Shown piece by piece: positions 1 to 64,000 of a stretch of 64,000 nucleotides of DNA. The translations under genes were made by a program, and so were the position numbers. Position 1 is the first letter of the stretch; each line of letters starts with the position of its first letter. Source of the stretch: Polynucleobacter sp. CS-Odin-A6. GTDB taxonomy: Bacteria; Pseudomonadota; Gammaproteobacteria; Burkholderiales; Burkholderiaceae. Where the stretch lies: assembly GCF_018882095.1 (NCBI RefSeq), contig NZ_JACVPD010000001.1, positions 434,001-498,000 on the forward strand, read 5' to 3'. Under the pieces are notes generated by a model. The model was not told the origin of the DNA and searched no databases. It saw nothing but the letters and a program-made list of their open reading frames with translations.

Positions 1-983
1 AAGATGTGTTAGCAGGGGCAATGCTGAATTACGCTCGCAATGAAGCGATGTCTGGCCCAGTTCAAGCCCCACGCGCTGGCCGTTCAAGCAAGCCAACGAT
101 TACTTTGTTGGGTGAAATTTTCCCAGCTGATCCGGTTGGTATCGGCATGATGATTGAGCCGATGGGTTTAGCGGTAGGTGCTTCAGTACCGACTCGCGAA
201 TGGCGTGAAATGTATCAGGCGCTAGATTGCGCAACTGTTGCCGCATTACATCCTTTTTACACATCATGTATTCGTGAATTTGAAGCAGCAGGCCGCTCCA
301 TTGTGGGCTCAGCTCCTGTAGGTTACGAAGGTACAGCCCGTTGGTTAGAAGCCATTGGCAAATCAACCAATACTCCCCAAGATTTAATTGCGGCTGCGCA
401 AAATAAGATTCTTCCTGCAATTAAGGGCGTACTGGCTGCTGCACCGATCAAAGGTCGCATTACTTTAAGCGGCTATGAGGGTTCAGAGCTCATCGTTGCC
501 CGTTTGCTGATTGAGAGCGGTGCGGATGTCCGTTACGTAGGCTCTGCATGCCCACGTACCCCTTGGAGTGATGAAGATCGAGAATGGCTGGAGTCAAAAG
601 GCGTTCATGTACAATTCCGCGCCTCCTTAGAGCAAGATTTAGCTGCGATGAAAGAGTTCAAGCCAGACTTAGCGATTGGAACAACTCCAGTGGTGCAGGC
701 GGCTAAGCAAGCTTCGATCCCATCCCTTTATTTTACAAATCTAATTTCAGCTCGACCATTGATGGGTCCTGCAGGTGCTGGTTCACTCGCGCAAGTGATT
801 AATGCTGCGATTGGTAATCAAGCGCGCTTTGACGAGATGAAGGCCTTCTTTGGTGATACTGGATCTGGATTTAAGTCCGGTATTTGGGAAGATGTTCCCC
901 AAGACTTCCCAGAATTCAAAGCTGAAGTACGTCGTAAGATGGAAAAAAAGTTGAAGAAGCGCAAAGCTGAGGAGATGATGTAA
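1..983 (+). CDS. bchY: Chlorophyllide a reductase subunit Y, 3' part (5' end outside window)
   Basis: This is the C-terminal ~325 residues of BchY, a nitrogenase-like (NifD/BchN type) subunit of chlorophyllide a oxidoreductase. With BchX and BchZ it reduces ring B of chlorophyllide to the bacteriochlorin level, on the way to bacteriochlorophyll a. The frame is open from the first bases (codon gat at 3-5 precedes a gtg), so the gene starts upstream; the full protein is usually around 500 residues. Recognisable are [13 protein letters not shown], the Cys of TSCIREFE, and a Lys-rich C-terminus. The stop shares its last base with the bchZ start (TAATG), so the two are translationally coupled. BchX and BchC, usually upstream, would lie outside the window. 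Confidence 0.95.
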
Positions 984-2440
984 TGTTTGTCATTGATCAT
1001 GATCGCGCTGGTGGATATTGGGGTGCAGTGTATGTGTTTACTGCCATCAAGGGCTTGCAAGTAGTGATTGATGGACCTGTTGGTTGTGAAAATTTACCGG
1101 TTACTTCAGTCTTGCATTACACCGATGCATTACCTCCTCACGAGTTGCCGATTGTAGTCACCGGTTTAGAGGAAGAACAGTTAGGTCGCGAAGGTACTGA
1201 GGGCGCAATGAAGCGTGCTCACGCAACCCTAGACCCTGATTTACCAGCAGTAGTGGTGACTGGTTCTATTGCAGAAATGATTGGCGGCGGTGTTACTCCT
1301 GAGGGCATGAATATTGCCCGCTTCTTGCCAAGAACGATTGATGAAGATCAGTGGCAATGTGCTAACCGCGCGATGTATTGGTTATGGAGCGAATACGGTA
1401 CTCGTAAGATTCCAGAGCGTAAACCTAGAGCAGAAGGTGAAAAGCCCCGTGTCAATATTATTGGCCCATGCTATGGCACCTTCAATATGCCTAGCGACTT
1501 GGCAGAAATTCGCCGACTGGCTGAAGGCATCGGCGCTGAAATTAACATGGTCTTCCCACTGGGATCCCATTTGTCAGAAGTGGAGAATTTAGTCAACGCT
1601 GATGTCAATATTTGTATGTATCGCGAGTTTGGTCGTATGCTTTGCGAAGCCTTAGAGCGCCCTTATTTGCAAGCACCTTTGGGTTTGCATAGCACGACTC
1701 AATTCTTGCGCAAACTCGGTGAATTGCTGGGCTTAGATCCAGAGCCATTTATTGAGCGTGAAAAGCACACCACCATTAAGCCAATTTGGGACTTATGGCG
1801 TTCAGTGACTCAAGATTTTTTCAGTACAGCAAGTTATGCAGTCGTTGCGAACGAAACTTACACTCGCGGCATTCGTCATTTCTTATCCGATGAGATGGGC
1901 TTACCTTGTAGCTTTGCTGTCCCCAGAAAGCCTGGCGAGAAAACGAATAATCAAGATGTCCGCAAGCTCACCAAAGAGAAGCCTCCATTGGTTATGTTTG
2001 GAAGCTATAACGAAAGAATGTATTTGGCTGAAAACGGTAGCAAAGCCTCTTACATCCCATCATCCTTCCCCGGCGCAATTATTCGTCGCCATACCGGCAC
2101 CCCATTCATGGGTTATGCAGGTGCGACATACATCATTCAAGAGTTTTGTAATGGTTTATTTGATGCGCTCTTTTATATCCTGCCGTTAGGTACCGATATG
2201 GATAAAGTCGACGCCTCATTAACACGCACCTATCGTTCCAATGCATTACCTTGGGATCAAGATGCGCAAAAACTAGTTGCTGATTACATTAAAACCAGAC
2301 CAGTTCTGATCCAGATTTCTGCTGCTAAAGAAATGCGTGATCGTGTTGAGCAAGATGCAGAAAAGGCTAGCGAAGAAAGAATCACCGCTGCCAGGGTGAA
2401 GGCTTCTTGCAAAGAGATTATTGAAGAGGTTGAAGCGTAA
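983..2440 (+). CDS. bchZ: Chlorophyllide a reductase subunit Z
   Basis: 485 residues, normal family length. BchZ pairs with BchY as the catalytic heterotetramer of chlorophyllide a reductase. The N-terminal half has the conserved [11 protein letters not shown] and [13 protein letters not shown] stretches with the cluster-type Cys, and later MYREFGRML. The last ~50 residues ([11 protein letters not shown], then [16 protein letters not shown]) form the protochlorophyllide-reductase-like C-terminal domain. It starts on the A of the bchY stop (TAATG) and its own stop overlaps the next small ORF in the same way, so bchY, bchZ and the small ORF form a coupled chain leading into puf. This bchYZ-puf arrangement is the usual purple-bacterial superoperon order. 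Confidence 0.97.
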
Positions 2441-2586
2441 TGGCCTCATTGAAAAAGAATCAGTACAACAAGTCACTTGATTTGTTGGAAACGGAATGTG
2501 GCATGCCGTACGCTACAGCCCATGTCGCGCGGGTTAAGCGCGGTAACGGCCGAAAGGCTATTTTTGAAGGAGGTAATTGGTTATGA
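2440..2586 (+). CDS. 48-aa unrecognised small protein between bchZ and pufB
   Basis: A 48-residue ORF (starts [10 protein letters not shown], ends FEGGNWL) coupled on both sides: its ATG shares a base with the bchZ stop (TAATG), and its TGA overlaps the pufB start (ATGA). It is basic, has no membrane segment and one Cys. pufQ often occupies this position in alphaproteobacteria, but PufQ is about 70 residues with a transmembrane helix and this protein does not resemble it. The pufB ribosome-binding site (GGAGG, about 2570) lies inside its last codons, so passage of ribosomes through this ORF could control access to pufB. It may be a short real protein or a coupling/leader ORF. I do not recognise a family. 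Confidence 0.6.
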
Positions 2587-2735
2587 GCGATCACAGAACA
2601 GGTTCAATATCTGGCCTTACTGATGACGAAGCCAAGGAGTTTCACCAGTTGTATATCCAAGGTTTAGTTGGTTTTACTTCTATTGCTGTAGTTGCCCATA
2701 TTTTGGTTTGGGCATGGCGTCCTTGGTTCCATTAA
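2583..2735 (+). CDS. pufB: LH1 light-harvesting beta polypeptide
   Basis: 50 residues, the beta polypeptide of the core antenna LH1. The N-terminal cytoplasmic part contains [12 protein letters not shown]. The single membrane helix carries the bacteriochlorophyll-ligand His (AVVAH), followed by the LH1-type WAWRPW end. A strong Shine-Dalgarno (GGAGG) sits 10 bases upstream, inside the preceding ORF, and the ATG overlaps that ORF's stop. It is followed not directly by pufA, as usual, but by an inserted small membrane-protein gene. The domain is the paralogue of PucB and of the C-terminal tail of BchF in this window. Confidence 0.97.
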
Positions 2736-2762
2736 AACCGGAATAAATCTTAGGGGAATGAT

Positions 2763-2987
2763 ATGAAAATGGATCACGTTATTGGCAAAGAACAAAATAT
2801 GATTAGAGAGGACTCGATCACTTTTAATCTTATTTTTATTTTGTGTTTTGTAGTGTGTTTTGTTATTTCTTTATTCACCCAGATTTTGCCAACGAAGTGG
2901 AGTTCTTGGCTTCCAGGAGCTGAAGAAAAATCACTTATCGATGGTACGAGGTCAGCAGTCTATAGCTTTATGTCTTACTTAAATTAG
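2763..2987 (+). CDS. 74-aa single-helix membrane protein between pufB and pufA
   Basis: 74 residues: a cytoplasmic-type N-terminus of ~18 residues, one hydrophobic helix (about 19-43, with FILCFVVCFVISLF), then an extramembrane tail with KWSSWLPGAEEK and ending SFMSYLN. AGGGG lies 6 bases before the ATG, and it ends 9 bases before pufA, whose Shine-Dalgarno overlaps its stop. It is not an LH1 alpha or beta: there is no His in the helix, and the true alpha gene follows. Size, topology and position recall accessory core-antenna subunits such as PufX or the extra small subunits seen in some RC-LH1 structures, but I cannot match it to a named family. A role in RC-LH1 ring architecture or quinone passage is inference only. 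Confidence 0.8.
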   Translation: MKMDHVIGKEQNMIREDSITFNLIFILCFVVCFVISLFTQILPTKWSSWLPGAEEKSLIDGTRSAVYSFMSYLN

Positions 2988-2996
2988 GAGAAGATT

Positions 2997-3203
2997 ATGT
3001 GGAGAATTTGGAAACTTTATGATCCGTTGCGATCAATGGTTGTTCAAGGTATCTTTTTGTTTGGTCTTGCAGCGATGATTCACTTGATTTTGCTGAGCAG
3101 TGTTCGTTTTAACTGGTTGGATGGTTTAAGCCAAGCCCAGTTTAAGGCGATGGATGCAAAAACAGGATCTGCAATGCCACCATCAGTTCCGGCGGCAAAG
3201 TAA
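2997..3203 (+). CDS. pufA: LH1 light-harvesting alpha polypeptide
   Basis: 68 residues. It starts with the LH1-alpha signature MWRIWKLYDP, has a single membrane helix with the bacteriochlorophyll-binding His (MIHLILLSS) and then RFNWLDG, closely matching classical LH1 alphas. The C-terminal ~20 residues are an Ala/Pro-rich tail (MPPSVPAAK). The Shine-Dalgarno AGGAGA lies in the end of the preceding gene. A stem-loop follows directly, before pufL, as in other puf operons. Confidence 0.97.
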   Translation: MWRIWKLYDPLRSMVVQGIFLFGLAAMIHLILLSSVRFNWLDGLSQAQFKAMDAKTGSAMPPSVPAAK

Positions 3204-3221
3204 TTTGTATAAAAAATGGTG

Positions 3222-3261
3222 AATAGGGTTAGGTTAATTAGCTGCTTAGCTCAACCCTATT
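3222..3261 (+). terminator. Intercistronic pufA-pufL stem-loop (mRNA stability / partial terminator)
   Basis: A perfect 9-bp outer stem pairs AATAGGGTT (3222-3230) with AACCCTATT (3253-3261). The enclosed region holds a second small hairpin, AGCT-gctt-AGCT (3240-3251). There is no long T tract. In other purple bacteria, hairpins here stabilise the pufBA mRNA segment and give excess antenna over reaction-centre protein. The same role is inferred from position. Confidence 0.75.
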
Positions 3262-3287
3262 TATCCATTCATTGGAGAGCATAAAAA

Positions 3288-4112
3288 ATGGCCATGCTTA
3301 GTTTTGAAAGAAAGTATCGCGTCAGAGGCGGTACATTAGTCGGCGGAGACTTATTCGATTTTTGGGTGGGGCCGTTTTACGTTGGATTTTTCGGTATCAC
3401 TACCGTTTTCTTTGCTTTTTTAGGTACCGCACTGATTTTGTGGGGTGCTTCACAGGGTCCTACGTGGAATCCCTGGCAGATTAATATTGCGCCACCGGAT
3501 ATTAGTTACGGATTAGGTTTTGCCCCCTTATTGCAAGGCGGGCTCTGGCAGCTCATTACGGTCTGTGCATTAGGTGCATTCCTCTCTTGGGCCTTACGTG
3601 AAATCGAAATTTGCCGAAAACTAGGCATGGGACTGCATGTTCCTTTCGGATATTTAATGGCCGTGTTTGCGTACTTCACTCTGGTTGTGATTAGGCCTGT
3701 ACTGATGGGTGCATGGGGACATGGTTTCCCATACGGCATCTTGAGTCACTTGGATTGGGTATCCAATACCGGCTATCAGTACCTCCATTTTCACTACAAC
3801 CCAGCGCATATGATTGCGGTGTCTCTGTTCTTTGCAACTACCTTTGCTTTAGTTCTGCATGGTGGCTTGGTCTTGTCATCAACCAATCCGCAAAAAGGCC
3901 AGTTTGTTAAAACGCCTGAGCATGAAGATACGTTTTTTAGAGATGCGATTGGTTATTCAATTGGTACTTTAGGAATCCATCGCCTTGGATTATTTTTAGC
4001 TTTAGCAGCGGTTTTCTGGAGTGCTGTTTGTATCGTGATCAGCGGACCATTCTGGACACGTGGTTGGCCTGAGTGGTGGGGCTGGTGGTTGAACTTGCCA
4101 ATCTGGCGTTAA
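3288..4112 (+). CDS. pufL: Photosynthetic reaction centre L subunit
   Basis: 274 residues, normal length. It begins [11 protein letters not shown], has five membrane helices, and carries the conserved segments with pigment and iron ligands: [18 protein letters not shown] and GIHRLGLF. L binds half of the special-pair and accessory pigments, pheophytin and QB in the type II reaction centre of the cytoplasmic membrane. The chosen ATG at 3288 has GGAGAG about 10 bases upstream; a second ATG two codons on is less well placed. pufM follows after 15 bases. Confidence 0.98.
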
Positions 4113-4127
4113 GAGGAAAAATATATT

Positions 4128-5135
4128 ATGGAATATCAAAACCTATTTACTCAAGTTCAAGTAGTCGCGCCGCCACATCATGGGGTAGCTATCGATCCTC
4201 GTGATGAACGAGAGCGCTTTGGCACACCGGTCTTAATTCATTTATTTGGTCGTCTCGGTAATGCGCAGCTCGGACCCATTTACTTGGGCGGCTTAGGCAT
4301 CGCTTCTTTATTTTTTGGCCTTATTGGATTTCAGATTATTGGCTGGAATATGTTGGCCTCAGTCAATTGGGATCCAATTCAATTTGTACGTCAATTATTT
4401 TGGCTATCTTTAGATCCACCCTTACCTAAGCATGGCTTGTCTTTATTCATGCCTCTCAATGAGGGCGGTTGGTGGATGATGGCTGGCTTCTTCTTGACTG
4501 TCTCTATTTTGTTGTGGTGGGGAAGAATGTATCGCCGCGCGATTGCCTTAGGTATGGGTACGCATATTGCTTGGGGCTTCTTGGCAGCAATCTGGCTATA
4601 TCTCGTATTAGGATTTATTCGCCCCTTGTTGATGGGTAGCTGGAGTGAGGCAGTTCCTTTTGGAATCTTCTCGCACTTAGATTGGACGGCTGCTTTCTCA
4701 CTACGCTACGGAAATTTATTCTATAACCCATTCCATATGTTGTCTATTGTTTTCCTTTATGGCTCTGCCCTCTTGTTTGCAATGCATGGTGGAACTATTT
4801 TGGCAGTCAGTCGCTTTGGTGGCGAACGAGAGATTGAGCAAATCGTTGATCGTGGTACAGCCTCAGAAAGAGCAGCTTTATTCTGGAGATGGACCATGGG
4901 CTTTAATGCCACCATGGAATCGATTCACCGTTGGGCTTGGTGGTTTGCTGTTCTAACTCCTTTGATTGGCGGTATTGGTATTTTGTTAACTGGTACCGTA
5001 GTGGATAACTGGTATTTGTGGGCAGTGAAGCACAATGTTGCGCCTTCCTATCCATATGTTTTTGGAACTCCATTACCTGACCCAGCAACCACTGGATTTG
5101 TGCCACCAGCTCCACCAGTTATCCCAGGAAGATAA
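4128..5135 (+). CDS. pufM: Photosynthetic reaction centre M subunit
   Basis: 335 residues with five membrane helices. It contains the M-type N-terminus ([12 protein letters not shown]), [18 protein letters not shown] and ESIHRWAWW, which supply His ligands for bacteriochlorophyll and the non-haem iron. M forms the heterodimer with PufL and binds QA. It is slightly long at the C-terminus (Pro-rich end after the last helix, [10 protein letters not shown]), as in species that have a bound PufC cytochrome. GAGG lies upstream of the ATG, and pufC starts 3 bases after its stop. Confidence 0.98.
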
Positions 5136-5138
5136 GCC

Positions 5139-6206
5139 ATGAAGCAATTAAGAAAATTTCTGATGTTGCCGGTGTTACTGGCAGGTATTTTGCTACTAAC
5201 TGGCTGTGAGAGACCGCCTATAGAAGCAGTTCAGCATGGCTTCCGTGGTACGGCAATGGATTTGATTTATAACCCCCGGATATTAGCTGAGCAAGCTGAG
5301 AAAAATACTATTCCAGCTTCCGCTGGACTGGTGCCAGCGGAAGGACCAAAGGCGGGTCAGGTATATAAAAACGTCAAGATCTTGAATAATTTGAGTGTTG
5401 CTCAATTCACTTCATTCATGGTCACGATGACAAGTTGGGTCGCCCCAGAGCAGGGCTGCACTTATTGCCATAACGCGGCAAATTTTGCAGATGACTCCTT
5501 GTATACCAAGAATGTTGCTCGCAATATGATTTTGATGACGCAACGCGTCAATACCCAATGGCAAGACCACGTTGCTCAGACTGGGGTCACTTGCTACACC
5601 TGTCACCGTGGAAATAATATTCCGCAAAATGTGTGGTTTAAAGATCCCGCAGTACAGGTTGGTAATGGCATGTTGGGCAATAAAAATGGTCAAAATACGC
5701 CTGTTGAGGGTTCTGGCTACTCATCCTTGCCGAAGAATACCTATGCAGCGTATTTGCTGAATGATGAGAAGATTAATGTCAATGGTCCTACTGCATTACC
5801 CACGGGGAATAAGAGCAGCATTAATGAAACCGAGGCTACCTATGGGTTAATGATCCATTTCTCAAAGTCATTAGGTGTGAATTGCACTTATTGTCATAAC
5901 ACTCGAGCCGTAGCATCTTGGGAAGAAAGCCCTCCACAGAGAACGAAAGCTTGGTACGCTATTCGAATGGCGCGTGATATCAACAATAACTATATGGAAC
6001 CTATCCAAGGATTATTTCCTCCACATCGTTTAGGCCCTACTGGTGATGTTGCTAAAGCCAATTGCGCTACTTGCCACCAAGGTGCTTATAAGCCACTTTA
6101 TGGTGTATCGATGTTAGCGGATTATCCTTTCTTGACTGGTCCTGCTAAGACAACACAGAAAGCACCCGACGCTGTACCTCCAGCAAAATCGGTGGCAATG
6201 AAGTAA
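5139..6206 (+). CDS. pufC: Tetrahaem cytochrome subunit of the reaction centre
   Basis: 355 residues. The N-terminal lipoprotein signal ends LLTGC (lipobox, Cys at about 23), so it is anchored at the periplasmic face. Four c-type haem motifs are present: CTYCH, CYTCH, CTYCH and CATCH. This is the tetrahaem cytochrome that re-reduces the photo-oxidised special pair. It is the last gene of the puf operon and is followed by a strong intrinsic terminator. Haem attachment needs the Ccm system, whose genes lie at the far end of this window. Confidence 0.97.
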   Translation: MKQLRKFLMLPVLLAGILLLTGCERPPIEAVQHGFRGTAMDLIYNPRILAEQAEKNTIPASAGLVPAEGPKAGQVYKNVKILNNLSVAQFTSFMVTMTSWVAPEQGCTYCHNAANFADDSLYTKNVARNMILMTQRVNTQWQDHVAQTGVTCYTCHRGNNIPQNVWFKDPAVQVGNGMLGNKNGQNTPVEGSGYSSLPKNTYAAYLLNDEKINVNGPTALPTGNKSSINETEATYGLMIHFSKSLGVNCTYCHNTRAVASWEESPPQRTKAWYAIRMARDINNNYMEPIQGLFPPHRLGPTGDVAKANCATCHQGAYKPLYGVSMLADYPFLTGPAKTTQKAPDAVPPAKSVAMK

Positions 6207-6224
6207 TCTATAAGCTGATTAACC

Positions 6225-6260
6225 AATAGCGTCATACGGTGAATATGACGCTATTTTTTT
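6225..6260 (+). terminator. Rho-independent terminator after pufC
   Basis: A perfect 12-bp stem pairs AATAGCGTCATA (6225-6236) with TATGACGCTATT (6244-6255), with a 7-base loop and a run of T to 6260. It ends the bch-puf superoperon. crtI begins 22 bases later and may rely on read-through or its own promoter. Confidence 0.93.
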
Positions 6261-6282
6261 GTAGAAAAGTTGGTTTGAGGAA

Positions 6283-7800
6283 ATGTTAAAAAAAGCTGAC
6301 TTTAAGGAAGATAAAGTTTCTACCGCCATTGTGATTGGAAGTGGATTTGGCGGATTGGCCTCTGCAATTCGTTTGTCTTGCAAGGGTTACAAGGTCATTG
6401 TGATAGAAAAGCTCGATGCACCTGGTGGTAGGGCATACGTTCATCATCGTGACGGCTTTACATTTGATGCAGGACCCACCATTATTACTGCGCCATTCCT
6501 ACTCGAAGAATTATGGGAGTTGTGTGGCAAGAAGATGTCAGATGATGTCGATCTGCGCCCAATGGATCCTTTTTATCGGATCCGTTTTGATGATGGTACT
6601 CATTTTGATTACACAGGCGATCCAGCCAGAATGCGCGCTGAAGTTGCTAAGTTTGCACCTGAAGATTTACCAGGCTATGAACGATTTCTGGCGGAAGCAG
6701 AAAAATGCTACAAGCTTGGTTTTCAGGAGCTCAGCTCAACTGCATTTGACTCAATCGGGGATTTAATTCGTGCCATTCCATCAATGGTGAAGATGAAGGC
6801 TTGGGAGAGCATCTACAAATTAGTTGCACGCCATTTAAAGAATGACAAGATACGTCAAGTGATGAGCTTTCATCCACTCTTAATCGGCGGCAATCCTTTC
6901 TCTGTCACTGCAGTCTATGCGCTCATCAATTCTTTGGAGCGACGCCATGGAGTCCATTCTGCGATGGGTGGAACCGGCTCTTTAATTAAAGGCATGGCTG
7001 GCTTATTGGCAGGTAGAGGGGTGGAAATTCGCCTGAACTCTGAAGTGAAGCGTATTGAAGTAGTCGATGGCAAGACTCAAGGCGTAACCCTAGCTAATGG
7101 TGAATTTATTCCCTCCGATATTGTGGTCTCCAACGCGGATGCTGCCTGGACTTATAAAAAACTCATCGCACCAGAACATCGAAAAGTGTGGACCGATGCT
7201 AAGGTCGATAAGAGTAAATACTCGATGAGTCTTTTTGTTTGGTACTTTGGCACAGATAATCAATACCCTGACGTACCACACCATATGATCTTATTGGGTA
7301 AGCGGTATAAAGAGTTATTGACGGACATCTTTAAGAGACATGTGCTGGCAGATGACTTTAGCCTTTATTTACATAGGCCCACTGCTACTGATCCATCCTT
7401 AGCCCCTGCTGGCGGAGACGCCTTTTATGTATTGGCTCCAGTGCCCAATTTAGCAAGCGGCACGGACTGGGCTATAGAGGCTGAACCCTATCGTCAAGCG
7501 ATTGCCAAGTATCTAGACGAAAGCGTTTTGCCTGGCTTTGAAAAACATCTTAAAACATCGTTCGTGATGACCCCTCAGGATTTCCAAGATCGGCTCTTGT
7601 CAGTCAAGGGTGCGGCCTTTGGTTTTGAACCACTCTTACTGCAAAGTGCTTGGTTTAGACCGCATAACCGTAGTGAAGATATTCAGGGGCTTTATATGGT
7701 TGGTGCCGGTACTCATCCGGGTGCGGGTATCCCCGGTGTTTTATCTTCAGCAAAAGCATTAATGTCTGTAGTAGCAGAACCTAAAACAGTCACTGCATAA
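6283..7800 (+). CDS. crtI: Phytoene desaturase CrtI
   Basis: 505 residues. The N-terminal FAD/NAD(P) dinucleotide-binding motif is GSGFGGLASA near residue 20, followed by the CrtI signature GGRAYVHHRDGFTFDAGPTI. The C-terminal MVGAGTHPGAGIPGVLSSAK is typical of bacterial CrtI. It desaturates phytoene to neurosporene and/or lycopene. The start has GAGG only 2 bases upstream, a poor spacing, so initiation may be weak. It is followed by crtB after 54 bases. CrtD, also in this window, is its paralogue but acts later in the pathway. Confidence 0.96.
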   Translation: MLKKADFKEDKVSTAIVIGSGFGGLASAIRLSCKGYKVIVIEKLDAPGGRAYVHHRDGFTFDAGPTIITAPFLLEELWELCGKKMSDDVDLRPMDPFYRIRFDDGTHFDYTGDPARMRAEVAKFAPEDLPGYERFLAEAEKCYKLGFQELSSTAFDSIGDLIRAIPSMVKMKAWESIYKLVARHLKNDKIRQVMSFHPLLIGGNPFSVTAVYALINSLERRHGVHSAMGGTGSLIKGMAGLLAGRGVEIRLNSEVKRIEVVDGKTQGVTLANGEFIPSDIVVSNADAAWTYKKLIAPEHRKVWTDAKVDKSKYSMSLFVWYFGTDNQYPDVPHHMILLGKRYKELLTDIFKRHVLADDFSLYLHRPTATDPSLAPAGGDAFYVLAPVPNLASGTDWAIEAEPYRQAIAKYLDESVLPGFEKHLKTSFVMTPQDFQDRLLSVKGAAFGFEPLLLQSAWFRPHNRSEDIQGLYMVGAGTHPGAGIPGVLSSAKALMSVVAEPKTVTA

Positions 7801-7854
7801 AGATTGAATAGGTTTAAATAGGTTTATTCAGTTCCTTATAGTAAAGAGTGAAGC

Positions 7855-8889
7855 ATGAATCAAAATATCAGTGACCTTCAAGAATGTGTCGCAACCATGC
7901 GGGATGGCTCAAAGTCCTTCTTCGCCGCTTCAAGAATTTTGCCTCAAAGGGTCAGAGATCCCGCAACAGCTCTCTACGCGTTTTGTCGGATTACTGATGA
8001 TGTAGCGGATGCGGTAGACGCAGAGCCGGATGCGATTCCTAAACTGCGTGAACGCCTGGATCGAATCTATCAAGGTTGCCCTGACGATATTCCTGCTGAT
8101 CGCGCCTTATCGATTGTGGTTAAAGAATATGATTTGCCGATTAGCCTTCCCCTGGCCTTAATTGAGGGTTATGAATGGGATACGCAGTTCAAAACCTATA
8201 ACTCCTTAGAGGATTTATTGGACTACTGCGCTAGGGTTGCCGGTACAGTTGGAGCGATGATGTGCGTCATCATGGACCGCAGGGAACCAGAAACTTTGGC
8301 GAGAGCTTGCGAGCTTGGCCTTGCAATGCAGCTCACAAATATTGCCCGTGATGTAGGTGAGGATGCTGCTAATGGACGAATCTATTTACCGTTGGATTGG
8401 CTCAGAGAAGCGGGATTAGATCCACAAGTTTGGCTAAGTAAGCCTGAGTTTAATGACCAAATTGCGAGCGTCATTGCCCGCCTCTTAAAGCATGCGGACG
8501 TCTTGTACTCTCGTTCAGAGGCTGGGATTTGTGATTTACCCTGGGATTGTCGTCCAGCGATTCAGGCAGCTCGCTTGATTTATGCAGAGATTGGGCGACA
8601 AGTAGAAAAGCTCAATTTAGATTCAGTTTCGACTAGAGCTTATGTACCCTCTAAAAGAAAGTTGATTCTTTTAGCAGAAGCCTTTACAGCGATTTCTAAA
8701 ATATTCTCTAGAAAACTGAAAGTAGATGCAGATAAAGCAATTCAGTATTTAGTGGATGCGGTCATTGAAGTACCGCATGACAAGCGTTTTGATGGAACAA
8801 CTCATGATCACTTATTGTGGTTTGTTGATCTCATGGAGCGTCAAGAGCGTCGCCGCAATACTCGCACGCACGGTAGAGCCCTTCACTAG
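7855..8889 (+). CDS. crtB: Phytoene synthase CrtB
   Basis: 344 residues of the squalene/phytoene synthase fold. It has the first Asp-rich motif in CRITDDVADAVD and the second in NIARDVGEDA, which bind Mg-diphosphate. It condenses two geranylgeranyl diphosphates to phytoene, the first committed carotenoid step. It lies downstream of crtI in the same direction and ends 13 bases from the convergent crtC. A 6-bp inverted repeat (ACTAGC / GCTAGT, 8885-8903) spans the junction but has no T tract. Confidence 0.96.
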   Translation: MNQNISDLQECVATMRDGSKSFFAASRILPQRVRDPATALYAFCRITDDVADAVDAEPDAIPKLRERLDRIYQGCPDDIPADRALSIVVKEYDLPISLPLALIEGYEWDTQFKTYNSLEDLLDYCARVAGTVGAMMCVIMDRREPETLARACELGLAMQLTNIARDVGEDAANGRIYLPLDWLREAGLDPQVWLSKPEFNDQIASVIARLLKHADVLYSRSEAGICDLPWDCRPAIQAARLIYAEIGRQVEKLNLDSVSTRAYVPSKRKLILLAEAFTAISKIFSRKLKVDADKAIQYLVDAVIEVPHDKRFDGTTHDHLLWFVDLMERQERRRNTRTHGRALH

Positions 8890-8902
8890 CTATTAGCGCT
8901 AG

Positions 8903-10057
8903 TTACCACGTAATCCGCGGCATTCTCCAAGGTAGCATCAATTGAGTTGAAGTTAACGTGAGTTTGGGTACGCTTAAAGTTTCATGAAATGAGAGTACCT
9001 TCTCGCCCAATAGTTCAGAATTCAAAACAGAGCGGGTATAGAAAGGCGTGTTTTCCAATACCTTGTGCACTGCCAAGGTCTCAGAGTTTGGATTACGCAT
9101 GTGCCCCCGAATACCCCAAACAGTTTTTGGCAATGCTTGCCTCGGCGGGGCTTCAAAGTGATCAATCGTTCCATTGGGATTGAAGGTCAATGCCAAGACA
9201 TTTTCTTGGGCATTCTTTTCGCGCACATCATAAATTACTGAAGTTCTACCACCACTCATTTCTGCCCTTGACCAATCCCATTCATGAAAAGCTTGGCTGA
9301 TTGGCTCATCCCCTTCATTAGAATCTAAATAGGCATTCCCTTCCCAATGTAAGTCAGGGGAGTTCAATTTGACCTTCACACGTGCTGAGGGAGCAAGCGG
9401 GCCCCAGCGGTGTTTGCCTGCGGCATCTAAGGGTGTACTAAAGTTGAAGAGGGTGTTGGGATAAAGCTCAACAGTGCCAGAAATCTTTTGCCCAAACGGT
9501 ACTGCGCGCTCTTGAATACGGACAGTTAATTTATTGCCATCCCAATCAATACTGCTGGGGCCAATGACAAACTCATTGGAGCTACGGGAAACTTGTTTTT
9601 CTCCCCGCTCAGTCATCGCCCAACGATTTTTCCCCGGACTATAAATTGCTACATTTAGTGAGCAATGATTTTCAGGATTTACTGCCGAATTATTTCTTCT
9701 TGCCCAGGCATAGTAGGGAGAGAAAACACTGCCAACAAAGGCAATCAGTACGATGCCGTGCTTGCCATCATCACTTAGAGCGTCGATGTACCACCAGAGA
9801 TAAGCGTTCTCCCCGACAGCTTGATCAAACCGAGGTGATCCATCAGGGTTGCGGCCGCCATGCGCCCCGATAGGGCTGCCATTGGCACTCCCGGGCCGGG
9901 ATGCACGCTCCCCCCCGCTAGATACAGGCCCGGAATCGGGCTTTGCGTTGAAGCTCGCTGAAAGGTTTCCATCCAGCCGTGATTCGCTTGACCGTAAAGG
10001 GCTCCACCCGTTGCCGGAAAGAGCTGATTGAAAAGAGAGGGCGTTGTGCGTTGACAT
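8903..10057 (-). CDS. crtC: Acyclic carotenoid hydratase CrtC (annotated 1-hydroxyneurosporene / carotenoid 1,2-hydratase)
   Basis: The conserved CrtC core begins near residue 73 (DGSPRFDQ, then WWYIDALSDDG, FVGSVFSPYYAWAR) and continues to the end. CrtC hydrates the psi-end of neurosporene or lycopene for spheroidene or spirilloxanthin synthesis. The only ATG, GTG or TTG in frame upstream of the core is at 10057, which overlaps the end of crtD by 283 bp in another frame. The first ~70 residues there are Ser/Gly-rich and look like out-of-frame translation of crtD. Either the overlap is real, or translation starts at a rarer codon (CTG or ATC) inside crtD. Operon with crtD and crtA. Confidence 0.9.
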   Translation of the reverse strand: MSTHNALSFQSALSGNGWSPLRSSESRLDGNLSASFNAKPDSGPVSSGGERASRPGSANGSPIGAHGGRNPDGSPRFDQAVGENAYLWWYIDALSDDGKHGIVLIAFVGSVFSPYYAWARRNNSAVNPENHCSLNVAIYSPGKNRWAMTERGEKQVSRSSNEFVIGPSSIDWDGNKLTVRIQERAVPFGQKISGTVELYPNTLFNFSTPLDAAGKHRWGPLAPSARVKVKLNSPDLHWEGNAYLDSNEGDEPISQAFHEWDWSRAEMSGGRTSVIYDVREKNAQENVLALTFNPNGTIDHFEAPPRQALPKTVWGIRGHMRNPNSETLAVHKVLENTPFYTRSVLNSELLGEKVLSFHETLSVPKLTLTSTQLMLPWRMPRITW

Positions 10058-11370
10058 ATTGCGCTATCCAAGTCGATGTTTAGACCACATTGTTGCAGAA
10101 GACTAAAAGTTTCGCGTTCGCAGGCGTCGATTTGCTGCGCACTGAATTCCGATTGATCGCCGATTGCTGGTGCATTAACTAAGCAGAGTAATTTTTGTGG
10201 ATGTGAACTGGCTTCATAAGCATCGCCTTGATCTTGAGCGCAAACGTATACCGTTGGCTTTTGGGGGAGACGCTTTCTAAGAAAAATATCATCAAATTCA
10301 GCACGATAATCTTGATTAAAGAATACATTATGTCGGACCAAGGGAAAGCCATCGGCTTTGGCATTAATCGACCAAGTAACAGCAGAAAGTGATCTTTTAG
10401 CAGCGCTTGGTGGCGTCATTTTGGCATTCATTGCTTGCTTGCCAGATGGCTTGAGTAAGCCAGTTTGTAGTGCGGCTAAATCACCATTAAAAATCACGGC
10501 TTGTGCTCGAATAATTGTTCCATCAGCCAATCGCACTCCGCTAGCACGACCCTGCTCCATGAGGATTTCTTCACAAGCTTGGCCTGTCAGGATTTGTACG
10601 CCTTTAGCTTGCGCTAATTGCTGAATCGCTTTGACCAGGCTGTACATGCCACCTTCCACAGCCCATACTCCTTGTGCCTCTACATCCGCTATCAACATTA
10701 AGGTGGCAGGGGCTTGATAGGGGGAGGAGCCGCAATAGGTAGCGTATCTTCCAAACAGTTGGCGCAATCTGGGGTCATGGAAATAGTCACCCAGTGATTT
10801 CCAGAGAGAATTAAATAAACCAATGTCGTATAAGACTTTAGATCCCGATATGCCAAGATCATTGATCATTCCCCCAAAGCTGGGCTTTTCAGAGAGCATG
10901 TAAGGCTTCTCAAGCGCCTGATAGAGTTTGCGGCATTGTTTTGAGAATTGAAGAAAGCGGTCTGCTTCAGCTGCGGAAGAAAATGCTTTTATTGCTTCCC
11001 CTGATTGATCTGCGTTAGCAAATAAATCCAGGCGCTCATCTTTGCTCCAGGCATGACGGGCTAAGATGTCTAACTTAGTAATAGTTAACTCAGACTCTAA
11101 GGAAGTTCCCGCTTTTTGGAAGAGGCCATCAAAAACCCAGCGCATGGTAAAAACGGTGGGACCAGAGTCTATAAGTGCGGGAACCGAGGGATCGCTTGCG
11201 CAGTTAAGTTGTCTAATTTTGCCGCCCAGCTGAGCTTCTTTTTCAACCACAATGACTTCGACTCCAGACGATGCCAGATCGAGTGCACAACTTAAGCCAC
11301 CAATACCTCCACCAACAATGACTACTGGTAATTTAGACAAGGGTGCGACCCTTCCAGCTACCGTTTGCAT
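9775..11370 (-). CDS. crtD: Methoxyneurosporene (1-hydroxycarotenoid 3,4-) desaturase CrtD
   Basis: About 530 residues, a CrtI-family FAD enzyme. The N-terminal GGGIGGLSCALDL dinucleotide motif is present, and the C-terminal GLYLAGGSVHPGPGVPMAALSG is the CrtD version of the family end. It introduces the C3-C4 double bond into hydroxylated acyclic carotenoids. The ATG at 11370 lies 38 bases inside crtA and lacks a clear Shine-Dalgarno. An in-frame TTG at 11340, overlapping the crtA stop and preceded by GGAAGGG, is an attractive alternative, giving the expected start just before LSKLPVVIVGGG. Its 3' end overlaps crtC. Confidence 0.94.
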   Translation of the reverse strand: MQTVAGRVAPLSKLPVVIVGGGIGGLSCALDLASSGVEVIVVEKEAQLGGKIRQLNCASDPSVPALIDSGPTVFTMRWVFDGLFQKAGTSLESELTITKLDILARHAWSKDERLDLFANADQSGEAIKAFSSAAEADRFLQFSKQCRKLYQALEKPYMLSEKPSFGGMINDLGISGSKVLYDIGLFNSLWKSLGDYFHDPRLRQLFGRYATYCGSSPYQAPATLMLIADVEAQGVWAVEGGMYSLVKAIQQLAQAKGVQILTGQACEEILMEQGRASGVRLADGTIIRAQAVIFNGDLAALQTGLLKPSGKQAMNAKMTPPSAAKRSLSAVTWSINAKADGFPLVRHNVFFNQDYRAEFDDIFLRKRLPQKPTVYVCAQDQGDAYEASSHPQKLLCLVNAPAIGDQSEFSAQQIDACERETFSLLQQCGLNIDLDSAICQRTTPSLFNQLFPATGGALYGQANHGWMETFQRASTQSPIPGLYLAGGSVHPGPGVPMAALSGRMAAATLMDHLGLIKLSGRTLISGGTSTL

Positions 11371-12019
11371 CAAAGGGGATGTAGCGAGAGAACATCGACT
11401 CAGAAAAATAATGACCGCTTAAGGAGGCGCGAATCGCATTTTGGTGAGCACCCTGCCGGGCGTATTGATCCATTGCTGCTTGGGATTCCCAAATAGTAAA
11501 GGTAGCCTGCCGAAAGAAAGGCGCTTCGCCAACACCCGCGGCAATGATGCAACCAGCGGATTGTTGTAATGAGACTTCTGCAGCAGGTTGCTTCTGCCAA
11601 AAAGGAATGCAATACCTTGGCTTGATTGATGCTCTAGTAATGGAGACGATCGGACCAGAAATGGGGGCTTCCGCAGTAATGTAGGGGGCGAAGCCTGACC
11701 ACTGACCCTTGATGGAGTAAGCCTTCAGCTTGACGGAAAAAAAATCCTGAGCGTGCTCTCGATACCAGCGAATTAATCTAGACGATTGGTAAAAATGCTC
11801 TAGGCTGGCCATATCTTGAAAAACACAAAATAGGGCTTGGTGGGTTCCGCTCGGATGAATTGAGAAACCCCCATTTTTGCCAGAACCCATGTGTTTGTAG
11901 AATTTCAGTCCTGGAGTTGTCCAGAGCCCAAGGCGGGCAAACATGAGTCTTAAAATGCCACTGATTTTTGCTGATAATTGGATGTCCACAAGAACCATTA
12001 ATGCAACTTGGTCGTTCAT
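11333..12019 (-). CDS. crtA: Spheroidene monooxygenase CrtA
   Basis: 228 residues. It matches the CrtA family in MVLVDIQLSAKISGILRLMFARLGL, with later RYCIPFWQ, and an antibiotic-monooxygenase-like segment (FRQATFTIWESQAAMDQYAR). It oxidises spheroidene to spheroidenone under oxygen, suggesting spheroidenone as the main carotenoid of this aerobic phototroph (inference). It lies 10 bases after ppsR and overlaps the crtD start region, so aerR-ppsR-crtA-crtD-crtC appears to be one transcript. Confidence 0.93.
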   Translation of the reverse strand: MNDQVALMVLVDIQLSAKISGILRLMFARLGLWTTPGLKFYKHMGSGKNGGFSIHPSGTHQALFCVFQDMASLEHFYQSSRLIRWYREHAQDFFSVKLKAYSIKGQWSGFAPYITAEAPISGPIVSITRASIKPRYCIPFWQKQPAAEVSLQQSAGCIIAAGVGEAPFFRQATFTIWESQAAMDQYARQGAHQNAIRASLSGHYFSESMFSRYIPFDANGSWKGRTLV

Positions 12020-12029
12020 TACTGGCTTT

Positions 12030-13445
12030 CTAATCCATATCCTTAATGTCGTAATCTACTAAACCATATTTTCTAAGTTTGATGTACAGGCTTTGACGAG
12101 ACAGACCTAAAATTTCAGAGGCAGAAACGCGATTGTCTTTAGTTAAGTCTAAGGCAGCTTTGATACAGAGCTGCTCAATTAAGTCAGTTGTCTCAGCTAG
12201 GATCTCTTTCAAAGGTACTTTGCCAACCAGCATCGATAATTCTTCAGAGCTACGCACGAGTTTTTTATCAATGCGCTTATCTTTATTTTGTCTCGAATCA
12301 ATTTGTCGAAAGATCATGCCAATGCAGGCACGTGGTTGAGATACGGATACTGCTGAAATATCCACCAACTTAATACCACCATTTTTATTGCTGATCGAAG
12401 AAACGCAGGCTTGAGCGCTGGCTTTACCTTTTAAGGATTGCATCATCCGTTCAAAATCTGCCGTCTCTGAGCCTAGATAGTTTTGTATAGAGGTGCCAAT
12501 TAATTCTTGTTCGCCCTTGGTGTTGCTGAGTTTGATAAAGGCTTTATTGGCTTTGAGAATCAGACCCTCTGGAGTACAAACAATAAAACCATAGGCGTTA
12601 TCTTCAATGGCCTTAACCGCTAAAGAATCAGATTCCAATAAGCTGGCTGAATTGGTTGGATCAAGTGACTTCAGATTTAGTAGTAAATAGGGTTTCCCGC
12701 TATTGATAAAGGAGGTTGCACTGATCCGAAGTTCTTTGTCGCCGACAATGAATGTGTCCAATACTCTTAAGCCACTGGTTTCCAGTACCTCCTGAAGAAA
12801 TACTTTTACTTTATTAATCTCATCAGCGGGTAGGAGCGATAGAAACGATTTACCAACGCAATGATTTTTAGCGAGCAGCAGTTGCTTAATAGCGTTACCG
12901 TTCATCTCGACTATTGGGTAACCATCGTTGACTTCAACAATAATGATCGATTCGACGCCAATTTCAAAGATAGACCGAAAACGTTCTTCTAGCTGATTTA
13001 TTTGTAGCTGGTTCTGACTGATCTCTTTTTGAGCGGCAACTAAATTTTGTTGGAGCTGAGCAGTTGGCGTCAGATCCCGACCAATCACAACAATCTTTTG
13101 ATTCGATAAAGTCTTGATTGAAGCGCACATGATTGGTAACGCGATATTTTTCTCATTAGTAGACAAATTGATTTGTCTAAATTTTGAGATGTTGTCTGGA
13201 TTAGCATCATCAAGTAAGTACTGTACTTTTTTTCTACTGTCGGGCTCTACTACCTCCAGCCATTTTTTCCCAATCAGATCATCTGGAATGTGTTTGACTA
13301 GACTTTCATTGTGAGAGTAGACATCCTGTATTGAACCGAAGTCATCCAAAACAAAGGATATGTCCGCCGATGCTTGTGCAATGTGGCTGAGCTCTTTACC
13401 ACTTAAATCTTGGAAGAGCTTATTAGGATGTTGTGAGATAGGCAT
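12030..13445 (-). CDS. ppsR: Photosynthesis repressor PpsR/CrtJ
   Basis: 471 residues. It has several PAS-type sensor segments (about 20-130, 160-250 and 280-380), with a Gln-rich coiled linker between the first two, and a C-terminal Fis-type helix-turn-helix (NRVSASEILGLSRQSLYIKLRKYGL). PpsR/CrtJ represses bch, crt and puc genes under oxygen or light by binding TGT-N12-ACA palindromes; two such boxes are present at pucB and hemA in this window. Cys residues occur (for example VCTPEG and AQACVSS), but I cannot assign the redox Cys. It starts 1 base after aerR, the anti-repressor. Confidence 0.93.
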   Translation of the reverse strand: MPISQHPNKLFQDLSGKELSHIAQASADISFVLDDFGSIQDVYSHNESLVKHIPDDLIGKKWLEVVEPDSRKKVQYLLDDANPDNISKFRQINLSTNEKNIALPIMCASIKTLSNQKIVVIGRDLTPTAQLQQNLVAAQKEISQNQLQINQLEERFRSIFEIGVESIIIVEVNDGYPIVEMNGNAIKQLLLAKNHCVGKSFLSLLPADEINKVKVFLQEVLETSGLRVLDTFIVGDKELRISATSFINSGKPYLLLNLKSLDPTNSASLLESDSLAVKAIEDNAYGFIVCTPEGLILKANKAFIKLSNTKGEQELIGTSIQNYLGSETADFERMMQSLKGKASAQACVSSISNKNGGIKLVDISAVSVSQPRACIGMIFRQIDSRQNKDKRIDKKLVRSSEELSMLVGKVPLKEILAETTDLIEQLCIKAALDLTKDNRVSASEILGLSRQSLYIKLRKYGLVDYDIKDMD

Positions 13446-13446
13446 C

Positions 13447-14286
13447 TTAATTTAAGCGGGCTCTTTGCGATAGGAGGTCAGAAACAGTCTTAATCGCCTC
13501 TTCAGCTCTGAGGGCGCAAACGTCTGCAGAGCAGTCCTGGAGCAGCTCGGGATTGAAGTCGAATAAAGGACCACCCGCCATTGTCAATATCCCTGGATTT
13601 TTTGAAACGATTTTTATCTCTTTCAGCAACGATTCCATTGTATCCCACTGAGCTTCACAAGAAATAGAAATCGCCACTAAATCATAGGGTTGTAATTGAA
13701 TGCGCTCTTTAAGCTCTTCGCTAGAAATTTCAATTTCAACTGCGGTATTCCAACCTGCTTGCTTAAAAAATTCACCCAACATCAAGATGCCTAGAGTGTG
13801 TTGTGACCCTGGCACATTGATGAGCAAGGCATTGCCCTGGAAGTCACTGAAATTACCTTGATTTACAAAGATAGGACTGAGCTGGTGAATTAGATTCTGA
13901 GCGCGGCCTAAGGCAAGCGTGACTTCGGTGAAACTGTTTTCATCATTTTCCCAGAGCTCTTGCAGGCGCCTAGTCGAGGCGGGGATGAGATTCATATAGA
14001 GCGAGATCAGGGAATGACCCGATTTTTGCATCCGATCTATATAGGAGAAGCACTCTTCAACGGGGCCATCTAATAATGTTTGGCAAAAGTCGACAATTTC
14101 AGTCTGTTTTACTTGCAACTCACTCGATTGGTCTATAGATTGATTGTTGCCCGAGTCGAGTTTGTGCCCCATCAGCAAGCGGGGGATGATTTCAGATTCG
14201 ATGGTTTTGTTCAGCCATTGCATCATTTCTGCATTATCTAATTCGCCTAAATTAGATTGAAATGTTTTTTTCAGCGATTCCGACAC
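13447..14286 (-). CDS. aerR: Cobalamin-binding anti-repressor AerR/PpaA
   Basis: 279 residues: an N-terminal helical region (1-140), then a vitamin B12-binding Rossmann-type domain. The domain has LLINVPGSQHTLGILMLG, whose His is the candidate cobalt or cofactor ligand, then YDLVAISISCEAQWDTM and TMAGGPLF. AerR/PpaA proteins bind cobalamin in a light-dependent way and counteract PpsR/CrtJ. It is the first gene of the minus-strand operon, directly before ppsR, which fits a sensor-repressor pair. The gene is divergent from bchF across a 297-bp control region. Confidence 0.9.
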   Translation of the reverse strand: MSESLKKTFQSNLGELDNAEMMQWLNKTIESEIIPRLLMGHKLDSGNNQSIDQSSELQVKQTEIVDFCQTLLDGPVEECFSYIDRMQKSGHSLISLYMNLIPASTRRLQELWENDENSFTEVTLALGRAQNLIHQLSPIFVNQGNFSDFQGNALLINVPGSQHTLGILMLGEFFKQAGWNTAVEIEISSEELKERIQLQPYDLVAISISCEAQWDTMESLLKEIKIVSKNPGILTMAGGPLFDFNPELLQDCSADVCALRAEEAIKTVSDLLSQRARLN

Positions 14287-14496
14287 AGCCCATCTCCCAA
14301 AACTGCAATAAGTAAGACAAAATAAAGGGGCGCTAAATACTCACCGAAAAAAATGCTGCACTGCAAAAAATAGACAGCCTAATTTAGCTATAAAAGTGAT
14401 TTTTTGCACTCGTACCATTTAGCCCTCTTTTTTTGGAACTTGCCATAGGGAAAGTACTAGCAATAGGGTTATCCCGAGGACTTTCTTTTTCCAAAT

Positions 14497-14546
14497 ATCG
14501 TAAACTTTGATTGACACTTTTCGACTACAAAAAGTGTATTTACGAT
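14497..14546. promoter_or_regulatory. Nested inverted repeats in the aerR/bchF divergent control region
   Basis: The 297-bp aerR-bchF spacer holds two interleaved perfect 8-bp inverted repeats: ATCGTAAA (14497-14504) with TTTACGAT (14539-14546), and ACACTTTT (14514-14521) with AAAAGTGT (14530-14537). A TTGACA (14511-14516) with TGTATT 18 bases downstream gives a plausible sigma-70-like promoter for bchF within the repeats. No perfect TGT-N12-ACA PpsR box is present; the nearest is a one-mismatch copy (TGT-N12-GCA) at 14558-14575. The regulator is unknown. Confidence 0.55.
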
Positions 14547-14583
14547 CGTCTTAAAGTTGTTTTAGAAAAATAGCAGACTGTGC

Positions 14584-15258
14584 ATGGAAAAAACATATAA
14601 GCCACTCTACACCCCAGAGGAAAGGGTAAAAAGAGACGCGACTAAATGGACTTTGGTTCAGGGAATTTTAGCGCCCGTCCAATTCTTGGTTTTCTTAGTC
14701 AGCTTGTATCTAGTGTTGCGTTTTTTGTGGACCGGAGAGGGTGAGTACGCCGCTAATGTTTCGGTGGTGGTGAAAACCTTAACGCTCTACACCATCATGA
14801 TTACCGGATGCATTTGGGAAAAAGTCGTTTTCAATTGCTATCTATTTGCACCGGCATTCTTCTGGGAAGATGTCTTCAGTATGCTGGTGTTGCTCTTGCA
14901 CACTTTATATCTAGTAGCCCTAGCAACAGGTTATTTAGATCAATACCAATTAATGATTTTGGCATTAGCTGCCTATGCAACTTATGTCGTCAATGCAGGC
15001 CAATTTATTTGGAAGTTGCGAATGGCACGCTTGGATATGGAAAAGAAGCAGCGCGAGTCTAAGCTTGGCGCTGAAGCTATTCGCCTCGAAGCCGTCCAAG
15101 CGGCAAGCCTTTACAGTTCGCCCGCAACCTTAACCGGCTTGAGCATAGAAGAGGCAGAAGAGTTGCATCGCAATCTGGTACAGGGAACGCAATTTTTTGG
15201 GTTGATTGCTGCTATTGCCCATTTGCTTGCTTACATCTATTCCCCTTGGTTGAAATAA
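14584..15258 (+). CDS. bchF: 3-vinyl bacteriochlorophyllide hydratase fused to an LH2-beta-like domain
   Basis: 224 residues, versus about 160-170 for classical BchF. Residues 1-~165 are BchF: RDATKWTLVQGILAPVQF, several membrane helices, FNCYLFAPAFFWEDVFS and TYVVNAGQFIWKLR. BchF hydrates the C3 vinyl group of (bacterio)chlorophyllide. After a helical, charged linker (~150-181), residues 182-224 are an LH2 beta polypeptide almost identical to PucB of this window, with both conserved His (195 and 213) and the PWLK end. The ATG has no clear Shine-Dalgarno. bchM follows 21 bases on. The fusion could tether the enzyme to antenna assembly or hold pigment; this is inference. Confidence 0.93.
   Translation: MEKTYKPLYTPEERVKRDATKWTLVQGILAPVQFLVFLVSLYLVLRFLWTGEGEYAANVSVVVKTLTLYTIMITGCIWEKVVFNCYLFAPAFFWEDVFSMLVLLLHTLYLVALATGYLDQYQLMILALAAYATYVVNAGQFIWKLRMARLDMEKKQRESKLGAEAIRLEAVQAASLYSSPATLTGLSIEEAEELHRNLVQGTQFFGLIAAIAHLLAYIYSPWLK
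15127..15255 (+). repeat. PucB-like domain duplication within bchF
   Basis: Codons 182-224 of bchF encode a copy of the LH2 beta polypeptide also encoded by pucB (30770-30913, minus). By hand alignment 39 of 43 residues are identical and the four changes are conservative (I/V, V/I, L/M, I/L). About 20 of the 39 identical residues use different codons. This points to an old duplication kept by purifying selection rather than a recent copy. No alpha gene accompanies it. Confidence 0.9.
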
Positions 15259-15279
15259 TTTTTAAGACTTCATTTACTC

Positions 15280-16005
15280 ATGCAAAAAAACTCTTACACC
15301 CAAAAACGTAGCCAGTTAGAGGAATACTTTGACCGGACGGCGGTTGATGCTTGGGCGAAGCTCACTTCGACTGCAAAAGTGAGCGGTATTCGCGCTAAGG
15401 TTAGAGCTGGGCGTGAAGAAATGCGTCACCTATTGCTCAGTTATTTGCCGAGCGATTTGACTGGCCAACGCGTTTTAGATGCGGGCTGTGGAACAGGAAT
15501 CTTAGCGGCGGATTTGGCAAAGCGGGGAGCCCATGTGGTTGCGATTGATTTGTCGCCAACCTTAGTTGATTTGGCTCGCGAGAGAATTGGTAATGATTTT
15601 GGAGCCGGCTCTATTGAGTTTCGTTCTGGTGATATGTTAGATCCCGCCTTAGGTGACTTTGATCATGTGGTTTGTATGGATTCGATGATTCACTATCACC
15701 ATTTGGATATTGCGGATGCGATGGCCAGGCTGGCTGATCGCACCAGCGCCAATATCGCTTTTACTTTTGCGCCTAATAATGCAGCACTGAGTACCTTGTT
15801 GACCCTGGGCAGCTTGTTTCCAAGAAGTGATCGTTCTCCGTTTATTCAGCCTATTTCGATTGACTCCCTCACGAGAACGTTTAGCAAGCATGATGGTCTT
15901 GCAGACTGGGCTCCAGTAAGCACTCAAAAAGTACAACGGGCATTTTATTTTTCACAGGCTATGCGCTTAAGTAAGAAGCAGGCTGATCAAGGTACCGTGC
16001 AATAA
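15280..16005 (+). CDS. bchM: Mg-protoporphyrin IX O-methyltransferase
   Basis: 241 residues, a class I SAM methyltransferase. The N-terminal BchM signature is LEEYFDRTAVDAWAKLTS; the SAM-binding motif is VLDAGCGTGILAADLAKRG near residue 65, followed by VVAIDLSP and the acidic VVCMDSMIHY. It methylates Mg-protoporphyrin IX to the monomethyl ester that AcsF uses. It lies between bchF and lhaA in the same orientation, and lhaA starts 2 bases after its stop. Confidence 0.96.
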   Translation: MQKNSYTQKRSQLEEYFDRTAVDAWAKLTSTAKVSGIRAKVRAGREEMRHLLLSYLPSDLTGQRVLDAGCGTGILAADLAKRGAHVVAIDLSPTLVDLARERIGNDFGAGSIEFRSGDMLDPALGDFDHVVCMDSMIHYHHLDIADAMARLADRTSANIAFTFAPNNAALSTLLTLGSLFPRSDRSPFIQPISIDSLTRTFSKHDGLADWAPVSTQKVQRAFYFSQAMRLSKKQADQGTVQ

Positions 16006-16007
16006 CA

Positions 16008-17456
16008 ATGAAAATGTTTACTCTGACCTGGCGCGGCAAAGAACTCTTTGAAAATTGGAAGAGAGTGAGTCCAAGGTTCTTGCCTTTTGCCGATGTCGCC
16101 ACTAAAGAGTTGCCACTAAGCCGTCTCTTAAGGCTGTCGCTATTTCAGGTCTCGGTAGGCATGGCGATGGTGATGTTGATTGGCACCCTTAACCGAGTCA
16201 TGATTGTTGAATTACAAGTAAGCGCTGCTTTAGTTTCTATTATGGTTGCCTTGCCTCTCCTGTTCGCACCTTTTAGAGCACTGGTTGGCTTTAAGAGTGA
16301 TAGTCATAAGTCTTTTCTTGGCTGGCGCAGAGTGCCTTATATCTGGATTGGCTCTTGGTTGCAATTTGGTGGTTTTGCCATCATGCCTTTCGCACTCATT
16401 TTGTTATCTGGTGACACCACGTGGCCTGCTTGGTTTGCACAAGCAGCAACAGGACTGGCTTTTTTATTGGTAGGCGCTGGTATGCAGACCACTCAAACTG
16501 CTGGCCTTGCTTTAGCTTCGGACTTGGCTGAACCTCAGGCGAGACCCAGAGTAGTTGCACTCATGTACATGATGCTGTTAGTGGGTATGGCAGTGAGTAG
16601 TGCCATCTTTGGCTATTTGCTCATTGACATTACTCCTCTGCTGTTAATTCGTGTGGTGCAGGGAGTTGCTGCCACTTCCTTAATACTTAATGTCATCGCA
16701 GTCTGGAAGCAAGAACCTCGTCAACCGCATTTAACAGCCTACTCAACTCCAACCCCCAGCTTTAAAGAAACTTGGGCAACCTTTGCGAAACAAGGCAAAG
16801 TGATGCGCTTCTTGGTAGCCTTAGGCTTGGGTACCGCAGCCTTTAGCATGCAAGACATTATTTTGGAACCATATGGTGCCGAAGTATTGGGTCTATCCGT
16901 TAGTGCTACTACTGTATTAACTAGTTTGACTTCCTTAGGCGCTTTAGCAGCCTTTGGTTTTGCAGCCCGTTATTTAAATCGTTCGATTGATCCCTATCGC
17001 CTTGCTGCCATAGGAGCCTTGTTTGGGATTTTGGCGTTTAGCTGTGTCATTTTTTCCGAACCATTACTCTCACCGACGCTATTTCGTTGCGGTGCATTCT
17101 TGATTGGCTTTGGGGGCGGTTTATTTTCTGTGAGCACTTTGACTGCCGCGATGAGTTTTGAATCTGGTGGCATGAATGGTTTAGTTCTCGGCGCTTGGGG
17201 CGCGGTGCACGCTACCGCATCGGGTATTGCCATTGCCGCTGGCGGTGTTATTCGTGATGTGATTTCTAGTTTAGCAACTAGTGGTCTCTTGGGTGATGGC
17301 CTGCTTTCAGCTGCCACAGGTTATAGCTTTGTGTATCACATTGAATTTTATTTGTTGTTTATTACATTGATTGCAATTGGGCCTTTAGTGGTGATGAATA
17401 AGCAACCGATGATGAAGGTTTCTCAGAAGTTTGGTTTAGATGAATTACCTAGTTAA
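16008..17456 (+). CDS. lhaA: LH1 assembly protein LhaA (PucC/BCD family)
   Basis: 482 residues with about 12 membrane helices of the major-facilitator-like PucC/LhaA/Bch2 family. It has LPFADVATKELPLSRLLRLS, RVPYIWIGSWLQFGG, and the intramembrane acid in DIILEPYG. LhaA assists LH1 assembly, probably by pigment delivery to alpha and beta polypeptides. The assignment as LhaA rather than PucC rests on its place directly upstream of puhA; it is closely similar to the PucC paralogue at 29046-30458, which sits in the puc operon. Confidence 0.92.
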   Translation: MKMFTLTWRGKELFENWKRVSPRFLPFADVATKELPLSRLLRLSLFQVSVGMAMVMLIGTLNRVMIVELQVSAALVSIMVALPLLFAPFRALVGFKSDSHKSFLGWRRVPYIWIGSWLQFGGFAIMPFALILLSGDTTWPAWFAQAATGLAFLLVGAGMQTTQTAGLALASDLAEPQARPRVVALMYMMLLVGMAVSSAIFGYLLIDITPLLLIRVVQGVAATSLILNVIAVWKQEPRQPHLTAYSTPTPSFKETWATFAKQGKVMRFLVALGLGTAAFSMQDIILEPYGAEVLGLSVSATTVLTSLTSLGALAAFGFAARYLNRSIDPYRLAAIGALFGILAFSCVIFSEPLLSPTLFRCGAFLIGFGGGLFSVSTLTAAMSFESGGMNGLVLGAWGAVHATASGIAIAAGGVIRDVISSLATSGLLGDGLLSAATGYSFVYHIEFYLLFITLIAIGPLVVMNKQPMMKVSQKFGLDELPS

Positions 17457-17511
17457 CCAGCAGTAAAGTATTTTTTTCACAATAAGCATTGTTGTTAAAA
17501 GGGAGAGCAAG

Positions 17512-18282
17512 ATGGCAACCGGAGCAATTACAGAATATATAGATGTTGCGCAATTGGTTCTATACGCATTTTGGGTATTTTTTGCAGGTCTCGTGTATTA
17601 CCTGACTATTGAAAGCAAGCGCGAAGGTTTTCCGCTCGAGTATGACGTTCGCGGCGAGACGCGACGAGCGGATGGAATCGCTGGCATGCCGGCGCCAAAG
17701 ACTTTTCATACGGAGTATTTTGGTGATGTGACCGTGCCAAAGAATGAGCCTCTCGAAAAAGTGGCCGCACGACCTTCAAGTTACTTAAACGGCGCACCTT
17801 TAGTGCCAACCGGCAATCCTATGTTGGACGGGGTCGGGCCTGGTGCATTTACGATGCGTGCAGATATTCCTGATATGACATCAGAAGGTCAAAAACGCAT
17901 TCTGCCAGGGCGTTTACTCGGTCAATTTAGTGTTGCCAAGCAAGATCGAGATCCGATTGGCATGGAAGTCATGGGTGATGATGGTGTGATCGCCGGTACC
18001 GTGAAAGAGCTCTGGATTGATCAGGCTGAAGTGGTCATTCGCTATTTCGAAATTGAAACCTTGCCTGAGTTTGGCGGTAGAAGAGTCTTGCTACCAATGA
18101 ACTTTTCTCGAGTCCGTCGCGATTACATTAAGGTCGAATCGATTCTAGGTAATCAATTTGCCTTGGTACCAGGCTTAAAGAGTCAGGATCAAATCACCTT
18201 GTTAGAAGAAGAGAAGATCATGGCTTACTTTGGCGGTGGCACTCTGTATGCAACCCCTGAGCGTCAAGAACCTCTTATTTAA
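17512..18282 (+). CDS. puhA: Photosynthetic reaction centre H subunit
   Basis: 256 residues, normal length. A single N-terminal membrane helix (about 12-32) is followed by YYLTIESKREGFPLEYD and a cytoplasmic PRC-barrel domain with the QB-site region (DPIGMEVMGDDGVIAGTVKELW). The H subunit caps L and M and guides proton uptake to QB. GGGAG upstream gives a good ribosome-binding site. It heads puhA-puhB-puhC. Confidence 0.97.
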   Translation: MATGAITEYIDVAQLVLYAFWVFFAGLVYYLTIESKREGFPLEYDVRGETRRADGIAGMPAPKTFHTEYFGDVTVPKNEPLEKVAARPSSYLNGAPLVPTGNPMLDGVGPGAFTMRADIPDMTSEGQKRILPGRLLGQFSVAKQDRDPIGMEVMGDDGVIAGTVKELWIDQAEVVIRYFEIETLPEFGGRRVLLPMNFSRVRRDYIKVESILGNQFALVPGLKSQDQITLLEEEKIMAYFGGGTLYATPERQEPLI

Positions 18283-18306
18283 ATTGTTTTAATGTGAAAG
18301 TATTTT

Positions 18307-18966
18307 GTGGATCAAAAACCTTATCAATCAGCAGAATATGAGTTCGAGGCAGCCTTAGGGTTGCCCGAACCATTACCTCCTGGCGAAACGATTCTTTGGC
18401 AAGGTGCTCCTGATTGGACTGCTATGGCTAAGCATGTATTTCGCCTGCAATGGCTCACACTCTATTTTGCAGTGATTGTAGTTATGCAAGTGTTTTCAGT
18501 AGCAGGAAGCGAAGGTGGATTAGCAGAGGGTTGGAGTAGCATTGCTCTCGCCTTCTTCTTAGCCGCTATGGGTCTGCTGCTGGTAGGTCTTTTAGCCTAC
18601 TGGTCAGCAACTACCACCATGTACACCTTGACTAACCGTCGAATTGTGATGAGGGTGGGTATTGTTCTGACGGTTACCTTCAATCTTCCATATAAATCAC
18701 TCAAAAGTGCAGATCTGAAGTTGTATAAAGATGGCACTGGTGATATTCCGATGCAAATTGCTACTGAAGATAAGATTGCCTACTTTCATTTATGGCCTCA
18801 TGCACGTCCATGGCGTATGGCAAAACCAGAGCCGATGATGCGCTGCGTTCCAGAAGCGGAGCAAGTAGCCAAATTGCTCACAGAAGCCTGGCTGGCTTCA
18901 ACTAATCGAGGCAGGATGGAAACTCAAGAGATTCAAGTTGAGCAAGCGGGAGTACAAACGGCATGA
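18307..18966 (+). CDS. puhB: Photosynthetic complex assembly protein PuhB
   Basis: 219 residues with a GTG start 24 bases after puhA. It begins with LPEPLPPGETILWQGAPDW, followed by two or three membrane helices and a YTLTNRRIVMRVG segment typical of PuhB (a PH-like, bPH2-type module). PuhB is required for reaction-centre assembly. There is only a weak Shine-Dalgarno. Its TGA overlaps the puhC start (ATGA). Confidence 0.93.
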   Translation: MDQKPYQSAEYEFEAALGLPEPLPPGETILWQGAPDWTAMAKHVFRLQWLTLYFAVIVVMQVFSVAGSEGGLAEGWSSIALAFFLAAMGLLLVGLLAYWSATTTMYTLTNRRIVMRVGIVLTVTFNLPYKSLKSADLKLYKDGTGDIPMQIATEDKIAYFHLWPHARPWRMAKPEPMMRCVPEAEQVAKLLTEAWLASTNRGRMETQEIQVEQAGVQTA

Positions 18967-19427
18967 GCATTCCACAAAGCAAGGATTTTCTGTCGCCTGT
19001 GGCCAAGATACTGGCGGCCACCGGCATTGTCATTGTGGTGCTATTGGTATTTATTAATAGTCGTGACTTGACTCAAGTAAGAGAGCCAGATGCAGCCCCT
19101 ACTAAAGTATTGCAATTGCGCTTTGAGGATCGCCCTGACGGTTCGATTGCGGTAATTGATTACAAAACTGGACGAGAAATTGATGCTATTCAGGGTGAGG
19201 CAGGATTTGTGAGGGGGACCTTACGGGGTCTTGCGCAAGAGAGAAAGCGCAGGGGATTAGATAGCGGGCCACCATTTGAATTAATTTACCGAGCAGATGG
19301 CCGATTGACTCTGGCGGATACCGCTACTGGCCGTATGGTGGATTTAGAGTCTTTTGGTCCTACCAATGCATCAACCTTTTTTAAGTTATTTAATGCGTCA
19401 CAAGTAGTAGCAACAAGTAAATCATAA
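18963..19427 (+). CDS. puhC: Photosynthetic complex assembly protein PuhC
   Basis: 154 residues. One N-terminal membrane helix (about 15-33) is followed by a periplasmic domain with LQLRFEDRPDGSIAVIDYKTG and EAGFVRGTLRGLAQERKRRG, the PuhC family core. It supports RC-LH1 assembly. It is coupled to puhB by a 4-base overlap and followed by acsF after 20 bases. Confidence 0.93.
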   Translation: MSIPQSKDFLSPVAKILAATGIVIVVLLVFINSRDLTQVREPDAAPTKVLQLRFEDRPDGSIAVIDYKTGREIDAIQGEAGFVRGTLRGLAQERKRRGLDSGPPFELIYRADGRLTLADTATGRMVDLESFGPTNASTFFKLFNASQVVATSKS

Positions 19428-19447
19428 ATATTTTTTTGGAGTAGGAA

Positions 19448-20542
19448 ATGAATTTAGATAGCGCAGAAAGCATGTTGCAAAGTCAGATCCCTGCAAAGGG
19501 ATCAATTAATGAATCCACCAAGATGGCCTTAGAAGATGCGGTATTGAGCCCGCGCTTTTATACGACTAACTTCAAAGAAATGGATCGCATCAGTATTGAT
19601 GCCTTGCGTCCTGAGTGGGATGCATTGATGGCCGAGTATGAAGGCGACAATAATGCGGATCACTTCCAACGTCCTGCCGATATGGATAAGGATTACTCCA
19701 ATCTTCATCCCGCTTTGTATGATGAGTTTGTTGATTTTTTAATCAGCTCTATCACCTCTGAGTTCTCTGGGTGCATTTTGTATGCAGAGATTAAGCGTAA
19801 AGTGAGCAACCCAGATATGCGCCAGTTGTTTGGTTACATGGCAAGAGATGAAAGCCGACATGCTGGCTTTATTAACCAGTGGCTTAAGGACTTTAATATT
19901 GGTATTGATTTAGGTTTTTTAGCAAAAGCCAAGAAATACACTTACTTCAAGCCGAAGTTTATTTTTTACGCTACCTATCTCTCAGAGAAGATTGGTTATG
20001 CCCGTTACATCACTATTTTCCGGGAACTGGAGAATCGCCCTGAAACACGCTTTCATCCGATCTTCTTATGGTTTGAGCGCTGGTGCAATGACGAGTTTCG
20101 CCATGGTGAATCCTTCGCACTCATCATGCGCGCTAATCCAAAGTTACTCCAAGGGGCGAATAAGTTGTGGATTCGCTTCTTTATTCTTGCGGTATATGCC
20201 ACGATGTATGTTCGTGACCACACCCGTATTGAGCTCTATAAAGCGATGAAGATCTCTCCTACAGATTACGACAAGAAGGTGTTGTTTATCACGAACGAAA
20301 TTATTAAGCAGGTATTCCCAATCTCAGTGAATTTAGATGACCCCCGTTTCTATCAGTATCTTGAAGAAATGAGAGCGTTGTTTGAAACGATGGATGCGTA
20401 TAAAAAAGAGGGCGGCCTGATTAATAAAGTGAAGACTGCTGTTTTAGGCGCTCGTGCTGGCATTGTCTTTTTGAAGTTGTATTTCATGCCAGTTCAAGAC
20501 AATGCCTTGCCGGCCGATGTTCGTATGGTTCCTTCTTGGTAA
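19448..20542 (+). CDS. acsF: Aerobic Mg-protoporphyrin IX monomethyl ester cyclase
   Basis: 364 residues of the di-iron ferritin-like AcsF family, with ligands in SEFSGCILYAEIKRK, ARDESRHAGF and CNDEFRHGESFA. It uses O2 to form the fifth ring (protochlorophyllide), so bacteriochlorophyll synthesis here is oxygen-dependent, consistent with an aerobic phototroph. GGAGTAGG upstream is a good ribosome-binding site. It lies between puhC and puhE, a common arrangement. No anaerobic bchE is seen in the window. Confidence 0.97.
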   Translation: MNLDSAESMLQSQIPAKGSINESTKMALEDAVLSPRFYTTNFKEMDRISIDALRPEWDALMAEYEGDNNADHFQRPADMDKDYSNLHPALYDEFVDFLISSITSEFSGCILYAEIKRKVSNPDMRQLFGYMARDESRHAGFINQWLKDFNIGIDLGFLAKAKKYTYFKPKFIFYATYLSEKIGYARYITIFRELENRPETRFHPIFLWFERWCNDEFRHGESFALIMRANPKLLQGANKLWIRFFILAVYATMYVRDHTRIELYKAMKISPTDYDKKVLFITNEIIKQVFPISVNLDDPRFYQYLEEMRALFETMDAYKKEGGLINKVKTAVLGARAGIVFLKLYFMPVQDNALPADVRMVPSW

Positions 20543-20546
20543 TTCG

Positions 20547-21299
20547 ATGAGTATTGTTTGGCCTATCCTCTATTCCATATTTATATGGTGGTTTAGCACG
20601 GGAATTATTCTCTTGCTAAACCAGCGGGATCCTTCGACCTATAAAAATACCTTCTTTGTCAGTGGGATGGTTTTGGCTTTGGCTTTAGTCGGACTAAAAA
20701 CCAGCGCCAACGTCAGTACAGTAGCGGGTGCGTATTGTGGATTCACCTGTGCCATTTTGGTTTGGGGTTGGCAAGAAATTGGTTTCTTATTTGGTTATGT
20801 CACCGGCCCTCGTCGAGAGCCCTGTCCAGAAGGCTGTCGGGGTTGGCAAAAGATGTACTTTGCATTTAAGACGATCCAGCATCATGAGATCGCTTTAGTT
20901 ATCTTGGCGCTGGCTGTGACTGCGATGACCTGGGGAGGTTCAAACCAGACCGGTTTTTGGACCTTCATGATTCTCTGGCTCATGAGACAGAGCGCCAAGT
21001 TAAATATCTTCTTTGGTGTTTTAAATCTCAATGAGCGTTTCCTACCAAATCATCTGAAATATATCTTTACTTATTTCACCTGCAAACCGATGAATCCACT
21101 CCTGCCACTATCGGTGATCGGCGGTGTGCTCTGCGCCATACCGTTATGGCAAGCGGCATTTCATCCAAGTAGCAGTGATTTCATGGTTGCCTCTATGTCA
21201 TTGACTGGCGCTATTTTGTCCTTAGCGGTCTTAGAACATATTTTGATGGTGGTTCCTTTTTCTAGCGAAGGCTTGTGGAAATGGGGGATGCGATCATAA
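20547..21299 (+). CDS. puhE: Photosynthetic complex assembly protein PuhE (DUF3623)
   Basis: About 250 residues with seven or so membrane helices. It starts MSIVWPILYSIFIWW and contains the PuhE motifs GYVTGPRREPCPEGCRGW, TIQHHEIAL and LNIFFGVLNLNERFLP. The ATG at 20547 just after the acsF stop is chosen over a longer in-frame start inside acsF. PuhE modulates RC-LH1 production. Its 3' end overlaps the bchG start. Confidence 0.92.
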   Translation: MSIVWPILYSIFIWWFSTGIILLLNQRDPSTYKNTFFVSGMVLALALVGLKTSANVSTVAGAYCGFTCAILVWGWQEIGFLFGYVTGPRREPCPEGCRGWQKMYFAFKTIQHHEIALVILALAVTAMTWGGSNQTGFWTFMILWLMRQSAKLNIFFGVLNLNERFLPNHLKYIFTYFTCKPMNPLLPLSVIGGVLCAIPLWQAAFHPSSSDFMVASMSLTGAILSLAVLEHILMVVPFSSEGLWKWGMRS

Positions 21300-22198
21300 A
21301 CACGCTCACCATGCGCCGCCTTCCTGCGCCATCCGCCATTTTGGAATTGCTAAAACCCATTACTTGGTTTCCGCCAATGTGGGCTTTTGCCTGTGGCGTC
21401 ATTGCAACCGGAGTTTCCTTTGAGGGGCGCTGGCACTTATTAGTTGCTGGGGTGATTCTGGCTGGCCCAATGGTGTGCGCTGCTAGTCAGGCCGTGAATG
21501 ATTGGTTTGACCGCGAGGTAGATGCCATTAATGAACCACAGCGTCCCATTCCTTCTGGTCGGATGCCGGGAGCTTGGGGTTTATACGTTGCCTTTATTTG
21601 GACCGGCCTCTCACTTCTATTAGGTTGGTTCATTAGTCCTTGGGCATTTGCCGCAACACTGCTTGGACTTTTGCTAGCCTGGTTCTACAGCATGCCGCCA
21701 TTACGATTTAAGCAAAATGGTTGGTTGGGTAATGCGGCTTGCGGAATCTCTTATGAGGGATTGGCTTGGTTTACTGGCTCAGCGGTAATGATGGGAGACG
21801 TATTTCCTTCTACCCCATCTATTCTGCTCGCGATTTTGTATAGCATTGGTGCACACGGCATCATGACTTTGAATGATTTCAAGGCGATCGAAGGCGATCG
21901 TCAAATGGGTGTCCTCTCTTTACCAGTCCAGCTCGGCATTGCAGGTGCCGCTGAGAATGCTTGCTTAATGATGTTGGCTCCCCAGTTTGGAGTTTTTGGC
22001 CTCTTGTTGATCTGGGGTGCTTATTGGCAGGCTGGTGTGATTCTGTTGCTGATCGCAGGACAAATCATCATGATGCGTAATTTCCTGTTAGATCCTGTCA
22101 AACGTGCATTATTTCTGAGTGGGTTTGGGGTGCCATTATTTGTTGCTGGAATGATGGTGAGTGCATTTGCAGTGGCGGGACGTTTCTCGGTTAATTAA
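21281..22198 (+). CDS. bchG: Bacteriochlorophyll synthase (geranylgeranyltransferase)
   Basis: About 305 residues of the UbiA prenyltransferase family with eight to nine membrane helices. The first Asp-rich motif is NDWFDREVDAINEPQRPIPSG and the second is NDFKAIEGDRQMGV. It esterifies bacteriochlorophyllide a with geranylgeranyl diphosphate. The ATG at 21281 overlaps the end of puhE by 19 bases; a GTG at 21275 is possible. It is followed by the Bch2-like transporter and bchP, the standard order. Confidence 0.96.
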   Translation: MGDAIINTLTMRRLPAPSAILELLKPITWFPPMWAFACGVIATGVSFEGRWHLLVAGVILAGPMVCAASQAVNDWFDREVDAINEPQRPIPSGRMPGAWGLYVAFIWTGLSLLLGWFISPWAFAATLLGLLLAWFYSMPPLRFKQNGWLGNAACGISYEGLAWFTGSAVMMGDVFPSTPSILLAILYSIGAHGIMTLNDFKAIEGDRQMGVLSLPVQLGIAGAAENACLMMLAPQFGVFGLLLIWGAYWQAGVILLLIAGQIIMMRNFLLDPVKRALFLSGFGVPLFVAGMMVSAFAVAGRFSVN

Positions 22199-22209
22199 TT
22201 CATTTCACT

Positions 22210-23565
22210 ATGAGCACTTCTCAATCCACTTATCTCACTTGGCCCCAAATCGCTCGACTGGGTTTGGTCCAAGCGTCATTGGGATCGATTGTGGTGTTAA
22301 CTACCTCGCTATTAAATCGCGTGATGGTGGTGGAGTTGGCTCTGCCAGCGATTCTGCCTGGTGCGCTAGTGGCGATACATTATTTTATTCAGTTAATACG
22401 CCCACGGATGGGTTTTGGTTCCGATCAAACTCGTAGAGCTAGCCCTTGGATTCGTGGCGGTATCTTGGTATTAGCTAGTGGTGGCATATTGGCTGCCGCC
22501 TCAACGATTCTCTTAAGTAGCTCACTTGTTTTAGGTATTGCGCTGGCGACAGTTGCCTTTTTAATGATTGGTATTGGCGTGAGTTCTAGTGGCACTGCAC
22601 TGTTAGTGTTGCTGGCAAAACGTGTGGAGCCTAAAAAGAAGGCGGCAGCAGCTACCTGCGTTTGGCTCATGATGATCTTTGGTTTTGCTTTTACTGCCAG
22701 CGTCAGCGGAAAGTTTCTGACACCATTTTCATTTGAACGACTTTTAATGATTTCATCTACTGTCTCGGTGATTGCGGTGATCGTAACCTTCCTAGCAATT
22801 TGGGGGATGGAGTCTCCTATTTCAAATACTCAGCAGTCCCTGTCTAATGCAGATCAGGCAGAGCCAGAAGCGAGTCCGGTAAAAACAAGCTTTCGGGAAG
22901 CCTTTGCTGAGGTCTGGCAAGAGAGTAGAGTGCGTTCGTTTACGTGGTTTGTCTTTGTGTCCATGTTGGCTTATAGCTCGCAAGATTTGATCTTAGAGCC
23001 TTTTGCAGCGGTGGCTTTTCGGTTCTCACCCGCAGAAACAACTTCCTTATCAGGCTTGCAAAATGGTGGCGTACTCGTTGGCATGCTTGCCTTAGCCTTT
23101 ATTACGACTAAGGCTAAATCACAGACCTTAACGACCTTAAGTACTTGGACTATTGGCGGATGTCTTGCTTCAGCCTTAGCCATGATGGGGCTGGTTTTAT
23201 CCGGCCCTATTGATAACGTGCTTTTCTTTCAGGTAAGTGTTTTCTTATTAGGTATCTTTAATGGTGCATTTTCTATCGCTGCCATTGGATCGATGATGCA
23301 ATTTGCCAGTATGGGTAGTGCGCGGCGTGAGGGTGTGCGCATGGGTATTTGGGGCGCATCGCAAGCGATGGCTTTTGGTTTAGGTGGAATTATTGGAACT
23401 GGCTTGAGCGATATTGCAAGGATTGTTTTAGGTGATCCTGCTTCTGCGTACGCTTTTGTCTTTTTCTTAGAAGGTGTTTTATTTGTTGTGGCTGCCTACT
23501 TGTCTTATCAGACACGGACGCAAAAACAAACAAACAATATGTCGAATCATTTAGTGGGTGTGTAG
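22210..23565 (+). CDS. PucC-family membrane transporter between bchG and bchP (Bch2 type)
   Basis: 451 residues, about 12 membrane helices. It is a divergent member of the PucC/LhaA/Bch2 family (NRVMVVELALPAILPGALVAIHYF, DLILEPFAAVAF). The place between bchG and bchP is that of the Bch2/ORF428 subfamily. The function is unproven; pigment or isoprenoid handling during antenna assembly is likely from family and context. It is the third paralogue of this family in the window, with LhaA and PucC. Confidence 0.9.
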   Translation: MSTSQSTYLTWPQIARLGLVQASLGSIVVLTTSLLNRVMVVELALPAILPGALVAIHYFIQLIRPRMGFGSDQTRRASPWIRGGILVLASGGILAAASTILLSSSLVLGIALATVAFLMIGIGVSSSGTALLVLLAKRVEPKKKAAAATCVWLMMIFGFAFTASVSGKFLTPFSFERLLMISSTVSVIAVIVTFLAIWGMESPISNTQQSLSNADQAEPEASPVKTSFREAFAEVWQESRVRSFTWFVFVSMLAYSSQDLILEPFAAVAFRFSPAETTSLSGLQNGGVLVGMLALAFITTKAKSQTLTTLSTWTIGGCLASALAMMGLVLSGPIDNVLFFQVSVFLLGIFNGAFSIAAIGSMMQFASMGSARREGVRMGIWGASQAMAFGLGGIIGTGLSDIARIVLGDPASAYAFVFFLEGVLFVVAAYLSYQTRTQKQTNNMSNHLVGV

Positions 23566-23615
23566 CAAATCAATCAATTAACTGAATCAATTAACTGAGT
23601 ATGATGGAGATGAAA

Positions 23616-24821
23616 ATGAGTGCCCTAGAAACTTTTGATGTCGTTGTTGTTGGCGGTGGCCCTACTGGAGCTACAGCTGCAAGTGACCTTGCCAAAAAAG
23701 GTCGTAAAGTGCTCTTATTGGATCGCATGGGCCGTATCAAGCCTTGCGGTGGCGCAATCCCTCCCCGTTTAATTAAAGATTTTGAAATCCCGGATGAGCT
23801 TTTAGTAGCCAAGGCCAATTGCGCCAGAATGATTGCGCCGTCAGATAAGGCGGTAGATATGCATATTGAGGGTGGCTTTGTAGGGATGGTTGATCGCGAT
23901 AAGTTTGATGAATTTTTACGTGTCCGTGCTGCCAATGATGGCGCTGAAAGAAGAACCGGCGTCTTTGAAAAACTGAGCAGAGATGAGGATGGCGTCTCAG
24001 TAGTGCAATATGTCGTTCGCGGTGGCAAGCAAAGTGTGCCTGACGTAACCGTATCGGTCCGTGCTAAGGCAGTAATTGGTGCGGATGGTGCCAAATCCGG
24101 CGTGGGTCGTCAGGCTATTCCAGGAGCCAAGGATGTGGAATATGTCTTTGCCTATCACGAGATCGTGAAAGTCCCTGAAAATCCTCCCGCAGACTTTGAC
24201 GGTAGTCGTTGCGATGTGTTTTATCAAGGTGCTTTATCCCCAGATTTTTATGGCTGGATATTCCCGCACGGCACAACCATGAGTATTGGCACAGGTACAG
24301 CTGACAAAGGCTTTTCCTTGCGCGGTGCAGTTACTGCCCTTAAAAAACAGACCGGTCTTGAGAATGCTGAAATGCTGAGACATGAAGGCGCACCCCTGCC
24401 TATGAAGCCCTTAAAGAAATGGGATAACGGTAGAGATGTGGTGTTGGCTGGAGATGCTGCTGGCGTAGTAGCCCCGGCTTCCGGTGAAGGAATTTACTAC
24501 GGTATGTATGGCGGTCGTGTAGCTGCAGAAGCGGTAGAAGAGCTGCTCGTGACTGGTAATGGCAAAGTTTTAGCAAAAGCCCGTAAAAAATTCATGAAAG
24601 AACACGGCACTGTATTTTTGGTGCTCGGCATCATGCAGCGTTTTTGGTACAACAACGATAAACGTCGCGAACGTTTCGTCAAAATGTGTGAAGATAAAGA
24701 TGTCCAGCGTTTAACATTTGAATCGTATATGAATAAAAAGCTCGTTCGCCGTGACCCTATGGCACACGTGAAAATTTTCTTAAAAGATACTGCCCATTTA
24801 TTGGGTTTTGCAAAAGTTTAA
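23616..24821 (+). CDS. bchP: Geranylgeranyl reductase for bacteriochlorophyll
   Basis: About 400 residues of the flavoprotein geranylgeranyl-reductase family. It has an N-terminal FAD motif GGGPTGATAASDLAKKG, then PCGGAIPPR and a second FAD contact VLAGDAAGVVAPASGEGIYY. It reduces the geranylgeranyl tail to phytyl. Several ATGs occur in a row (23601, 23604, 23610, 23616); the last has GGAG 6 bases upstream and is preferred. bchG-bch2-bchP is the conserved module. Confidence 0.96.
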   Translation: MSALETFDVVVVGGGPTGATAASDLAKKGRKVLLLDRMGRIKPCGGAIPPRLIKDFEIPDELLVAKANCARMIAPSDKAVDMHIEGGFVGMVDRDKFDEFLRVRAANDGAERRTGVFEKLSRDEDGVSVVQYVVRGGKQSVPDVTVSVRAKAVIGADGAKSGVGRQAIPGAKDVEYVFAYHEIVKVPENPPADFDGSRCDVFYQGALSPDFYGWIFPHGTTMSIGTGTADKGFSLRGAVTALKKQTGLENAEMLRHEGAPLPMKPLKKWDNGRDVVLAGDAAGVVAPASGEGIYYGMYGGRVAAEAVEELLVTGNGKVLAKARKKFMKEHGTVFLVLGIMQRFWYNNDKRRERFVKMCEDKDVQRLTFESYMNKKLVRRDPMAHVKIFLKDTAHLLGFAKV

Positions 24822-24879
24822 GCAGTAGTCACTCGGCAGCAGAGTTTAATTAGTCCTAAAACTGAAGGGAAGTGGAATT

Positions 24880-25002
24880 ATGAAAGATAACAGCGCAACC
24901 ACCTTAAGAAATAAAACCGGAAAAATCTATGTGATTGGCATCATCGCATTTTCAGGTTTGATTATCGGAATTACCTTTATGAAATTCTTGTTTTCTTATT
25001 AA
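24880..25002 (+). CDS. 40-aa single-helix membrane protein downstream of bchP
   Basis: A 40-residue ORF (MKDNSATTLRNK, then one hydrophobic helix from about 16 to 38). AAGGGAAGTGG upstream can serve as a ribosome-binding site. It lies 58 bases after bchP in the same direction and its stop overlaps the convergent blc stop by 4 bases. No family is recognised. Position makes a small photosystem- or bchP-associated subunit possible, by inference only. Confidence 0.65.
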   Translation: MKDNSATTLRNKTGKIYVIGIIAFSGLIIGITFMKFLFSY

Positions 25003-25562
25003 TTTTGTGGTGTCAGGCTCAGCTGTTCGAGGCTGAAGCCATTGTTGTTCACTAGGCGATTGAGTAGGGCCTGATATTTTGCGGGCTCTACCGTCTTAGT
25101 GCGGGAGAGTATCCAGAGGTATTGTCTTCTGGGGTCGCTGACGGCGGCCAATTGATATTCGGGATCGATATCGATTACCCAATAGTCTCCCCAGACCATG
25201 GGCAGGAAGCCCAGCCAGGCTGGGGCAAAGCGGACTTCTAAGGTTGGGGAAGTGGAGTCACCAATCTGTCTTGCAGTACCCAATGCCTCGCCTTTTTCTC
25301 CATTCTCAAAGGTGCATCGATTAGTGACGCTCACATTGCCATCTTCTTTGATCTTATAAGTGGCATTCGTATCGGCGATACATTTTCTCTGAAACCAATT
25401 TGGAAATTTTGCAATCTCGTACCAAGTGCCTTGGTAGCGCGGCACATCGAGCGATGCAATCGTTTTGATGGGTGCAACTGGCTTTTGCTCGCCTTGCGCA
25501 ATTGCCGCATTGTGAATCAGGCTAAATGCGAGCAGGCCGATGATGGAGTAAATTGTTTTCAT
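24999..25562 (-). CDS. blc: Lipocalin Blc
   Basis: 187 residues from the ATG at 25562, which gives a clean signal peptide (MKTIYSIIGLLAFSL, cleavage near AIAQ). Lipocalin signature: VPRYQGTWYEIAKFPNWFQRKC near the mature N-terminus, later DPRRQYLWILSRT. Bacterial Blc lipocalins bind lysophospholipids or fatty acids at the envelope. No lipobox Cys is evident, so it is probably periplasmic. Such lipocalins often accompany photolyase/DUF3833-type stress genes, which also occur here at 49-55 kb. Confidence 0.9.
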   Translation of the reverse strand: MKTIYSIIGLLAFSLIHNAAIAQGEQKPVAPIKTIASLDVPRYQGTWYEIAKFPNWFQRKCIADTNATYKIKEDGNVSVTNRCTFENGEKGEALGTARQIGDSTSPTLEVRFAPAWLGFLPMVWGDYWVIDIDPEYQLAAVSDPRRQYLWILSRTKTVEPAKYQALLNRLVNNNGFSLEQLSLTPQN

Positions 25563-25591
25563 GGTATTTCCCGGGAAAAGAAGAGTGAAGT

Positions 25592-25948
25592 TTACGAAGA
25601 TTTTAGTTCTGTTAAGCACGGCTCGATCTGTTCTTGCGCTTCGCGTAATTGAATCAACACTGTACCCGCTTTATTGATCTTGAGTTGCCCAATTTTTGGA
25701 TCAAAGCGCATGATGATTTGATAAAAATCTTTCACTTCTAGTAAATTAACCTTGATCTCTTTACCTTCGTAGAGCATAAGCGCATCGAGGGAGCTCTTGG
25801 TAATCGCCACCTTAATGGGGCTACCGTTGAGAGAGCATGTCAGCGTCTTGGTCTGACTATCAATAGCATCTATTTTTGGAGTTTGTGAGTCACATCCCCA
25901 CAAAACCAAGGCCAACATGAGGCTAAGGAATGCACCTCTAGCGTTCAT
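25592..25948 (-). CDS. Small putative lipoprotein
   Basis: 118 residues from the ATG at 25948. The signal sequence MNARGAFLSLMLALVLWGC ends in a lipobox-like LWGC. The mature part is a small domain of about 95 residues with several beta-like segments and a second Cys pair. It lies 29 bases before blc, probably the same transcript. No function is recognised. Confidence 0.75.
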   Translation of the reverse strand: MNARGAFLSLMLALVLWGCDSQTPKIDAIDSQTKTLTCSLNGSPIKVAITKSSLDALMLYEGKEIKVNLLEVKDFYQIIMRFDPKIGQLKINKAGTVLIQLREAQEQIEPCLTELKSS

Positions 25949-25971
25949 GTAAGTTGACTTGTGAATAGCAC

Positions 25972-26556
25972 TCAAGATAGTTGGGCTAGAGGAGAAACTC
26001 CAATGAGATATTGGTGTAATCCGAATATGAAAACCACCCACAGAATTACGCCAGAAGCGACAGCAATCACCGTCGCTTTGGTGCTGATTTGAGCCTGCTC
26101 AGGCATATGAACAGGGCGTTTTCTGGCTGAACGAAAATCTAAGACAGCCCAGATCAAGAAGGCGCCAAACAGAATGAGATTAACTAAGGTGCCATTGGAA
26201 ATCAAATGCGCTAAGGCCCATACTTTAACGCCCAAAATCATTGGATGCTTCAGCTTGAGGCGAATCGCATTATTAGAAGGCGAGCTACCTGCCAGGAAAA
26301 TAAAGGCGACTAGGTTTAGTGCTAGGGCGATATAAATTAGGGCTACATTAGGCTCCCATAAAACCACCGTGTCTTGTCTTGCCTGACCATAGCCAATCAC
26401 CATGATGATGAATCCTACTAAGGAAACGATGGTGTATAAACCTTTCCATTTCACTTCGCCGATTCGATCAATCATATGATTACGCCATGACTCAGCAAAG
26501 ATGCGACAAGAGTGGCTAGCGAGAAAAATAATGAGACCAACTAGGAATAAAGCCAT
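25972..26556 (-). CDS. NnrU-family membrane protein
   Basis: 194 residues from the ATG at 26556, preceded by GGAG. Five or six membrane helices and the NnrU/isoprenylcysteine-methyltransferase-like features LASHSCRIF, WKGLYTIVSLVGF and LKHPMILGVKVWALAHL are present. NnrU-like proteins recur in photosynthesis and denitrification clusters, and the related zeta-carotene isomerase Z-ISO of plants belongs to the same family, so a carotenoid or tetrapyrrole role is conceivable. Assignment beyond the family is inference. Confidence 0.85.
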   Translation of the reverse strand: MALFLVGLIIFLASHSCRIFAESWRNHMIDRIGEVKWKGLYTIVSLVGFIIMVIGYGQARQDTVVLWEPNVALIYIALALNLVAFIFLAGSSPSNNAIRLKLKHPMILGVKVWALAHLISNGTLVNLILFGAFLIWAVLDFRSARKRPVHMPEQAQISTKATVIAVASGVILWVVFIFGLHQYLIGVSPLAQLS

Positions 26557-26583
26557 TGAATGCTCCAAGGGAAAAATAAGTTT

Positions 26584-27780
26584 TTAAGGTTTATGCGTTT
26601 CAGATTCAGTCGGTTTGATGCCGTAAGGCTCTACTAAAGGCCAGATGTGGTTCGGAATCATCGAAGCCATTTTTGCTGGCTGCTCTCTTCTGAGATGAAG
26701 CACAGTTTCAATCGCTTTCATTTCCACTCGTGTTCGAGCAAACTCCAAACCACGGGGACCCACTCTGGGCATCAACCAGCCGACAATCGGTCTTAACCAA
26801 TTCGGCATTTTTCTCAAGGGCAGACCGCCTGCAGCACGTTCCACGTTCTTCATAAAGCCAACAACGGCAGAGTGACGTTTACCTGCGGTACCTGGAGCAG
26901 AGGTTGTTACTTCATCCCCCAGTAAATTGAGTAATTCTTCACCGCGCTCATTACGCACGATGAGCCATTGCTCTCCTTGTCCACCCATATAGCCAACAGT
27001 GATATCAGACAATACATTGGTGTAATCAACACAGGTGCGGCAGGTTAAGGGGAAGAAGTCATTTGGCAGAGTAGAGAGTGGCAATTGCAGAAACGGAATC
27101 TCTTTCTTTTTGCCATTCTTAAAACGGACTTCAACATGGTAGTCTGCTCTAAATTCAAGGTAGTTAATCTCTTCTGGTTCAGAGCTAATCAGTGATAGAA
27201 AATGATGAAAGTTCTCGGTAGTGGTGTTGTCTGAGCAGGGCGTGCCAATGACGTAGAGTTTTTCCAGTCCCAGTTCTTTTTCAAGCGCTCTTAAGGCATA
27301 GACCTGACAAGGGATTCCGATGACAGCCATCCTCTTATAGCCCTTGGCAATGGCGGGCTCCAAAAGCGAGAGTAGCGGCGCATAGCCCATTCTCATGCCG
27401 CGACATTTAGCCATGTCAGCAGCTTTATCAATAATGATGGGTAGTGGCTTCCAGCGATCGTTAGGATCTTCTGTCATCGTCAGAATGGCATCAACCGCGC
27501 CGGTTTCCAATAAACGCTCACCAATGCGGGTGGTAATACCAGTCCACTGTGCACCGGTGCTAGGATTTTTTAGTCCTGCGCGAAGCATCTTTGTGAATGG
27601 ACCAAAATGGAGTTCGTCCGGCCGATTCAAATCTCGTGATCTGCCATGAACCTGAGTTTCGAGTTCGGGATATTTTGGCTTGATGAACTGGCAGGCATCA
27701 CCACAGCGTTTTGGATTACTGGTGCGAGAGATGCCGCAGTCAGTACACAAACTCCGATAGGGTGCTGTATCTGTTGTCAC
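26584..27780 (-). CDS. bciB: Divinyl (proto)chlorophyllide 8-vinyl reductase, BciB type
   Basis: 398 residues of the FrhB/coenzyme F420 hydrogenase beta-subunit family, the BciB (ferredoxin-dependent) 8-vinyl reductase branch. Cys-rich N-terminus (CTDCGISRTSNPKRCGDAC), then VIGIPCQVYALRALEKELG, GTPCSDNTTTENF and the cluster Cys of LTCRTCVDYTN. It reduces the C8 vinyl group of divinyl chlorophyllide intermediates. It heads the minus-strand bciB-nnrU-lipoprotein-blc run. The FAD and Fe-S requirements are family knowledge. Confidence 0.9.
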   Translation of the reverse strand: MTTDTAPYRSLCTDCGISRTSNPKRCGDACQFIKPKYPELETQVHGRSRDLNRPDELHFGPFTKMLRAGLKNPSTGAQWTGITTRIGERLLETGAVDAILTMTEDPNDRWKPLPIIIDKAADMAKCRGMRMGYAPLLSLLEPAIAKGYKRMAVIGIPCQVYALRALEKELGLEKLYVIGTPCSDNTTTENFHHFLSLISSEPEEINYLEFRADYHVEVRFKNGKKKEIPFLQLPLSTLPNDFFPLTCRTCVDYTNVLSDITVGYMGGQGEQWLIVRNERGEELLNLLGDEVTTSAPGTAGKRHSAVVGFMKNVERAAGGLPLRKMPNWLRPIVGWLMPRVGPRGLEFARTRVEMKAIETVLHLRREQPAKMASMIPNHIWPLVEPYGIKPTESETHKP

Positions 27781-27905
27781 GCAAGCCTTTCATGATGTTG
27801 ATGTGAGTGGGGCAAAGCTATATCAGCTAAAGCCTAATAACCCATTTATTATGAATCGAGTATAGAATATTTTCAGAGCACTTTAATCATCTTGGAGAAT
27901 CAAAT

Positions 27906-28379
27906 ATGTTGCCAAATATCCCTTTAAAAAGACTCAACGGAGACCAAGAAAATCTGCAGGATTATTCGGGGAAGGTGCTGCTTATCGTCAATGTGGCTAG
28001 TCGCTGCGGGTTTACACCGCAATACCGCGATTTACAAAATCTATACGAAGAAAATAAGGCCCATGGCCTGGAAATTTTGGGATTCCCTTGTAATCAATTT
28101 GGGGCTCAAGAGCCTGGCTCAGCTGATGAGATTCAAAACTTTTGCAGCACCAGCTATGGCGTGACATTTCCGATGTTTGAGAAGATCGATGTCAATGGCG
28201 CCGGTGAACATCCTTTATATGCATTCCTGAAGGAGAAGGCTCCTGGCATTCTGGGAACAACTGGGATTAAGTGGAATTTCACTAAATTTCTAGTGAGCAA
28301 AGATGGTCAATCTGTGGAGCGTCTGGCATCTGCCGATGGCGCAAGCAAGATGGCAGAGGCGATTAAAAAAGCACTGTAA
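27906..28379 (+). CDS. Glutathione peroxidase (Cys type)
   Basis: 157 residues, thioredoxin fold. Catalytic Cys in VNVASRCGFTPQY (Cys, not selenocysteine), then the family motif LGFPCNQFGAQEPG and WNFTKFLVSKDG. It reduces peroxides using glutathione or thioredoxin. GGAGAA precedes the ATG. A 7-bp stem (GAGTGCT / AGCACTC, 28397-28423) and a T-rich stretch downstream may act as a weak terminator, although the T run also encodes the Lys tail of the next minus-strand gene. Confidence 0.93.
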   Translation: MLPNIPLKRLNGDQENLQDYSGKVLLIVNVASRCGFTPQYRDLQNLYEENKAHGLEILGFPCNQFGAQEPGSADEIQNFCSTSYGVTFPMFEKIDVNGAGEHPLYAFLKEKAPGILGTTGIKWNFTKFLVSKDGQSVERLASADGASKMAEAIKKAL

Positions 28380-28421
28380 ATTGAATGCTGCCTGATGAGT
28401 GCTAATACAGGTGAGCAGCAC

Positions 28422-28577
28422 TCACTTCTTTTTCTTTTTATCCTGGTCCAGCCATTCATTGACGTCAGGGAAGGCTTCACTGGCTTGGCCCATAAACTCA
28501 CGAACCATGAGATAGAGCCCAGCTACCAATAGGCAAAAAATGAAAACGGCGAAAATCAGGAGGGTGGTATCACTCAT
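28422..28577 (-). CDS. 51-aa membrane protein with Lys tail
   Basis: From the ATG at 28577 the protein is 51 residues: MSDTTLLIFAVFIFC, one helix to about residue 22, then a charged tail with FPDVNEWLDQ and five Lys at the end. It overlaps the upstream small gene by 4 bases (ATGA type), so they are coupled. Function unknown. Confidence 0.65.
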   Translation of the reverse strand: MSDTTLLIFAVFIFCLLVAGLYLMVREFMGQASEAFPDVNEWLDQDKKKKK

Positions 28578-28762
28578 TTTCTGCGATTCAAGTTCAAGAG
28601 TGCAGATAGTTTGAAATAAATTCCAAAACAGAATATCGACGGAATCCAAATTGCGGTAAAGATCGACTGCTCACGATCTTGCACCACAAACCATAAATAA
28701 GCAGAGGTGAAGAAAGACAACACGACTGCTAATAAGATGAAGTAATCTGATCTTTTAAACAT
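28574..28762 (-). CDS. 62-aa two-helix membrane protein
   Basis: Starts MFKRSDYFILLAVVL. The ATG at 28762 has GGAG 5 bases upstream, better than the GTG at 28768. Two hydrophobic helices (about 7-27 and 36-54) and a basic end. It is coupled to genes on both sides by short overlaps in a minus-strand run downstream of pucC. No family recognised. Confidence 0.65.
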   Translation of the reverse strand: MFKRSDYFILLAVVLSFFTSAYLWFVVQDREQSIFTAIWIPSIFCFGIYFKLSALLNLNRRK

Positions 28763-28764
28763 GT

Positions 28765-29001
28765 TCACTCCTTTGATTCATTATTAAAGTAGTCCCCAAT
28801 GCCGTAACCGATGGCACTCAACAAACATCCAATGATAGCGCCACTGACTAAGACTCGAATTCCGGAGGATAAGCCATAGGCAAACTGATCCAGTGAAATC
28901 CAGCTCCATAAACCGAGGATGATCAATATCAAGCTAATGCAACTGATAAAGAAACCAAGGGTAATTAAAGTCTTTTGAGTGAGTCGAGATAACGGGGTCA
29001 T
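28765..29001 (-). CDS. 78-aa membrane protein downstream of pucC
   Basis: From the ATG at 29001 it has 78 residues with two hydrophobic helices (about 10-32 and 44-68). A longer start inside pucC (29079) is possible, but its extra residues are the pucC 3' end read in another frame. The ribosome-binding site is weak. It lies 44 bases after pucC, so may be the tail of the puc operon. Function unknown. Confidence 0.6.
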   Translation of the reverse strand: MTPLSRLTQKTLITLGFFISCISLILIILGLWSWISLDQFAYGLSSGIRVLVSGAIIGCLLSAIGYGIGDYFNNESKE

Positions 29002-29045
29002 TGGATTGATAGCGGTTTGGCTTGTCAGCCCAGTGGATACATCAA

Positions 29046-30458
29046 TTAAGCAACTGATTCTACAGGCTTTGCTGGCCAAATAAAGTTGGCCATGGCTGTG
29101 ATGGTAATCACTAGCAGGATGATTTCAATGAGATAGACGCCGCAGTAACCCGTTGCAGGGTTGTTGAGATCTGCGCCAAAATAATTTCTGGAGGCCATCC
29201 CCGCCAAAATATCCCGAAATATCCCGCCAACACCCACTGCAATACCAGCAGCAGTGGCCTGAACAGCACCCCAGGCGCCCAATGCCAAACCACTTTGATT
29301 TTCTGGGGCATATCTCATGGTGGCGGTTAAGGTACCGTGACTAAATAGCCCGTTCCCAAACCCAATCATCACCACGCCGACAATAAAAATGAAATTGCTC
29401 TCTAGGGGCGCCGCCAAGATCACCAGTATGAATGCGGGAATACCAATTTTGGCGCCATTGCTCGCCATCTTAAAAGGGTCGTAACCCGCGCTTAAGACTT
29501 TGGATGCAATGCTAAAACCAAATAAGCAACCTACGGCTAAGGTGGCTGTTAATACTGTAGTGGCACTCACGCTCATATTGAGTAATTCACCACCGTAGGG
29601 CTCAAGCAAAACATCGTTCATGCTAAATGCCATCGTGCCGAATCCCACAGCAATTAAACGGCGAACCGCTTGACCACCTTCTTTAAAAGTAGCCCAAGAT
29701 TCTCTAAAGTTTTGCTCTCTGGCAACCATTGCGCGAGCACGCGCTTCTTCGCGACTCTCCTGTTTCCACAATGCAATCGCATTCAAAACAATCGTAGCTA
29801 CCGCACTTCCTTGAATGACTTGAATCAATCTTCCTGGGCTGTACTCTTCTAATAGCTGACCAAAAATGATGGCACTGCCAATCATTCCAACTAACAGCAT
29901 CACAAACATCAGGCCCACAATATTCGGTTGTGCTTTAGGTGGTGCAAGATCACAAGCCAATGCAAGGCCAACAGTTTGAGTAGTGTGAATGCCAGCGCCC
30001 ACAAATAAAAATGCCAGTGCAGCTGCTGCTAATCCAACCCATGCCGGTGCTTCACTGGCATTACCGGCACCCGCCAAGACCAGTAAGGCAAATGGCATGA
30101 TGGCTAAGCCACCAAACTGCACCATCGTTCCCATCCAGATATAGGGAACACGACGCCAGCCTAAAGCAGATTTATGGGTATCCGAGCGAAACCCAATTAA
30201 AGCTCTAATGGGCGCAAAAATAATGGGCAGGGCAACCATGATGGATACCAGTGATGCTGGTACCTGTAACTCGACAATCATCACTCGATTGAGAGTGCCC
30301 ACCAATAACACGAGGGCCATACCAACCGATACTTGAAAGAGCGAGAGTCTGAGTAATCTGCCGAGTGGTAATTCAGCAGTAGCAGCGTCTGCAAAAGGCA
30401 AAAAACGAGGGCCTAAATTTGCCCAAGTGCTGATTAATTTTTGACTAAAACGATTCAT
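29046..30458 (-). CDS. pucC: LH2 assembly protein PucC
   Basis: 470 residues, about 12 membrane helices, strongly similar to LhaA in the same window (LPFADAATAELPLGRLLRLSL, RVPYIWMGTMVQFGG, DVLLEPYGGELL). It sits downstream of pucBA, so is called PucC, the factor needed for LH2 assembly and accumulation. It is separated from pucA by a hairpin-plus-U-tract element that would lower its expression relative to the antenna polypeptides. Confidence 0.93.
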   Translation of the reverse strand: MNRFSQKLISTWANLGPRFLPFADAATAELPLGRLLRLSLFQVSVGMALVLLVGTLNRVMIVELQVPASLVSIMVALPIIFAPIRALIGFRSDTHKSALGWRRVPYIWMGTMVQFGGLAIMPFALLVLAGAGNASEAPAWVGLAAAALAFLFVGAGIHTTQTVGLALACDLAPPKAQPNIVGLMFVMLLVGMIGSAIIFGQLLEEYSPGRLIQVIQGSAVATIVLNAIALWKQESREEARARAMVAREQNFRESWATFKEGGQAVRRLIAVGFGTMAFSMNDVLLEPYGGELLNMSVSATTVLTATLAVGCLFGFSIASKVLSAGYDPFKMASNGAKIGIPAFILVILAAPLESNFIFIVGVVMIGFGNGLFSHGTLTATMRYAPENQSGLALGAWGAVQATAAGIAVGVGGIFRDILAGMASRNYFGADLNNPATGYCGVYLIEIILLVITITAMANFIWPAKPVESVA

Positions 30459-30492
30459 GTAAAACTTATTTTAACGAATGGATACGCAATAC

Positions 30493-30530
30493 AAAAAAAT
30501 AAGACCCAGATCGAATGATCTAGGTCTTAT
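30493..30530 (-). terminator. Intercistronic pucA-pucC terminator / attenuator
   Basis: On the minus strand, ATAAGACC (30530-30523) pairs with GGTCTTAT (30506-30499), extended by an inner GATC-type pairing around a 4-base loop, and is followed by seven T. This is a classic intrinsic terminator directly after pucA. Read-through would allow lower pucC expression. It mirrors the pufA-pufL hairpin. Confidence 0.88.
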
Positions 30531-30547
30531 GAGACAAGTTAAAAAAC

Positions 30548-30754
30548 TTATTTTTGTGCTGCTGGTGCCATCGGTGCAGCCGCTGCCGCGCCAGTAGCTT
30601 TAGTAGATTTACCGCCTTCTAAAAAAGCCTTCACCCAAGTTGTGTTATTAAGTAATGCTAAATGTACTGAAAAAGAACCGACTGCAACTGCACCCAAAAA
30701 CAATGGGATGCCAACAGTTGGTTTAACGACAGTCCACATTTTTCCGTAGATCAT
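30548..30754 (-). CDS. pucA: LH2 light-harvesting alpha polypeptide (820-nm type residues)
   Basis: 68 residues. Aligned without gaps to the classical LH2 alpha: KMWTVVKPTVGIP at the N-terminus, His31 in FSVHLALL as the B850 ligand, and TTW at 38-40. Positions 44 and 45 are Phe and Leu instead of the Tyr/Trp or Tyr/Tyr pair that hydrogen-bonds the B850 acetyl groups. Phe44/Leu45 is the known signature of B800-820 (LH3) antennas. The C-terminal tail is Ala/Pro-rich. AAGGAGC precedes the ATG; pucB is 15 bases upstream. Confidence 0.95.
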   Translation of the reverse strand: MIYGKMWTVVKPTVGIPLFLGAVAVGSFSVHLALLNNTTWVKAFLEGGKSTKATGAAAAAPMAPAAQK

Positions 30755-30769
30755 ATTAAGCTCCTTAAA

Positions 30770-30913
30770 TTACTTCAACCAAGGTGAATATATATAAGCA
30801 AGTAAATGGGCGAGTGCTGCAATCATCCCAAAAAATTGCGTACCTTGAATCAGGTTGCGGTGTAGCTCTTCCGCTTCCTCCACACTCAAACCTGTAAGAG
30901 TGTTATTTGTCAT
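30770..30913 (-). CDS. pucB: LH2 light-harvesting beta polypeptide
   Basis: 47 residues. N-terminal TLTGLSVEEAEELHRNL, then a membrane helix with the bacteriochlorophyll ligand in LAHLLAYIYSPWLK. It is the first gene of pucB-pucA-pucC on the minus strand. The ATG is preceded by a GAGAGGAAAA-type stretch. The polypeptide is duplicated, at 39 of 43 identity, as the C-terminal domain of BchF. A PpsR box lies about 93 bases upstream of the start. Confidence 0.95.
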   Translation of the reverse strand: MTNNTLTGLSVEEAEELHRNLIQGTQFFGMIAALAHLLAYIYSPWLK

Positions 30914-31005
30914 AGCTTTTTTCCTCTCAGATCCAACTTCATCGTGCTAACCCACACGAGGGTGCTAAATAAAACTTTTGTCACAATGAGAATTTAATCC
31001 GAATG

Positions 31006-31023
31006 TGTAAAAAAATCTATACA
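31006..31023. promoter_or_regulatory. PpsR/CrtJ box upstream of pucB
   Basis: The sequence TGT-N12-ACA is present exactly (TGT 31006-31008, ACA 31021-31023). It lies 93 bp upstream of pucB on one side and 114 bp upstream of the plus-strand membrane-protein gene at 31137 on the other. PpsR, encoded in this window, binds such palindromes and represses puc genes in other purple bacteria. The core lacks the preferred C/G flanks, so it may be a moderate-affinity site. Confidence 0.7.
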
Positions 31024-31136
31024 GTTTTCTCGGTAATTTCCCTTATAAGTCAATGTGTTGCAGTGCAAGGTAACTTGTATTTGATATTATTTTTTGAGGG
31101 CACAAAGCCTTATGGGATATAGAATGTACCCGTCCA

Positions 31137-31370
31137 ATGTTCATTCTGGAGTGTCAATTGAGTCAATCTGGTGAGCTTTTAAAAACTATAAAAATAGTAT
31201 TTGAAATCGTTTGTGCTGCCGTGGGGTTCGCAATGTCCCTACTTTTTGCTAAGCAGCTGGACTTGGGTAATGTCCCTGGGGTGTTTATGGGGCTGATGGG
31301 AGCCATTTTCGCCTTCATCCTGGCCCAGGGCCTCACTAGCTTCATTTTTCGTATACTGAGGCGAGATTAA
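31137..31370 (+). CDS. Small two-helix membrane protein
   Basis: 77 residues from the ATG, or 70 from an in-frame TTG at 31158, which has GGAG 7 bases upstream and is a good alternative. Two hydrophobic helices (about 22-40 and 48-70), then a basic end (ILRRD). It is divergent from the puc operon. No family recognised; the setting suggests a role linked to the photosynthetic membrane, by position only. Confidence 0.6.
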   Translation: MFILECQLSQSGELLKTIKIVFEIVCAAVGFAMSLLFAKQLDLGNVPGVFMGLMGAIFAFILAQGLTSFIFRILRRD

Positions 31371-31406
31371 TCTGGGGCTCAGCCTCTTTAGTAATAAGGA
31401 TAGGTA

Positions 31407-31646
31407 ATGAATAAGCAATCTGAAACGAATCCAATTGATGCCAAATTTAAAAGAACCCTCATTTGGCTCAAATTCGCCATGGTGGTGTTCCCAATCGCCT
31501 TCATTGGCCAGGTATGGATCTTGTATCAGGAGTACTCACTCACTAATTTGTTTTTTGTAGTGATCACTGCCTTTGCTTTGTATTCCACTTTTAATTCGTA
31601 CAAGAAATTTAAGGCCTACGAGGCTGCTGCTAAAAGCCAGCAATAA
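31407..31646 (+). CDS. Small two-helix membrane protein
   Basis: 79 residues: a polar N-terminus, helices at about 20-40 and 46-64, and a Lys/Ala-rich tail (KKFKAYEAAAKSQQ). GGATAGG precedes the ATG. It lies 36 bases after the previous small membrane-protein gene, likely the same transcript. Unknown function. A GGGG-tttt-CCCC hairpin follows at 31658-31669 but has no T tract. Confidence 0.65.
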   Translation: MNKQSETNPIDAKFKRTLIWLKFAMVVFPIAFIGQVWILYQEYSLTNLFFVVITAFALYSTFNSYKKFKAYEAAAKSQQ

Positions 31647-31690
31647 TCGTGGTATTTGGGGTTTTCCCCTAGGTTGGGAAGAAAAATAGG

Positions 31691-31708
31691 TGTCAATCTT
31701 GATTGACA
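31691..31708. promoter_or_regulatory. Consensus PpsR/CrtJ palindrome upstream of hemA
   Basis: TGTCAATC-TT-GATTGACA is a perfect 8-bp inverted repeat that fits the full consensus TGTc-N10-gACA. It lies 77 bp upstream of the hemA start. This suggests that PpsR controls entry of glutamyl-tRNA into tetrapyrrole synthesis, and possibly dxs downstream. Confidence 0.8.
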
Positions 31709-31785
31709 GATTCTCAATCTAGAGGAAGAATCAATTCCATGATTTTTCTAGACACAATTCGAGCTATTTTTAAATAGCCTCTCGC

Positions 31786-33087
31786 ATGCAAATACTCAAT
31801 CTTGGTGTGAACCATCACACGGCTCCAATCGATATTCGCGAGAGTGTTGCTATTTCTCCAGAGGATTTGCAGGACTCCTTAGTAGATCTTCGCAATTATT
31901 TAAAGGGTGGCCATTCCGAATTAATACCTGAGGTAGCGATCTTATCGACCTGCAATCGCATGGAGATTTATTGCGCTGCTAATGACGCTGCATATCCTGG
32001 ACACCATTTAGAAGAGCGTGCTTTTGATTGGCTCACTTCTCAAAAGCGTTTGCAGGGCGATGCATTAAAACCGTATATTTATTCCGCCAAAGAAACGGAT
32101 GCCGTAAAGCATGTATTTAGAGTCAGTTGCGGCATGGACTCCATGGTGTTGGGAGAGACTCAAATACTGGGTCAAATGAAAAAGGCTGTCGAATTAGCTG
32201 ACCAGGCAGGCACCCTCGGTTCCTACCTAAAGCCTTTATTCCATAAGACGTTTTCAGTTGCTAAAGCCGTTCGATCCAACACTGATATTGGCACCCATTC
32301 CGTATCTATGGCTGGTGCATCGGTACGATTGGCAGAAAGAATTTTTGGTGATTTAAAGAACTCCAAAATTTTATTTATTGGTGCTGGCGAGATGATTCAA
32401 CTCTGCGCTTCTCACTTTGCGGGTAAAAGACCAAAAGAGATTGCCATCAGTAATCGTACAGTCGATCGTGGTGATGAGATGGCTAAGGTGTTTGCTGCAA
32501 AAGGTTTGCAAACCGATTCCTTCCCTTTGCAATCTTTGCCAACCCGCTTGCATGATTTTGATGTGATTGTTTCCTGCACTGCGAGTGCATTACCTATCAT
32601 TGGTATGGGAATGATTAAAACTGCCTTGAAGGCCAGAAACAGTCGTCCGATTGTGTTGATCGATTTAGCTGTGCCGCGTGATATTGAGCCAGAGATTCGC
32701 TCCCTGAAAGATGCCTATTTGTATTCAGTCGATGACTTGGGTGGTGTAGTTAATGAAGGTCGCAATATTCGTGAGTTATCGATGGTCGACGCCGAGGCGA
32801 TTATTGATCAAGGCGTGAGCGATTTTTTCCAGATACTCCAAAAAAGAACCCTAGTTCCGATTATTCAATCCTTACAGACAACTGCTGGGCGTCTCAAAGA
32901 AATTGAATTAGAAAGAGCAGTACGTCGTATCAAGCGGGGCGAAGATCCAGTGGCTGTTTTATCCATCATGGCAGAGGCTCTGGCGAATAAATTTATGCAT
33001 GCGCCGATTACTGCATTACAAAATTCTCCCAATAATGAAATCGAAGATTTCAAGCGAATTCTCTCAAGCATCTACACTCCAAAATAA
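31786..33087 (+). CDS. hemA: Glutamyl-tRNA reductase
   Basis: 433 residues, normal length. Catalytic Cys in [10 protein letters not shown] near residue 55, then [17 protein letters not shown], the NADPH domain ([15 protein letters not shown]) and a C-terminal dimerisation helix. It reduces glutamyl-tRNA to glutamate-1-semialdehyde, the first committed step toward haem and bacteriochlorophyll. A consensus PpsR palindrome upstream and dxs downstream (14 bp gap) place tetrapyrrole and isoprenoid supply under joint photosynthetic control. Confidence 0.97.
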
Positions 33088-33101
33088 TTACGGCGTTAAA
33101 T

Positions 33102-34985
33102 ATGTTACAGGCTACTAAAGTGCTTCATACGATTAATTCTTCGCAAGAATTAAAGGAGCTTGAGCAGCCTCAATTGCACCAATTAGCAGATGAATTACGT
33201 GAATTCATTCTGCAGTCGGTTGCTAGTACTGGCGGGCACTTATCCTCTAATCTCGGAACAGTCGAGTTATCCATTGCTTTGCATTATGTGTTTAATACTC
33301 CAGATGATCGAATCGTTTGGGATGTTGGACATCAAAGTTATGCCCACAAAATTTTGACTGGTCGTAGAGAAATGATGCCGAGTTTGCGTCAGTTCGGCGG
33401 CTTGTCTGGTTTTCCGAAGCGCTCAGAAAGTCCCTATGATTCGTTTGGCACTGCGCACTCTTCTACCAGTATTTCAGCGGCCCTGGGGATGGCAGTTGCC
33501 AGTAAAGTCAAAGGTGAAAAGCGGAATGTAGTTGCTGTCATTGGCGATGGCTCAATGAGTGCGGGTATGGCCTATGAAGGCTTAAATAATGCTGGAGTAG
33601 ATAAAACCATCCCCTTGATTGTGATTTTGAACGATAACGAAATGTCGATTTCACCGGCTGTTGGAGCCCTGAATCGCTATTTAGCCAAACTGATTAGCGG
33701 CTCTATTTATGGGGCCACTAAAAAAGGCTTGGATAAGGTACTGTCCTTCACTCCGCCTTTGCGAGAGTTTGCTAAAAGACTCGAAGGGCATGCAAAAGGC
33801 ATGATTGGCCCAGCAACGATTTTCGAAGAATTTGGTTTTGATTACTACGGCCCCATCGATGGCCATAATTTAGATGACCTGATTATTACTCTTGAGAATC
33901 TGAAGAAAATTGCCCAAACAGACGGTCCGCAATTTCTGCACATTGTCACCAAAAAAGGTAAAGGCTACGAGAGGGCGGAGCAAAACCCGATTGCCTATCA
34001 CGGGCCTAGCAAATTTAATCCCAGCGAAGGTCTTAAACCCTCTGCGCCTGGTAAGAAAACCTATACCGAAGTCTTTGGTGAATGGCTATGCGACATGGCC
34101 AAGGAAGATGAGCGTCTCATTGGAATTACACCAGCGATGCGAGAAGGTTCTGGCCTAGTCCGGTTTGAGCAGCAGTATCCCAAGCGTTACTTTGATGTAG
34201 GTATTGCAGAACAACATGCTGTGACTTTTGCGGCAGGTATTGCATGTGAAGGCCTCAAGCCAGTTGTAGCTATTTACTCGACCTTTTTACAAAGGGGCTA
34301 CGATCAACTCATTCATGATGTGACCTTGCAGAATTTACCGATTGTTTTTGCTATCGATCGCGCTGGAATGGTGGGTGCAGATGGACCAACCCATGCTGGT
34401 GTATTCGATGTGGCATTTCTGCGGTGTTTGCCGAATGTAGTCTTAATGACGCCATCGAATCAAGCAGACTGTCGGGATATGCTGACCACGGCATTTGGTG
34501 TGAACGGACCTTCAGTAGTCCGTTATCCACGCGGTGCTGGTATGGGTCCAGAAGCCTCCCAGAAACTCGAGACTATTGCGATTGGTAAGGGTTTGATTGT
34601 GCGCAAAATCAACGGTCCAGCAGCTAGAAAAAAGATTGCTTTTGTTTGTTTCGGTCCGTTACTCTACAACGCACTCAAAGTGGCAGAGGAGTTAGATGCA
34701 ACGGTTGCCGATATGCGTTTTGTCAAACCCTTGGATGAAGCATTGCTATTAGACTTGGCCAAAGATCACGATGCCTTGGTATTTATTGAGGACAGCGCAA
34801 TCCAAGGTGGAGCAGGTAGTGCGTGTTTAGAAGCCCTATCAGCTCATCATGTGCAGATACCCACGCTACAAATTGGTATACCTGATGAATATGTTGAGCA
34901 CGGGGATATCAATGCGCTCATCGATCTATACGGGCTCACTCCGGAAAAGATCCTGATCAAAGTGCGTGACCATTTTCAGATATAA
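33102..34985 (+). CDS. dxs: 1-deoxy-D-xylulose-5-phosphate synthase
   Basis: 627 residues. Thiamine-diphosphate motifs are present: [13 protein letters not shown], then [18 protein letters not shown]. The transketolase-like middle domain has [27 protein letters not shown] and [14 protein letters not shown]. It makes DXP from pyruvate and glyceraldehyde 3-phosphate, the first MEP-pathway step feeding carotenoids and the geranylgeranyl tail of bacteriochlorophyll. Co-directional with hemA. Confidence 0.97.
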
Positions 34986-34987
34986 GA

Positions 34988-35137
34988 ATGGCGTTGATGT
35001 TTAAGAAGGAAACCAAAACTCCCGAACTATTGTCCAAAGAAGATAAGTGGAAATACATTGGTAAACCCGTTTTCATCATCTTTGGCACTCTGAATCTTTT
35101 TATTCTGGTATTTTTCTTAATCTACTATTTCTTTTAA
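34988..35137 (+). CDS. 49-aa single-helix membrane protein after dxs
   Basis: 49 residues (MALMFKKETKTPELLSKEDK, then a hydrophobic helix from about 27 to 49). It starts 2 bases after the dxs stop, with an alternative ATG at 34997. There is no clear Shine-Dalgarno, so it would rely on coupling to dxs. Function unknown; the 35138-35273 spacer that follows has no gene. A 6-bp inverted repeat (ATACTA / TAGTAT, 35211-35227) lies there, upstream of tspO. Confidence 0.55.
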   Translation: MALMFKKETKTPELLSKEDKWKYIGKPVFIIFGTLNLFILVFFLIYYFF

Positions 35138-35273
35138 ATAGTGAGCCGAAATCACATCCAATCAATATTGGCATGTAGAAACAATCAATTTTTATAAAGA
35201 ATAGAATAAGATACTAGTTATTAGTATTGAATCTGCTTGTTAACCCACTTCTTGCAAGATAAAGGCTGAATCT

Positions 35274-35747
35274 ATGTGGAATAAGAAAATAGTCATGCCA
35301 TTGGTCTGGGGTTTAACAGTGGCGATTCTGGGTGGCTTATCAACGGATTTAGGGCCTTGGTACCAGGCTTTAAAAGAGCCCTTTTGGAAACCACCTGACT
35401 TTGCTTTTGGCCCAATCTGGTCCACTATCTTTATTTTGTCTGGAGTGGCATGGGTGGGTGCAAAACACCTCACCACAGATGCAGTGATTCTGAACCGTTT
35501 GACTATTTTATTTTGGTTAAATGGGTTCCTCAATATTTTCTGGAGTATTTTGTATTTTCGTTTTCAAAGACTAGATTGGTCTTTATACGAATCCGTCTTT
35601 TTATTGCTTTCAGTACTGGCTATATTTCTAATCATACGAAAAGTCTCTACTAAATATAGTCTGTACATGTTGCCGTACTTAATTTGGGTGAGTATTGCGA
35701 TAGCGTTAAATTACGACACTTTGCGACTGAATGGAGCCTCTGGCTAG
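35274..35747 (+). CDS. tspO: TspO/MBR family tryptophan-rich sensory protein
   Basis: 157 residues, five membrane helices. The signature is LGPWYQALKEPFWKPPDFAFGPIW near residue 27. TspO binds porphyrins and cholesterol-like ligands; in Rhodobacter it negatively affects photosynthesis gene expression in response to oxygen, acting with the PpsR/AppA circuit. It sits at the edge of the PGC. It converges on the DsbA-family gene, only 10 bases apart. Confidence 0.93.
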   Translation: MWNKKIVMPLVWGLTVAILGGLSTDLGPWYQALKEPFWKPPDFAFGPIWSTIFILSGVAWVGAKHLTTDAVILNRLTILFWLNGFLNIFWSILYFRFQRLDWSLYESVFLLLSVLAIFLIIRKVSTKYSLYMLPYLIWVSIAIALNYDTLRLNGASG

Positions 35748-35757
35748 CAAGCAGTCC

Positions 35758-36423
35758 TTAAATTGAATCTGATGCTTGGATGATTTGGCTAAGTGCACTG
35801 ACAAAAGCTTCGGGGGGTTGAGCGCCCTGCAAAAGGTATTGATCATTCAGAATAATTGAGGGAACGGAGCTGATGCCTTTATTGGTATACACAGCCTCTT
35901 CTTCCCGAACTTCTTTAGCAAACTCATCGCTACTTAAAATGGCCTGCGCTCTGTGAAGGTCTAAGCCAGCACGAGTCACTGCATTTAGTAAATTTTGCTG
36001 ATCATCCAAACTGACGGCTAAACAAAAATAGGTATTGAGTAATTCTGTTTTCAGGGCTGCTTGCTTTGATAAGTCATATTCTTGCGCTGCCCAATGGATG
36101 AGGCGGTGGGCATCAAAGGTGTTATAGACCCTTTTGCGGCCCTCTGAATGAAATGCAAAACCAGCATCTAATGCCTTAGCCCGAATATTGGCTTGATTGG
36201 CCTGGACTTGCTCTACTGTTAAGCCATACTTTTCTGTGAGATGTTCAATCGCATCTTGACCGCCTTGAGGCATATGGGGGTTGAGTTCAAACGGACGAAA
36301 ATAGACTTCAAAATTTGCCTGATCCTTAAGCTCATCCATTGCCTGATTGAGATTGCCAAGGCCCACTGCACACCAGGGGCAGGCAATATCAGATACAAAA
36401 TCGATTTTGATGGTTGGTTTCAT
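35758..36423 (-). CDS. DsbA-family oxidoreductase (FrnE-like)
   Basis: 221 residues, thioredoxin fold with a helical insertion. The N-terminal active site CPWC occurs in SDIACPWCAVGLGNL; the cis-Pro region is GISSVPSIILNDQYLLQGAQP. FrnE-like proteins act as cytosolic thiol-disulfide oxidoreductases, often with a stress function. No signal peptide is present. It lies downstream of the egt operon, separated by 66 bases. Confidence 0.9.
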   Translation of the reverse strand: MKPTIKIDFVSDIACPWCAVGLGNLNQAMDELKDQANFEVYFRPFELNPHMPQGGQDAIEHLTEKYGLTVEQVQANQANIRAKALDAGFAFHSEGRKRVYNTFDAHRLIHWAAQEYDLSKQAALKTELLNTYFCLAVSLDDQQNLLNAVTRAGLDLHRAQAILSSDEFAKEVREEEAVYTNKGISSVPSIILNDQYLLQGAQPPEAFVSALSQIIQASDSI

Positions 36424-36489
36424 AATCTTTATTCTACTGGCGGGTAATTGGAAAGAGCCTACACAGGTTTCCCTGAGGTTTTTAACTTC

Positions 36490-37629
36490 TTATTTTGCGA
36501 AGGCCGATTCAATAATATTGAGGGCCTGAGTGAGCCTAGATTCTTGCGTTCCAAAGTTGAGTCGGACAAACTGATCCCTACCAAATTGGCTGCCTGGAGA
36601 GGTGGCTAGGCCAGCATCTAATAGAAGTTGATAGGGGTTTGGATGATTGAGCTGGGTGCAATCAATCCACGCCAAATAGCTCCCCTCCATCTTATCAATA
36701 CTTAATCCTGCAATGTTGCTGATCCTGGATTGAATCAAGTCCCGATTTTTTCTCAGGTACTGAATTAACCCTTGCCTCCAAGGCTCCCCTTCTTGAATGG
36801 CTGCCATGGTTGCGGTGTAAGCAAATAAAGAGGGTGGGGCAATGGTTTGATGAAGGCCCACTTGCATTGCCTTACGTAAGCTTGGGTTTTCTGCAACGGC
36901 CCACGCCAGACCCACTCCTGGGAAGTTAAAGGTTTTATTCAAAGACATTAAGGTGATAGTCTTCTCAGAAATGGCTTTGCTAATGCTGGCGAGCGGGATA
37001 TGTTGTTTATCTTCGGTTAATACAAGACCTGCATGAATTTCATCTGAGCAAATCCACAGATTATTTTGAACACAAAAATCACCAAACTCTTTGAGTTCTT
37101 CTCTGGTAAAGACCGTAGAGCCAGGGTTTTGGGGATTACAAAATAAGGCTAATGTTGTCTTGCTGCTAATTAAGCTCTGTAATTGCTGGATTGGCAAAAC
37201 CCAGCGCCCATCCTTTAACTCGAGTGGCATTTCTTGAAAGGATCGATTTGCAGTTGAGCAAGCCAGTTTGAAGTGATGGTAAACCGGGTTCGGAATCAGA
37301 ACGCAGTCATCTTGTTTTGTGAGCTGCTGGACGGTGGTATAGAGGCCAGAGACCACGCTAGGCAGAATCACAATCCAATCGGGATCTACCGTCCATTGAT
37401 ATTGCGCTTGCAGGTAAGCGGCAATCATTGCGTTTAGTTGATGAGGGCTATGGGTGTAGCCATAAATACCCTGGTGGACTCGGTTATTCAGTGCTTCAAT
37501 CACGCAAGGGGGCGATTGAAAGTCCATATCCGCCACCCATAAAGGTAGGACTTCCTTGAGATCGGCACCATCCCAGCGAATCGAATCTGTTCCTAATCGA
37601 TTGGTCGGAGAGTCAAAATTAAACGCCAT
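36490..37629 (-). CDS. MalY/PatB-type PLP-dependent C-S lyase / aminotransferase
   Basis: 379 residues, aminotransferase fold I. It has LPLWVADMDFQSPP at the N-terminus, FCNPQNPGS, CSDEIHAGLV, and the PLP lysine in MSLNKTFNFPGVG. This is the MalY/PatB branch of cystathionine beta-lyase-like enzymes. Its start overlaps the end of egtB by 11 bases, so it is the third gene of an egtD-egtB operon. It is a good candidate for the sulfoxide C-S lyase step of ergothioneine synthesis (the EgtE role), but not an EgtE orthologue by sequence that I can claim. Confidence 0.9.
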   Translation of the reverse strand: MAFNFDSPTNRLGTDSIRWDGADLKEVLPLWVADMDFQSPPCVIEALNNRVHQGIYGYTHSPHQLNAMIAAYLQAQYQWTVDPDWIVILPSVVSGLYTTVQQLTKQDDCVLIPNPVYHHFKLACSTANRSFQEMPLELKDGRWVLPIQQLQSLISSKTTLALFCNPQNPGSTVFTREELKEFGDFCVQNNLWICSDEIHAGLVLTEDKQHIPLASISKAISEKTITLMSLNKTFNFPGVGLAWAVAENPSLRKAMQVGLHQTIAPPSLFAYTATMAAIQEGEPWRQGLIQYLRKNRDLIQSRISNIAGLSIDKMEGSYLAWIDCTQLNHPNPYQLLLDAGLATSPGSQFGRDQFVRLNFGTQESRLTQALNIIESAFAK

Positions 37630-38857
37630 CTTTAGCCAGCCTCAAGCCCGTCATTTGCCAACGTGCATTGGTGGGGAAAAAATTACGATAGGTCAATCTT
37701 GAATGTCCTACAGGTGTGTATGCAGAGCTTCCTCTGAGAACCATCTGGTTCACCATAAACTTACCGTTGTACTCACCTGCAATGCCATCCCACGGCTGAT
37801 AGCCCGGGTAGGGGTTGTAGTTACTGCTAGTCCATTGCCAGACTTTTCCAAATAGATCATGACTGGATTCGGGGTGCGCTTGAGCAAAAGCCTCCCATTC
37901 AAACTCAGTAGGAAGGCGGGAGCCAGCGTATCCAGCAAGGTTTTGGCTAGCCCAACGCGCAAAGGCATCCGCTTCGAAATAGCTGATGTTAGATACTGGT
38001 GCGGACAGATCTAGCGGCGCATTTCCATTTAAGGAAAAGCGGCAAAGTTGACCTTGATTTTCTGTATTCCAATAGAGCGGTGCAACAATCTTTTCTGTCT
38101 GAAGCCACGCCCAACCGGCATCAAGCCACCATTGAAAGTTTTGGTAAGCGCCATCTTCAATGAATTGCAGCCACTCTGCATTACTAACGAGTCGATTACC
38201 TAGCGAGTGAGTCTGATTCAGGGCAGAATGTTGAGGCCCTTCATTATCAAAGTGAAAGCCATCACCTGCATGACCCGTTTGAACCAAGCCACTAATACCT
38301 TCTAGCCATTGAAATGACTGCTTAACTGGGGGAGTATCTTGACCATGAGCAGCATAGATTGGGAAAAGGCCGTTGTTAGAAAACAGATGATGAATGTCAG
38401 TCAGAAGCAACTCTTGGTGCTGTTGCTCATGATTTATACCAAGCTGTATTAGCCATCGTAATTCTGGGGCGCATGCTTCTTGTAAGAGGGCGGTAACTCG
38501 ACCCTCAATATTGCTCCGCCACTCTAGTACTTCCGCTAGGGAGGGACGAGTTAATAGACCCCGCTTACTCCGCGGATGCTTATCCCCAACGCCGTTGTAG
38601 TAGCTATTAAATAAAACAGCGTAGGCAGGATTCCAAAAGTGAAAGTCTTTTTCAAAAGGCTTGAGTACCATCACCTCATAAAACCAAGTGACATGGGCCA
38701 AATGCCATTTAGCAGGGCTGGCATCTTCCATCGACTGTGCTTGACAGTCTTCTGTACTCAGATTGAGGATAAGGTCTGTCGAGTACTTTCTTGAGCGATG
38801 AAACTGTTCTAGCAATACCTCTGCTGAAGGTGCTGGAGAAGGAGTGTTATTGAGCAT
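37619..38857 (-). CDS. egtB: Ergothioneine sulfoxide synthase EgtB
   Basis: 412 residues. The N-terminal DinB-like domain carries the iron motif HEQQHQELLLTD (H-x3-H-x-E) and SPAKWHLAHVTWFYE. The C-terminal formylglycine-generating-enzyme-like domain has RLPTEFEWEAFAQ and VWQWTSSNYNPYPGY. It joins hercynine to a thiol donor with O2. The choice of donor (gamma-glutamylcysteine or cysteine) cannot be decided; no EgtA or EgtC is seen in the window. It overlaps egtD and the MalY-like gene by 11 bases each. Confidence 0.94.
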   Translation of the reverse strand: MLNNTPSPAPSAEVLLEQFHRSRKYSTDLILNLSTEDCQAQSMEDASPAKWHLAHVTWFYEVMVLKPFEKDFHFWNPAYAVLFNSYYNGVGDKHPRSKRGLLTRPSLAEVLEWRSNIEGRVTALLQEACAPELRWLIQLGINHEQQHQELLLTDIHHLFSNNGLFPIYAAHGQDTPPVKQSFQWLEGISGLVQTGHAGDGFHFDNEGPQHSALNQTHSLGNRLVSNAEWLQFIEDGAYQNFQWWLDAGWAWLQTEKIVAPLYWNTENQGQLCRFSLNGNAPLDLSAPVSNISYFEADAFARWASQNLAGYAGSRLPTEFEWEAFAQAHPESSHDLFGKVWQWTSSNYNPYPGYQPWDGIAGEYNGKFMVNQMVLRGSSAYTPVGHSRLTYRNFFPTNARWQMTGLRLAKDGV

Positions 38858-39794
38858 AGATCACTGCGAAATAATCTTTTGGATCCGTCCAAATCTGAGT
38901 TGTTGTAAAGCCCGCATTTTTCAGCAATTGCTGAATCGAATGGATAGTGTACTTGTGGGAATGCTCCGTGTGAATCAATTCCCCCCTTTTGAATATTCTG
39001 GATTTTCCTGGCCATGAAACAGTCAAGTCCTCTAGCGCCTCTAGATAAAGTTCAACTCGATTTTCTACGTGATTGACTTGAACCTGGTGGCGGAATTGCT
39101 CCACCCTAAAATTAGAGCCGAGATGCGCGTTAATAGATCTCAAAATATTGAGATTAAAAGCCGCCGTCACTTTGAGGGGATCGTCGTAGGCCGCCATGAG
39201 CACGGAGTCGTCTTTCATTAAGTCAACGCCAATGAGTAATCCACCATCTTGAGTCTGACTCTTCATTTGACTAAGAAGCTCAAGTGCTTCAGCACTTGAG
39301 AAATTACCAATACTTGAGCCAGGATAAAAGAAAGTTCTTTGCTTCTTTGCAATGGTGTCAGGAATGATGAGCCGTTTAGAAAAATCCATACCAATGCATT
39401 GCATCAAAATATGCGGATATTTTCCCGCTAGTTTTTCTAAGGCATCTTGAAGATACTCGACTGAAAAATCGATCGCAAGATAGTTTGAGGGTTTCAGGGA
39501 GCTGAAAAAAGATTCTGCTTTTTCACAATTGCCCGCCCCTAAATCAATTAATGTGCCGCCGATGCCAACAGCATGAGCGATTTGATCTTGATATTGGATA
39601 AAAATATTTTTTTCAGTATTGGTTGGATAGTATTCAGGCAGTAAGGTAATGGCCGTAAAGAGATGAGAGCCCAAAGGATCATATAAAAACTTCGGAGAAA
39701 TCGACGCAGATTGAGCCAGTAAGCCTATTTCAATCTCAGGTACAAAGTTAGGAGAGGCTGTGGGATGCGCTTCTGAACTGACGGGTATTTGCAT
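38847..39794 (-). CDS. egtD: Histidine N-alpha-methyltransferase EgtD
   Basis: 315 residues of the EgtD/DUF2260 methyltransferase family. It has FLYDPLGSHLFTAITLLPEYYPTN-type N-terminal residues, the SAM motif LIDLGAGNCEKAESFF, and FYPGSSIGNF typical of EgtD. It trimethylates histidine to hercynine. It is the first gene of the minus-strand egtD-egtB-malY-like operon. Ergothioneine scavenges singlet oxygen, useful to a phototroph in air (inference). Confidence 0.94.
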   Translation of the reverse strand: MQIPVSSEAHPTASPNFVPEIEIGLLAQSASISPKFLYDPLGSHLFTAITLLPEYYPTNTEKNIFIQYQDQIAHAVGIGGTLIDLGAGNCEKAESFFSSLKPSNYLAIDFSVEYLQDALEKLAGKYPHILMQCIGMDFSKRLIIPDTIAKKQRTFFYPGSSIGNFSSAEALELLSQMKSQTQDGGLLIGVDLMKDDSVLMAAYDDPLKVTAAFNLNILRSINAHLGSNFRVEQFRHQVQVNHVENRVELYLEALEDLTVSWPGKSRIFKRGELIHTEHSHKYTIHSIQQLLKNAGFTTTQIWTDPKDYFAVIYAQ

Positions 39795-39889
39795 GAATGG
39801 TTTATGGCTGCATTAGCTTGAAAGTGATTAGTCTTTATACAACATAAACATGAGATTTGCTTTATGCTAATTGCTTATAAGGAGATGTT

Positions 39890-40171
39890 ATGAAAGCAAT
39901 TTGGAATGGTGAAGTTTTGGCGAATTCTAGTGACACGGTTGTTGTGGAAGGAAATCATTACTTTCCTGCGGCAAGCTTGAACATGCAGTTTTTTAAGAAG
40001 TCAGAAAAAAACACGGTTTGTTCCTGGAAAGGAACTGCGAGTTACTATGATGTAGAGGTCAATGGCCAGTCCAACAAAGATGCCGCTTGGTATTATGCTG
40101 AGCCTAAATCCGCTGCAAATAATATTGCTGGATATATTGCTTTTTGGAAGGGTGTACAGGTTACTGATTGA
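39890..40171 (+). CDS. DUF427 domain protein
   Basis: 93 residues, the whole length of a DUF427 domain: KAIWNGEVLANS, VVVEGNHYFP, NTVCSWKGTASYYDV and AAWYYAEPKSAANNIAGYIAFW. The family is small, cytosolic and uncharacterised. AAGGAGATG spacing precedes the ATG. It is followed 28 bases later by the CoA-transferase gene. Confidence 0.9.
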   Translation: MKAIWNGEVLANSSDTVVVEGNHYFPAASLNMQFFKKSEKNTVCSWKGTASYYDVEVNGQSNKDAAWYYAEPKSAANNIAGYIAFWKGVQVTD

Positions 40172-40199
40172 TTTCCTGTCGAATTTAAAAAGGAAGTTC

Positions 40200-41393
40200 A
40201 TGGAGCCGTTAGCAAAGCTAAAAGTCATTGAAATGGGGCAATTAATTGCTGGACCCTTTGCTGCTAAGACGCTTGCTGATTTTGGTGCCGATGTGATCAA
40301 GATTGAGCCTCCAAAGGTGGGGGATGCCTTGCGTAAGTGGCGTTTACTAAAAGAGGGTACTTCGGTTTGGTGGCAAGTACAGTCCCGTAATAAGCGTTCT
40401 CTATCCCTAGACTTACGACAAGTAGAAGCCCAAGAGATTGTAAGAACGCTGGTGAAAGAAGCGGATGTCTTGATTGAGAATTTTCGCCCCGGCACATTAG
40501 AGGGGTGGGGACTAGATCCTGAGCAGTTGCTTGAACTCAATCCCAAACTCATTGTTTTAAGAATAAGCGGCTACGGACAGACTGGCCCTTACCGAGATAA
40601 GCCAGGATTTGGTGTTGTGGCTGAAGCGATGGGGGGCTTACGCCATTTAACGGCTGAGCCCGGAAGAGTACCCGTTCGCGTAGGTGTCAGTATTGGTGAT
40701 ACCTTGGCTTCTTTACATGGCGTCATCGGCATTTTGCTAGCACTGCAAGAGCGCCACGAGAGTGGCAAAGGTCAGGTGATTGATATTGCGCTGTATGAGG
40801 CAGTATTTAATTGCATGGAAAGTTTGCTTCCGGAGTACAGTGCTTTCGGAGAAGTCAGGCAGGCGGGCGGGAGTGCCTTGCCAGGAATTGCACCTAGCAA
40901 TGCTTACCTGTGTGCTGATGGTGGTTATGTGTTGGTTGCCGGTAATGGCGATAGCATCTTCAAGCGACTCATGGGCATGATTGGGCGAAATGATTTGGCA
41001 CAAGATCCAGCGCTGGAGAATAATGATGGAAGAGTGGCGCGTGTTGCTGAGTTAGACCAGGCGATTGGTGAGTGGGCTCAAACGATGACCACAGACCAAG
41101 CTTTACAGCTCCTCGATACGGTAGCAGTGCCTGCTGGAAAAATTTATACCGTTGCCGATATTGCGAATGATCCCCACTACAAAGCCCGCGGTAATATTGA
41201 AACTATTCAGATGAATGACGGTACCAGCTTAGATGTTCCAGGAGTCATTCCAAAACTCTCGCGAACGCCTGGATCTATTAAGACTTTAGCTCCCGATATT
41301 GGTGAGAATACCGATGCTATTCTGCGTGACATCGGATTATCAAATGATCAGATCGAGTCCTTAAAGGCGCGCGGTATTGCTTTTACCAAATAA
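40200..41393 (+). CDS. CaiB/Frc family (class III) CoA-transferase
   Basis: 397 residues from the ATG at 40200, which has AGGAAG just upstream; a longer frame into DUF427 is rejected. Class III CoA-transferase motifs: VIEMGQLIAGPFAAKTLADFG, KRSLSLDLR, the catalytic Asp region VRVGVSIGDTLASLHG, and GKGQVIDIALYEA. It transfers CoA between dicarboxylates or similar acids. The next gene is HMG-CoA-lyase-like, so the product is probably a cleavable beta-hydroxyacyl-CoA; citramalyl-CoA is one candidate (inference). Confidence 0.9.
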   Translation: MEPLAKLKVIEMGQLIAGPFAAKTLADFGADVIKIEPPKVGDALRKWRLLKEGTSVWWQVQSRNKRSLSLDLRQVEAQEIVRTLVKEADVLIENFRPGTLEGWGLDPEQLLELNPKLIVLRISGYGQTGPYRDKPGFGVVAEAMGGLRHLTAEPGRVPVRVGVSIGDTLASLHGVIGILLALQERHESGKGQVIDIALYEAVFNCMESLLPEYSAFGEVRQAGGSALPGIAPSNAYLCADGGYVLVAGNGDSIFKRLMGMIGRNDLAQDPALENNDGRVARVAELDQAIGEWAQTMTTDQALQLLDTVAVPAGKIYTVADIANDPHYKARGNIETIQMNDGTSLDVPGVIPKLSRTPGSIKTLAPDIGENTDAILRDIGLSNDQIESLKARGIAFTK

Positions 41394-41423
41394 TATATTT
41401 CATTAATGAACCGACTAAATTAG

Positions 41424-42350
41424 ATGACTAGAATCTATTTCAATGATGTGGTGGCGAGAGATGGCTTTCAGATTGAGTCAAACTTTATTCCAACAGATGA
41501 CAAAGTCAAACTCGTGGACGCGTTAAGCCAATGTGGCTTTGCCAAAATTGAAGTTACTTCTTTTACATCGCCTAAAGCCATTCCGATGTTGCGAGATGCC
41601 GAAGAGGTTATGGGCAGAATTCAGCGGGTTTCTGGTGTCGAATACACCGTCTTGGTACCAAACTTACGAGGTGCAGAGCGCGCCTTCGAATCCCGCGCAG
41701 ATGAATTTAATCTGGTGATGTCAACCTCAGAGACCCATAATCTCGCCAACCTGCGGATGGGTCGCGAGAAAAGTTTCACTGGACTAGCTGAAGTCATTCG
41801 TTATGTTGATGGCAGAACACCAATTAACGTCTCTTTATCAACCGCTTTTGGTTGTCCCATGGAAGGTGATGTACCCCAGGCGGTGGTAGTAGGATTTGTA
41901 AAGCGCTTTGCGGATTTAGGTGTGCGTGGCGTCAGTATTTGCGATACCACTGGCATGGCGCACCCTGGACAGGTTGCTCGCATGGCAAATGATTTGCAAC
42001 AGCAGTTTTCAGAACTGCAACTGACATTCCATTTTCATAATACGCGGGGAATGGGGTTGGCAAATGTGCTTGCTGCAGTTCAATCCGGCATCATTCGTTT
42101 TGATGGCTCACTTGGTGGATTGGGTGGTTGTCCGTATGCCCCAGGAGCCAGCGGCAATATCTCGAGTGAGGATGCCGTTCATATGCTCGATGCGATGGGC
42201 TATGACACTGGAATGAATATTCCTATGCTAATTCACTTGGCTCGTGAACTGCCATTGATTGTGGGGCATCCTGTGCCGGGACAGGTTGCTCAAGCTGGCA
42301 GTACATGCAATCTGCATCCAGCCCCAGCCTACATAGCTGAATTACGTTAG
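41424..42350 (+). CDS. HMG-CoA lyase-like carbon-carbon lyase
   Basis: 308 residues, TIM-barrel lyase of the HMG-CoA lyase family. Metal and active-site motifs: DVVARDGFQIES, CDTTGMAHPGQV, HFHNTRGMG, and the Cys-loop GLGGCPYAPGASGN. Family members cleave HMG-CoA or D-citramalyl-CoA (to acetyl-CoA plus pyruvate). Placed between a class III CoA-transferase and LeuCD-like genes, citramalyl-CoA is an attractive substrate; HMG-CoA is the default alternative. Confidence 0.88.
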   Translation: MTRIYFNDVVARDGFQIESNFIPTDDKVKLVDALSQCGFAKIEVTSFTSPKAIPMLRDAEEVMGRIQRVSGVEYTVLVPNLRGAERAFESRADEFNLVMSTSETHNLANLRMGREKSFTGLAEVIRYVDGRTPINVSLSTAFGCPMEGDVPQAVVVGFVKRFADLGVRGVSICDTTGMAHPGQVARMANDLQQQFSELQLTFHFHNTRGMGLANVLAAVQSGIIRFDGSLGGLGGCPYAPGASGNISSEDAVHMLDAMGYDTGMNIPMLIHLARELPLIVGHPVPGQVAQAGSTCNLHPAPAYIAELR

Positions 42351-42381
42351 TCCACGATGAGTTCATTTAAGGAGTAGTCTC

Positions 42382-43368
42382 ATGCACTATTACTATCAAA
42401 AGATTCCAGCATTATTTTTGATTTTATTCTGTCAGCTTGCGCTTACTGGATATGCTCAAGATGCTGGTAAATATCCCAACAAATCCATTACCTTTATTGC
42501 CTCCTCTGCCCCTGGTGGAACCACAGATTTCACAGCCAGAGTCTTAGCTCAACCGCTTGGCCTTGCCTTGGGTCAGACCATCGTTGTGGAGAATAAAGCA
42601 GGCGCCTCTGGCGCCATTGCAGCAGCAGCTGTAAAAAAATCGGACCCCGATGGATATACCTTATTAGTTCAATATTCTGGTTATCACGTCATTACCCCTT
42701 TGGTGAGCAAGAATCCATTACCTTGGGAATTAAAAGATTTTCAGCCAGTAGCCAATGTGATTTCGGCACCACAAATTGTGGTGATACGGGCAGATTTACC
42801 ATTCAAGACCATGGCTGAACTAGTTAGTTATGCAAAAGCGAATCCAGGTAAATTAAATTACGCCTCTTCGGGTAATGGCTCTCTCCAGCACGTTACCGGT
42901 GCCATGCTTGAGCAGCAAGCCGGCATCAAAATGACTCACGTTCCTTACAAGGGGACTGGCCCCGCATTAGCCGATTTGTTAGGCGGCCAGGTTGATCTCA
43001 CTTTTGGCACACCACCCCCATTTATCCCCCATATTCAAACAGGGAAATTGCTCGCGTTAGCCACAACAGGTAAAAAACGTATCCCAAGCTTGCCTGATGT
43101 GCCTACTGCTGCTGAAGCGGGATTGCCGAAGTTAGATGCTACTTCATGGTTTGCGGTATTTGCCCCCAGCAACACACCAGCGTTGATCGTTAATCGACTC
43201 ACCACAGAGATTGCCAAGGTAATGGCTGTACCAGCTTTTAAAGAAAAGGTGATCGAGATGGGTGCTGAGGCAACGTATCTCAATCCTAAACAATTGGGAG
43301 AATTTATTAAGAGTGAAAATATCAGATGGACCTCGGTGGTAAAGACCGCTAAGATTGAGGCTGATTAA
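42382..43368 (+). CDS. Bug-family (tripartite tricarboxylate) solute-binding protein
   Basis: 328 residues with a signal peptide (hydrophobic to about residue 25, ending YAQDA). It has the Bug/TctC features YPNKSITFIASSAPGGTTDFTAR, VVENKAGASGAIAA and MTHVPYKGTGPALADLLGGQVDL. It binds carboxylates in the periplasm. The membrane subunits (TctA/TctB) are not in the window. Its position implies delivery of the substrate of the surrounding acid-degradation genes. Confidence 0.92.
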   Translation: MHYYYQKIPALFLILFCQLALTGYAQDAGKYPNKSITFIASSAPGGTTDFTARVLAQPLGLALGQTIVVENKAGASGAIAAAAVKKSDPDGYTLLVQYSGYHVITPLVSKNPLPWELKDFQPVANVISAPQIVVIRADLPFKTMAELVSYAKANPGKLNYASSGNGSLQHVTGAMLEQQAGIKMTHVPYKGTGPALADLLGGQVDLTFGTPPPFIPHIQTGKLLALATTGKKRIPSLPDVPTAAEAGLPKLDATSWFAVFAPSNTPALIVNRLTTEIAKVMAVPAFKEKVIEMGAEATYLNPKQLGEFIKSENIRWTSVVKTAKIEAD

Positions 43369-43385
43369 AATGAACGAATGTTTTT

Positions 43386-44285
43386 ATGTCGGTTGATGTT
43401 TTATTTCCGGGTTTTGAGTCTCATACCTTTGAGGTGAATGGAATCCAGATTACTGGGCGTGTTGGCGGATCTGGTTCCCCATTATTACTATTGCACGGTC
43501 ATCCTCAAACTCATGCGCTTTGGCACAAGGTCGCTCCACAGTTAATGAAGCGACATACCTTGGTGATGACTGATTTGCGAGGCTATGGCGACTCCTCTAG
43601 GCCACAAGGTGAGCCTGACCATGCTAACTATTCCAAAAGGGCGATGGCGCAGGATCAAGTAGAAGTAATGAAGAGCCTCGGATTTGATCGCTTTGATATC
43701 TTGGCTCATGACCGTGGCGCGCGAGTAGCTCACCGTTTGGCCATGGACCATGCTGCGTCAGTGAATCGACTAATCATGCTCGATATTGCGCCCACATTGG
43801 CTATGTATGAGAAGGCTGATAATGCATTTGCTAGAGCTTATTGGCATTGGTTCTTTTTGATTCAGCCCTCCCCTATGCCTGAGCGCCTGATTGAAGCAGA
43901 CCCTGCTGCTTACGTTCGAGAGTTGATGGGCAGACGAAAGGCGGGACTGGCTCCATTTGATCCCTTAGCTTTAGCTGACTACATGCGCTGTATTGCTTTG
44001 CCCGGGGCAGCCCATAGTATGTGCGAGGACTACCGAGCGGCTGCAGGTATTGACTTGATCCATGATCGCGAGGATATTGCGGCAGGCAAGAAATTAGAAA
44101 TGCCCACCATGGTCCTTTGGGGCGAAGAGGGTGTTGTACACCAATGCTTTAAACCACTCCACGAGTGGCAAGCTATTGGTAAAAATGTCATTGGTGAGGC
44201 AGTTCCCTGCGGCCACTATATTGCTGAAGAAGCTCCAGAAGTTCTACTGCAGAAAGTCATTCCATTTTTGAGTCAAGGTCAGTAA
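43386..44285 (+). CDS. Alpha/beta hydrolase, haloacetate-dehalogenase-like
   Basis: 299 residues. It has LLLHGHPQTHALWHKVAP (oxyanion HGHP), VMTDLRGYGDSSRP, nucleophile Asp in LAHDRGARVAHRL, and catalytic His in PCGHYIAEE. Asp nucleophile plus HDRGAR and Arg pair match the fluoroacetate/haloacetate dehalogenase branch, but the true substrate is not shown. It shares its last base with the LeuC-like start (TAATG). Confidence 0.88.
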   Translation: MSVDVLFPGFESHTFEVNGIQITGRVGGSGSPLLLLHGHPQTHALWHKVAPQLMKRHTLVMTDLRGYGDSSRPQGEPDHANYSKRAMAQDQVEVMKSLGFDRFDILAHDRGARVAHRLAMDHAASVNRLIMLDIAPTLAMYEKADNAFARAYWHWFFLIQPSPMPERLIEADPAAYVRELMGRRKAGLAPFDPLALADYMRCIALPGAAHSMCEDYRAAAGIDLIHDREDIAAGKKLEMPTMVLWGEEGVVHQCFKPLHEWQAIGKNVIGEAVPCGHYIAEEAPEVLLQKVIPFLSQGQ

Positions 44286-45706
44286 TGGGCGGCAAAACCT
44301 TATATCAGAAATTGGTAGATTCACATACGGTGACTGAATTAGATGAAGAGCATGTATTGCTCTTCTGCGATTTACATTTAATGAATGAATACACCAGCCC
44401 CCAAGCATTTGCTGGATTAGATGAGCGACATCGTAGCGTACCGGTACCTGGTCAAAACGTATCTGTAGTGAGTCATATCATCCCCACCCATAATGAATCC
44501 CCGAGAAGAATTGCGGATCCCGCCTCTTTACTGCAGGCAGTGAATCTAAAGAAGAATTGCACTAAACACCACATTCCTTTGTTTGACACCAACGATACCC
44601 TGCAAGGTATCGAGCATGTAGTCTCACCAGAGCATGGCATGATTCGCCCCGGCATGGTGGTGATTTGCGGTGATAGTCACACTACTACCTATGGTGCTCT
44701 AGGCGTTCTGGGTTTTGGGATTGGTACTTCAGAGGTAGAGCATGTTTTAGCTACTCAGACCTTAGTCTACCGCCGAGCAAAAAACATGCGCATCACCATC
44801 AATGGATTGTTGCCCAAGGGAACGACATCAAAAGACATGATCCTGAACATCATTAGTCAAATTAGCGCCAAAGGGGCGATTGCTTATGTTGTTGAGTTTT
44901 GTGGATCAGCGATCACTGCTCTCAGTACTGAAGCCCGCTTTACTATCTGCAATATGGCGGTAGAGGCGGGTGCTCGAGGCGCACTCATTGCACCCGATCA
45001 GACGGCTGTGGATTATGTCTTGCAAAGAGCGCCCGATATCACTGGAGATATTCAGGCGGATGCCTTAAAGCATTGGGCTAGTTTGTATTCTGATGCGGGC
45101 GCTCAGTTTGATCAAGAGTACGTATTTAATGCCGATGAGATGGCTCCGTTTGTGACTTGGGGAACTAGTCCGGATCAAGCGATTGCTATTAATGCTTATA
45201 TTCCCTCTAAAGAGTCTATTGAAGATCCCACAGATCGTTTAAGTCTTGAGCAGGCCTTGAGGTATACCAGGCTGACCGATGGGCAGGCGTTAGAAGGTAC
45301 GCCGATTCAGCATGTTTTTATTGGCTCATGCACCAATGGACGTATTGAGGATTTGCGTGATGTGGTTGCCACTATTGGCGACAGACGGGTTGCTACTGGA
45401 GTGCGGGCAATGGTGGTTCCTGGGTCAGGTGCTGTTAAAGCGCAGGCAGAAGCAGAAGGGATTGCTGAAAAGTTGATTGCAGCTGGCTTTGAGTGGCGTA
45501 AACCAGGATGTTCGATGTGCTTGGCGATGAATGACGATGTTCTTGCTGCTGGAACACGCTGTGCTTCAACGACCAATCGCAATTTTGAAGGTCGCCAAGG
45601 ACGAGGGGCAATTACCCATTTAATGAGCCCTGCAATGGCAGCTGCAGCGGCAGTTACGGGCATGATTACAGATGTTCGGAAATTGCAAGGAGTACAACAT
45701 GGATAA
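44285..45706 (+). CDS. LeuC-like aconitase-family hydro-lyase, large subunit
   Basis: 473 residues with [4Fe-4S] ligands in FIGSCTNGRIEDLR and PGCSMCLAMNDD, plus VICGDSHTTTYGALG and GTSEVEHVLATQTL. It is built like isopropylmalate isomerase LeuC. The neighbours are not leucine genes (no leuB) but a CoA-transferase, a C-C lyase and a Bug protein, so a hydratase/isomerase role in dicarboxylate catabolism, for instance on citraconate, is likely (inference). Alternatively it may be the cell's only LeuC. Confidence 0.9.
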   Translation: MGGKTLYQKLVDSHTVTELDEEHVLLFCDLHLMNEYTSPQAFAGLDERHRSVPVPGQNVSVVSHIIPTHNESPRRIADPASLLQAVNLKKNCTKHHIPLFDTNDTLQGIEHVVSPEHGMIRPGMVVICGDSHTTTYGALGVLGFGIGTSEVEHVLATQTLVYRRAKNMRITINGLLPKGTTSKDMILNIISQISAKGAIAYVVEFCGSAITALSTEARFTICNMAVEAGARGALIAPDQTAVDYVLQRAPDITGDIQADALKHWASLYSDAGAQFDQEYVFNADEMAPFVTWGTSPDQAIAINAYIPSKESIEDPTDRLSLEQALRYTRLTDGQALEGTPIQHVFIGSCTNGRIEDLRDVVATIGDRRVATGVRAMVVPGSGAVKAQAEAEGIAEKLIAAGFEWRKPGCSMCLAMNDDVLAAGTRCASTTNRNFEGRQGRGAITHLMSPAMAAAAAVTGMITDVRKLQGVQHG

Positions 45707-46343
45707 GCAATCGCATATTCAAGGACATGCCGCTGTATTACGCATTGCTAACTTTGATACTGATCAAGTCATGCCAAAGCAGTTCTTGCGCGGCATTGAT
45801 AAAGCAGGTTTGAAAGATGGCTTGTTTTATGATCTTCGTTTTGATGAAGCTGGTAATCCAAAGCCAGAGTTCTTCCTAAACCAAGCAGCCTATGCGTCGA
45901 CTAATATTTTGATTGCAGGCTCAAACTATGGTTGCGGCTCTAGTCGTGAGCATGCAGTGTGGGGAATGCAGCAGTATGGTTTTAAAGCAGTAATTGCCTC
46001 CAGCTTTGCGGAGATTTTCTATTCCAATGCAATGGGCAATGGCTTGTTATTAGTCACGCTATCTGAAGATCAAGTGCAGGCACTCATGCAAGAAGCAGAT
46101 GACTTGGGCGCGCCGGTTGCGATGGAGATTGATATTGAGTCTTGCACTGTTCGTAGCCCGAAACATCAATTTTCATTCCCTATGTCAGCAAGACACCATC
46201 GAATGTTTTTGGAGGGGTTGGATGTTATTGGGCTGACTCTCACTTTGCAAGCACAAATTGAGACCTTTGCTCAACAGCATTGGGCTAAGCAGCCCTGGGT
46301 CAAAGATGTTGCCCGTAAAACAGTCGATCGCTTAGAGCAATAG
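45699..46343 (+). CDS. LeuD-like hydro-lyase, small subunit
   Basis: 214 residues from the ATG at 45699, which has AAGGAG 7 bases upstream and overlaps the large-subunit stop by 8 bases. It has ANFDTDQVMPKQFLRG, IAGSNYGCGSSREHAVWGMQ and FAEIFYSNAMGNGLL, all LeuD/swivelling-domain features. It forms the heterodimeric hydro-lyase with the preceding gene. Confidence 0.9.
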   Translation: MDKQSHIQGHAAVLRIANFDTDQVMPKQFLRGIDKAGLKDGLFYDLRFDEAGNPKPEFFLNQAAYASTNILIAGSNYGCGSSREHAVWGMQQYGFKAVIASSFAEIFYSNAMGNGLLLVTLSEDQVQALMQEADDLGAPVAMEIDIESCTVRSPKHQFSFPMSARHHRMFLEGLDVIGLTLTLQAQIETFAQQHWAKQPWVKDVARKTVDRLEQ

Positions 46344-46552
46344 CGGAGAGCTACTTTTGAGTGGAATAGCCAATCAATCAATCTATAACTGACTGTACTG
46401 GGGGCAATCAGTGCGCTTAGTACGATTTATCTTATTTGCCTAGCCTATTTCTAGCAAACAATGCTAGAGTGAAAGCATTAAGGAATTAACTCCACATCCT
46501 GGGTAGATCTGCTCAACACTTTTTGACGCAGCAACAATGGGTTCCCAGCAGT

Positions 46553-46573
46553 CAGTATTCAGTATTCAGTATT
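46553..46573. repeat. Three tandem 7-bp repeats
   Basis: CAGTATT occurs three times in tandem in the 289-bp spacer between the LeuD-like gene and the DUF1488-like gene. A short hairpin (CTAGCA / TGCTAG, 46451-46467) is also in this spacer. No gene was found there. The repeat is too short to assign a function. Confidence 0.75.
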
Positions 46574-46632
46574 GGCCAAGCCTTTGAGCACCCTATCAAC
46601 ATTGTTTCAATATTCCTAAAAGTGAGTTCCCT

Positions 46633-46899
46633 GTGAAACTTGAATTTATTGGACCAGCAGCTATTTTGGATAATGGCGATATCTCCTATTCAGCCACTCT
46701 AGATGGTAAGCCTCTGAAGTGCAGTTTCAGTTATGAGTCCTTGCAGGATTTAGATGCTGAGGGTGTTGAGACGGATGCGCTGAAATTATTTAATCACCAT
46801 CAATTAAAACTGCTTTCGATCGCCGAGCAAAAGATTCTGAATGGCCATGTCAGTGAAGGTGCTGTGCACTTATTTAGCCATGACCTCATCCTGGATTAA
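46633..46899 (+). CDS. Small conserved protein, DUF1488-like
   Basis: 88 residues with a GTG start (VKLEFIGPAAILDNGD). A small acidic protein that looks like the DUF1488 family: N-terminal substrate-like beta segments, then CSFSYESLQDLD and LKLFNHHQLKLLSIAEQKI. No signal or membrane segment. Followed 47 bases later by the eRF1-like gene. The family assignment is tentative. Confidence 0.6.
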   Translation: MKLEFIGPAAILDNGDISYSATLDGKPLKCSFSYESLQDLDAEGVETDALKLFNHHQLKLLSIAEQKILNGHVSEGAVHLFSHDLILD

Positions 46900-46946
46900 T
46901 TATTTTTTTATTTGGTTCTTCATTTGTTCAATTAGAAAGAGAAAAT

Positions 46947-47351
46947 ATGTCATTTAATCACTCAGTTATTTGGATCGATCATCAAGAAGCCCATGTGATT
47001 TACTTTAATCCCACCGCAAGCGAGGGCGAGGTCATTAAGACCCGATCTACCCATAAAAATCTGCATCATAAAAGTGGCTCTGTCAGTGGTACTCACGTTG
47101 CTCCAGATCAACACTATTTACATGAAGTTATTCAGGCCGTTAAAGAATCTAAGGAGATTTTGATTGTTGGACCAGGCTCTGCAAAATTAGAGCTCATGAA
47201 GCATGCGACTAAACACGATCACCTGACGGCTGACAAGATAGTGGGTATCGAGACTGTAGATCACCCTACGGATGGACAGTTACTGGCTTATGCAAAACAC
47301 TATTTTGCCAGGGCCGACGCATTAAAGGGTGATACCGTAATTAAGAGTTAA
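46947..47351 (+). CDS. eRF1-like / translational-machinery-type protein
   Basis: 134 residues. VIWIDHQEAHVIYF at the N-terminus, KEILIVGPGSAKLELMKHATKHD and VGIETVDHPTDGQLLAYAKHYF resemble the eRF1-domain-3-like bacterial proteins annotated as translational machinery or host attachment proteins. Function in bacteria is unknown. AGAAAGAG precedes the ATG. Part of a run of small stress-type genes. Confidence 0.75.
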   Translation: MSFNHSVIWIDHQEAHVIYFNPTASEGEVIKTRSTHKNLHHKSGSVSGTHVAPDQHYLHEVIQAVKESKEILIVGPGSAKLELMKHATKHDHLTADKIVGIETVDHPTDGQLLAYAKHYFARADALKGDTVIKS

Positions 47352-47366
47352 TGAGGCACTCTATCC

Positions 47367-47831
47367 ATGTTACTCATCATCGCCTTTGTCATCAATGGAG
47401 TATTGGCTTTGATGGCCATCTTGTTGCATTACGAGGCGCTTTTTCAGTTAAGTAAAAATCTCCCTAAGGTGGCGCACATCCCACCTCGATTTAGGGTGCT
47501 AATGGGTGTCGGTACTATTTTTATAGCGCACGTACTTGAGATTTGGCTATTTGCATTGGGCTATTTTTTTACTTTGCAATTTCCGATAATGGGAAGTCTG
47601 GTGGGTAAGATCTCAACTGATGGCATCTTGTTGGACTGTGCTTACTTATCATTTGTGACATTCACAACCTTAGGCTATGGAGAGATCGTCGCTCAAGGCT
47701 ATTTGCGTTATCTGACGGGTGTAGAAGCGCTAACCGGTTTTATTTTAATTACCTGGTCTGCCTCTTTTTTGTTTATAGAAATGCAGAAGTATTGGACGTT
47801 CTATAAAAGCACTCAAACAAAGCAGCAATAG
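47367..47831 (+). CDS. Two-helix potassium-channel-type protein
   Basis: 154 residues. Helices at about 1-20, 45-68 and 118-140, with a pore-loop segment FVTFTTLGYGEIVAQG; TLGYGE is the K+ selectivity-filter type (TxGYG). It belongs to the Ion_trans_2 family of minimal potassium channels. It starts 15 bases after the eRF1-like gene, so likely the same transcript. Confidence 0.82.
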   Translation: MLLIIAFVINGVLALMAILLHYEALFQLSKNLPKVAHIPPRFRVLMGVGTIFIAHVLEIWLFALGYFFTLQFPIMGSLVGKISTDGILLDCAYLSFVTFTTLGYGEIVAQGYLRYLTGVEALTGFILITWSASFLFIEMQKYWTFYKSTQTKQQ

Positions 47832-47922
47832 TCGGTCATATCACAGTTAGATTTAATTTCCTTTGTTCGGCGTACACTAGCGGCTGTACCCTTAAGGGCT
47901 TATTTTTTCATCCTAGGATGTC

Positions 47923-48546
47923 ATGTTATCTCTACCAAAATTATTGATCCTACTTTGCGCTCTCATACTTGCTGGCTGTCAGTCGACAGGAAGTAATGGG
48001 AAGCCTTTAACAGAGGCAGAGATTGTGCAAAAACGTCAGTCAATCCTAGTCATGTCGAAGGTGGGCTTAGCGGCCTTAATTAAGCAAAATCCTGCAGTCC
48101 AAAAAGAGGTGGAAGCTGTCCCAGGATACGCCGTCTTCAGCACTAAGAATGTGAACATTGTGTTATTGGTGTTAGCTAGAGGTGAAGGGGTCTTATTTGA
48201 TCGACGTCGACCTGAACCCATTTTTATGGAGGCATTAAAAACGGGCGAGGGTATTGGCGCAGGCTATCAAGATCAGTATCAAATCATCATCTTTAAAAAC
48301 ACAGATGCTATTGACCAGTTCTTAATGACTTCAATAGACGGGCAACGTGGGGGTATGGATGTGGATGCGAATTTTTCTGCGGGTTCAGGAGGAACGGTTC
48401 GTTCTTTCAACCCCTATATTTCCATCTACACAGTGGGACTAGCAGGCTATGATTTGCAGGCAAATTACGGTGGAACGCTGTATCTAGTCGATCAGCAGAT
48501 TAATGATGCTAAAACCTTGAGCACTTTACCTAACAAGAAAAAGTAA
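47923..48546 (+). CDS. Lipoprotein with SYLF/YSC84 domain
   Basis: 207 residues. Lipoprotein signal ending LILAGC, then a SYLF/YSC84-like lipid-binding domain (VPGYAVFSTKNVNIVLLVLARGEGV, GIGAGYQDQYQIIIF). SYLF domains bind phosphoinositides in eukaryotes; bacterial lipoprotein forms are uncharacterised. Its stop is 1 base from the convergent deacetylase gene. Confidence 0.85.
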   Translation: MLSLPKLLILLCALILAGCQSTGSNGKPLTEAEIVQKRQSILVMSKVGLAALIKQNPAVQKEVEAVPGYAVFSTKNVNIVLLVLARGEGVLFDRRRPEPIFMEALKTGEGIGAGYQDQYQIIIFKNTDAIDQFLMTSIDGQRGGMDVDANFSAGSGGTVRSFNPYISIYTVGLAGYDLQANYGGTLYLVDQQINDAKTLSTLPNKKK

Positions 48547-48547
48547 T

Positions 48548-49450
48548 TTAGAGATAGTTTTTTTGATATCGAAGTGCAGTTTTTATGGTTTGGAAATGAA
48601 CATCTACAGTCGACTGAATTTCTTTACCGTAACCACCCGCCATGCTAAAGGCAATCGGAATCCGATGATCTAGGCCGAACTGAAATACGCATTCATCCCG
48701 CTGGCGCATTCCATCTGTACTGATACTTAATTTTCCCAAGCGATCTCCCTCATGGGGATCTGCACCAGCCAAGTAAATAATGAAGTCAGGCTTAAAGCGG
48801 GCGCTTAAAATTTCTAGGCCTTGGTCTAGCGCTTCTAAATAAGACGCATCCCCAGTTTCATCTGGCAAACCGATATCTAGATCACCCACTTCTTTTGCAA
48901 ATGGAAAATTATTTTCTCCATGTATAGAAAAGGTAAAGATTGAGGGATCATTCTCTAAAATAGCAGCTGTACCATTGCCTTGATGAACATCTAGATCAAT
49001 GATGGCCACCTTCAACTTTGGGTGAATTTCTTTCTGAAGTGCTCGCGCTGCAATTGCTGAATCATTAAAAACGCAGAATCCACTACCTTTGTTGCGGTAA
49101 GCATGGTGGGTTCCCCCAGCCAAATTAGCAGCGATACCCTCTGTGAGTGCCATCTTGGAGGCTGCTAGGGTTGCCCCTGCTGATCTTCGAGAGCGCTCCA
49201 CCATTTGGGCGCTCCAGGGAAAACCAATCTCCTGTTGCTCTTGCGGGCTGAGCGACCCTTGTAATACTTTGATGAGGTAGCTTGCATCATGTGCATAGAG
49301 TATTTGGGTGTCCGTGATCGCCGGCGCATTCTCGAGCTGAATATCATCCAATTGTGAAACCAAGTCTCGCAATTTTTTATACTTCTCCATCGGAAAGCGG
49401 TGCCCGACAGGAAGTGGTAAAACATAATGGTCGGCGTAAAACGCTTTCAA
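48548..49450 (-). CDS. Histone deacetylase-family (acetoin-utilisation-like) deacetylase
   Basis: 300 residues. Zinc deacetylase motifs: GGTHHAYRNKGSGFCVFND, IDLDVHQGNGTAAI, LAGADPHEGDRLG and AGGYGKEI. The family removes acetyl or similar acyl groups from amines (polyamines, lysine, acetoin-related). Cytosolic, no signal. Divergent from the DUF2256/CRY-DASH pair, a placement common for these genes. Confidence 0.92.
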   Translation of the reverse strand: MKAFYADHYVLPLPVGHRFPMEKYKKLRDLVSQLDDIQLENAPAITDTQILYAHDASYLIKVLQGSLSPQEQQEIGFPWSAQMVERSRRSAGATLAASKMALTEGIAANLAGGTHHAYRNKGSGFCVFNDSAIAARALQKEIHPKLKVAIIDLDVHQGNGTAAILENDPSIFTFSIHGENNFPFAKEVGDLDIGLPDETGDASYLEALDQGLEILSARFKPDFIIYLAGADPHEGDRLGKLSISTDGMRQRDECVFQFGLDHRIPIAFSMAGGYGKEIQSTVDVHFQTIKTALRYQKNYL

Positions 49451-49507
49451 TGAGAGGCTCGCGGTTGGATCATGCTGTGGAGTCTATTCGTTTTTTCATA
49501 GGGATGT

Positions 49508-49690
49508 ATGACTAAGTCACCAAAACCAGGATTTAAAGGCAATAAATCCTTTTTACCGAGCAAGCTCTGCGTCGCCTGTGGCAGGGAAATGACTTGGCGA
49601 AAATCTTGGGAAAAGAATTGGGAATCCATTAAGTACTGCTCGGATGCTTGCCGACTCAAGAAATCTGCTTCAGCAAAGCCTGGAGTGTAA
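49508..49690 (+). CDS. DUF2256 zinc-ribbon-like protein
   Basis: 60 residues with a CxxC...CxxxC arrangement (KLCVACGREMTWRKSW, YCSDACRLKK), the DUF2256 signature. Such genes typically sit next to cryptochrome/photolyase genes, and here the CRY-DASH gene begins 3 bases after its stop. Probable zinc binding; function unknown. Confidence 0.9.
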   Translation: MTKSPKPGFKGNKSFLPSKLCVACGREMTWRKSWEKNWESIKYCSDACRLKKSASAKPGV

Positions 49691-49693
49691 TCA

Positions 49694-50944
49694 ATGAAAG
49701 TCATGATTTATTGGTTCAGAAATGATTTAAGGCTGACAGACAATCCTGCGTTTGTGGATGCCTGTCTGCATGCGGACTTCTTGCTACCGGTGTATATCCA
49801 TTCCCCACAGAGTAAGAAAATACATGCCTTGGGTTTTCCAAGGGAGAGTGACCATCGCCAAGCCTTTTTAAGGGAGTCTTTAGATGACTTAAGAGGTCAA
49901 TTACGCAACATGGGTTCTGATTTACTCGAATATGCTGGCGAGCCCGTCAAATTGCTTTCCCAACTAGTTGAACTTACCGGTGCCGATACCATTTATTGCG
50001 AACGCATTGAAGCGCCTGAAGAAATACACCAGTGCCAGCAGATCAAAGCTCTTGGAATCTCGCTGCACGAGTTCTGGCAGTCCAGTATGTTGTCTTTGGA
50101 TAAACCGCCTTTTCCTGTTCAAGAGATGCCGGATATGTTTACTCAGTTTCGGAAAGAGATCGAGCGTGCGGGCCTCAAGTTTGAATCTCCAGTGACTGCG
50201 CCATCCACCATTCCTCCGCTACCAAAGTTACCTGAAGCTCTAATGACAAAAACCGACCACCCAGAAATTGCCTCGGCAAAGCAATGGATTGGTGGCGAAA
50301 GAAATGCTACTGCCCACTTAAAACAATATTTGGAAAGACGCTTGCCAGATAGCTATAAAGAAACTCGCAATCAACTGATCGGTCAAGACTACTCCAGTAA
50401 GTTTTCACCTTGGTTGGCCTCGGGTTGTATTTCTGCAAGGACGATTGCTGCTGAGTTAGCGGCTTATGAGCAATGTTATGGCGCGAATGATGGCACCTAT
50501 TGGCTTTGGTTTGAATTAATGTGGCGCGATTATTTTCGTTTTCTGCACTTTAAATATGGCAGGCGACTCTATTTAGAGAAGGGCTTGAGTGAGTTACCCC
50601 TGAGACTTAGTGATGATCGCCGATTTGATCAATGGCGCTCTGGTAAAACCGGCGTGCCATTGGTCGATGCGGGAATGCGAGAACTGTTGCAGAGTGGGTA
50701 TTTATCGAACCGCATGCGTCAGATCGTAGCCAGTTATTGGGTCTATGATTTGCAAGGAGATTGGCGTTTAGGTGCTCGCTGGTTTGAGTCTCAGCTCATT
50801 GACTATGACGTCTATAGTAATCAAGGCAACTGGCTTTATCTAGCTGGACGAGGAACAGATCCTCGGGGAGGTAGGCGCTTTAATATCGCCAAGCAAACTC
50901 AAGATCATGATCCTCAGGGGAAGTATCAAAGCTTATGGCTTTGA
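49694..50944 (+). CDS. DASH-type cryptochrome
   Basis: 416 residues. N-terminal photolyase alpha/beta domain (YWFRNDLRLTDNPAF), then the FAD-binding C-terminal domain (WLASGCISARTI, WFELMWRDYFRFL, DAGMRELLQSGYLSNRMRQIVASYW, DYDVYSNQGNWLYLAG). The short end after NPQG-type residues and the RRFN segment fit CRY-DASH. It repairs CPD lesions in single-stranded DNA and/or acts as a blue-light receptor. The last 19 bases overlap the convergent DUF2237 gene. Confidence 0.93.
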   Translation: MKVMIYWFRNDLRLTDNPAFVDACLHADFLLPVYIHSPQSKKIHALGFPRESDHRQAFLRESLDDLRGQLRNMGSDLLEYAGEPVKLLSQLVELTGADTIYCERIEAPEEIHQCQQIKALGISLHEFWQSSMLSLDKPPFPVQEMPDMFTQFRKEIERAGLKFESPVTAPSTIPPLPKLPEALMTKTDHPEIASAKQWIGGERNATAHLKQYLERRLPDSYKETRNQLIGQDYSSKFSPWLASGCISARTIAAELAAYEQCYGANDGTYWLWFELMWRDYFRFLHFKYGRRLYLEKGLSELPLRLSDDRRFDQWRSGKTGVPLVDAGMRELLQSGYLSNRMRQIVASYWVYDLQGDWRLGARWFESQLIDYDVYSNQGNWLYLAGRGTDPRGGRRFNIAKQTQDHDPQGKYQSLWL

Positions 50945-51306
50945 GAATATTGCATTAATACCTCCATCGAGACCTTCTCTAGCGCTTTAGCATGTGTGCT
51001 TTCTAATTGAATCATTGGTGCACAGTTGGCTTCGAGCGCTTCAAGCCAGCGATCAATACAGAGGCACCATTGATCACCCGCTACTAACCCAGGAAATTGA
51101 TAGCCAGCTCTTGGAGTAATGAGGTCATTGCCTCTTTTTAGACTGAATTGCAGGAAGTCGTTGGTGACGATGGCACACACCAAGTGACTACCAATATCTT
51201 GCTCATTGGTTTTGCAGCAACCGTCTCGAAAGAATCCAGTCAAGGGTTCAAAAGAGCAGGGCACGAGAGGTTGGCCCAATACATTTAAGGTGATGTCATT
51301 TTGCAT
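50926..51306 (-). CDS. DUF2237 family protein
   Basis: 126 residues: LNVLGQPLVPCSFEPLTGFFRDGCC, GSHLVCAIVTNDFLQFS, and DQWCLCIDRWLEA, the DUF2237 pattern with several conserved Cys. Small cytosolic protein of unknown function. It lies 15 bases downstream of the SDR gene, sharing its direction, and its 3' end overlaps the CRY-DASH gene by 19 bases. Confidence 0.9.
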   Translation of the reverse strand: MQNDITLNVLGQPLVPCSFEPLTGFFRDGCCKTNEQDIGSHLVCAIVTNDFLQFSLKRGNDLITPRAGYQFPGLVAGDQWCLCIDRWLEALEANCAPMIQLESTHAKALEKVSMEVLMQYSQSHKL

Positions 51307-51321
51307 AGGTGCTTTCTTTAT

Positions 51322-52017
51322 TTACCAAGGCAGTCTTTCGCCGGCATAACTAATAAATGTTCCTGAATCTTCTTTGTTTAATGACAGCAAGACTTGCAGC
51401 ATATCGCTTGCAGCATCTGCGGGCAGTCTACCAATTTGCTCGCCTTTAAATGGCTTTGATAACCGAGAATTCACAGTTCCTGGGTGTAGAGCTACTAAAG
51501 CAGTATTCGACCTAGTTCTGCCAAATTCGATCGCAGCGGTTTTAATCAGCATATTGAGTGCGGCCTTAGAAGCGCGATAGCTATACCAGCCGCCCAAGCG
51601 ATTGTCTTCGATACTACCGACCTTTGCAGAAAGGGTTGCCATCACAGCACCCTTTGGATCTAGTAGTTTAGAAAAGTATTTAATCGTCAGGCTAGGGCCG
51701 ATGGCATTGATTTGCATCAACATCTGTAGTTGTTTAGCATTGAGATCATCTAACTTTTTCTCAGGCATCCAATGCTCGGAGTGCAATAAGCCAATCGTAT
51801 TGATAATGAGTTGAAAAGGACCCTGATCAGCCAAGGCAATCGCAGCTGATTCAATAGTGCTGAGATCCTCATAATCAATTGGAGTGGCTGAGTTTCGATG
51901 AATCCCGTACGCCGCCTCACAAGCGGGATTATTCTGCAGTAACTCCATAAACGCTGATCCAATGGTTCCAGAGGAGCCAATAACTAATGCGCGAAAGGTT
52001 TGTGGGACTAAGGACAT
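51322..52017 (-). CDS. Short-chain dehydrogenase/reductase (CsgA-like)
   Basis: 231 residues. Nucleotide-binding GSSGTIGSAFMELL at the N-terminus, NTIGLLHS, and the catalytic YxxxK in WYSYRASKAALNML. It is of the C-factor/CsgA-like SDR type that recurs in photo-oxidative stress gene sets. Substrate unknown. It is divergent from the TIGR03643-type gene. Confidence 0.9.
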   Translation of the reverse strand: MSLVPQTFRALVIGSSGTIGSAFMELLQNNPACEAAYGIHRNSATPIDYEDLSTIESAAIALADQGPFQLIINTIGLLHSEHWMPEKKLDDLNAKQLQMLMQINAIGPSLTIKYFSKLLDPKGAVMATLSAKVGSIEDNRLGGWYSYRASKAALNMLIKTAAIEFGRTRSNTALVALHPGTVNSRLSKPFKGEQIGRLPADAASDMLQVLLSLNKEDSGTFISYAGERLPW

Positions 52018-52086
52018 GGTGATAGTGAGTGAGCACTACTTTAAAAGGGCTCAGCTAGTTTATTGAATAAGTCTTAAACTTGCCTA

Positions 52087-52356
52087 ATGACCACTCGATT
52101 ACCTCAAGCCCTATCAGAAGCAGACCGCTCGAGATTGATTGAGATGGCTTGGGAAGATCGTACGCCTTTTGATGCGATTGAAGCCACTTTTGGATATTCC
52201 GAGCCCCAAGTCATTGCTTTAATGAGAAAAACACTGAAACGCAGTTCTTTTGAGCTGTGGCGCAAAAGAGTCACTGGGAGAGCAACGAAGCATTTAGCTC
52301 TCCGTAGCAAGTTAGTGACCCGCGCTTACTGCGCAACTCAGTACAAGCAAAAATAA
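52087..52356 (+). CDS. TIGR03643/DUF2805 family protein
   Basis: 89 residues: DRSRLIEMAWEDRTPFDAIEATFGYSE followed by VIALMRKTLKRSSFELWRKRVTGRATKHL. The family is a short helix-turn-helix-like protein that often sits beside photolyase genes; no experimental role known to me. The next gene begins 5 bases after its stop. Confidence 0.88.
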   Translation: MTTRLPQALSEADRSRLIEMAWEDRTPFDAIEATFGYSEPQVIALMRKTLKRSSFELWRKRVTGRATKHLALRSKLVTRAYCATQYKQK

Positions 52357-52361
52357 TCCCC

Positions 52362-52763
52362 ATGAAAAAACTGACTATGTTCTATGATGGACTATGCCCC
52401 TTATGCCAAGCAGAAATTTTATTCTTATCAAGGCGTAATGAGTCTGGTTTATTGCGCTTTGTGGACGTGAACTCCGCGCAATATTCGGCAGAGGCGGTGG
52501 GCGTGTCCTGCCAGCAAGCATTAGATTCGATGTATGCCCAATACGATGATGGTGAGCTCATCAACGGGGTAGCCGTTTTCTGCGCAGCCTATGAAAGGGC
52601 TGATCTGCCCAAGCTAGCTTGGCTGTTTTCACGGCCCAGCTTGCAGCCTATGCTGACATGGGGATATCGTTTTTTTGCTAAAAACCGCCATACGATTTCA
52701 AGCTTACTGGGTCCTACGGCATTACGCTTAGTCAAAGCCACATCTAATCAAAAGAGAGATTAG
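52362..52763 (+). CDS. DUF393 (DCC) thiol-disulfide oxidoreductase-like protein
   Basis: 133 residues. N-terminal DGLCPLCQAEI supplies the DxLCPLC (DCC) redox-type motif; a hydrophobic stretch follows near 85-110. DCC family proteins are predicted thiol-disulfide oxidoreductases. It starts 5 bases after the TIGR03643-type gene and is followed by the chalcone-isomerase-like gene 12 bases later. Confidence 0.9.
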   Translation: MKKLTMFYDGLCPLCQAEILFLSRRNESGLLRFVDVNSAQYSAEAVGVSCQQALDSMYAQYDDGELINGVAVFCAAYERADLPKLAWLFSRPSLQPMLTWGYRFFAKNRHTISSLLGPTALRLVKATSNQKRD

Positions 52764-52775
52764 AAGAAATAAACG

Positions 52776-53333
52776 ATGAGGAAATATTTACTTCACAGCA
52801 GCATCACACTATTCATCAGCCTCTTTCTTGCTGTGGGCTTATGCAGCGCTAGGGACCTTTCTCGTATCGATCCTTCCTTCAATCAACCCCTGTCACAAGG
52901 GGTTGGTAGATTGACCTTCTGGGGATTTCATATTTACGATGTGACGCTTTATCGCAGTAGTAACTTGAGTTCAGCAGAATTTGCCTTAGATATTAAATAT
53001 CAAAAATCGTCCTCGGGAAGCTTAATTGCGCACAAGACTGCAGAGGAGATGAAGAAGATGGGTGTGTCAGATTCTCAGGCAACTATTTGGGAAAAAGAAT
53101 TAGCGGAAGTATTGCCTAATGTTGAGTCTGGACAAACTCTGACGGGGGTCTACTCTCCAAAAGTGGGCGCTACTTTATTTTATGAGGGTAAAAAAATTGC
53201 CCAAATACCGGGAGTCGAATTTTCAAAAGCGTTTTTTGGAATTTGGCTCGATCCTAAAACCAGTGCACCCAAGCTACGAGCTGAATTGCTCGGCAATGCT
53301 TGTCCACCACCCCTATTTTCTGGAGCCTGTTAA
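52776..53333 (+). CDS. Exported chalcone-isomerase-like protein
   Basis: 185 residues with a signal peptide (cleavage near LCSARD). The body has FWGFHIYDVTLYRS, AHKTAEEMKKMGV and FSKAFFGIWLDPKTSAPKLR, a chalcone-isomerase fold of the bacterial, non-flavonoid type. Function unknown; such genes accompany DUF3833 lipoproteins, as here. The next gene begins directly after its stop (53334). Confidence 0.87.
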   Translation: MRKYLLHSSITLFISLFLAVGLCSARDLSRIDPSFNQPLSQGVGRLTFWGFHIYDVTLYRSSNLSSAEFALDIKYQKSSSGSLIAHKTAEEMKKMGVSDSQATIWEKELAEVLPNVESGQTLTGVYSPKVGATLFYEGKKIAQIPGVEFSKAFFGIWLDPKTSAPKLRAELLGNACPPPLFSGAC

Positions 53334-53888
53334 ATGCGTATGATTACTCTGACACCCAAATTACTAGCCAGCTTTTTTCTAGCCCTCAGCTTGCTTGCTT
53401 GCTCCTCACCAAAGGTGACGCAATATGCTCAAGAGACACCCAAGTTAGATCTCAGCGAATATTTCAATGGCACGATCGATGCCTATGGCATCTTCACTGA
53501 TCGTAGCTGTAGTGTGCAAAAAAGATTTACCGTACTCATGGTTGCTAAGTGGTCAGTAGTCGATGGCAAGAAGACTGGCATCCTCGATGAAAGCTTTGAA
53601 TACTCCGATGGTACAAAACAAAAGCGGATCTGGACTTTGGTGGAGACATCGCCTGGCAAGTACATTGGTACTGCAGACGATGTGGTTGGCGAAGCTATTG
53701 GAGAGTCTTCGGGTAATGCCTTAAATTGGGCTTACACGCTGGCATTACCAGTAGACAAATCGATTTACCATGTGCAATTCGATGATTGGATGTACCTCAT
53801 GACCCCTAAGGTCATGATCAATAAAGCCAAGATGAGTAAATTTGGCATTGATCTTGGTGAAGTGACCTTGAGTTTTTATAAGCGCTAA
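53334..53888 (+). CDS. DUF3833 lipoprotein
   Basis: 184 residues. Lipobox in LALSLLACSS, then LDLSEYFNGTIDAYGIFTDRS, FTVLMVAKWSV and DDWMYLMTPKVMINKAKMSKFG, the DUF3833 pattern. Beta-rich envelope lipoprotein of unknown function, typical of photo-oxidative (ChrR/sigma-E-type) gene sets in other proteobacteria. It is directly adjacent to the chalcone-isomerase-like gene. Confidence 0.88.
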   Translation: MRMITLTPKLLASFFLALSLLACSSPKVTQYAQETPKLDLSEYFNGTIDAYGIFTDRSCSVQKRFTVLMVAKWSVVDGKKTGILDESFEYSDGTKQKRIWTLVETSPGKYIGTADDVVGEAIGESSGNALNWAYTLALPVDKSIYHVQFDDWMYLMTPKVMINKAKMSKFGIDLGEVTLSFYKR

Positions 53889-53891
53889 TAT

Positions 53892-53942
53892 ATGACTAAG
53901 CAGTTTTCTATGCCCATCTATCAAGCAGGAACTCACGCTTGA
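53892..53942 (+). CDS. Possible 16-aa leader ORF before the Fe-S photolyase
   Basis: A 17-codon reading frame (MTKQFSMPIYQAGTHA, then stop) ends with TGA overlapping the TTG start of the photolyase gene (TTGA). It could couple translation to the non-ATG start. It has no strong ribosome-binding site, and a chance ORF is equally possible. Confidence 0.3.
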   Translation: MTKQFSMPIYQAGTHA

Positions 53943-55465
53943 AAAAGCTCATATTGATTTTGGGCGACCAACTGAATCTGGACAGCTCTGCTTTAGAGGA
54001 TGTTGATGTTGCAGTAGATGAAATCGTGATGGTTGAGTCGGCTCACGAGGCTCAGCATGTTCAGTCTCATAAGGCACGCATTGCATTATTTTTATCAGCG
54101 ATGCGTCATTTTGCCGAACAGCTCAAGAGCCAAGGTCTTCCTCTAACATACATTCAGCATTCACCTAAAACGATTGTTGAGGTGCTGAGAGACAAAATCG
54201 TTGAGGGTAAATTTACCCATCTGATTTGCGTAGAGCCTGGTGAGTGGCGTCTCAAAAAGAACTTTGAAGATTTGGCCGCGGAGTTGAATATTGCCTTAGA
54301 GATGCGTCTTGATAATCATTTTTATTGCACCCATGCTGACTTTAGAGACTGGGTTGCGAAGAAAAAAGAATTACGACTCGAGTATTTTTACAGACTCATG
54401 CGGAAAACGCATGGCATTTTGATTGACTCAGAAGGTAATCCAGAAGGCGGTCAATGGAATTTCGATCGTGACAATCGCAAACCCTTCCCGAAAAAAGGCC
54501 CTGGTTTAATTCCGCCTCCAGAATTATTCAAGCCCGATGCGATTACTGCGGCAGTTCTGCTTGAAGTTGAGGAGCGATATGCAGACCATCCTGGGTCGCT
54601 CGCGCATTTTCTGTGGCCTGTTACCCGCAGCCAAGCCCTGCAAGCATTAGAAGGGTTTGTTGAGCATCGTCTAGCAACGTTTGGGATATATGAAGATGCA
54701 ATGTGGACTGATACTCCTTTTGGATGGCACTCCTTACTTTCAAGCGCTCTCAATCTCAAGCTTCTCAATCCCAGAGAAGTGATTGCGGCAGTATTGCTGG
54801 CTTGGAAAAAATATGACCTTGAGCTGGCAACCGTGGAGGGGTTCATTCGGCAAATTGTCGGTTGGCGAGAATTTGTGCGTGGGATGTACTACCTCGATAT
54901 GCCGCAAATGGCGCTGGATAATTATTACGATCATCAGAATGCATTGCCCGCCTGGTATTGGACTGGCAAAACCCAGATGAAGTGTATGCAGGAATCAATT
55001 GGACAGACGTTGCAGTACGGCTATGCCCATCATATTCAGCGATTAATGGTGACTGGAAACTTTGCACTGCTCGCAGAAATCTTGCCTCAGGAGGTCTGTG
55101 ACTGGTACTTGGCTATTTATATTGATGCGATTGAGTGGGTGGAGCTGCCCAATACTGCTGGTATGGCCCTCTTTGCGAGTGGAGGGCGATTTACTAGTAA
55201 GCCCTATATTGCCAGTGGCGCCTACATTAAGCGCATGAGTAATTATTGCGGGTCTTGCCAATATAAGCCCGATATCCGGTTTGGGGAGGGTGCATGCCCC
55301 GTTACCAATCTCTATTGGAACTTTTTGATCAAGCACCGCCCTCAATTTGAGGCAAGCCCCCGTACCCGCTTGATGACCGCCAATTTATCCCGCATTAGCG
55401 ATGCAGATCAGCAGGCCATTCAGGTTCATGCCAAAGGCCTACTTGGGGACTTAAACTCCCTATAA
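53939..55465 (+). CDS. Iron-sulfur bacterial cryptochrome/(6-4) photolyase (FeS-BCP, PhrB/CryB type)
   Basis: 508 residues from a TTG start (no in-frame ATG nearby; AGGA about 9 bases upstream). N-terminal LILGDQLNLDSSAL is the FeS-BCP signature. Cys349, Cys437, Cys440 and Cys453 correspond, offset by one, to the 4Fe-4S ligands Cys350, 438, 441 and 454 of Agrobacterium PhrB. The family repairs (6-4) photoproducts or acts as a blue-light regulator (CryB) of photosynthesis genes in Rhodobacter. A second photolyase-type gene in the same 6 kb as the CRY-DASH. Confidence 0.93.
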   Translation: MKKLILILGDQLNLDSSALEDVDVAVDEIVMVESAHEAQHVQSHKARIALFLSAMRHFAEQLKSQGLPLTYIQHSPKTIVEVLRDKIVEGKFTHLICVEPGEWRLKKNFEDLAAELNIALEMRLDNHFYCTHADFRDWVAKKKELRLEYFYRLMRKTHGILIDSEGNPEGGQWNFDRDNRKPFPKKGPGLIPPPELFKPDAITAAVLLEVEERYADHPGSLAHFLWPVTRSQALQALEGFVEHRLATFGIYEDAMWTDTPFGWHSLLSSALNLKLLNPREVIAAVLLAWKKYDLELATVEGFIRQIVGWREFVRGMYYLDMPQMALDNYYDHQNALPAWYWTGKTQMKCMQESIGQTLQYGYAHHIQRLMVTGNFALLAEILPQEVCDWYLAIYIDAIEWVELPNTAGMALFASGGRFTSKPYIASGAYIKRMSNYCGSCQYKPDIRFGEGACPVTNLYWNFLIKHRPQFEASPRTRLMTANLSRISDADQQAIQVHAKGLLGDLNSL

Positions 55466-55492
55466 TGGCTTGATTACTCCTTAAGGCCGTAC

Positions 55493-55517
55493 TGACACAT
55501 TCTGGCAATTTGTGTCA
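55493..55517. promoter_or_regulatory. Inverted repeat upstream of the DUF2452 gene
   Basis: TGACACA (55493-55499) and TGTGTCA (55511-55517) form a perfect 7-bp inverted repeat with an 11-base spacer, 37 bp before the ATG at 55555. It could be an operator or an RNA hairpin. There is no T tract directly after it. The regulator is unknown. Confidence 0.5.
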
Positions 55518-55554
55518 CACTTTCCTTAGATAAATTAGTAGGACCCGAATCGCA

Positions 55555-56007
55555 ATGAGAATAGAAGACACCGATCCAGCAAGGCATGCCGCTATTGAAT
55601 ACCCCATGGAAGTGGGCGCCCCGGTATTTGCGCCCATTAAGGTGCTGGAAGAAAAAGACAAAGCAGTCAATGTAGCTCGCCAAAATGCGAAGCTAGAATA
55701 TGACCGCATCATGGAGCAGGCGGAAGTATTGATGAAGCAAGCGCGTTCACTTCAAGCCCGCTTAGATGCCACTGAAATGGTCCACAGTGCTAAATTTAGC
55801 TTTAATCCTCTCCATGGCAAAACATATCATCTGTACTTCGACAGTCGTATTGGTACTAATGTGTTGATTCAAAATGGCCCTGATCAGTGGACTTGCGGTA
55901 TTCCTGATGCTTGGACTTATGCCATGGCTGTCAAAAAGCTAGGGGATAGTACTTGGGCGATCGTTGAGGATGACGAGGTTCCATCCTCTTCGCTTGCAGT
56001 AAGATAA
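55555..56007 (+). CDS. DUF2452 family protein
   Basis: 150 residues. YDRIMEQAEVLMKQARSLQARLDATEMVHSAKFSFNPLHGKTYHLYFD is the DUF2452-type core by pattern (quoted here only as YDRIMEQAEVLM and FNPLHGKTYHLYFD). Soluble, no signal. Function unknown. Followed 29 bases later by the quinone-oxidoreductase gene. Confidence 0.82.
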   Translation: MRIEDTDPARHAAIEYPMEVGAPVFAPIKVLEEKDKAVNVARQNAKLEYDRIMEQAEVLMKQARSLQARLDATEMVHSAKFSFNPLHGKTYHLYFDSRIGTNVLIQNGPDQWTCGIPDAWTYAMAVKKLGDSTWAIVEDDEVPSSSLAVR

Positions 56008-56036
56008 TTTTTTACATAAAAATAATAAGGTGACTT

Positions 56037-57017
56037 GTGACAACTGCTCGAATGGTTAGTCTTACAGAACTCGGCAATGCCGACGTAATTAAATTAATTG
56101 ATAAAGAATTGCCTGCTCCCGCCAAAGGTGAAGTGCAGCTTCGTCAAACAGCGATTGGTTTTAACTTCATCGATGTCTATCAACGATCGGGCGTTTATCC
56201 ATTAGAAATGCCTACAGGCTTAGGCCACGAAGCTGTTGGTGTGGTTGAGGTCTTAGGTGAAGGCGTAACGCGATTTAAGGTAGGTGATCGGGTGATGTAT
56301 ATGAATGCCGGTATTGGGGCGTATGCGAGTGCTCGCAATGTGGCAGTTGATAAATTAGTATCCGTTCCAGATGCCGTCTCTGATGAAGTGGCTGCTGCCG
56401 TATTCTTCAAGGCGATGACTGCGCAATATTTAGTCCAAAAAACATACCCCGTGAAATCTGGTGATGTGGTTTTGGTACATGCCGCTGCTGGTGGTGTTGG
56501 TCAAATCCTAGCTGGTTGGGCAAAGTCCTTAGGCGCTTTTGTGGTTGGTACGGTAGGCTCTGAAGCTAAATTTGCTGCAGCGAAAGAGGCGGGATGTGAT
56601 GCCGTGGTTGATTATTCAAAGCCAAATTGGGTTGAAGAATTTCTTAAAGCGACTGGTGGTCGTAAGGCCAATGTGGTTTATGACTCTGTCGCTAAAACCA
56701 CTTTCTTGGGCTCGCTTGACTGTACTGCTCCTTTTGGCATGGTTGCTTTGTTTGGTGCAGCCTCAGGTCCAGCCCCAGAGATTCAGCCAGAGATTCTAAA
56801 TAAGAAGGGTTGCCTCTTCTTGACCAGACCTTCAGTATTTCCACATAACGCCACCCCTGAGCTTCTCCAAGAAAATGCCCGCGCGGTATTTGATGCGATT
56901 GCTCAAGGCCGTGTAAAAGTGCAGATCGGCGCTAAATTTACTCTTGAGCAAGCTGCTGAGGCGCATAAGGCCGCAGAGGGAAGAAAAGTTGCTGGTGCGA
57001 TTGTGATAATTCCTTAA
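56037..57017 (+). CDS. NADPH:quinone oxidoreductase (zeta-crystallin-like, Qor)
   Basis: 326 residues, MDR superfamily without the catalytic zinc motifs. GTG start with AAGG 7 bases upstream. FNFIDVYQRSGVYP, LGHEAVGVVEVLGEG, and VLVHAAAGGVGQILAGWAKSLGA (NADPH-binding region) identify the quinone-reductase branch. It reduces quinones or enones to limit redox cycling. A strong terminator follows. Confidence 0.92.
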   Translation: MTTARMVSLTELGNADVIKLIDKELPAPAKGEVQLRQTAIGFNFIDVYQRSGVYPLEMPTGLGHEAVGVVEVLGEGVTRFKVGDRVMYMNAGIGAYASARNVAVDKLVSVPDAVSDEVAAAVFFKAMTAQYLVQKTYPVKSGDVVLVHAAAGGVGQILAGWAKSLGAFVVGTVGSEAKFAAAKEAGCDAVVDYSKPNWVEEFLKATGGRKANVVYDSVAKTTFLGSLDCTAPFGMVALFGAASGPAPEIQPEILNKKGCLFLTRPSVFPHNATPELLQENARAVFDAIAQGRVKVQIGAKFTLEQAAEAHKAAEGRKVAGAIVIIP

Positions 57018-57052
57018 CAACAGCTGTCGAGCTATCGACATGCTTGATGATT

Positions 57053-57077
57053 AGCCCCGCTCTGGCGGGGCTTTTTT
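57053..57077 (+). terminator. Rho-independent terminator after the quinone oxidoreductase gene
   Basis: An 8-bp GC-rich stem pairs AGCCCCGC (57053-57060) with GCGGGGCT (57065-57072) around a TCTG loop, followed by a T run to 57077. It closes the plus-strand DUF2452-qor unit. Confidence 0.93.
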
Positions 57078-57162
57078 ATTACCAATTAATGTCACAACTA
57101 GTCACACTTATAGTCAACCCGACTGTAGAATGAAATGGACGCTTTGATGTCTACCTAGAAAG

Positions 57163-57579
57163 ATGCATATGAACTATTTCATTAAGTCTCTTCTGACTGC
57201 AACCTACTGTATTTTTTGCTCAGTAGTGTTTGCACAAATTCCAGATACGCAATATTCCCAAGGAATTTCTTATGTTTCTGGTGGGGTGGGCGAGGGGGAG
57301 TCACAGGCTATTTTGGACGAAGCACAGCGATGGCCCTTATTGCTTGAGCTTTCTCAGTTAGAAAGAGGTAGGGGCGTGTGGATTTTTGGTGCCACGATCC
57401 AGATTCTGAATACGCAAAATCAGATCATCTTTGATGCCCAGGCTAATGGCCCCTACATCCTAATTAACTTACCTGTGGGCAATTATCAGATTGCAGCAAC
57501 TTACCAGGGAGTTGTTCAGAAGAAATCAGTCAACATCAAGTCTACAGCCTCGCATAAGATCAATCTCTTTTGGCAGTAG
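57163..57579 (+). CDS. Exported protein with carboxypeptidase-regulatory-like repeat
   Basis: 138 residues from the ATG at 57163 (57169 also possible), with a signal peptide ending near VVFAQ. The C-terminal ~65 residues (FGATIQILNTQNQIIFDAQANG, LPVGNYQIAATYQG, given here as short fragments) resemble the beta-sandwich carboxypeptidase-regulatory-like fold. Periplasmic or surface exposed. No function recognised. Confidence 0.75.
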   Translation: MHMNYFIKSLLTATYCIFCSVVFAQIPDTQYSQGISYVSGGVGEGESQAILDEAQRWPLLLELSQLERGRGVWIFGATIQILNTQNQIIFDAQANGPYILINLPVGNYQIAATYQGVVQKKSVNIKSTASHKINLFWQ

Positions 57580-57699
57580 TTTTAGCGAACGTCATTGTCT
57601 GTAAATTGATGCAGCGCCGTATAAAATAACTTCGAAACTCACTTCGCTTTTCTCAGCTATAGTTTGACAAGATAAATTACTCATTCATTGGAAATAACA

Positions 57700-58557
57700 A
57701 TGCGTACTCATTTTTTTGCAGACTCTTTGATAGCAGGCATCATTTCCACATTGCTATTGAGTCCTGTGGCTTTTGCACAAACTCCGGCAAGCAGTAAAGC
57801 GAGTCTTCAAGGTAGTTCTGAACTACTCTGGTTGGGCCAGGCTGGATTTCGAATCAAGAGCCCCAATGGCAAGATGATTTTGATTGATCCCTGGATTACT
57901 GGCGGCCCCAAAACACCGCCCATGTATAAAAATGACTTGGCAGCGATTGGGTCGATTGATTTGTTGTTGGTAACTCATGCACACGTGGATCATATTGGTG
58001 ATGCCCCAGCGCTTGCCAAGATGAACAATACCAAATTGTATGGTCCAGCAGATATGGTGACCCCCCTCATTACTTTGGGGATATTGCCTGCTGACCTTGG
58101 TCATCGATTTAATAAGACCGGTCGAGTAACGCCCCTGCCTGGTATCAAGGTCACTGCTGTTCAAGCGGAACATTCTTCTTTATTGGTTTGGAAAAATCCA
58201 GCCACTGACAAAATGGAATCCCATCCCGCTGGTGAGGCAATGGGCTACATCATTGAGCTAGAGAATGGTTTCAAAATCTGGCATATGGGCGATACCGGAC
58301 TCTTTGGTGATATGAAGTTTATTTCTGAGCACTACAAGCCAGATTTGGTATTAATTCCGATTGGTGGGAATTTCACAATGGCTCCTGATGATGCTGCCTT
58401 TGCTTTGCGTACCTGGGTGAAGCCAAAGATGGTCATCCCTATGCACTACAACTCTAACCCGATGACTAAGGGTACCTTGGCTGAGTTTCAGGAGGCGATG
58501 AAGGGTAGCCTAATCAAAATTATTCCTATGACTGAAGGCGAAACAATTCAGTTTTAA
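57700..58557 (+). CDS. Exported metallo-beta-lactamase-fold hydrolase (UPF0173-like)
   Basis: 285 residues from the ATG at 57700, with a signal peptide (cleavage near VAFAQ); a TTG at 57688 is upstream but less likely. Zinc motifs: LVTHAHVDHIGDAP (HxHxDH), AEHSS and HMGDTGLFG, and the late PMHYN His. Closest pattern is UPF0173/UlaG-like metal-dependent hydrolases. Substrate unknown. A periplasmic location is unusual for this subgroup. Confidence 0.88.
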   Translation: MRTHFFADSLIAGIISTLLLSPVAFAQTPASSKASLQGSSELLWLGQAGFRIKSPNGKMILIDPWITGGPKTPPMYKNDLAAIGSIDLLLVTHAHVDHIGDAPALAKMNNTKLYGPADMVTPLITLGILPADLGHRFNKTGRVTPLPGIKVTAVQAEHSSLLVWKNPATDKMESHPAGEAMGYIIELENGFKIWHMGDTGLFGDMKFISEHYKPDLVLIPIGGNFTMAPDDAAFALRTWVKPKMVIPMHYNSNPMTKGTLAEFQEAMKGSLIKIIPMTEGETIQF

Positions 58558-58598
58558 TTCTTGAATTCTTTAATGATGTTGAGTGGAAATCTTTTGTG

Positions 58599-59348
58599 AT
58601 GGATATTTCTCCTGAAGTAAGGGCGCAGCTTGCTCCCAACGGCGTTCTATTTGCCTCAGTGTATTTAGGGAACTTCCTATTGGTGACTGGTGAATCAACT
58701 AGCGGTGAGCCGATGGGGATAGCGCCTGATATCTGCCGCGCGATTGCGGAGCGTTTGGGTGTGGAGTTGAACTTGAGGGGCTTCAAGACCCAGGAAGAGG
58801 TTGTGGATTCAGCGGCCTCTGGCCAGTGCGGAATCGCATTGGTTGGCTCTGATCCAGCTCGTGCTCAGCGAGTGACATTTACACCCGCCTATGTGGAGCT
58901 GGAAGCAAGCTACTTGGTTCCAGCTGGATCATCGATTGTGAATGTGGAGCAGGTAGATCAACCAGGCATTCGGATTGCTTCCTTTTTGAGGAGTGCTTAT
59001 GATCTTTGGTTGCAACGAAACCTGAAGCACGCCACCTTAGTTCATGCCGATAGCGTCATCGCGAGTAATGAGTTATTCGTGCGAGAAAAATTAGATGCAT
59101 TAGCTGGCTTAAAAACGGGACTCGTGACTGCGTCTCAGAGTATTCCTGGGTCGCGAATTTTAGATGGACAATTTACTGGGATTCAGCAGGCCGTTGCTAC
59201 AAAAAAGACTCATCAAGAATCAATTCAATTCTTGAATGCCTGTGTTGAGGAATTTATTCGCTCAGGCCTAGTTGCTGCTTTAATACAGAAACATCAAGTA
59301 CAAGGTTTATCCGTTGCGCCAATAGTAAAACGATCACCAGAAATTTAA
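58599..59348 (+). CDS. Solute-binding protein family 3-like, without signal peptide
   Basis: About 249 residues (a GTG at 58596 gives one more). It has GEPMGIAPDICRAIAERLGVEL, RVTFTPAYVELEASYLV and ARAQRVTF patterns of amino-acid ABC-transporter binding proteins (SBP_bac_3), but no signal peptide or lipobox. It may be a cytosolic binding or enzymatic relative (such as a cyclohexadienyl-dehydratase-like protein) or use a start not seen. The next gene, a Bug protein, begins 2 bases after its stop. Confidence 0.8.
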   Translation: MDISPEVRAQLAPNGVLFASVYLGNFLLVTGESTSGEPMGIAPDICRAIAERLGVELNLRGFKTQEEVVDSAASGQCGIALVGSDPARAQRVTFTPAYVELEASYLVPAGSSIVNVEQVDQPGIRIASFLRSAYDLWLQRNLKHATLVHADSVIASNELFVREKLDALAGLKTGLVTASQSIPGSRILDGQFTGIQQAVATKKTHQESIQFLNACVEEFIRSGLVAALIQKHQVQGLSVAPIVKRSPEI

Positions 59349-59349
59349 G

Positions 59350-60321
59350 ATGAAAAAAATTGTATCTACATTTATTTTAGGACTCGGCTTATTGAGTTAT
59401 CAGGCGGTTTTTGCTCAGACTGATAGTTACCCCAATCGTCAAATCAAGATCATTTCACCATTTGCCACCGGTGGAATTGCAGATGGCTTCTCGCGGATTA
59501 TTGCTCAAGGATTGAGTGAGGCTTATGGCCAACCCGTCATTGTCGAGAATAAGACGGGTGGCGGAGGCAATATTGGCGCAGATTTTGTTGCTAAATCCCC
59601 TGCGGATGGCTACACGCTGATCATGGGCAGTATTGGCACTCATGCTGTTAATCCCTATCTCGTGAAGAATATGCCTTATGACCCTTTTAAAGACTTTGTA
59701 CCTGTAGCTTTTGTATTGGATGCAGAGGGTTTAATGGCCGTGAATCCCAGTCTGCCCGTCAAAAATGTGAGTGAGCTGATTGCTTATGTCAAAGCGAATC
59801 CAGGAAAAGTATCTTATGGTTCAGGTGGTATTGGCACTGCAAGTAATTTGGCCGGCGAATTGTTTAATCTCACTGCCAAAATTGATATGACTCATATTCC
59901 TTATAAGGGTAACGCTTTAGCCATCACGGATTTAATCGGCGGGCAAACCCAAGTCATGTTTGCTACGATGCCAACGATTCTTCCCTATGTGAAAAGTGAT
60001 AAATTGCGCGGTCTAGCAGTAACAGGGGCAACACGAGACCCATCTATGCCAGATTTACCCAGTATTAGCGAAACTCTGCCTGGATTCGATGTCAAAAACT
60101 GGATTGGTCTATTTGCTCCTGCAGGCACACCGCCAGCTATCGTGAAAAAGTTATATGCCGAAGTCAATAAAATCATGATGCAGTCCGTGGTTCAAAAAAA
60201 GCTCGAGTCTGAGGGGGCCAAGTATTACGCTATGACCCCTGAAGCTTTTGGGGCTTTCCAGAAGAAAGAGTCCGTTCGTTGGGGCAAGATTATTAAAAGT
60301 GCCGGTATTAAGCCTGAATAA
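59350..60321 (+). CDS. Bug-family (tripartite tricarboxylate) solute-binding protein
   Basis: 323 residues with a signal peptide (ending VFAQT). Bug features: YPNRQIKIISPFATGGIADGFSR, VENKTGGGGNIGADFVAK and MTHIPYKGNALAITDLIGG. Paralogue of the Bug protein at 42382-43368. No TctA/TctB in the window. It sits right after a signal-less family-3 binding protein, an uncommon pairing. Confidence 0.92.
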   Translation: MKKIVSTFILGLGLLSYQAVFAQTDSYPNRQIKIISPFATGGIADGFSRIIAQGLSEAYGQPVIVENKTGGGGNIGADFVAKSPADGYTLIMGSIGTHAVNPYLVKNMPYDPFKDFVPVAFVLDAEGLMAVNPSLPVKNVSELIAYVKANPGKVSYGSGGIGTASNLAGELFNLTAKIDMTHIPYKGNALAITDLIGGQTQVMFATMPTILPYVKSDKLRGLAVTGATRDPSMPDLPSISETLPGFDVKNWIGLFAPAGTPPAIVKKLYAEVNKIMMQSVVQKKLESEGAKYYAMTPEAFGAFQKKESVRWGKIIKSAGIKPE

Positions 60322-60414
60322 GGCCTTATGAAGGGCTAAGCTTTTACCCTGGACTCGGCTTATAATTGGCTAAACGATTGAATTAAAAGAAATTTATCAA
60401 TTAAATACTGTTTT

Positions 60415-60467
60415 GGGTGGTTTGATAGTCCTCTGGGGCTCTCAGGCGATGCCTAGGGTGGTTTGAT
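60415..60467. repeat. 12-bp direct repeat upstream of ccmA
   Basis: GGGTGGTTTGAT occurs at 60415-60426 and again at 60456-60467 in the 163-bp spacer between the Bug gene and ccmA; AGGC-GAT-GCCT-like dyad symmetry lies between. Such spaced direct repeats may be regulator-binding half sites for the ccm operon or a duplication relic. Function unknown. Confidence 0.55.
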
Positions 60468-60484
60468 TCAAGCCATTTTTTCTG

Positions 60485-61132
60485 ATGACAGCCATTCACC
60501 CTTCTCACTCAACATCTCCCCATCCGATTCTGGAAGCCCGGGCCATCACTTGTGTGAGGGGCGAGCGGGAACTCTTTTCTGATCTGAATTTACAGGTTTG
60601 TGCTGGTCAATGCCTTCATGTGCGTGGTGAGAATGGGATTGGAAAAACCAGTCTATTGCGGCTATTAACTGGCTTGGCTTCTCCTGAGGTGGGCGACATC
60701 CTTTGGAATGGAAACTCCATTAAAAAAGATTCGTCTGAATACCACAGCCAACTATTATTTTCGGGGCATCGCGATGCCTTGAAAGAGGATTTAACTGCCC
60801 TTGAAAATCTGCGCATGTATGCGGCCATTGATGGCATTGCTATTTCTGAAAAAGAGGCTTTTGCCGCCTTATGGCGCTTTGGCTTAAAGGGGCGCGAAGA
60901 CCTCACGGTCAATTGTTTATCTGCTGGGCAGAAAAAGCGTGTACTGATGGCGCGCATGCTGATACGACGTGCACAGATCTGGATTTTGGATGAGCCCTTC
61001 AATGCGCTGGATACTTCTGCCATGAGTGAGTTACAAGCCTTGATTGGCGAGCATCTTGAGGGCAATGGCTTGGTGGTCCTGACGAGCCATCAAGCACTGT
61101 CAATTTCTGGTCTGCAGGTGTTTGATCTATGA
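60485..61132 (+). CDS. ccmA: Haem exporter ATPase CcmA
   Basis: 215 residues, an ABC ATPase. Walker A GENGIGKTSLLRLL, signature LSAGQKKRVLMAR and Walker B IWILDEPFNALD. With CcmB and CcmC it drives release of haem-loaded CcmE in system I cytochrome c maturation. The ATG overlaps the ccmB gene start region at its 3' end by 4 bases (ATGA). Start of the ccmABCDEF operon, needed for PufC and respiratory cytochromes. Confidence 0.96.
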   Translation: MTAIHPSHSTSPHPILEARAITCVRGERELFSDLNLQVCAGQCLHVRGENGIGKTSLLRLLTGLASPEVGDILWNGNSIKKDSSEYHSQLLFSGHRDALKEDLTALENLRMYAAIDGIAISEKEAFAALWRFGLKGREDLTVNCLSAGQKKRVLMARMLIRRAQIWILDEPFNALDTSAMSELQALIGEHLEGNGLVVLTSHQALSISGLQVFDL

Positions 61133-61794
61133 ATCCCTTGATTACCATCATTCATCGCGATCTATTGCTCGTGATGCGCCGTAAGAGTGAAGTCTTGACG
61201 GCATTGTTTTTCTTTGTGATCGTCACTAGCCTATTCCCGCTCGGAATCGGTGCCGATCCCAACTTATTAAGAAAGATTGCCCCTGGGGTGATTTGGGTGG
61301 CTGCTTTACTGTCGACGTTACTGGGATTGCAGCGCATGTTTGCAGCCGACTATGCTGATGGTACTTTAGAGCAACTCGTTTTATCCCCGAACACCTTCAC
61401 CACATTGGTATTTGGCAAGATTGTGGCTCATTGGTTGGTGTGCGGGCTTCCATTAGTCTTGCTGGCGCCCGTGATTGGCATTCAGTTTGATTTAGATGCT
61501 TCTTCATTAGGGATATTGATGGCAGTACTGCTATTGGGAACCCCTGTTTTATCATTATTGGGCTCGATTGGAGCGGCGCTTACCCTAGGGGTGAGGGGTG
61601 GCAGCGTTTTGATGAGTCTGCTGGTTTTGCCCCTATATATTCCCGTATTGATTTTTGGTGCTGGCGCCGTCTATGCCAATAGTGAAGGTTTGGATATCAC
61701 CGGACATTTTTCCTTGCTAGGCGCTTTATTCATTTTGGCGTTAGCATTTGTACCTTGGGTTAGTGCTAACGCTGTCAAGATTGCCATTGAATGA
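61129..61794 (+). CDS. ccmB: Haem exporter permease CcmB
   Basis: 221 residues, six membrane helices. It has FFFVIVTSLFPLGIGADPNLLRKIAPGVIWVAALLS-type CcmB residues (short fragments FPLGIGADPNLL and APGVIWVAALLS) and FAADYADGTLEQLVLSP. It is coupled by 4-base overlaps to ccmA and ccmC. Confidence 0.95.
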   Translation: MNPLITIIHRDLLLVMRRKSEVLTALFFFVIVTSLFPLGIGADPNLLRKIAPGVIWVAALLSTLLGLQRMFAADYADGTLEQLVLSPNTFTTLVFGKIVAHWLVCGLPLVLLAPVIGIQFDLDASSLGILMAVLLLGTPVLSLLGSIGAALTLGVRGGSVLMSLLVLPLYIPVLIFGAGAVYANSEGLDITGHFSLLGALFILALAFVPWVSANAVKIAIE

Positions 61795-62561
61795 ATAATG
61801 TAAATAATTTATCTTCTAGTCGTCTGCTGAACTGGTTCAAATTCTCGAGCCCGAGTACTTTTTACCCTTTGGCTGGAAAAATGATCCCTTGGTTCTGGGC
61901 GCTCGCGCTCGTTTTTGGGGTGGCAGGCCTATGGATTAGCTTTTTTGTTGCCCCGGTAGACGCAGTTCAGGGACAAGGCTATCGCATTATTTTTGTTCAT
62001 GTCCCAGTGTCTTGGATGTCCATGTTCATTTATCTAGTGATGGCTGCATGGGCGGGCTTAGGCTTGATATTTAATGCACGCTTATCCGCCATGATGGCGC
62101 AGGCTCTTGCTCCGATAGGCGCTTGGATGGCCTTTCTTTCGCTATGGACTGGTGCTTTTTGGGGTAAGCCAATGTGGGGCGCTTGGTGGGTCTGGGATGC
62201 CCGCTTAACATCAGAATTAATCCTCCTTTTCTTATATCTTGGATTTATTGCATTACAGGCCTCAATTGATAATGCCCGCCGCGCTGATAAAGCAGGGGCA
62301 ATCTTGGCTTTAGTTGGCGTAGTCAACGTGCCGATTATTTATTTTTCAGTGAAATGGTGGAACACCTTACATCAAGGTGCCTCGGTGTCTTTAACGAAGG
62401 CTCCCGCCATGGCTCAGACCATGCTGTGGGGAATGCTATTAATGGCTTTATGCTTATGGATGTACTCAATTGCAGTAGGGTTAATGCGTGTGCGCGCCAT
62501 CATTTTGGAGCGTGAGGCCCATACTGACTGGGTCAAGCAATTAAATGAGGTTAAGCGTTAA
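61791..62561 (+). CDS. ccmC: Haem delivery protein CcmC
   Basis: 256 residues, six membrane helices, with the Trp-rich haem-handling motif WGAWWVWDARLTSELIL and the flanking His (FVHVPVSW, WWNTLHQG). It loads haem onto CcmE in the periplasm. It begins in the 4-base overlap with ccmB and its stop shares a base with ccmD. Confidence 0.95.
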   Translation: MNNVNNLSSSRLLNWFKFSSPSTFYPLAGKMIPWFWALALVFGVAGLWISFFVAPVDAVQGQGYRIIFVHVPVSWMSMFIYLVMAAWAGLGLIFNARLSAMMAQALAPIGAWMAFLSLWTGAFWGKPMWGAWWVWDARLTSELILLFLYLGFIALQASIDNARRADKAGAILALVGVVNVPIIYFSVKWWNTLHQGASVSLTKAPAMAQTMLWGMLLMALCLWMYSIAVGLMRVRAIILEREAHTDWVKQLNEVKR

Positions 62562-62749
62562 TGTGGAATAGTCCTGCAGAATTTTTTGCGATGGGTGGTT
62601 ATGCTCTCTACGTCTGGTGTAGTTTTGGAATCTGCGCGGCCGTCTTTTTGATGGAGCCCTTAGCTGTTCGAGTACGTCACAAGGCGATTGTGCGCAGACT
62701 GCAACGAGAAATCATGGCGGAGCAGCTTGATCAAAAGGGTGGAAAGTGA
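62561..62749 (+). CDS. ccmD: Small haem exporter subunit CcmD
   Basis: 62 residues: [18 protein letters not shown] followed by a charged C-terminus. The single helix and the position between ccmC and ccmE define CcmD. It releases holo-CcmE. It overlaps ccmC by one base and ccmE by four. Confidence 0.93.
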
Positions 62750-63177
62750 AACCTAGGCAGAAGCGAGTAGCCATTATTGTTGGCGCACTGATTGCAATTG
62801 GTATAGCGGCAACATTAATTTTGAATGCGCTCAATAGCAATATTGCCTTATTTGTCACGCCGAGTGAGGTCGCTGCGGGTAAGGCACCTACAGGACAAGC
62901 TTTTCGAATTGGGGGCATGGTTCAGGACGGCTCCGTTAAAAGGGATGGCGTAACGGTGAATTTTGTTATTACTGATATGGTGAAAAGCATTCCGGTTGCT
63001 TACACAGGTATTCTTCCGGATTTATTTAAAGAGGGTAAGGGCGCTGTGGTTCAAGGCCGACTTGATTCTAATGGCCAATTTATTGCCAGCGAAGTGCTGG
63101 CTAAGCATGATGAAAACTATATGCCACCAGAGGCGAAGCATGCTTTGGATCAGGCTCAAAAAAATGGAAGTAAATAA
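62746..63177 (+). CDS. ccmE: Haem chaperone CcmE
   Basis: 143 residues. N-terminal signal-anchor ([21 protein letters not shown], shown in part), OB-fold with [14 protein letters not shown] and [16 protein letters not shown], and the haem-attaching His in [11 protein letters not shown]. It receives haem covalently and passes it to CcmF/H. GTG start in the 4-base overlap with ccmD. Confidence 0.95.
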
Positions 63178-64000
63178 TGATTCCTGAATTTGGTCACTAC
63201 GCATTAATCCTGGCTTTATGTATTGCCATCATTCAAGGTGTGCTGCCATTACTCGGCGCTCATCAAAGCCGGCGTGAATGGATTCTGTTGGCTAGACCAG
63301 CAGCCCAAGTAGTGTTCTTGTTGCTAGCAATTGCCTTCTTCAATTTGGCATGGAGTTTCTATATCAACGATTTTTCTGTGCTCTATGTTGCCGAGCATTC
63401 AAACTCTCAAATGCCGGTAATGTACCGCATCAGTGCAGTGTGGGGCGGTCATGAAGGCTCACTATTACTATGGGTTTTCTTGCTATCCACATGGGCTTTT
63501 TTAGTTGCCCAACTCTCCAAGTCACTCGATGAATTCATGGTGGCGCGTGTGCTCGGTGTGTTGGGCTTGGTGATGATTGGTTTGTTATTGTTTGTTTTGT
63601 TGACCTCAAATCCTTTCGAAAGACTGTTACCTGCTGCTCCAGAGGGGCGCTCTTTAAATCCCTTATTACAAGATCCTGGTCTAGTATTCCATCCCCCAAT
63701 GCTTTACATGGGCTATGTTGGTTTCTCAGTAGCCTTTGCATTTGCGATTGCTTCTTTATTATCTGGTCGATTAGATGCCGCTTGGGCGCGGTGGTCGCGT
63801 CCTTGGACAACAGCGGCATGGGTGTTTTTGACGCTGGGTATTGCTCTGGGATCTTGGTGGGCTTATTACGAATTGGGTTGGGGCGGTTGGTGGTTCTGGG
63901 ACCCAGTTGAGAATGCCTCTTTTATGCCCTGGTTGGTCGGTACAGCGCTGTTACATTCTTTAGCTGTTACCGAGAAGCGCGGTGGGTTCAAGAGTTGGAC
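63177..64000 (+). CDS. ccmF: Cytochrome c haem lyase CcmF, 5' part (continues past window)
   Basis: ATG on the last base of the ccmE stop (TAATG). The first 274 codons show a polytopic membrane protein: [19 protein letters not shown], then [20 protein letters not shown] and the WWD-type haem motif [21 protein letters not shown] at the window end (cited as short fragments [10 protein letters not shown] and [11 protein letters not shown]). CcmF ligates haem to apocytochromes with CcmH. No frameshift in the visible part. Confidence 0.96.

What the first reader, a model, noticed from the sequence alone, without database searches (positions are those of the whole stretch)
14584..15258. BchF fused to an LH2 beta polypeptide
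Seen: BchF is 224 residues, some 55 longer than classical BchF. Residues 182-224 match PucB of the same genome at 39 of 43 positions, with both conserved His and the SPWLK end. About 20 of the 39 identical residues have different codons, and the four changes are conservative, so the domain has been held by purifying selection since an old duplication. Inference: a bacteriochlorophyll enzyme carrying a pigment-binding antenna helix could channel pigment to LH assembly, anchor BchF in assembly sites, or add a beta subunit to LH2 rings. I know of no described BchF-antenna fusion.
Basis: partly seen in the sequence, partly recalled or inferred. Interest (0 to 1): 0.93.

Follow-up and report, generated by a model that had tools for sequence, protein, structure and literature searches.

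The report
Pigment enzyme fused to antenna helix
In one lineage of Polynucleobacter bacteria, the gene for the predicted bacteriochlorophyll-making enzyme BchF ends in a conserved copy of a light-harvesting antenna helix, which likely holds the enzyme where new antenna complexes are built.

Summary
One 224-codon frame (14584-15258, +) encodes BchF (Pfam BCHF, residues 9-147), a variable linker and an LH2-type beta polypeptide that matches the window's own PucB at 39 of 43 residues (20 of the 39 with a different codon). It is not an artefact. All 78 BchF places found in 77 of 186 genomes of the genus were read: 15 are fused; 6 carry a deletion scar ending in the last codons of the tail; 56 have neither; 1 is cut by a contig end. 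The 21 fused or scarred genes form one branch and share a rearranged operon (bchM instead of bchN downstream). Tails form one clade (100/99) that groups with this lineage's own pucB. Tail dN/dS is 0.07 (BchF 0.04, linker 0.26-0.45, pucB 0). Both histidines and the PWLK end are kept in 15 of 15 fused genes. The tail was lost again in six genomes, which are not one clade, while pucB stayed (6 of 6), so it is accessory. My best explanation, an inference, is that the helix docks BchF at LH2 assembly sites. The nearest working parallel is ferrochelatase with a CAB domain, which is not homologous. No such fusion turned up in my paper searches.

The parts
14584..15258 (+). bchF-pucB' fusion gene, 224 aa, the only BchF match in the genome
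   Evidence: one PF07284 match in G000
14608..15024 (+). BchF domain (residues 9-147), predicted 4 transmembrane helices
   Evidence: Pfam BCHF; AlphaFold2 helices 21-50, 54-83, 90-115, 120-169
15025..15126 (+). Linker (residues 148-181), variable; weakly predicted from residue 168 on
   Evidence: dN/dS 0.26-0.45; pLDDT under 50 at 168-183
15127..15255 (+). LH2-type beta polypeptide domain (residues 182-224), predicted helix 188-219
15166..15168 (+). His195, first conserved antenna histidine
   Evidence: 82 of 82 distinct tails; 15 of 15 fused genomes
15220..15222 (+). His213, the position of the axial ligand of bacteriochlorophyll in beta polypeptides (role recalled)
   Evidence: 81 of 82 distinct tails (exception P0088); 15 of 15 fused genomes
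30770..30913 (-). pucB, free-standing LH2 beta, source family of the tail
30548..30754 (-). pucA, LH2 alpha
29046..30458 (-). PUCC-family gene (pucC-like LH2 assembly factor by position)
   Evidence: Pfam PF03209
15280..16005 (+). bchM, next gene after the fusion
   Evidence: TIGR02021
16008..17456 (+). PUCC-family gene at the lhaA position
   Evidence: PF03209; the name lhaA rests on position
21275..22198 (+). UbiA-family prenyltransferase, likely bchG
   Evidence: PF01040

Best explanation
The window encodes a predicted 3-vinyl bacteriochlorophyllide hydratase (BchF) joined in one frame to an LH2-type beta antenna helix, and the helix likely docks the enzyme at the membrane sites where LH2 is assembled. 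Shown: one reading frame, tails of one clade grouping with this lineage's own pucB, purifying selection on the tail, conservation of both histidines and of the PWLK end, and later loss in six genomes. Predicted: BchF has four transmembrane helices with both ends in the cytoplasm, then a flexible linker, then the antenna helix entering the membrane from the cytoplasm as free beta polypeptides do. Inferred: the helix still pairs with PucA and/or is taken up by the PucC/LhaA-type assembly factors. That would place BchF, encoded just upstream of bchM, the lhaA-like gene and likely bchG, in the zone where finished pigment meets nascent antenna protein. A reason to do so would be that LH1 and LH2 of Rhodobacter sphaeroides do not form with 3-vinyl pigment, the pigment made without BchF, while reaction centres do (PMC10101016). 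BchF acts several steps before finished bacteriochlorophyll, so this would be co-localisation of the pathway, not direct hand-over.
For: Fused gene in 15 genomes of the genus; 302 proteins of the large database match the tail region in a protein of this length, 120 of them listed. Tail dN/dS 0.07 against 0.26-0.45 in the linker beside it. Antenna-specific residues are kept, including the short stretch behind the helix (PWLK 82 of 82 distinct tails), which a plain membrane anchor would not need. One BchF match in each fused genome. Topology fits: positively charged stretches at the N terminus and after helix 4, none in the loops between. Literature: FLAG-PucC and FLAG-LhaA of R. sphaeroides both captured LH2-beta, and LhaA co-migrates with BchG and YidC (PMC4949548, passages); LH1/LH2 did not form with 3-vinyl pigment (PMC10101016, passages).
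Against: No expression, localisation or pigment-binding data. BchF has 0 occurrences in the main text of PMC4949548 (its supplementary tables were not seen). Six relatives lost the tail and kept pucB, so docking is not needed to keep LH2 genes. The tail changes faster than pucB (dN/dS 0.07 against 0) and is less conserved than BchF (positions at 97% or more in 116 distinct 224-aa proteins: tail 21 of 43, BchF 117 of 139, linker 7 of 34). BchF's product is not the pigment that LH2 binds.
Confidence: 0.45

Rival explanations
1. Pigment sensor: the helix binds finished bacteriochlorophyll, probably with PucA, and its occupancy changes BchF activity or stability, so that pigment supply follows antenna demand.
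For: Both histidines conserved. Common tail-specific changes six and two residues before His213 (F at 207 in 71 of 82, I at 211 in 73 of 82 distinct tails; in none of the pucB read) suggest a specialised site. In Synechocystis ferrochelatase, removing the CAB tail raised kcat (PMC3563542, passages).
Against: The linker is weakly predicted (pLDDT under 50 at 168-183) and no contact between tail and BchF domain was examined. [quoted passage not shown]
Confidence: 0.22
2. Extra ring subunit: the tail inserts into LH2 rings as a minor beta subunit, with BchF riding on the outer side of the ring.
For: The hallmark residues of an LH2 beta are kept; a linker of about 34 residues separates BchF from the beta part.
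Against: The tail is less constrained than pucB. One bchF gene can hardly match pucBA output (inference). Losses leave pucB in place.
Confidence: 0.13
3. Passenger or plain membrane anchor: a chance fusion tolerated by selection, perhaps stabilising BchF.
For: Tail lost in six genomes that are not one clade (AU test p 0.00096, five of the six in that tree), leaving BchF under similar constraint (dN/dS 0.029 in the 6 losers).
Against: Tail dN/dS 0.07 over 15 genomes and conserved histidines and PWLK end. BchF already has four predicted helices.
Confidence: 0.15
4. Separate products: the tail is made or released as a free beta polypeptide by internal start or cleavage.
For: The linker is long, variable and weakly predicted.
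Against: No internal start is shared by all 15 fused genes; G040 and G104 have no in-frame ATG, GTG or TTG at all in the stretch scanned. Cleavage was not testable.
Confidence: 0.05

Closest known systems
Classical BchF (TIGR02020, PF07284)
   Same: Whole family domain, score over both cut-offs, only BchF match in the genome
   Different: 48-67 residues longer than the unfused BchF of the genus, with an antenna domain
PucB, LH2 beta polypeptide (PF00556; PDB 7zcu chain B)
   Same: Gap-free alignment over 43 residues, both histidines, PWL end
   Different: Not free-standing; faster evolving; common changes at 207 and 211
Type II ferrochelatase with C-terminal CAB domain (Synechocystis, plants)
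   Same: Tetrapyrrole enzyme with a linker and a C-terminal antenna-family helix (PMC3563542, passages)
   Different: Other enzyme, other antenna family (CAB/Hlip against LH1/LH2)
Chlorophyll synthase with high light-inducible proteins and YidC
   Same: Antenna-like proteins placed at a late pigment enzyme (PMC6175206, start of abstract in the listing)
   Different: Separate proteins in a complex, oxygenic phototroph, last step of the pathway
LhaA/PucC-BchG assembly zones of Rhodobacter sphaeroides
   Same: Pigment enzymes and LH2-beta gathered by assembly factors (PMC4949548, passages)
   Different: No covalent fusion described in the passages seen; BchF not in its main text

Membership tests
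BchF (TIGR02020 / PF07284) | Score over curated cut-off across the model | tested here: met
   179.8 of 101.35 bits, model 1-144 of 145; 203.4 of 25 bits, model 1-139 of 139
BchF (TIGR02020 / PF07284) | Hydration of the 3-vinyl group | not testable with these tools
   Columns invariant across 110 aligned proteins include the window's protein; activity not measured
LH1/LH2 antenna beta polypeptide (PF00556) | Score over curated cut-off | tested here: met
   33.4 of 23 bits; the narrower NCBIfam LH1 beta model is just missed, 59.4 of 61
LH1/LH2 antenna beta polypeptide (PF00556) | Conserved histidine in the transmembrane helix | tested here: met
   His213 in 81 of 82 distinct tails, 15 of 15 fused genomes
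LH1/LH2 antenna beta polypeptide (PF00556) | Free-standing small polypeptide | tested here: not met
   One frame with BchF, no internal start shared by all fused genes
LH1/LH2 antenna beta polypeptide (PF00556) | Binds bacteriochlorophyll and pairs with an alpha subunit | not testable with these tools
   Needs purification
Type II ferrochelatase with CAB domain | CAB/Hlip-family tail on a ferrochelatase | tested here: not met
   Tail is PF00556, enzyme PF07284; no CAB or ferrochelatase family among the Pfam matches up to E 1

The most novel reading that the evidence does not exclude
A purple-bacterial antenna helix has been recruited as a working domain of a pigment-biosynthesis enzyme, a convergent counterpart of the CAB-tailed ferrochelatase: by binding bacteriochlorophyll and PucA at LH2 assembly sites, the tail of BchF reports antenna demand and ties 3-vinyl removal, the step LH2 insists on, to LH2 building.
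Probability: 0.3. Interest if true: 0.88.

Novelty: new variant of a known kind. Interest (0 to 1): 0.74.

Why it matters
How purple bacteria bring pigment supply and antenna assembly together is an open question; the physical links that I know of are non-covalent. A natural covalent link, with natural relatives that lost it by deletion while keeping pucB, gives a ready-made experiment: same genus, same operon, tail on or off. It also shows the same design (tetrapyrrole enzyme plus antenna-family helix) arising with different antenna families in oxygenic and anoxygenic phototrophs.

Tried and rejected
Sequencing or assembly artefact: rejected, since the fused frame is in 15 genomes and in proteins from seven named Polynucleobacter strains, five of them on contigs of about 2 Mb.

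Ongoing copying from pucB (gene conversion): rejected, since tails form one clade apart from all pucB in the trees, 100/99, and tail dS is like that of bchF (0.98 against 1.01 in the ten genomes with both).

LH1 origin (NCBIfam names an LH1 model): rejected, since the tail is 39 of 43 identical to PucB, and PufB of the window is only about 40% identical to PucB.

Other fusions of this kind: none found, within limits. Of 80 loci (the best 80 of 542), L036-L040 are fused, L041-L046 scarred, and the 69 others (L047-L115) have no tail. BchF is in 12 of 398 genomes of the family (all of this genus), 49 of 399 of the order and 31 of 398 of the phylum (these lists overlap and include the window's genome). 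Besides the window's own, 17 frames of 205 aa or more in the order and phylum lists were read and none has an antenna tail; an 18th stretch, a BchF fragment (G880), gave no match. Frames of 193-204 aa were not read, and a tail joined without linker would fit there. In one search, 120 of 311 hits were listed; the four listed long antenna proteins without BchF look by eye like joined neighbours (an UvrA-like start with a beta, PufQ with PufB, two of beta with alpha).

GC3 of pucB, tail and bchF showed no pattern. Whether the two deletion junctions (differing by one base at a C run) are two events or one plus a slip could not be settled; recombination between strains is possible. Well-supported branches alone force 3, 2 and 1 changes between fused and scarred in three trees, so the number of losses is not fixed by the trees.

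Full report
WHAT IS THERE. The frame 14584-15258 (+) is open over 224 codons. Pfam finds BCHF at residues 9-147 and the LH antenna family at 189-223, both over their cut-offs; NCBIfam calls it BchF. Residues 182-224 equal the window's own PucB at 39 of 43 positions, 20 of these with another codon. PucB lies at 30773-30913 (-) with PucA and a PUCC-family gene; the LH1 genes are a separate pair beside pufL at 2.6-4.1 kb. The nearest solved structures of the tail are LH2 beta chains, best 7zcu, E 6e-15; the only match to the BchF part has E 0.57.

THE ORGANISM AND THE SPREAD. The nearest proteins that carry a name belong to Polynucleobacter strains. In 186 genomes of the genus, 77 have BchF, in 78 places. 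All 78 were read. 15 are fused (222-224 aa). 6 are not fused but scarred. 56 have neither tail nor scar (BchF of 157-176 aa, 162 aa in the three read). 1 (G130) is cut by a contig end. In the database of 5.8 billion proteins, a search with residues 175-224 gave 302 hits among 307 candidates, all limited to proteins of roughly this length; of the 120 listed, 119 are annotated with both domains and one (P0088) with BCHF alone. Each fused genome has one BchF match, so the fused form is the only hydratase candidate there, as far as incomplete genomes allow. Antenna matches number five in 13 of the 15 fused genomes (pufBA, pucBA, tail); G179 has 4 and G027 has 3, both incomplete. pucB lay about 16.1 kb from bchF in the 10 fused loci long enough to show it; the other 5 were 5.2 kb or shorter.

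SCARS: THE TAIL WAS LOST, NOT NEVER GAINED. In the six scarred genomes (G010, G024, G148, G149, G165, G170) BchF ends three to six codons after the motif AMAS or SMAS, and these bases are the last codons of the tail (WLK and stop), read out of frame. Two junction types exist, one base apart. The six are not one clade: an AU test on bchF plus bchM rejects it, p 0.00096, with five of the six in that tree. Well-supported branches alone force fewer changes (3; 2 and 1 in the two trees). So there was more than one loss, or one deletion allele moved by recombination. All six keep a lineage-type pucB.

ONE ORIGIN. The 21 fused or scarred genes form one branch of the BchF tree, 100/96 (74 of the 78 places: G130 and the three were not in it). 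In all 21 the next gene is bchM; in the 56 others it is bchN, judged by motifs of these proteins. Tails form one clade, 100/99; tails and this lineage's pucB together stand against nine other pucB of the genus, 100/98 (129 bases, so inner order is weak). Thus a copy of the lineage's own pucB was most likely joined to bchF once, together with a rearrangement of the operon. LPOR, the light-dependent reductase, also marks this lineage: over the cut-off in 6 of 6 tested members (five fused, one scarred) and 0 of 8 tested others, while all 14 have bchN over its cut-off.

SELECTION. Pooled pairwise counts (Nei-Gojobori, own script): BchF dS 1.07, dN/dS 0.040; tail dS 1.19, dN/dS 0.072 (15 genomes each); linker 0.26 (11 genomes of 224 aa) and 0.45 (4 of 222 aa); pucB dS 0.23, dN 0 (12 genomes, two of them scarred). 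dS near 1 is close to saturation, so the ratios are rough, but the order linker, tail, BchF, pucB is clear. Among 82 distinct tails of 162 proteins (166 fetched, four without BchF dropped), His195 is kept in 82, His213 in 81, and PWLK in 82. These proteins come from lists ranked by likeness to the window's protein, so worn tails may be missing; the unranked set of 15 genomes gives 15 of 15 for both histidines and for PWLK. By position, the tail is less conserved than BchF and more than the linker: 21 of 43, 117 of 139 and 7 of 34 positions at 97% or more in 116 distinct 224-aa proteins. Common tail changes that none of the pucB read here shows are F at 207 (71 of 82) and I at 211 (73 of 82), six and two residues before His213; the window's own tail has L and I there.

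STRUCTURE. AlphaFold2 (mean pLDDT 79.6, pTM 0.66; alignment of 110) gives four long helices for BchF, a weakly predicted linker (under 50 at 168-183), and a helix 188-219 at pLDDT about 57-72 by blocks of ten. Charges put both ends of BchF in the cytoplasm, so the tail would enter the membrane in the usual sense of beta polypeptides (direction recalled). No internal start codon is shared by the 15 fused genes; two have none at all in the stretch scanned.

HOW IT MAY WORK. Shown are fusion, grouping, selection and loss. Everything about function is inferred. I favour docking at LH2 assembly sites. The part kept by selection is the antenna signature, including the end behind the helix. LH2-beta was pulled down by tagged PucC and LhaA in Rhodobacter sphaeroides, and LhaA co-migrates with BchG and YidC (PMC4949548, passages). 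LH1 and LH2 there did not form with 3-vinyl pigment, whereas reaction centres did (PMC10101016, abstract and passages). The fusion heads a gene run with bchM, an lhaA-like gene, puhA, acsF, puhE, likely bchG and bchP. Against a direct hand-over: BchF acts before BchXYZ, BchC and BchG in that pathway (order in the PMC10101016 figure legend). The losses say that any gain is conditional.

COMPARISON. The design, a tetrapyrrole enzyme with linker and antenna-family helix, is known from ferrochelatase with a CAB tail. In PMC3563542 (passages) removing the tail raised kcat and pigment binding was not evident; the same passages cite earlier work in which the tail mattered for dimerisation and in which removal of tail plus linker inactivated the enzyme. 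The families here are different ones, so I call it a new variant of a known kind. Paper searches for a description: Polynucleobacter with photosynthesis gene cluster (5 papers), bchF with fusion and beta subunit (1 review), Polynucleobacter with LH2 (0), BchF with hydratase (4), pucB with fused and C-terminal (6), Polynucleobacter with bchF (0), Polynucleobacter with photosynthesis genes (7), bacteriochlorophyllide with gene fusion and antenna (0). I read passages of four papers and one abstract in full; the others I saw as listings, so a mention inside them is not excluded. The library holds open-licence papers alone, so a description in a subscription journal could exist.

Noticed in passing
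30548-30754 (-), pucA: PucA carries A-F-L where B850-type alpha chains have two aromatic hydrogen-bond donors after the helix; by recall this resembles B800-820 (LH3-type) antennas, so this LH2 may absorb near 820 nm.
   Followed up: no
30773-30913 (-), pucB; residue 203 of the fusion: At the place where some LH2 beta chains have an arginine that binds the B800 pigment (recalled; 7zcu has R there) both PucB and the tail have glutamine.
   Followed up: no
G000:C2:419285-420232 (outside the window): The fusion lineage has LPOR besides DPOR (6 of 6 tested); other phototrophic members of the genus have none over the cut-off (0 of 8 tested). With the bchN to bchM change this marks a remodelled photosynthesis cluster.
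   Followed up: partly
G115, G071, G050 bchN regions: The bchN matches run through one stop codon (TAA or TAG) in three of the 14 genomes; alignment overrun or real, not examined.
   Followed up: no
window 8903-11373 (-): Two long overlapping minus-strand frames (8903-10057 and 9775-11373) in the carotenoid gene block; the first matches carotenoid 1,2-hydratase from residue 104 on only, under that model's cut-off. The second was not scanned.
   Followed up: no
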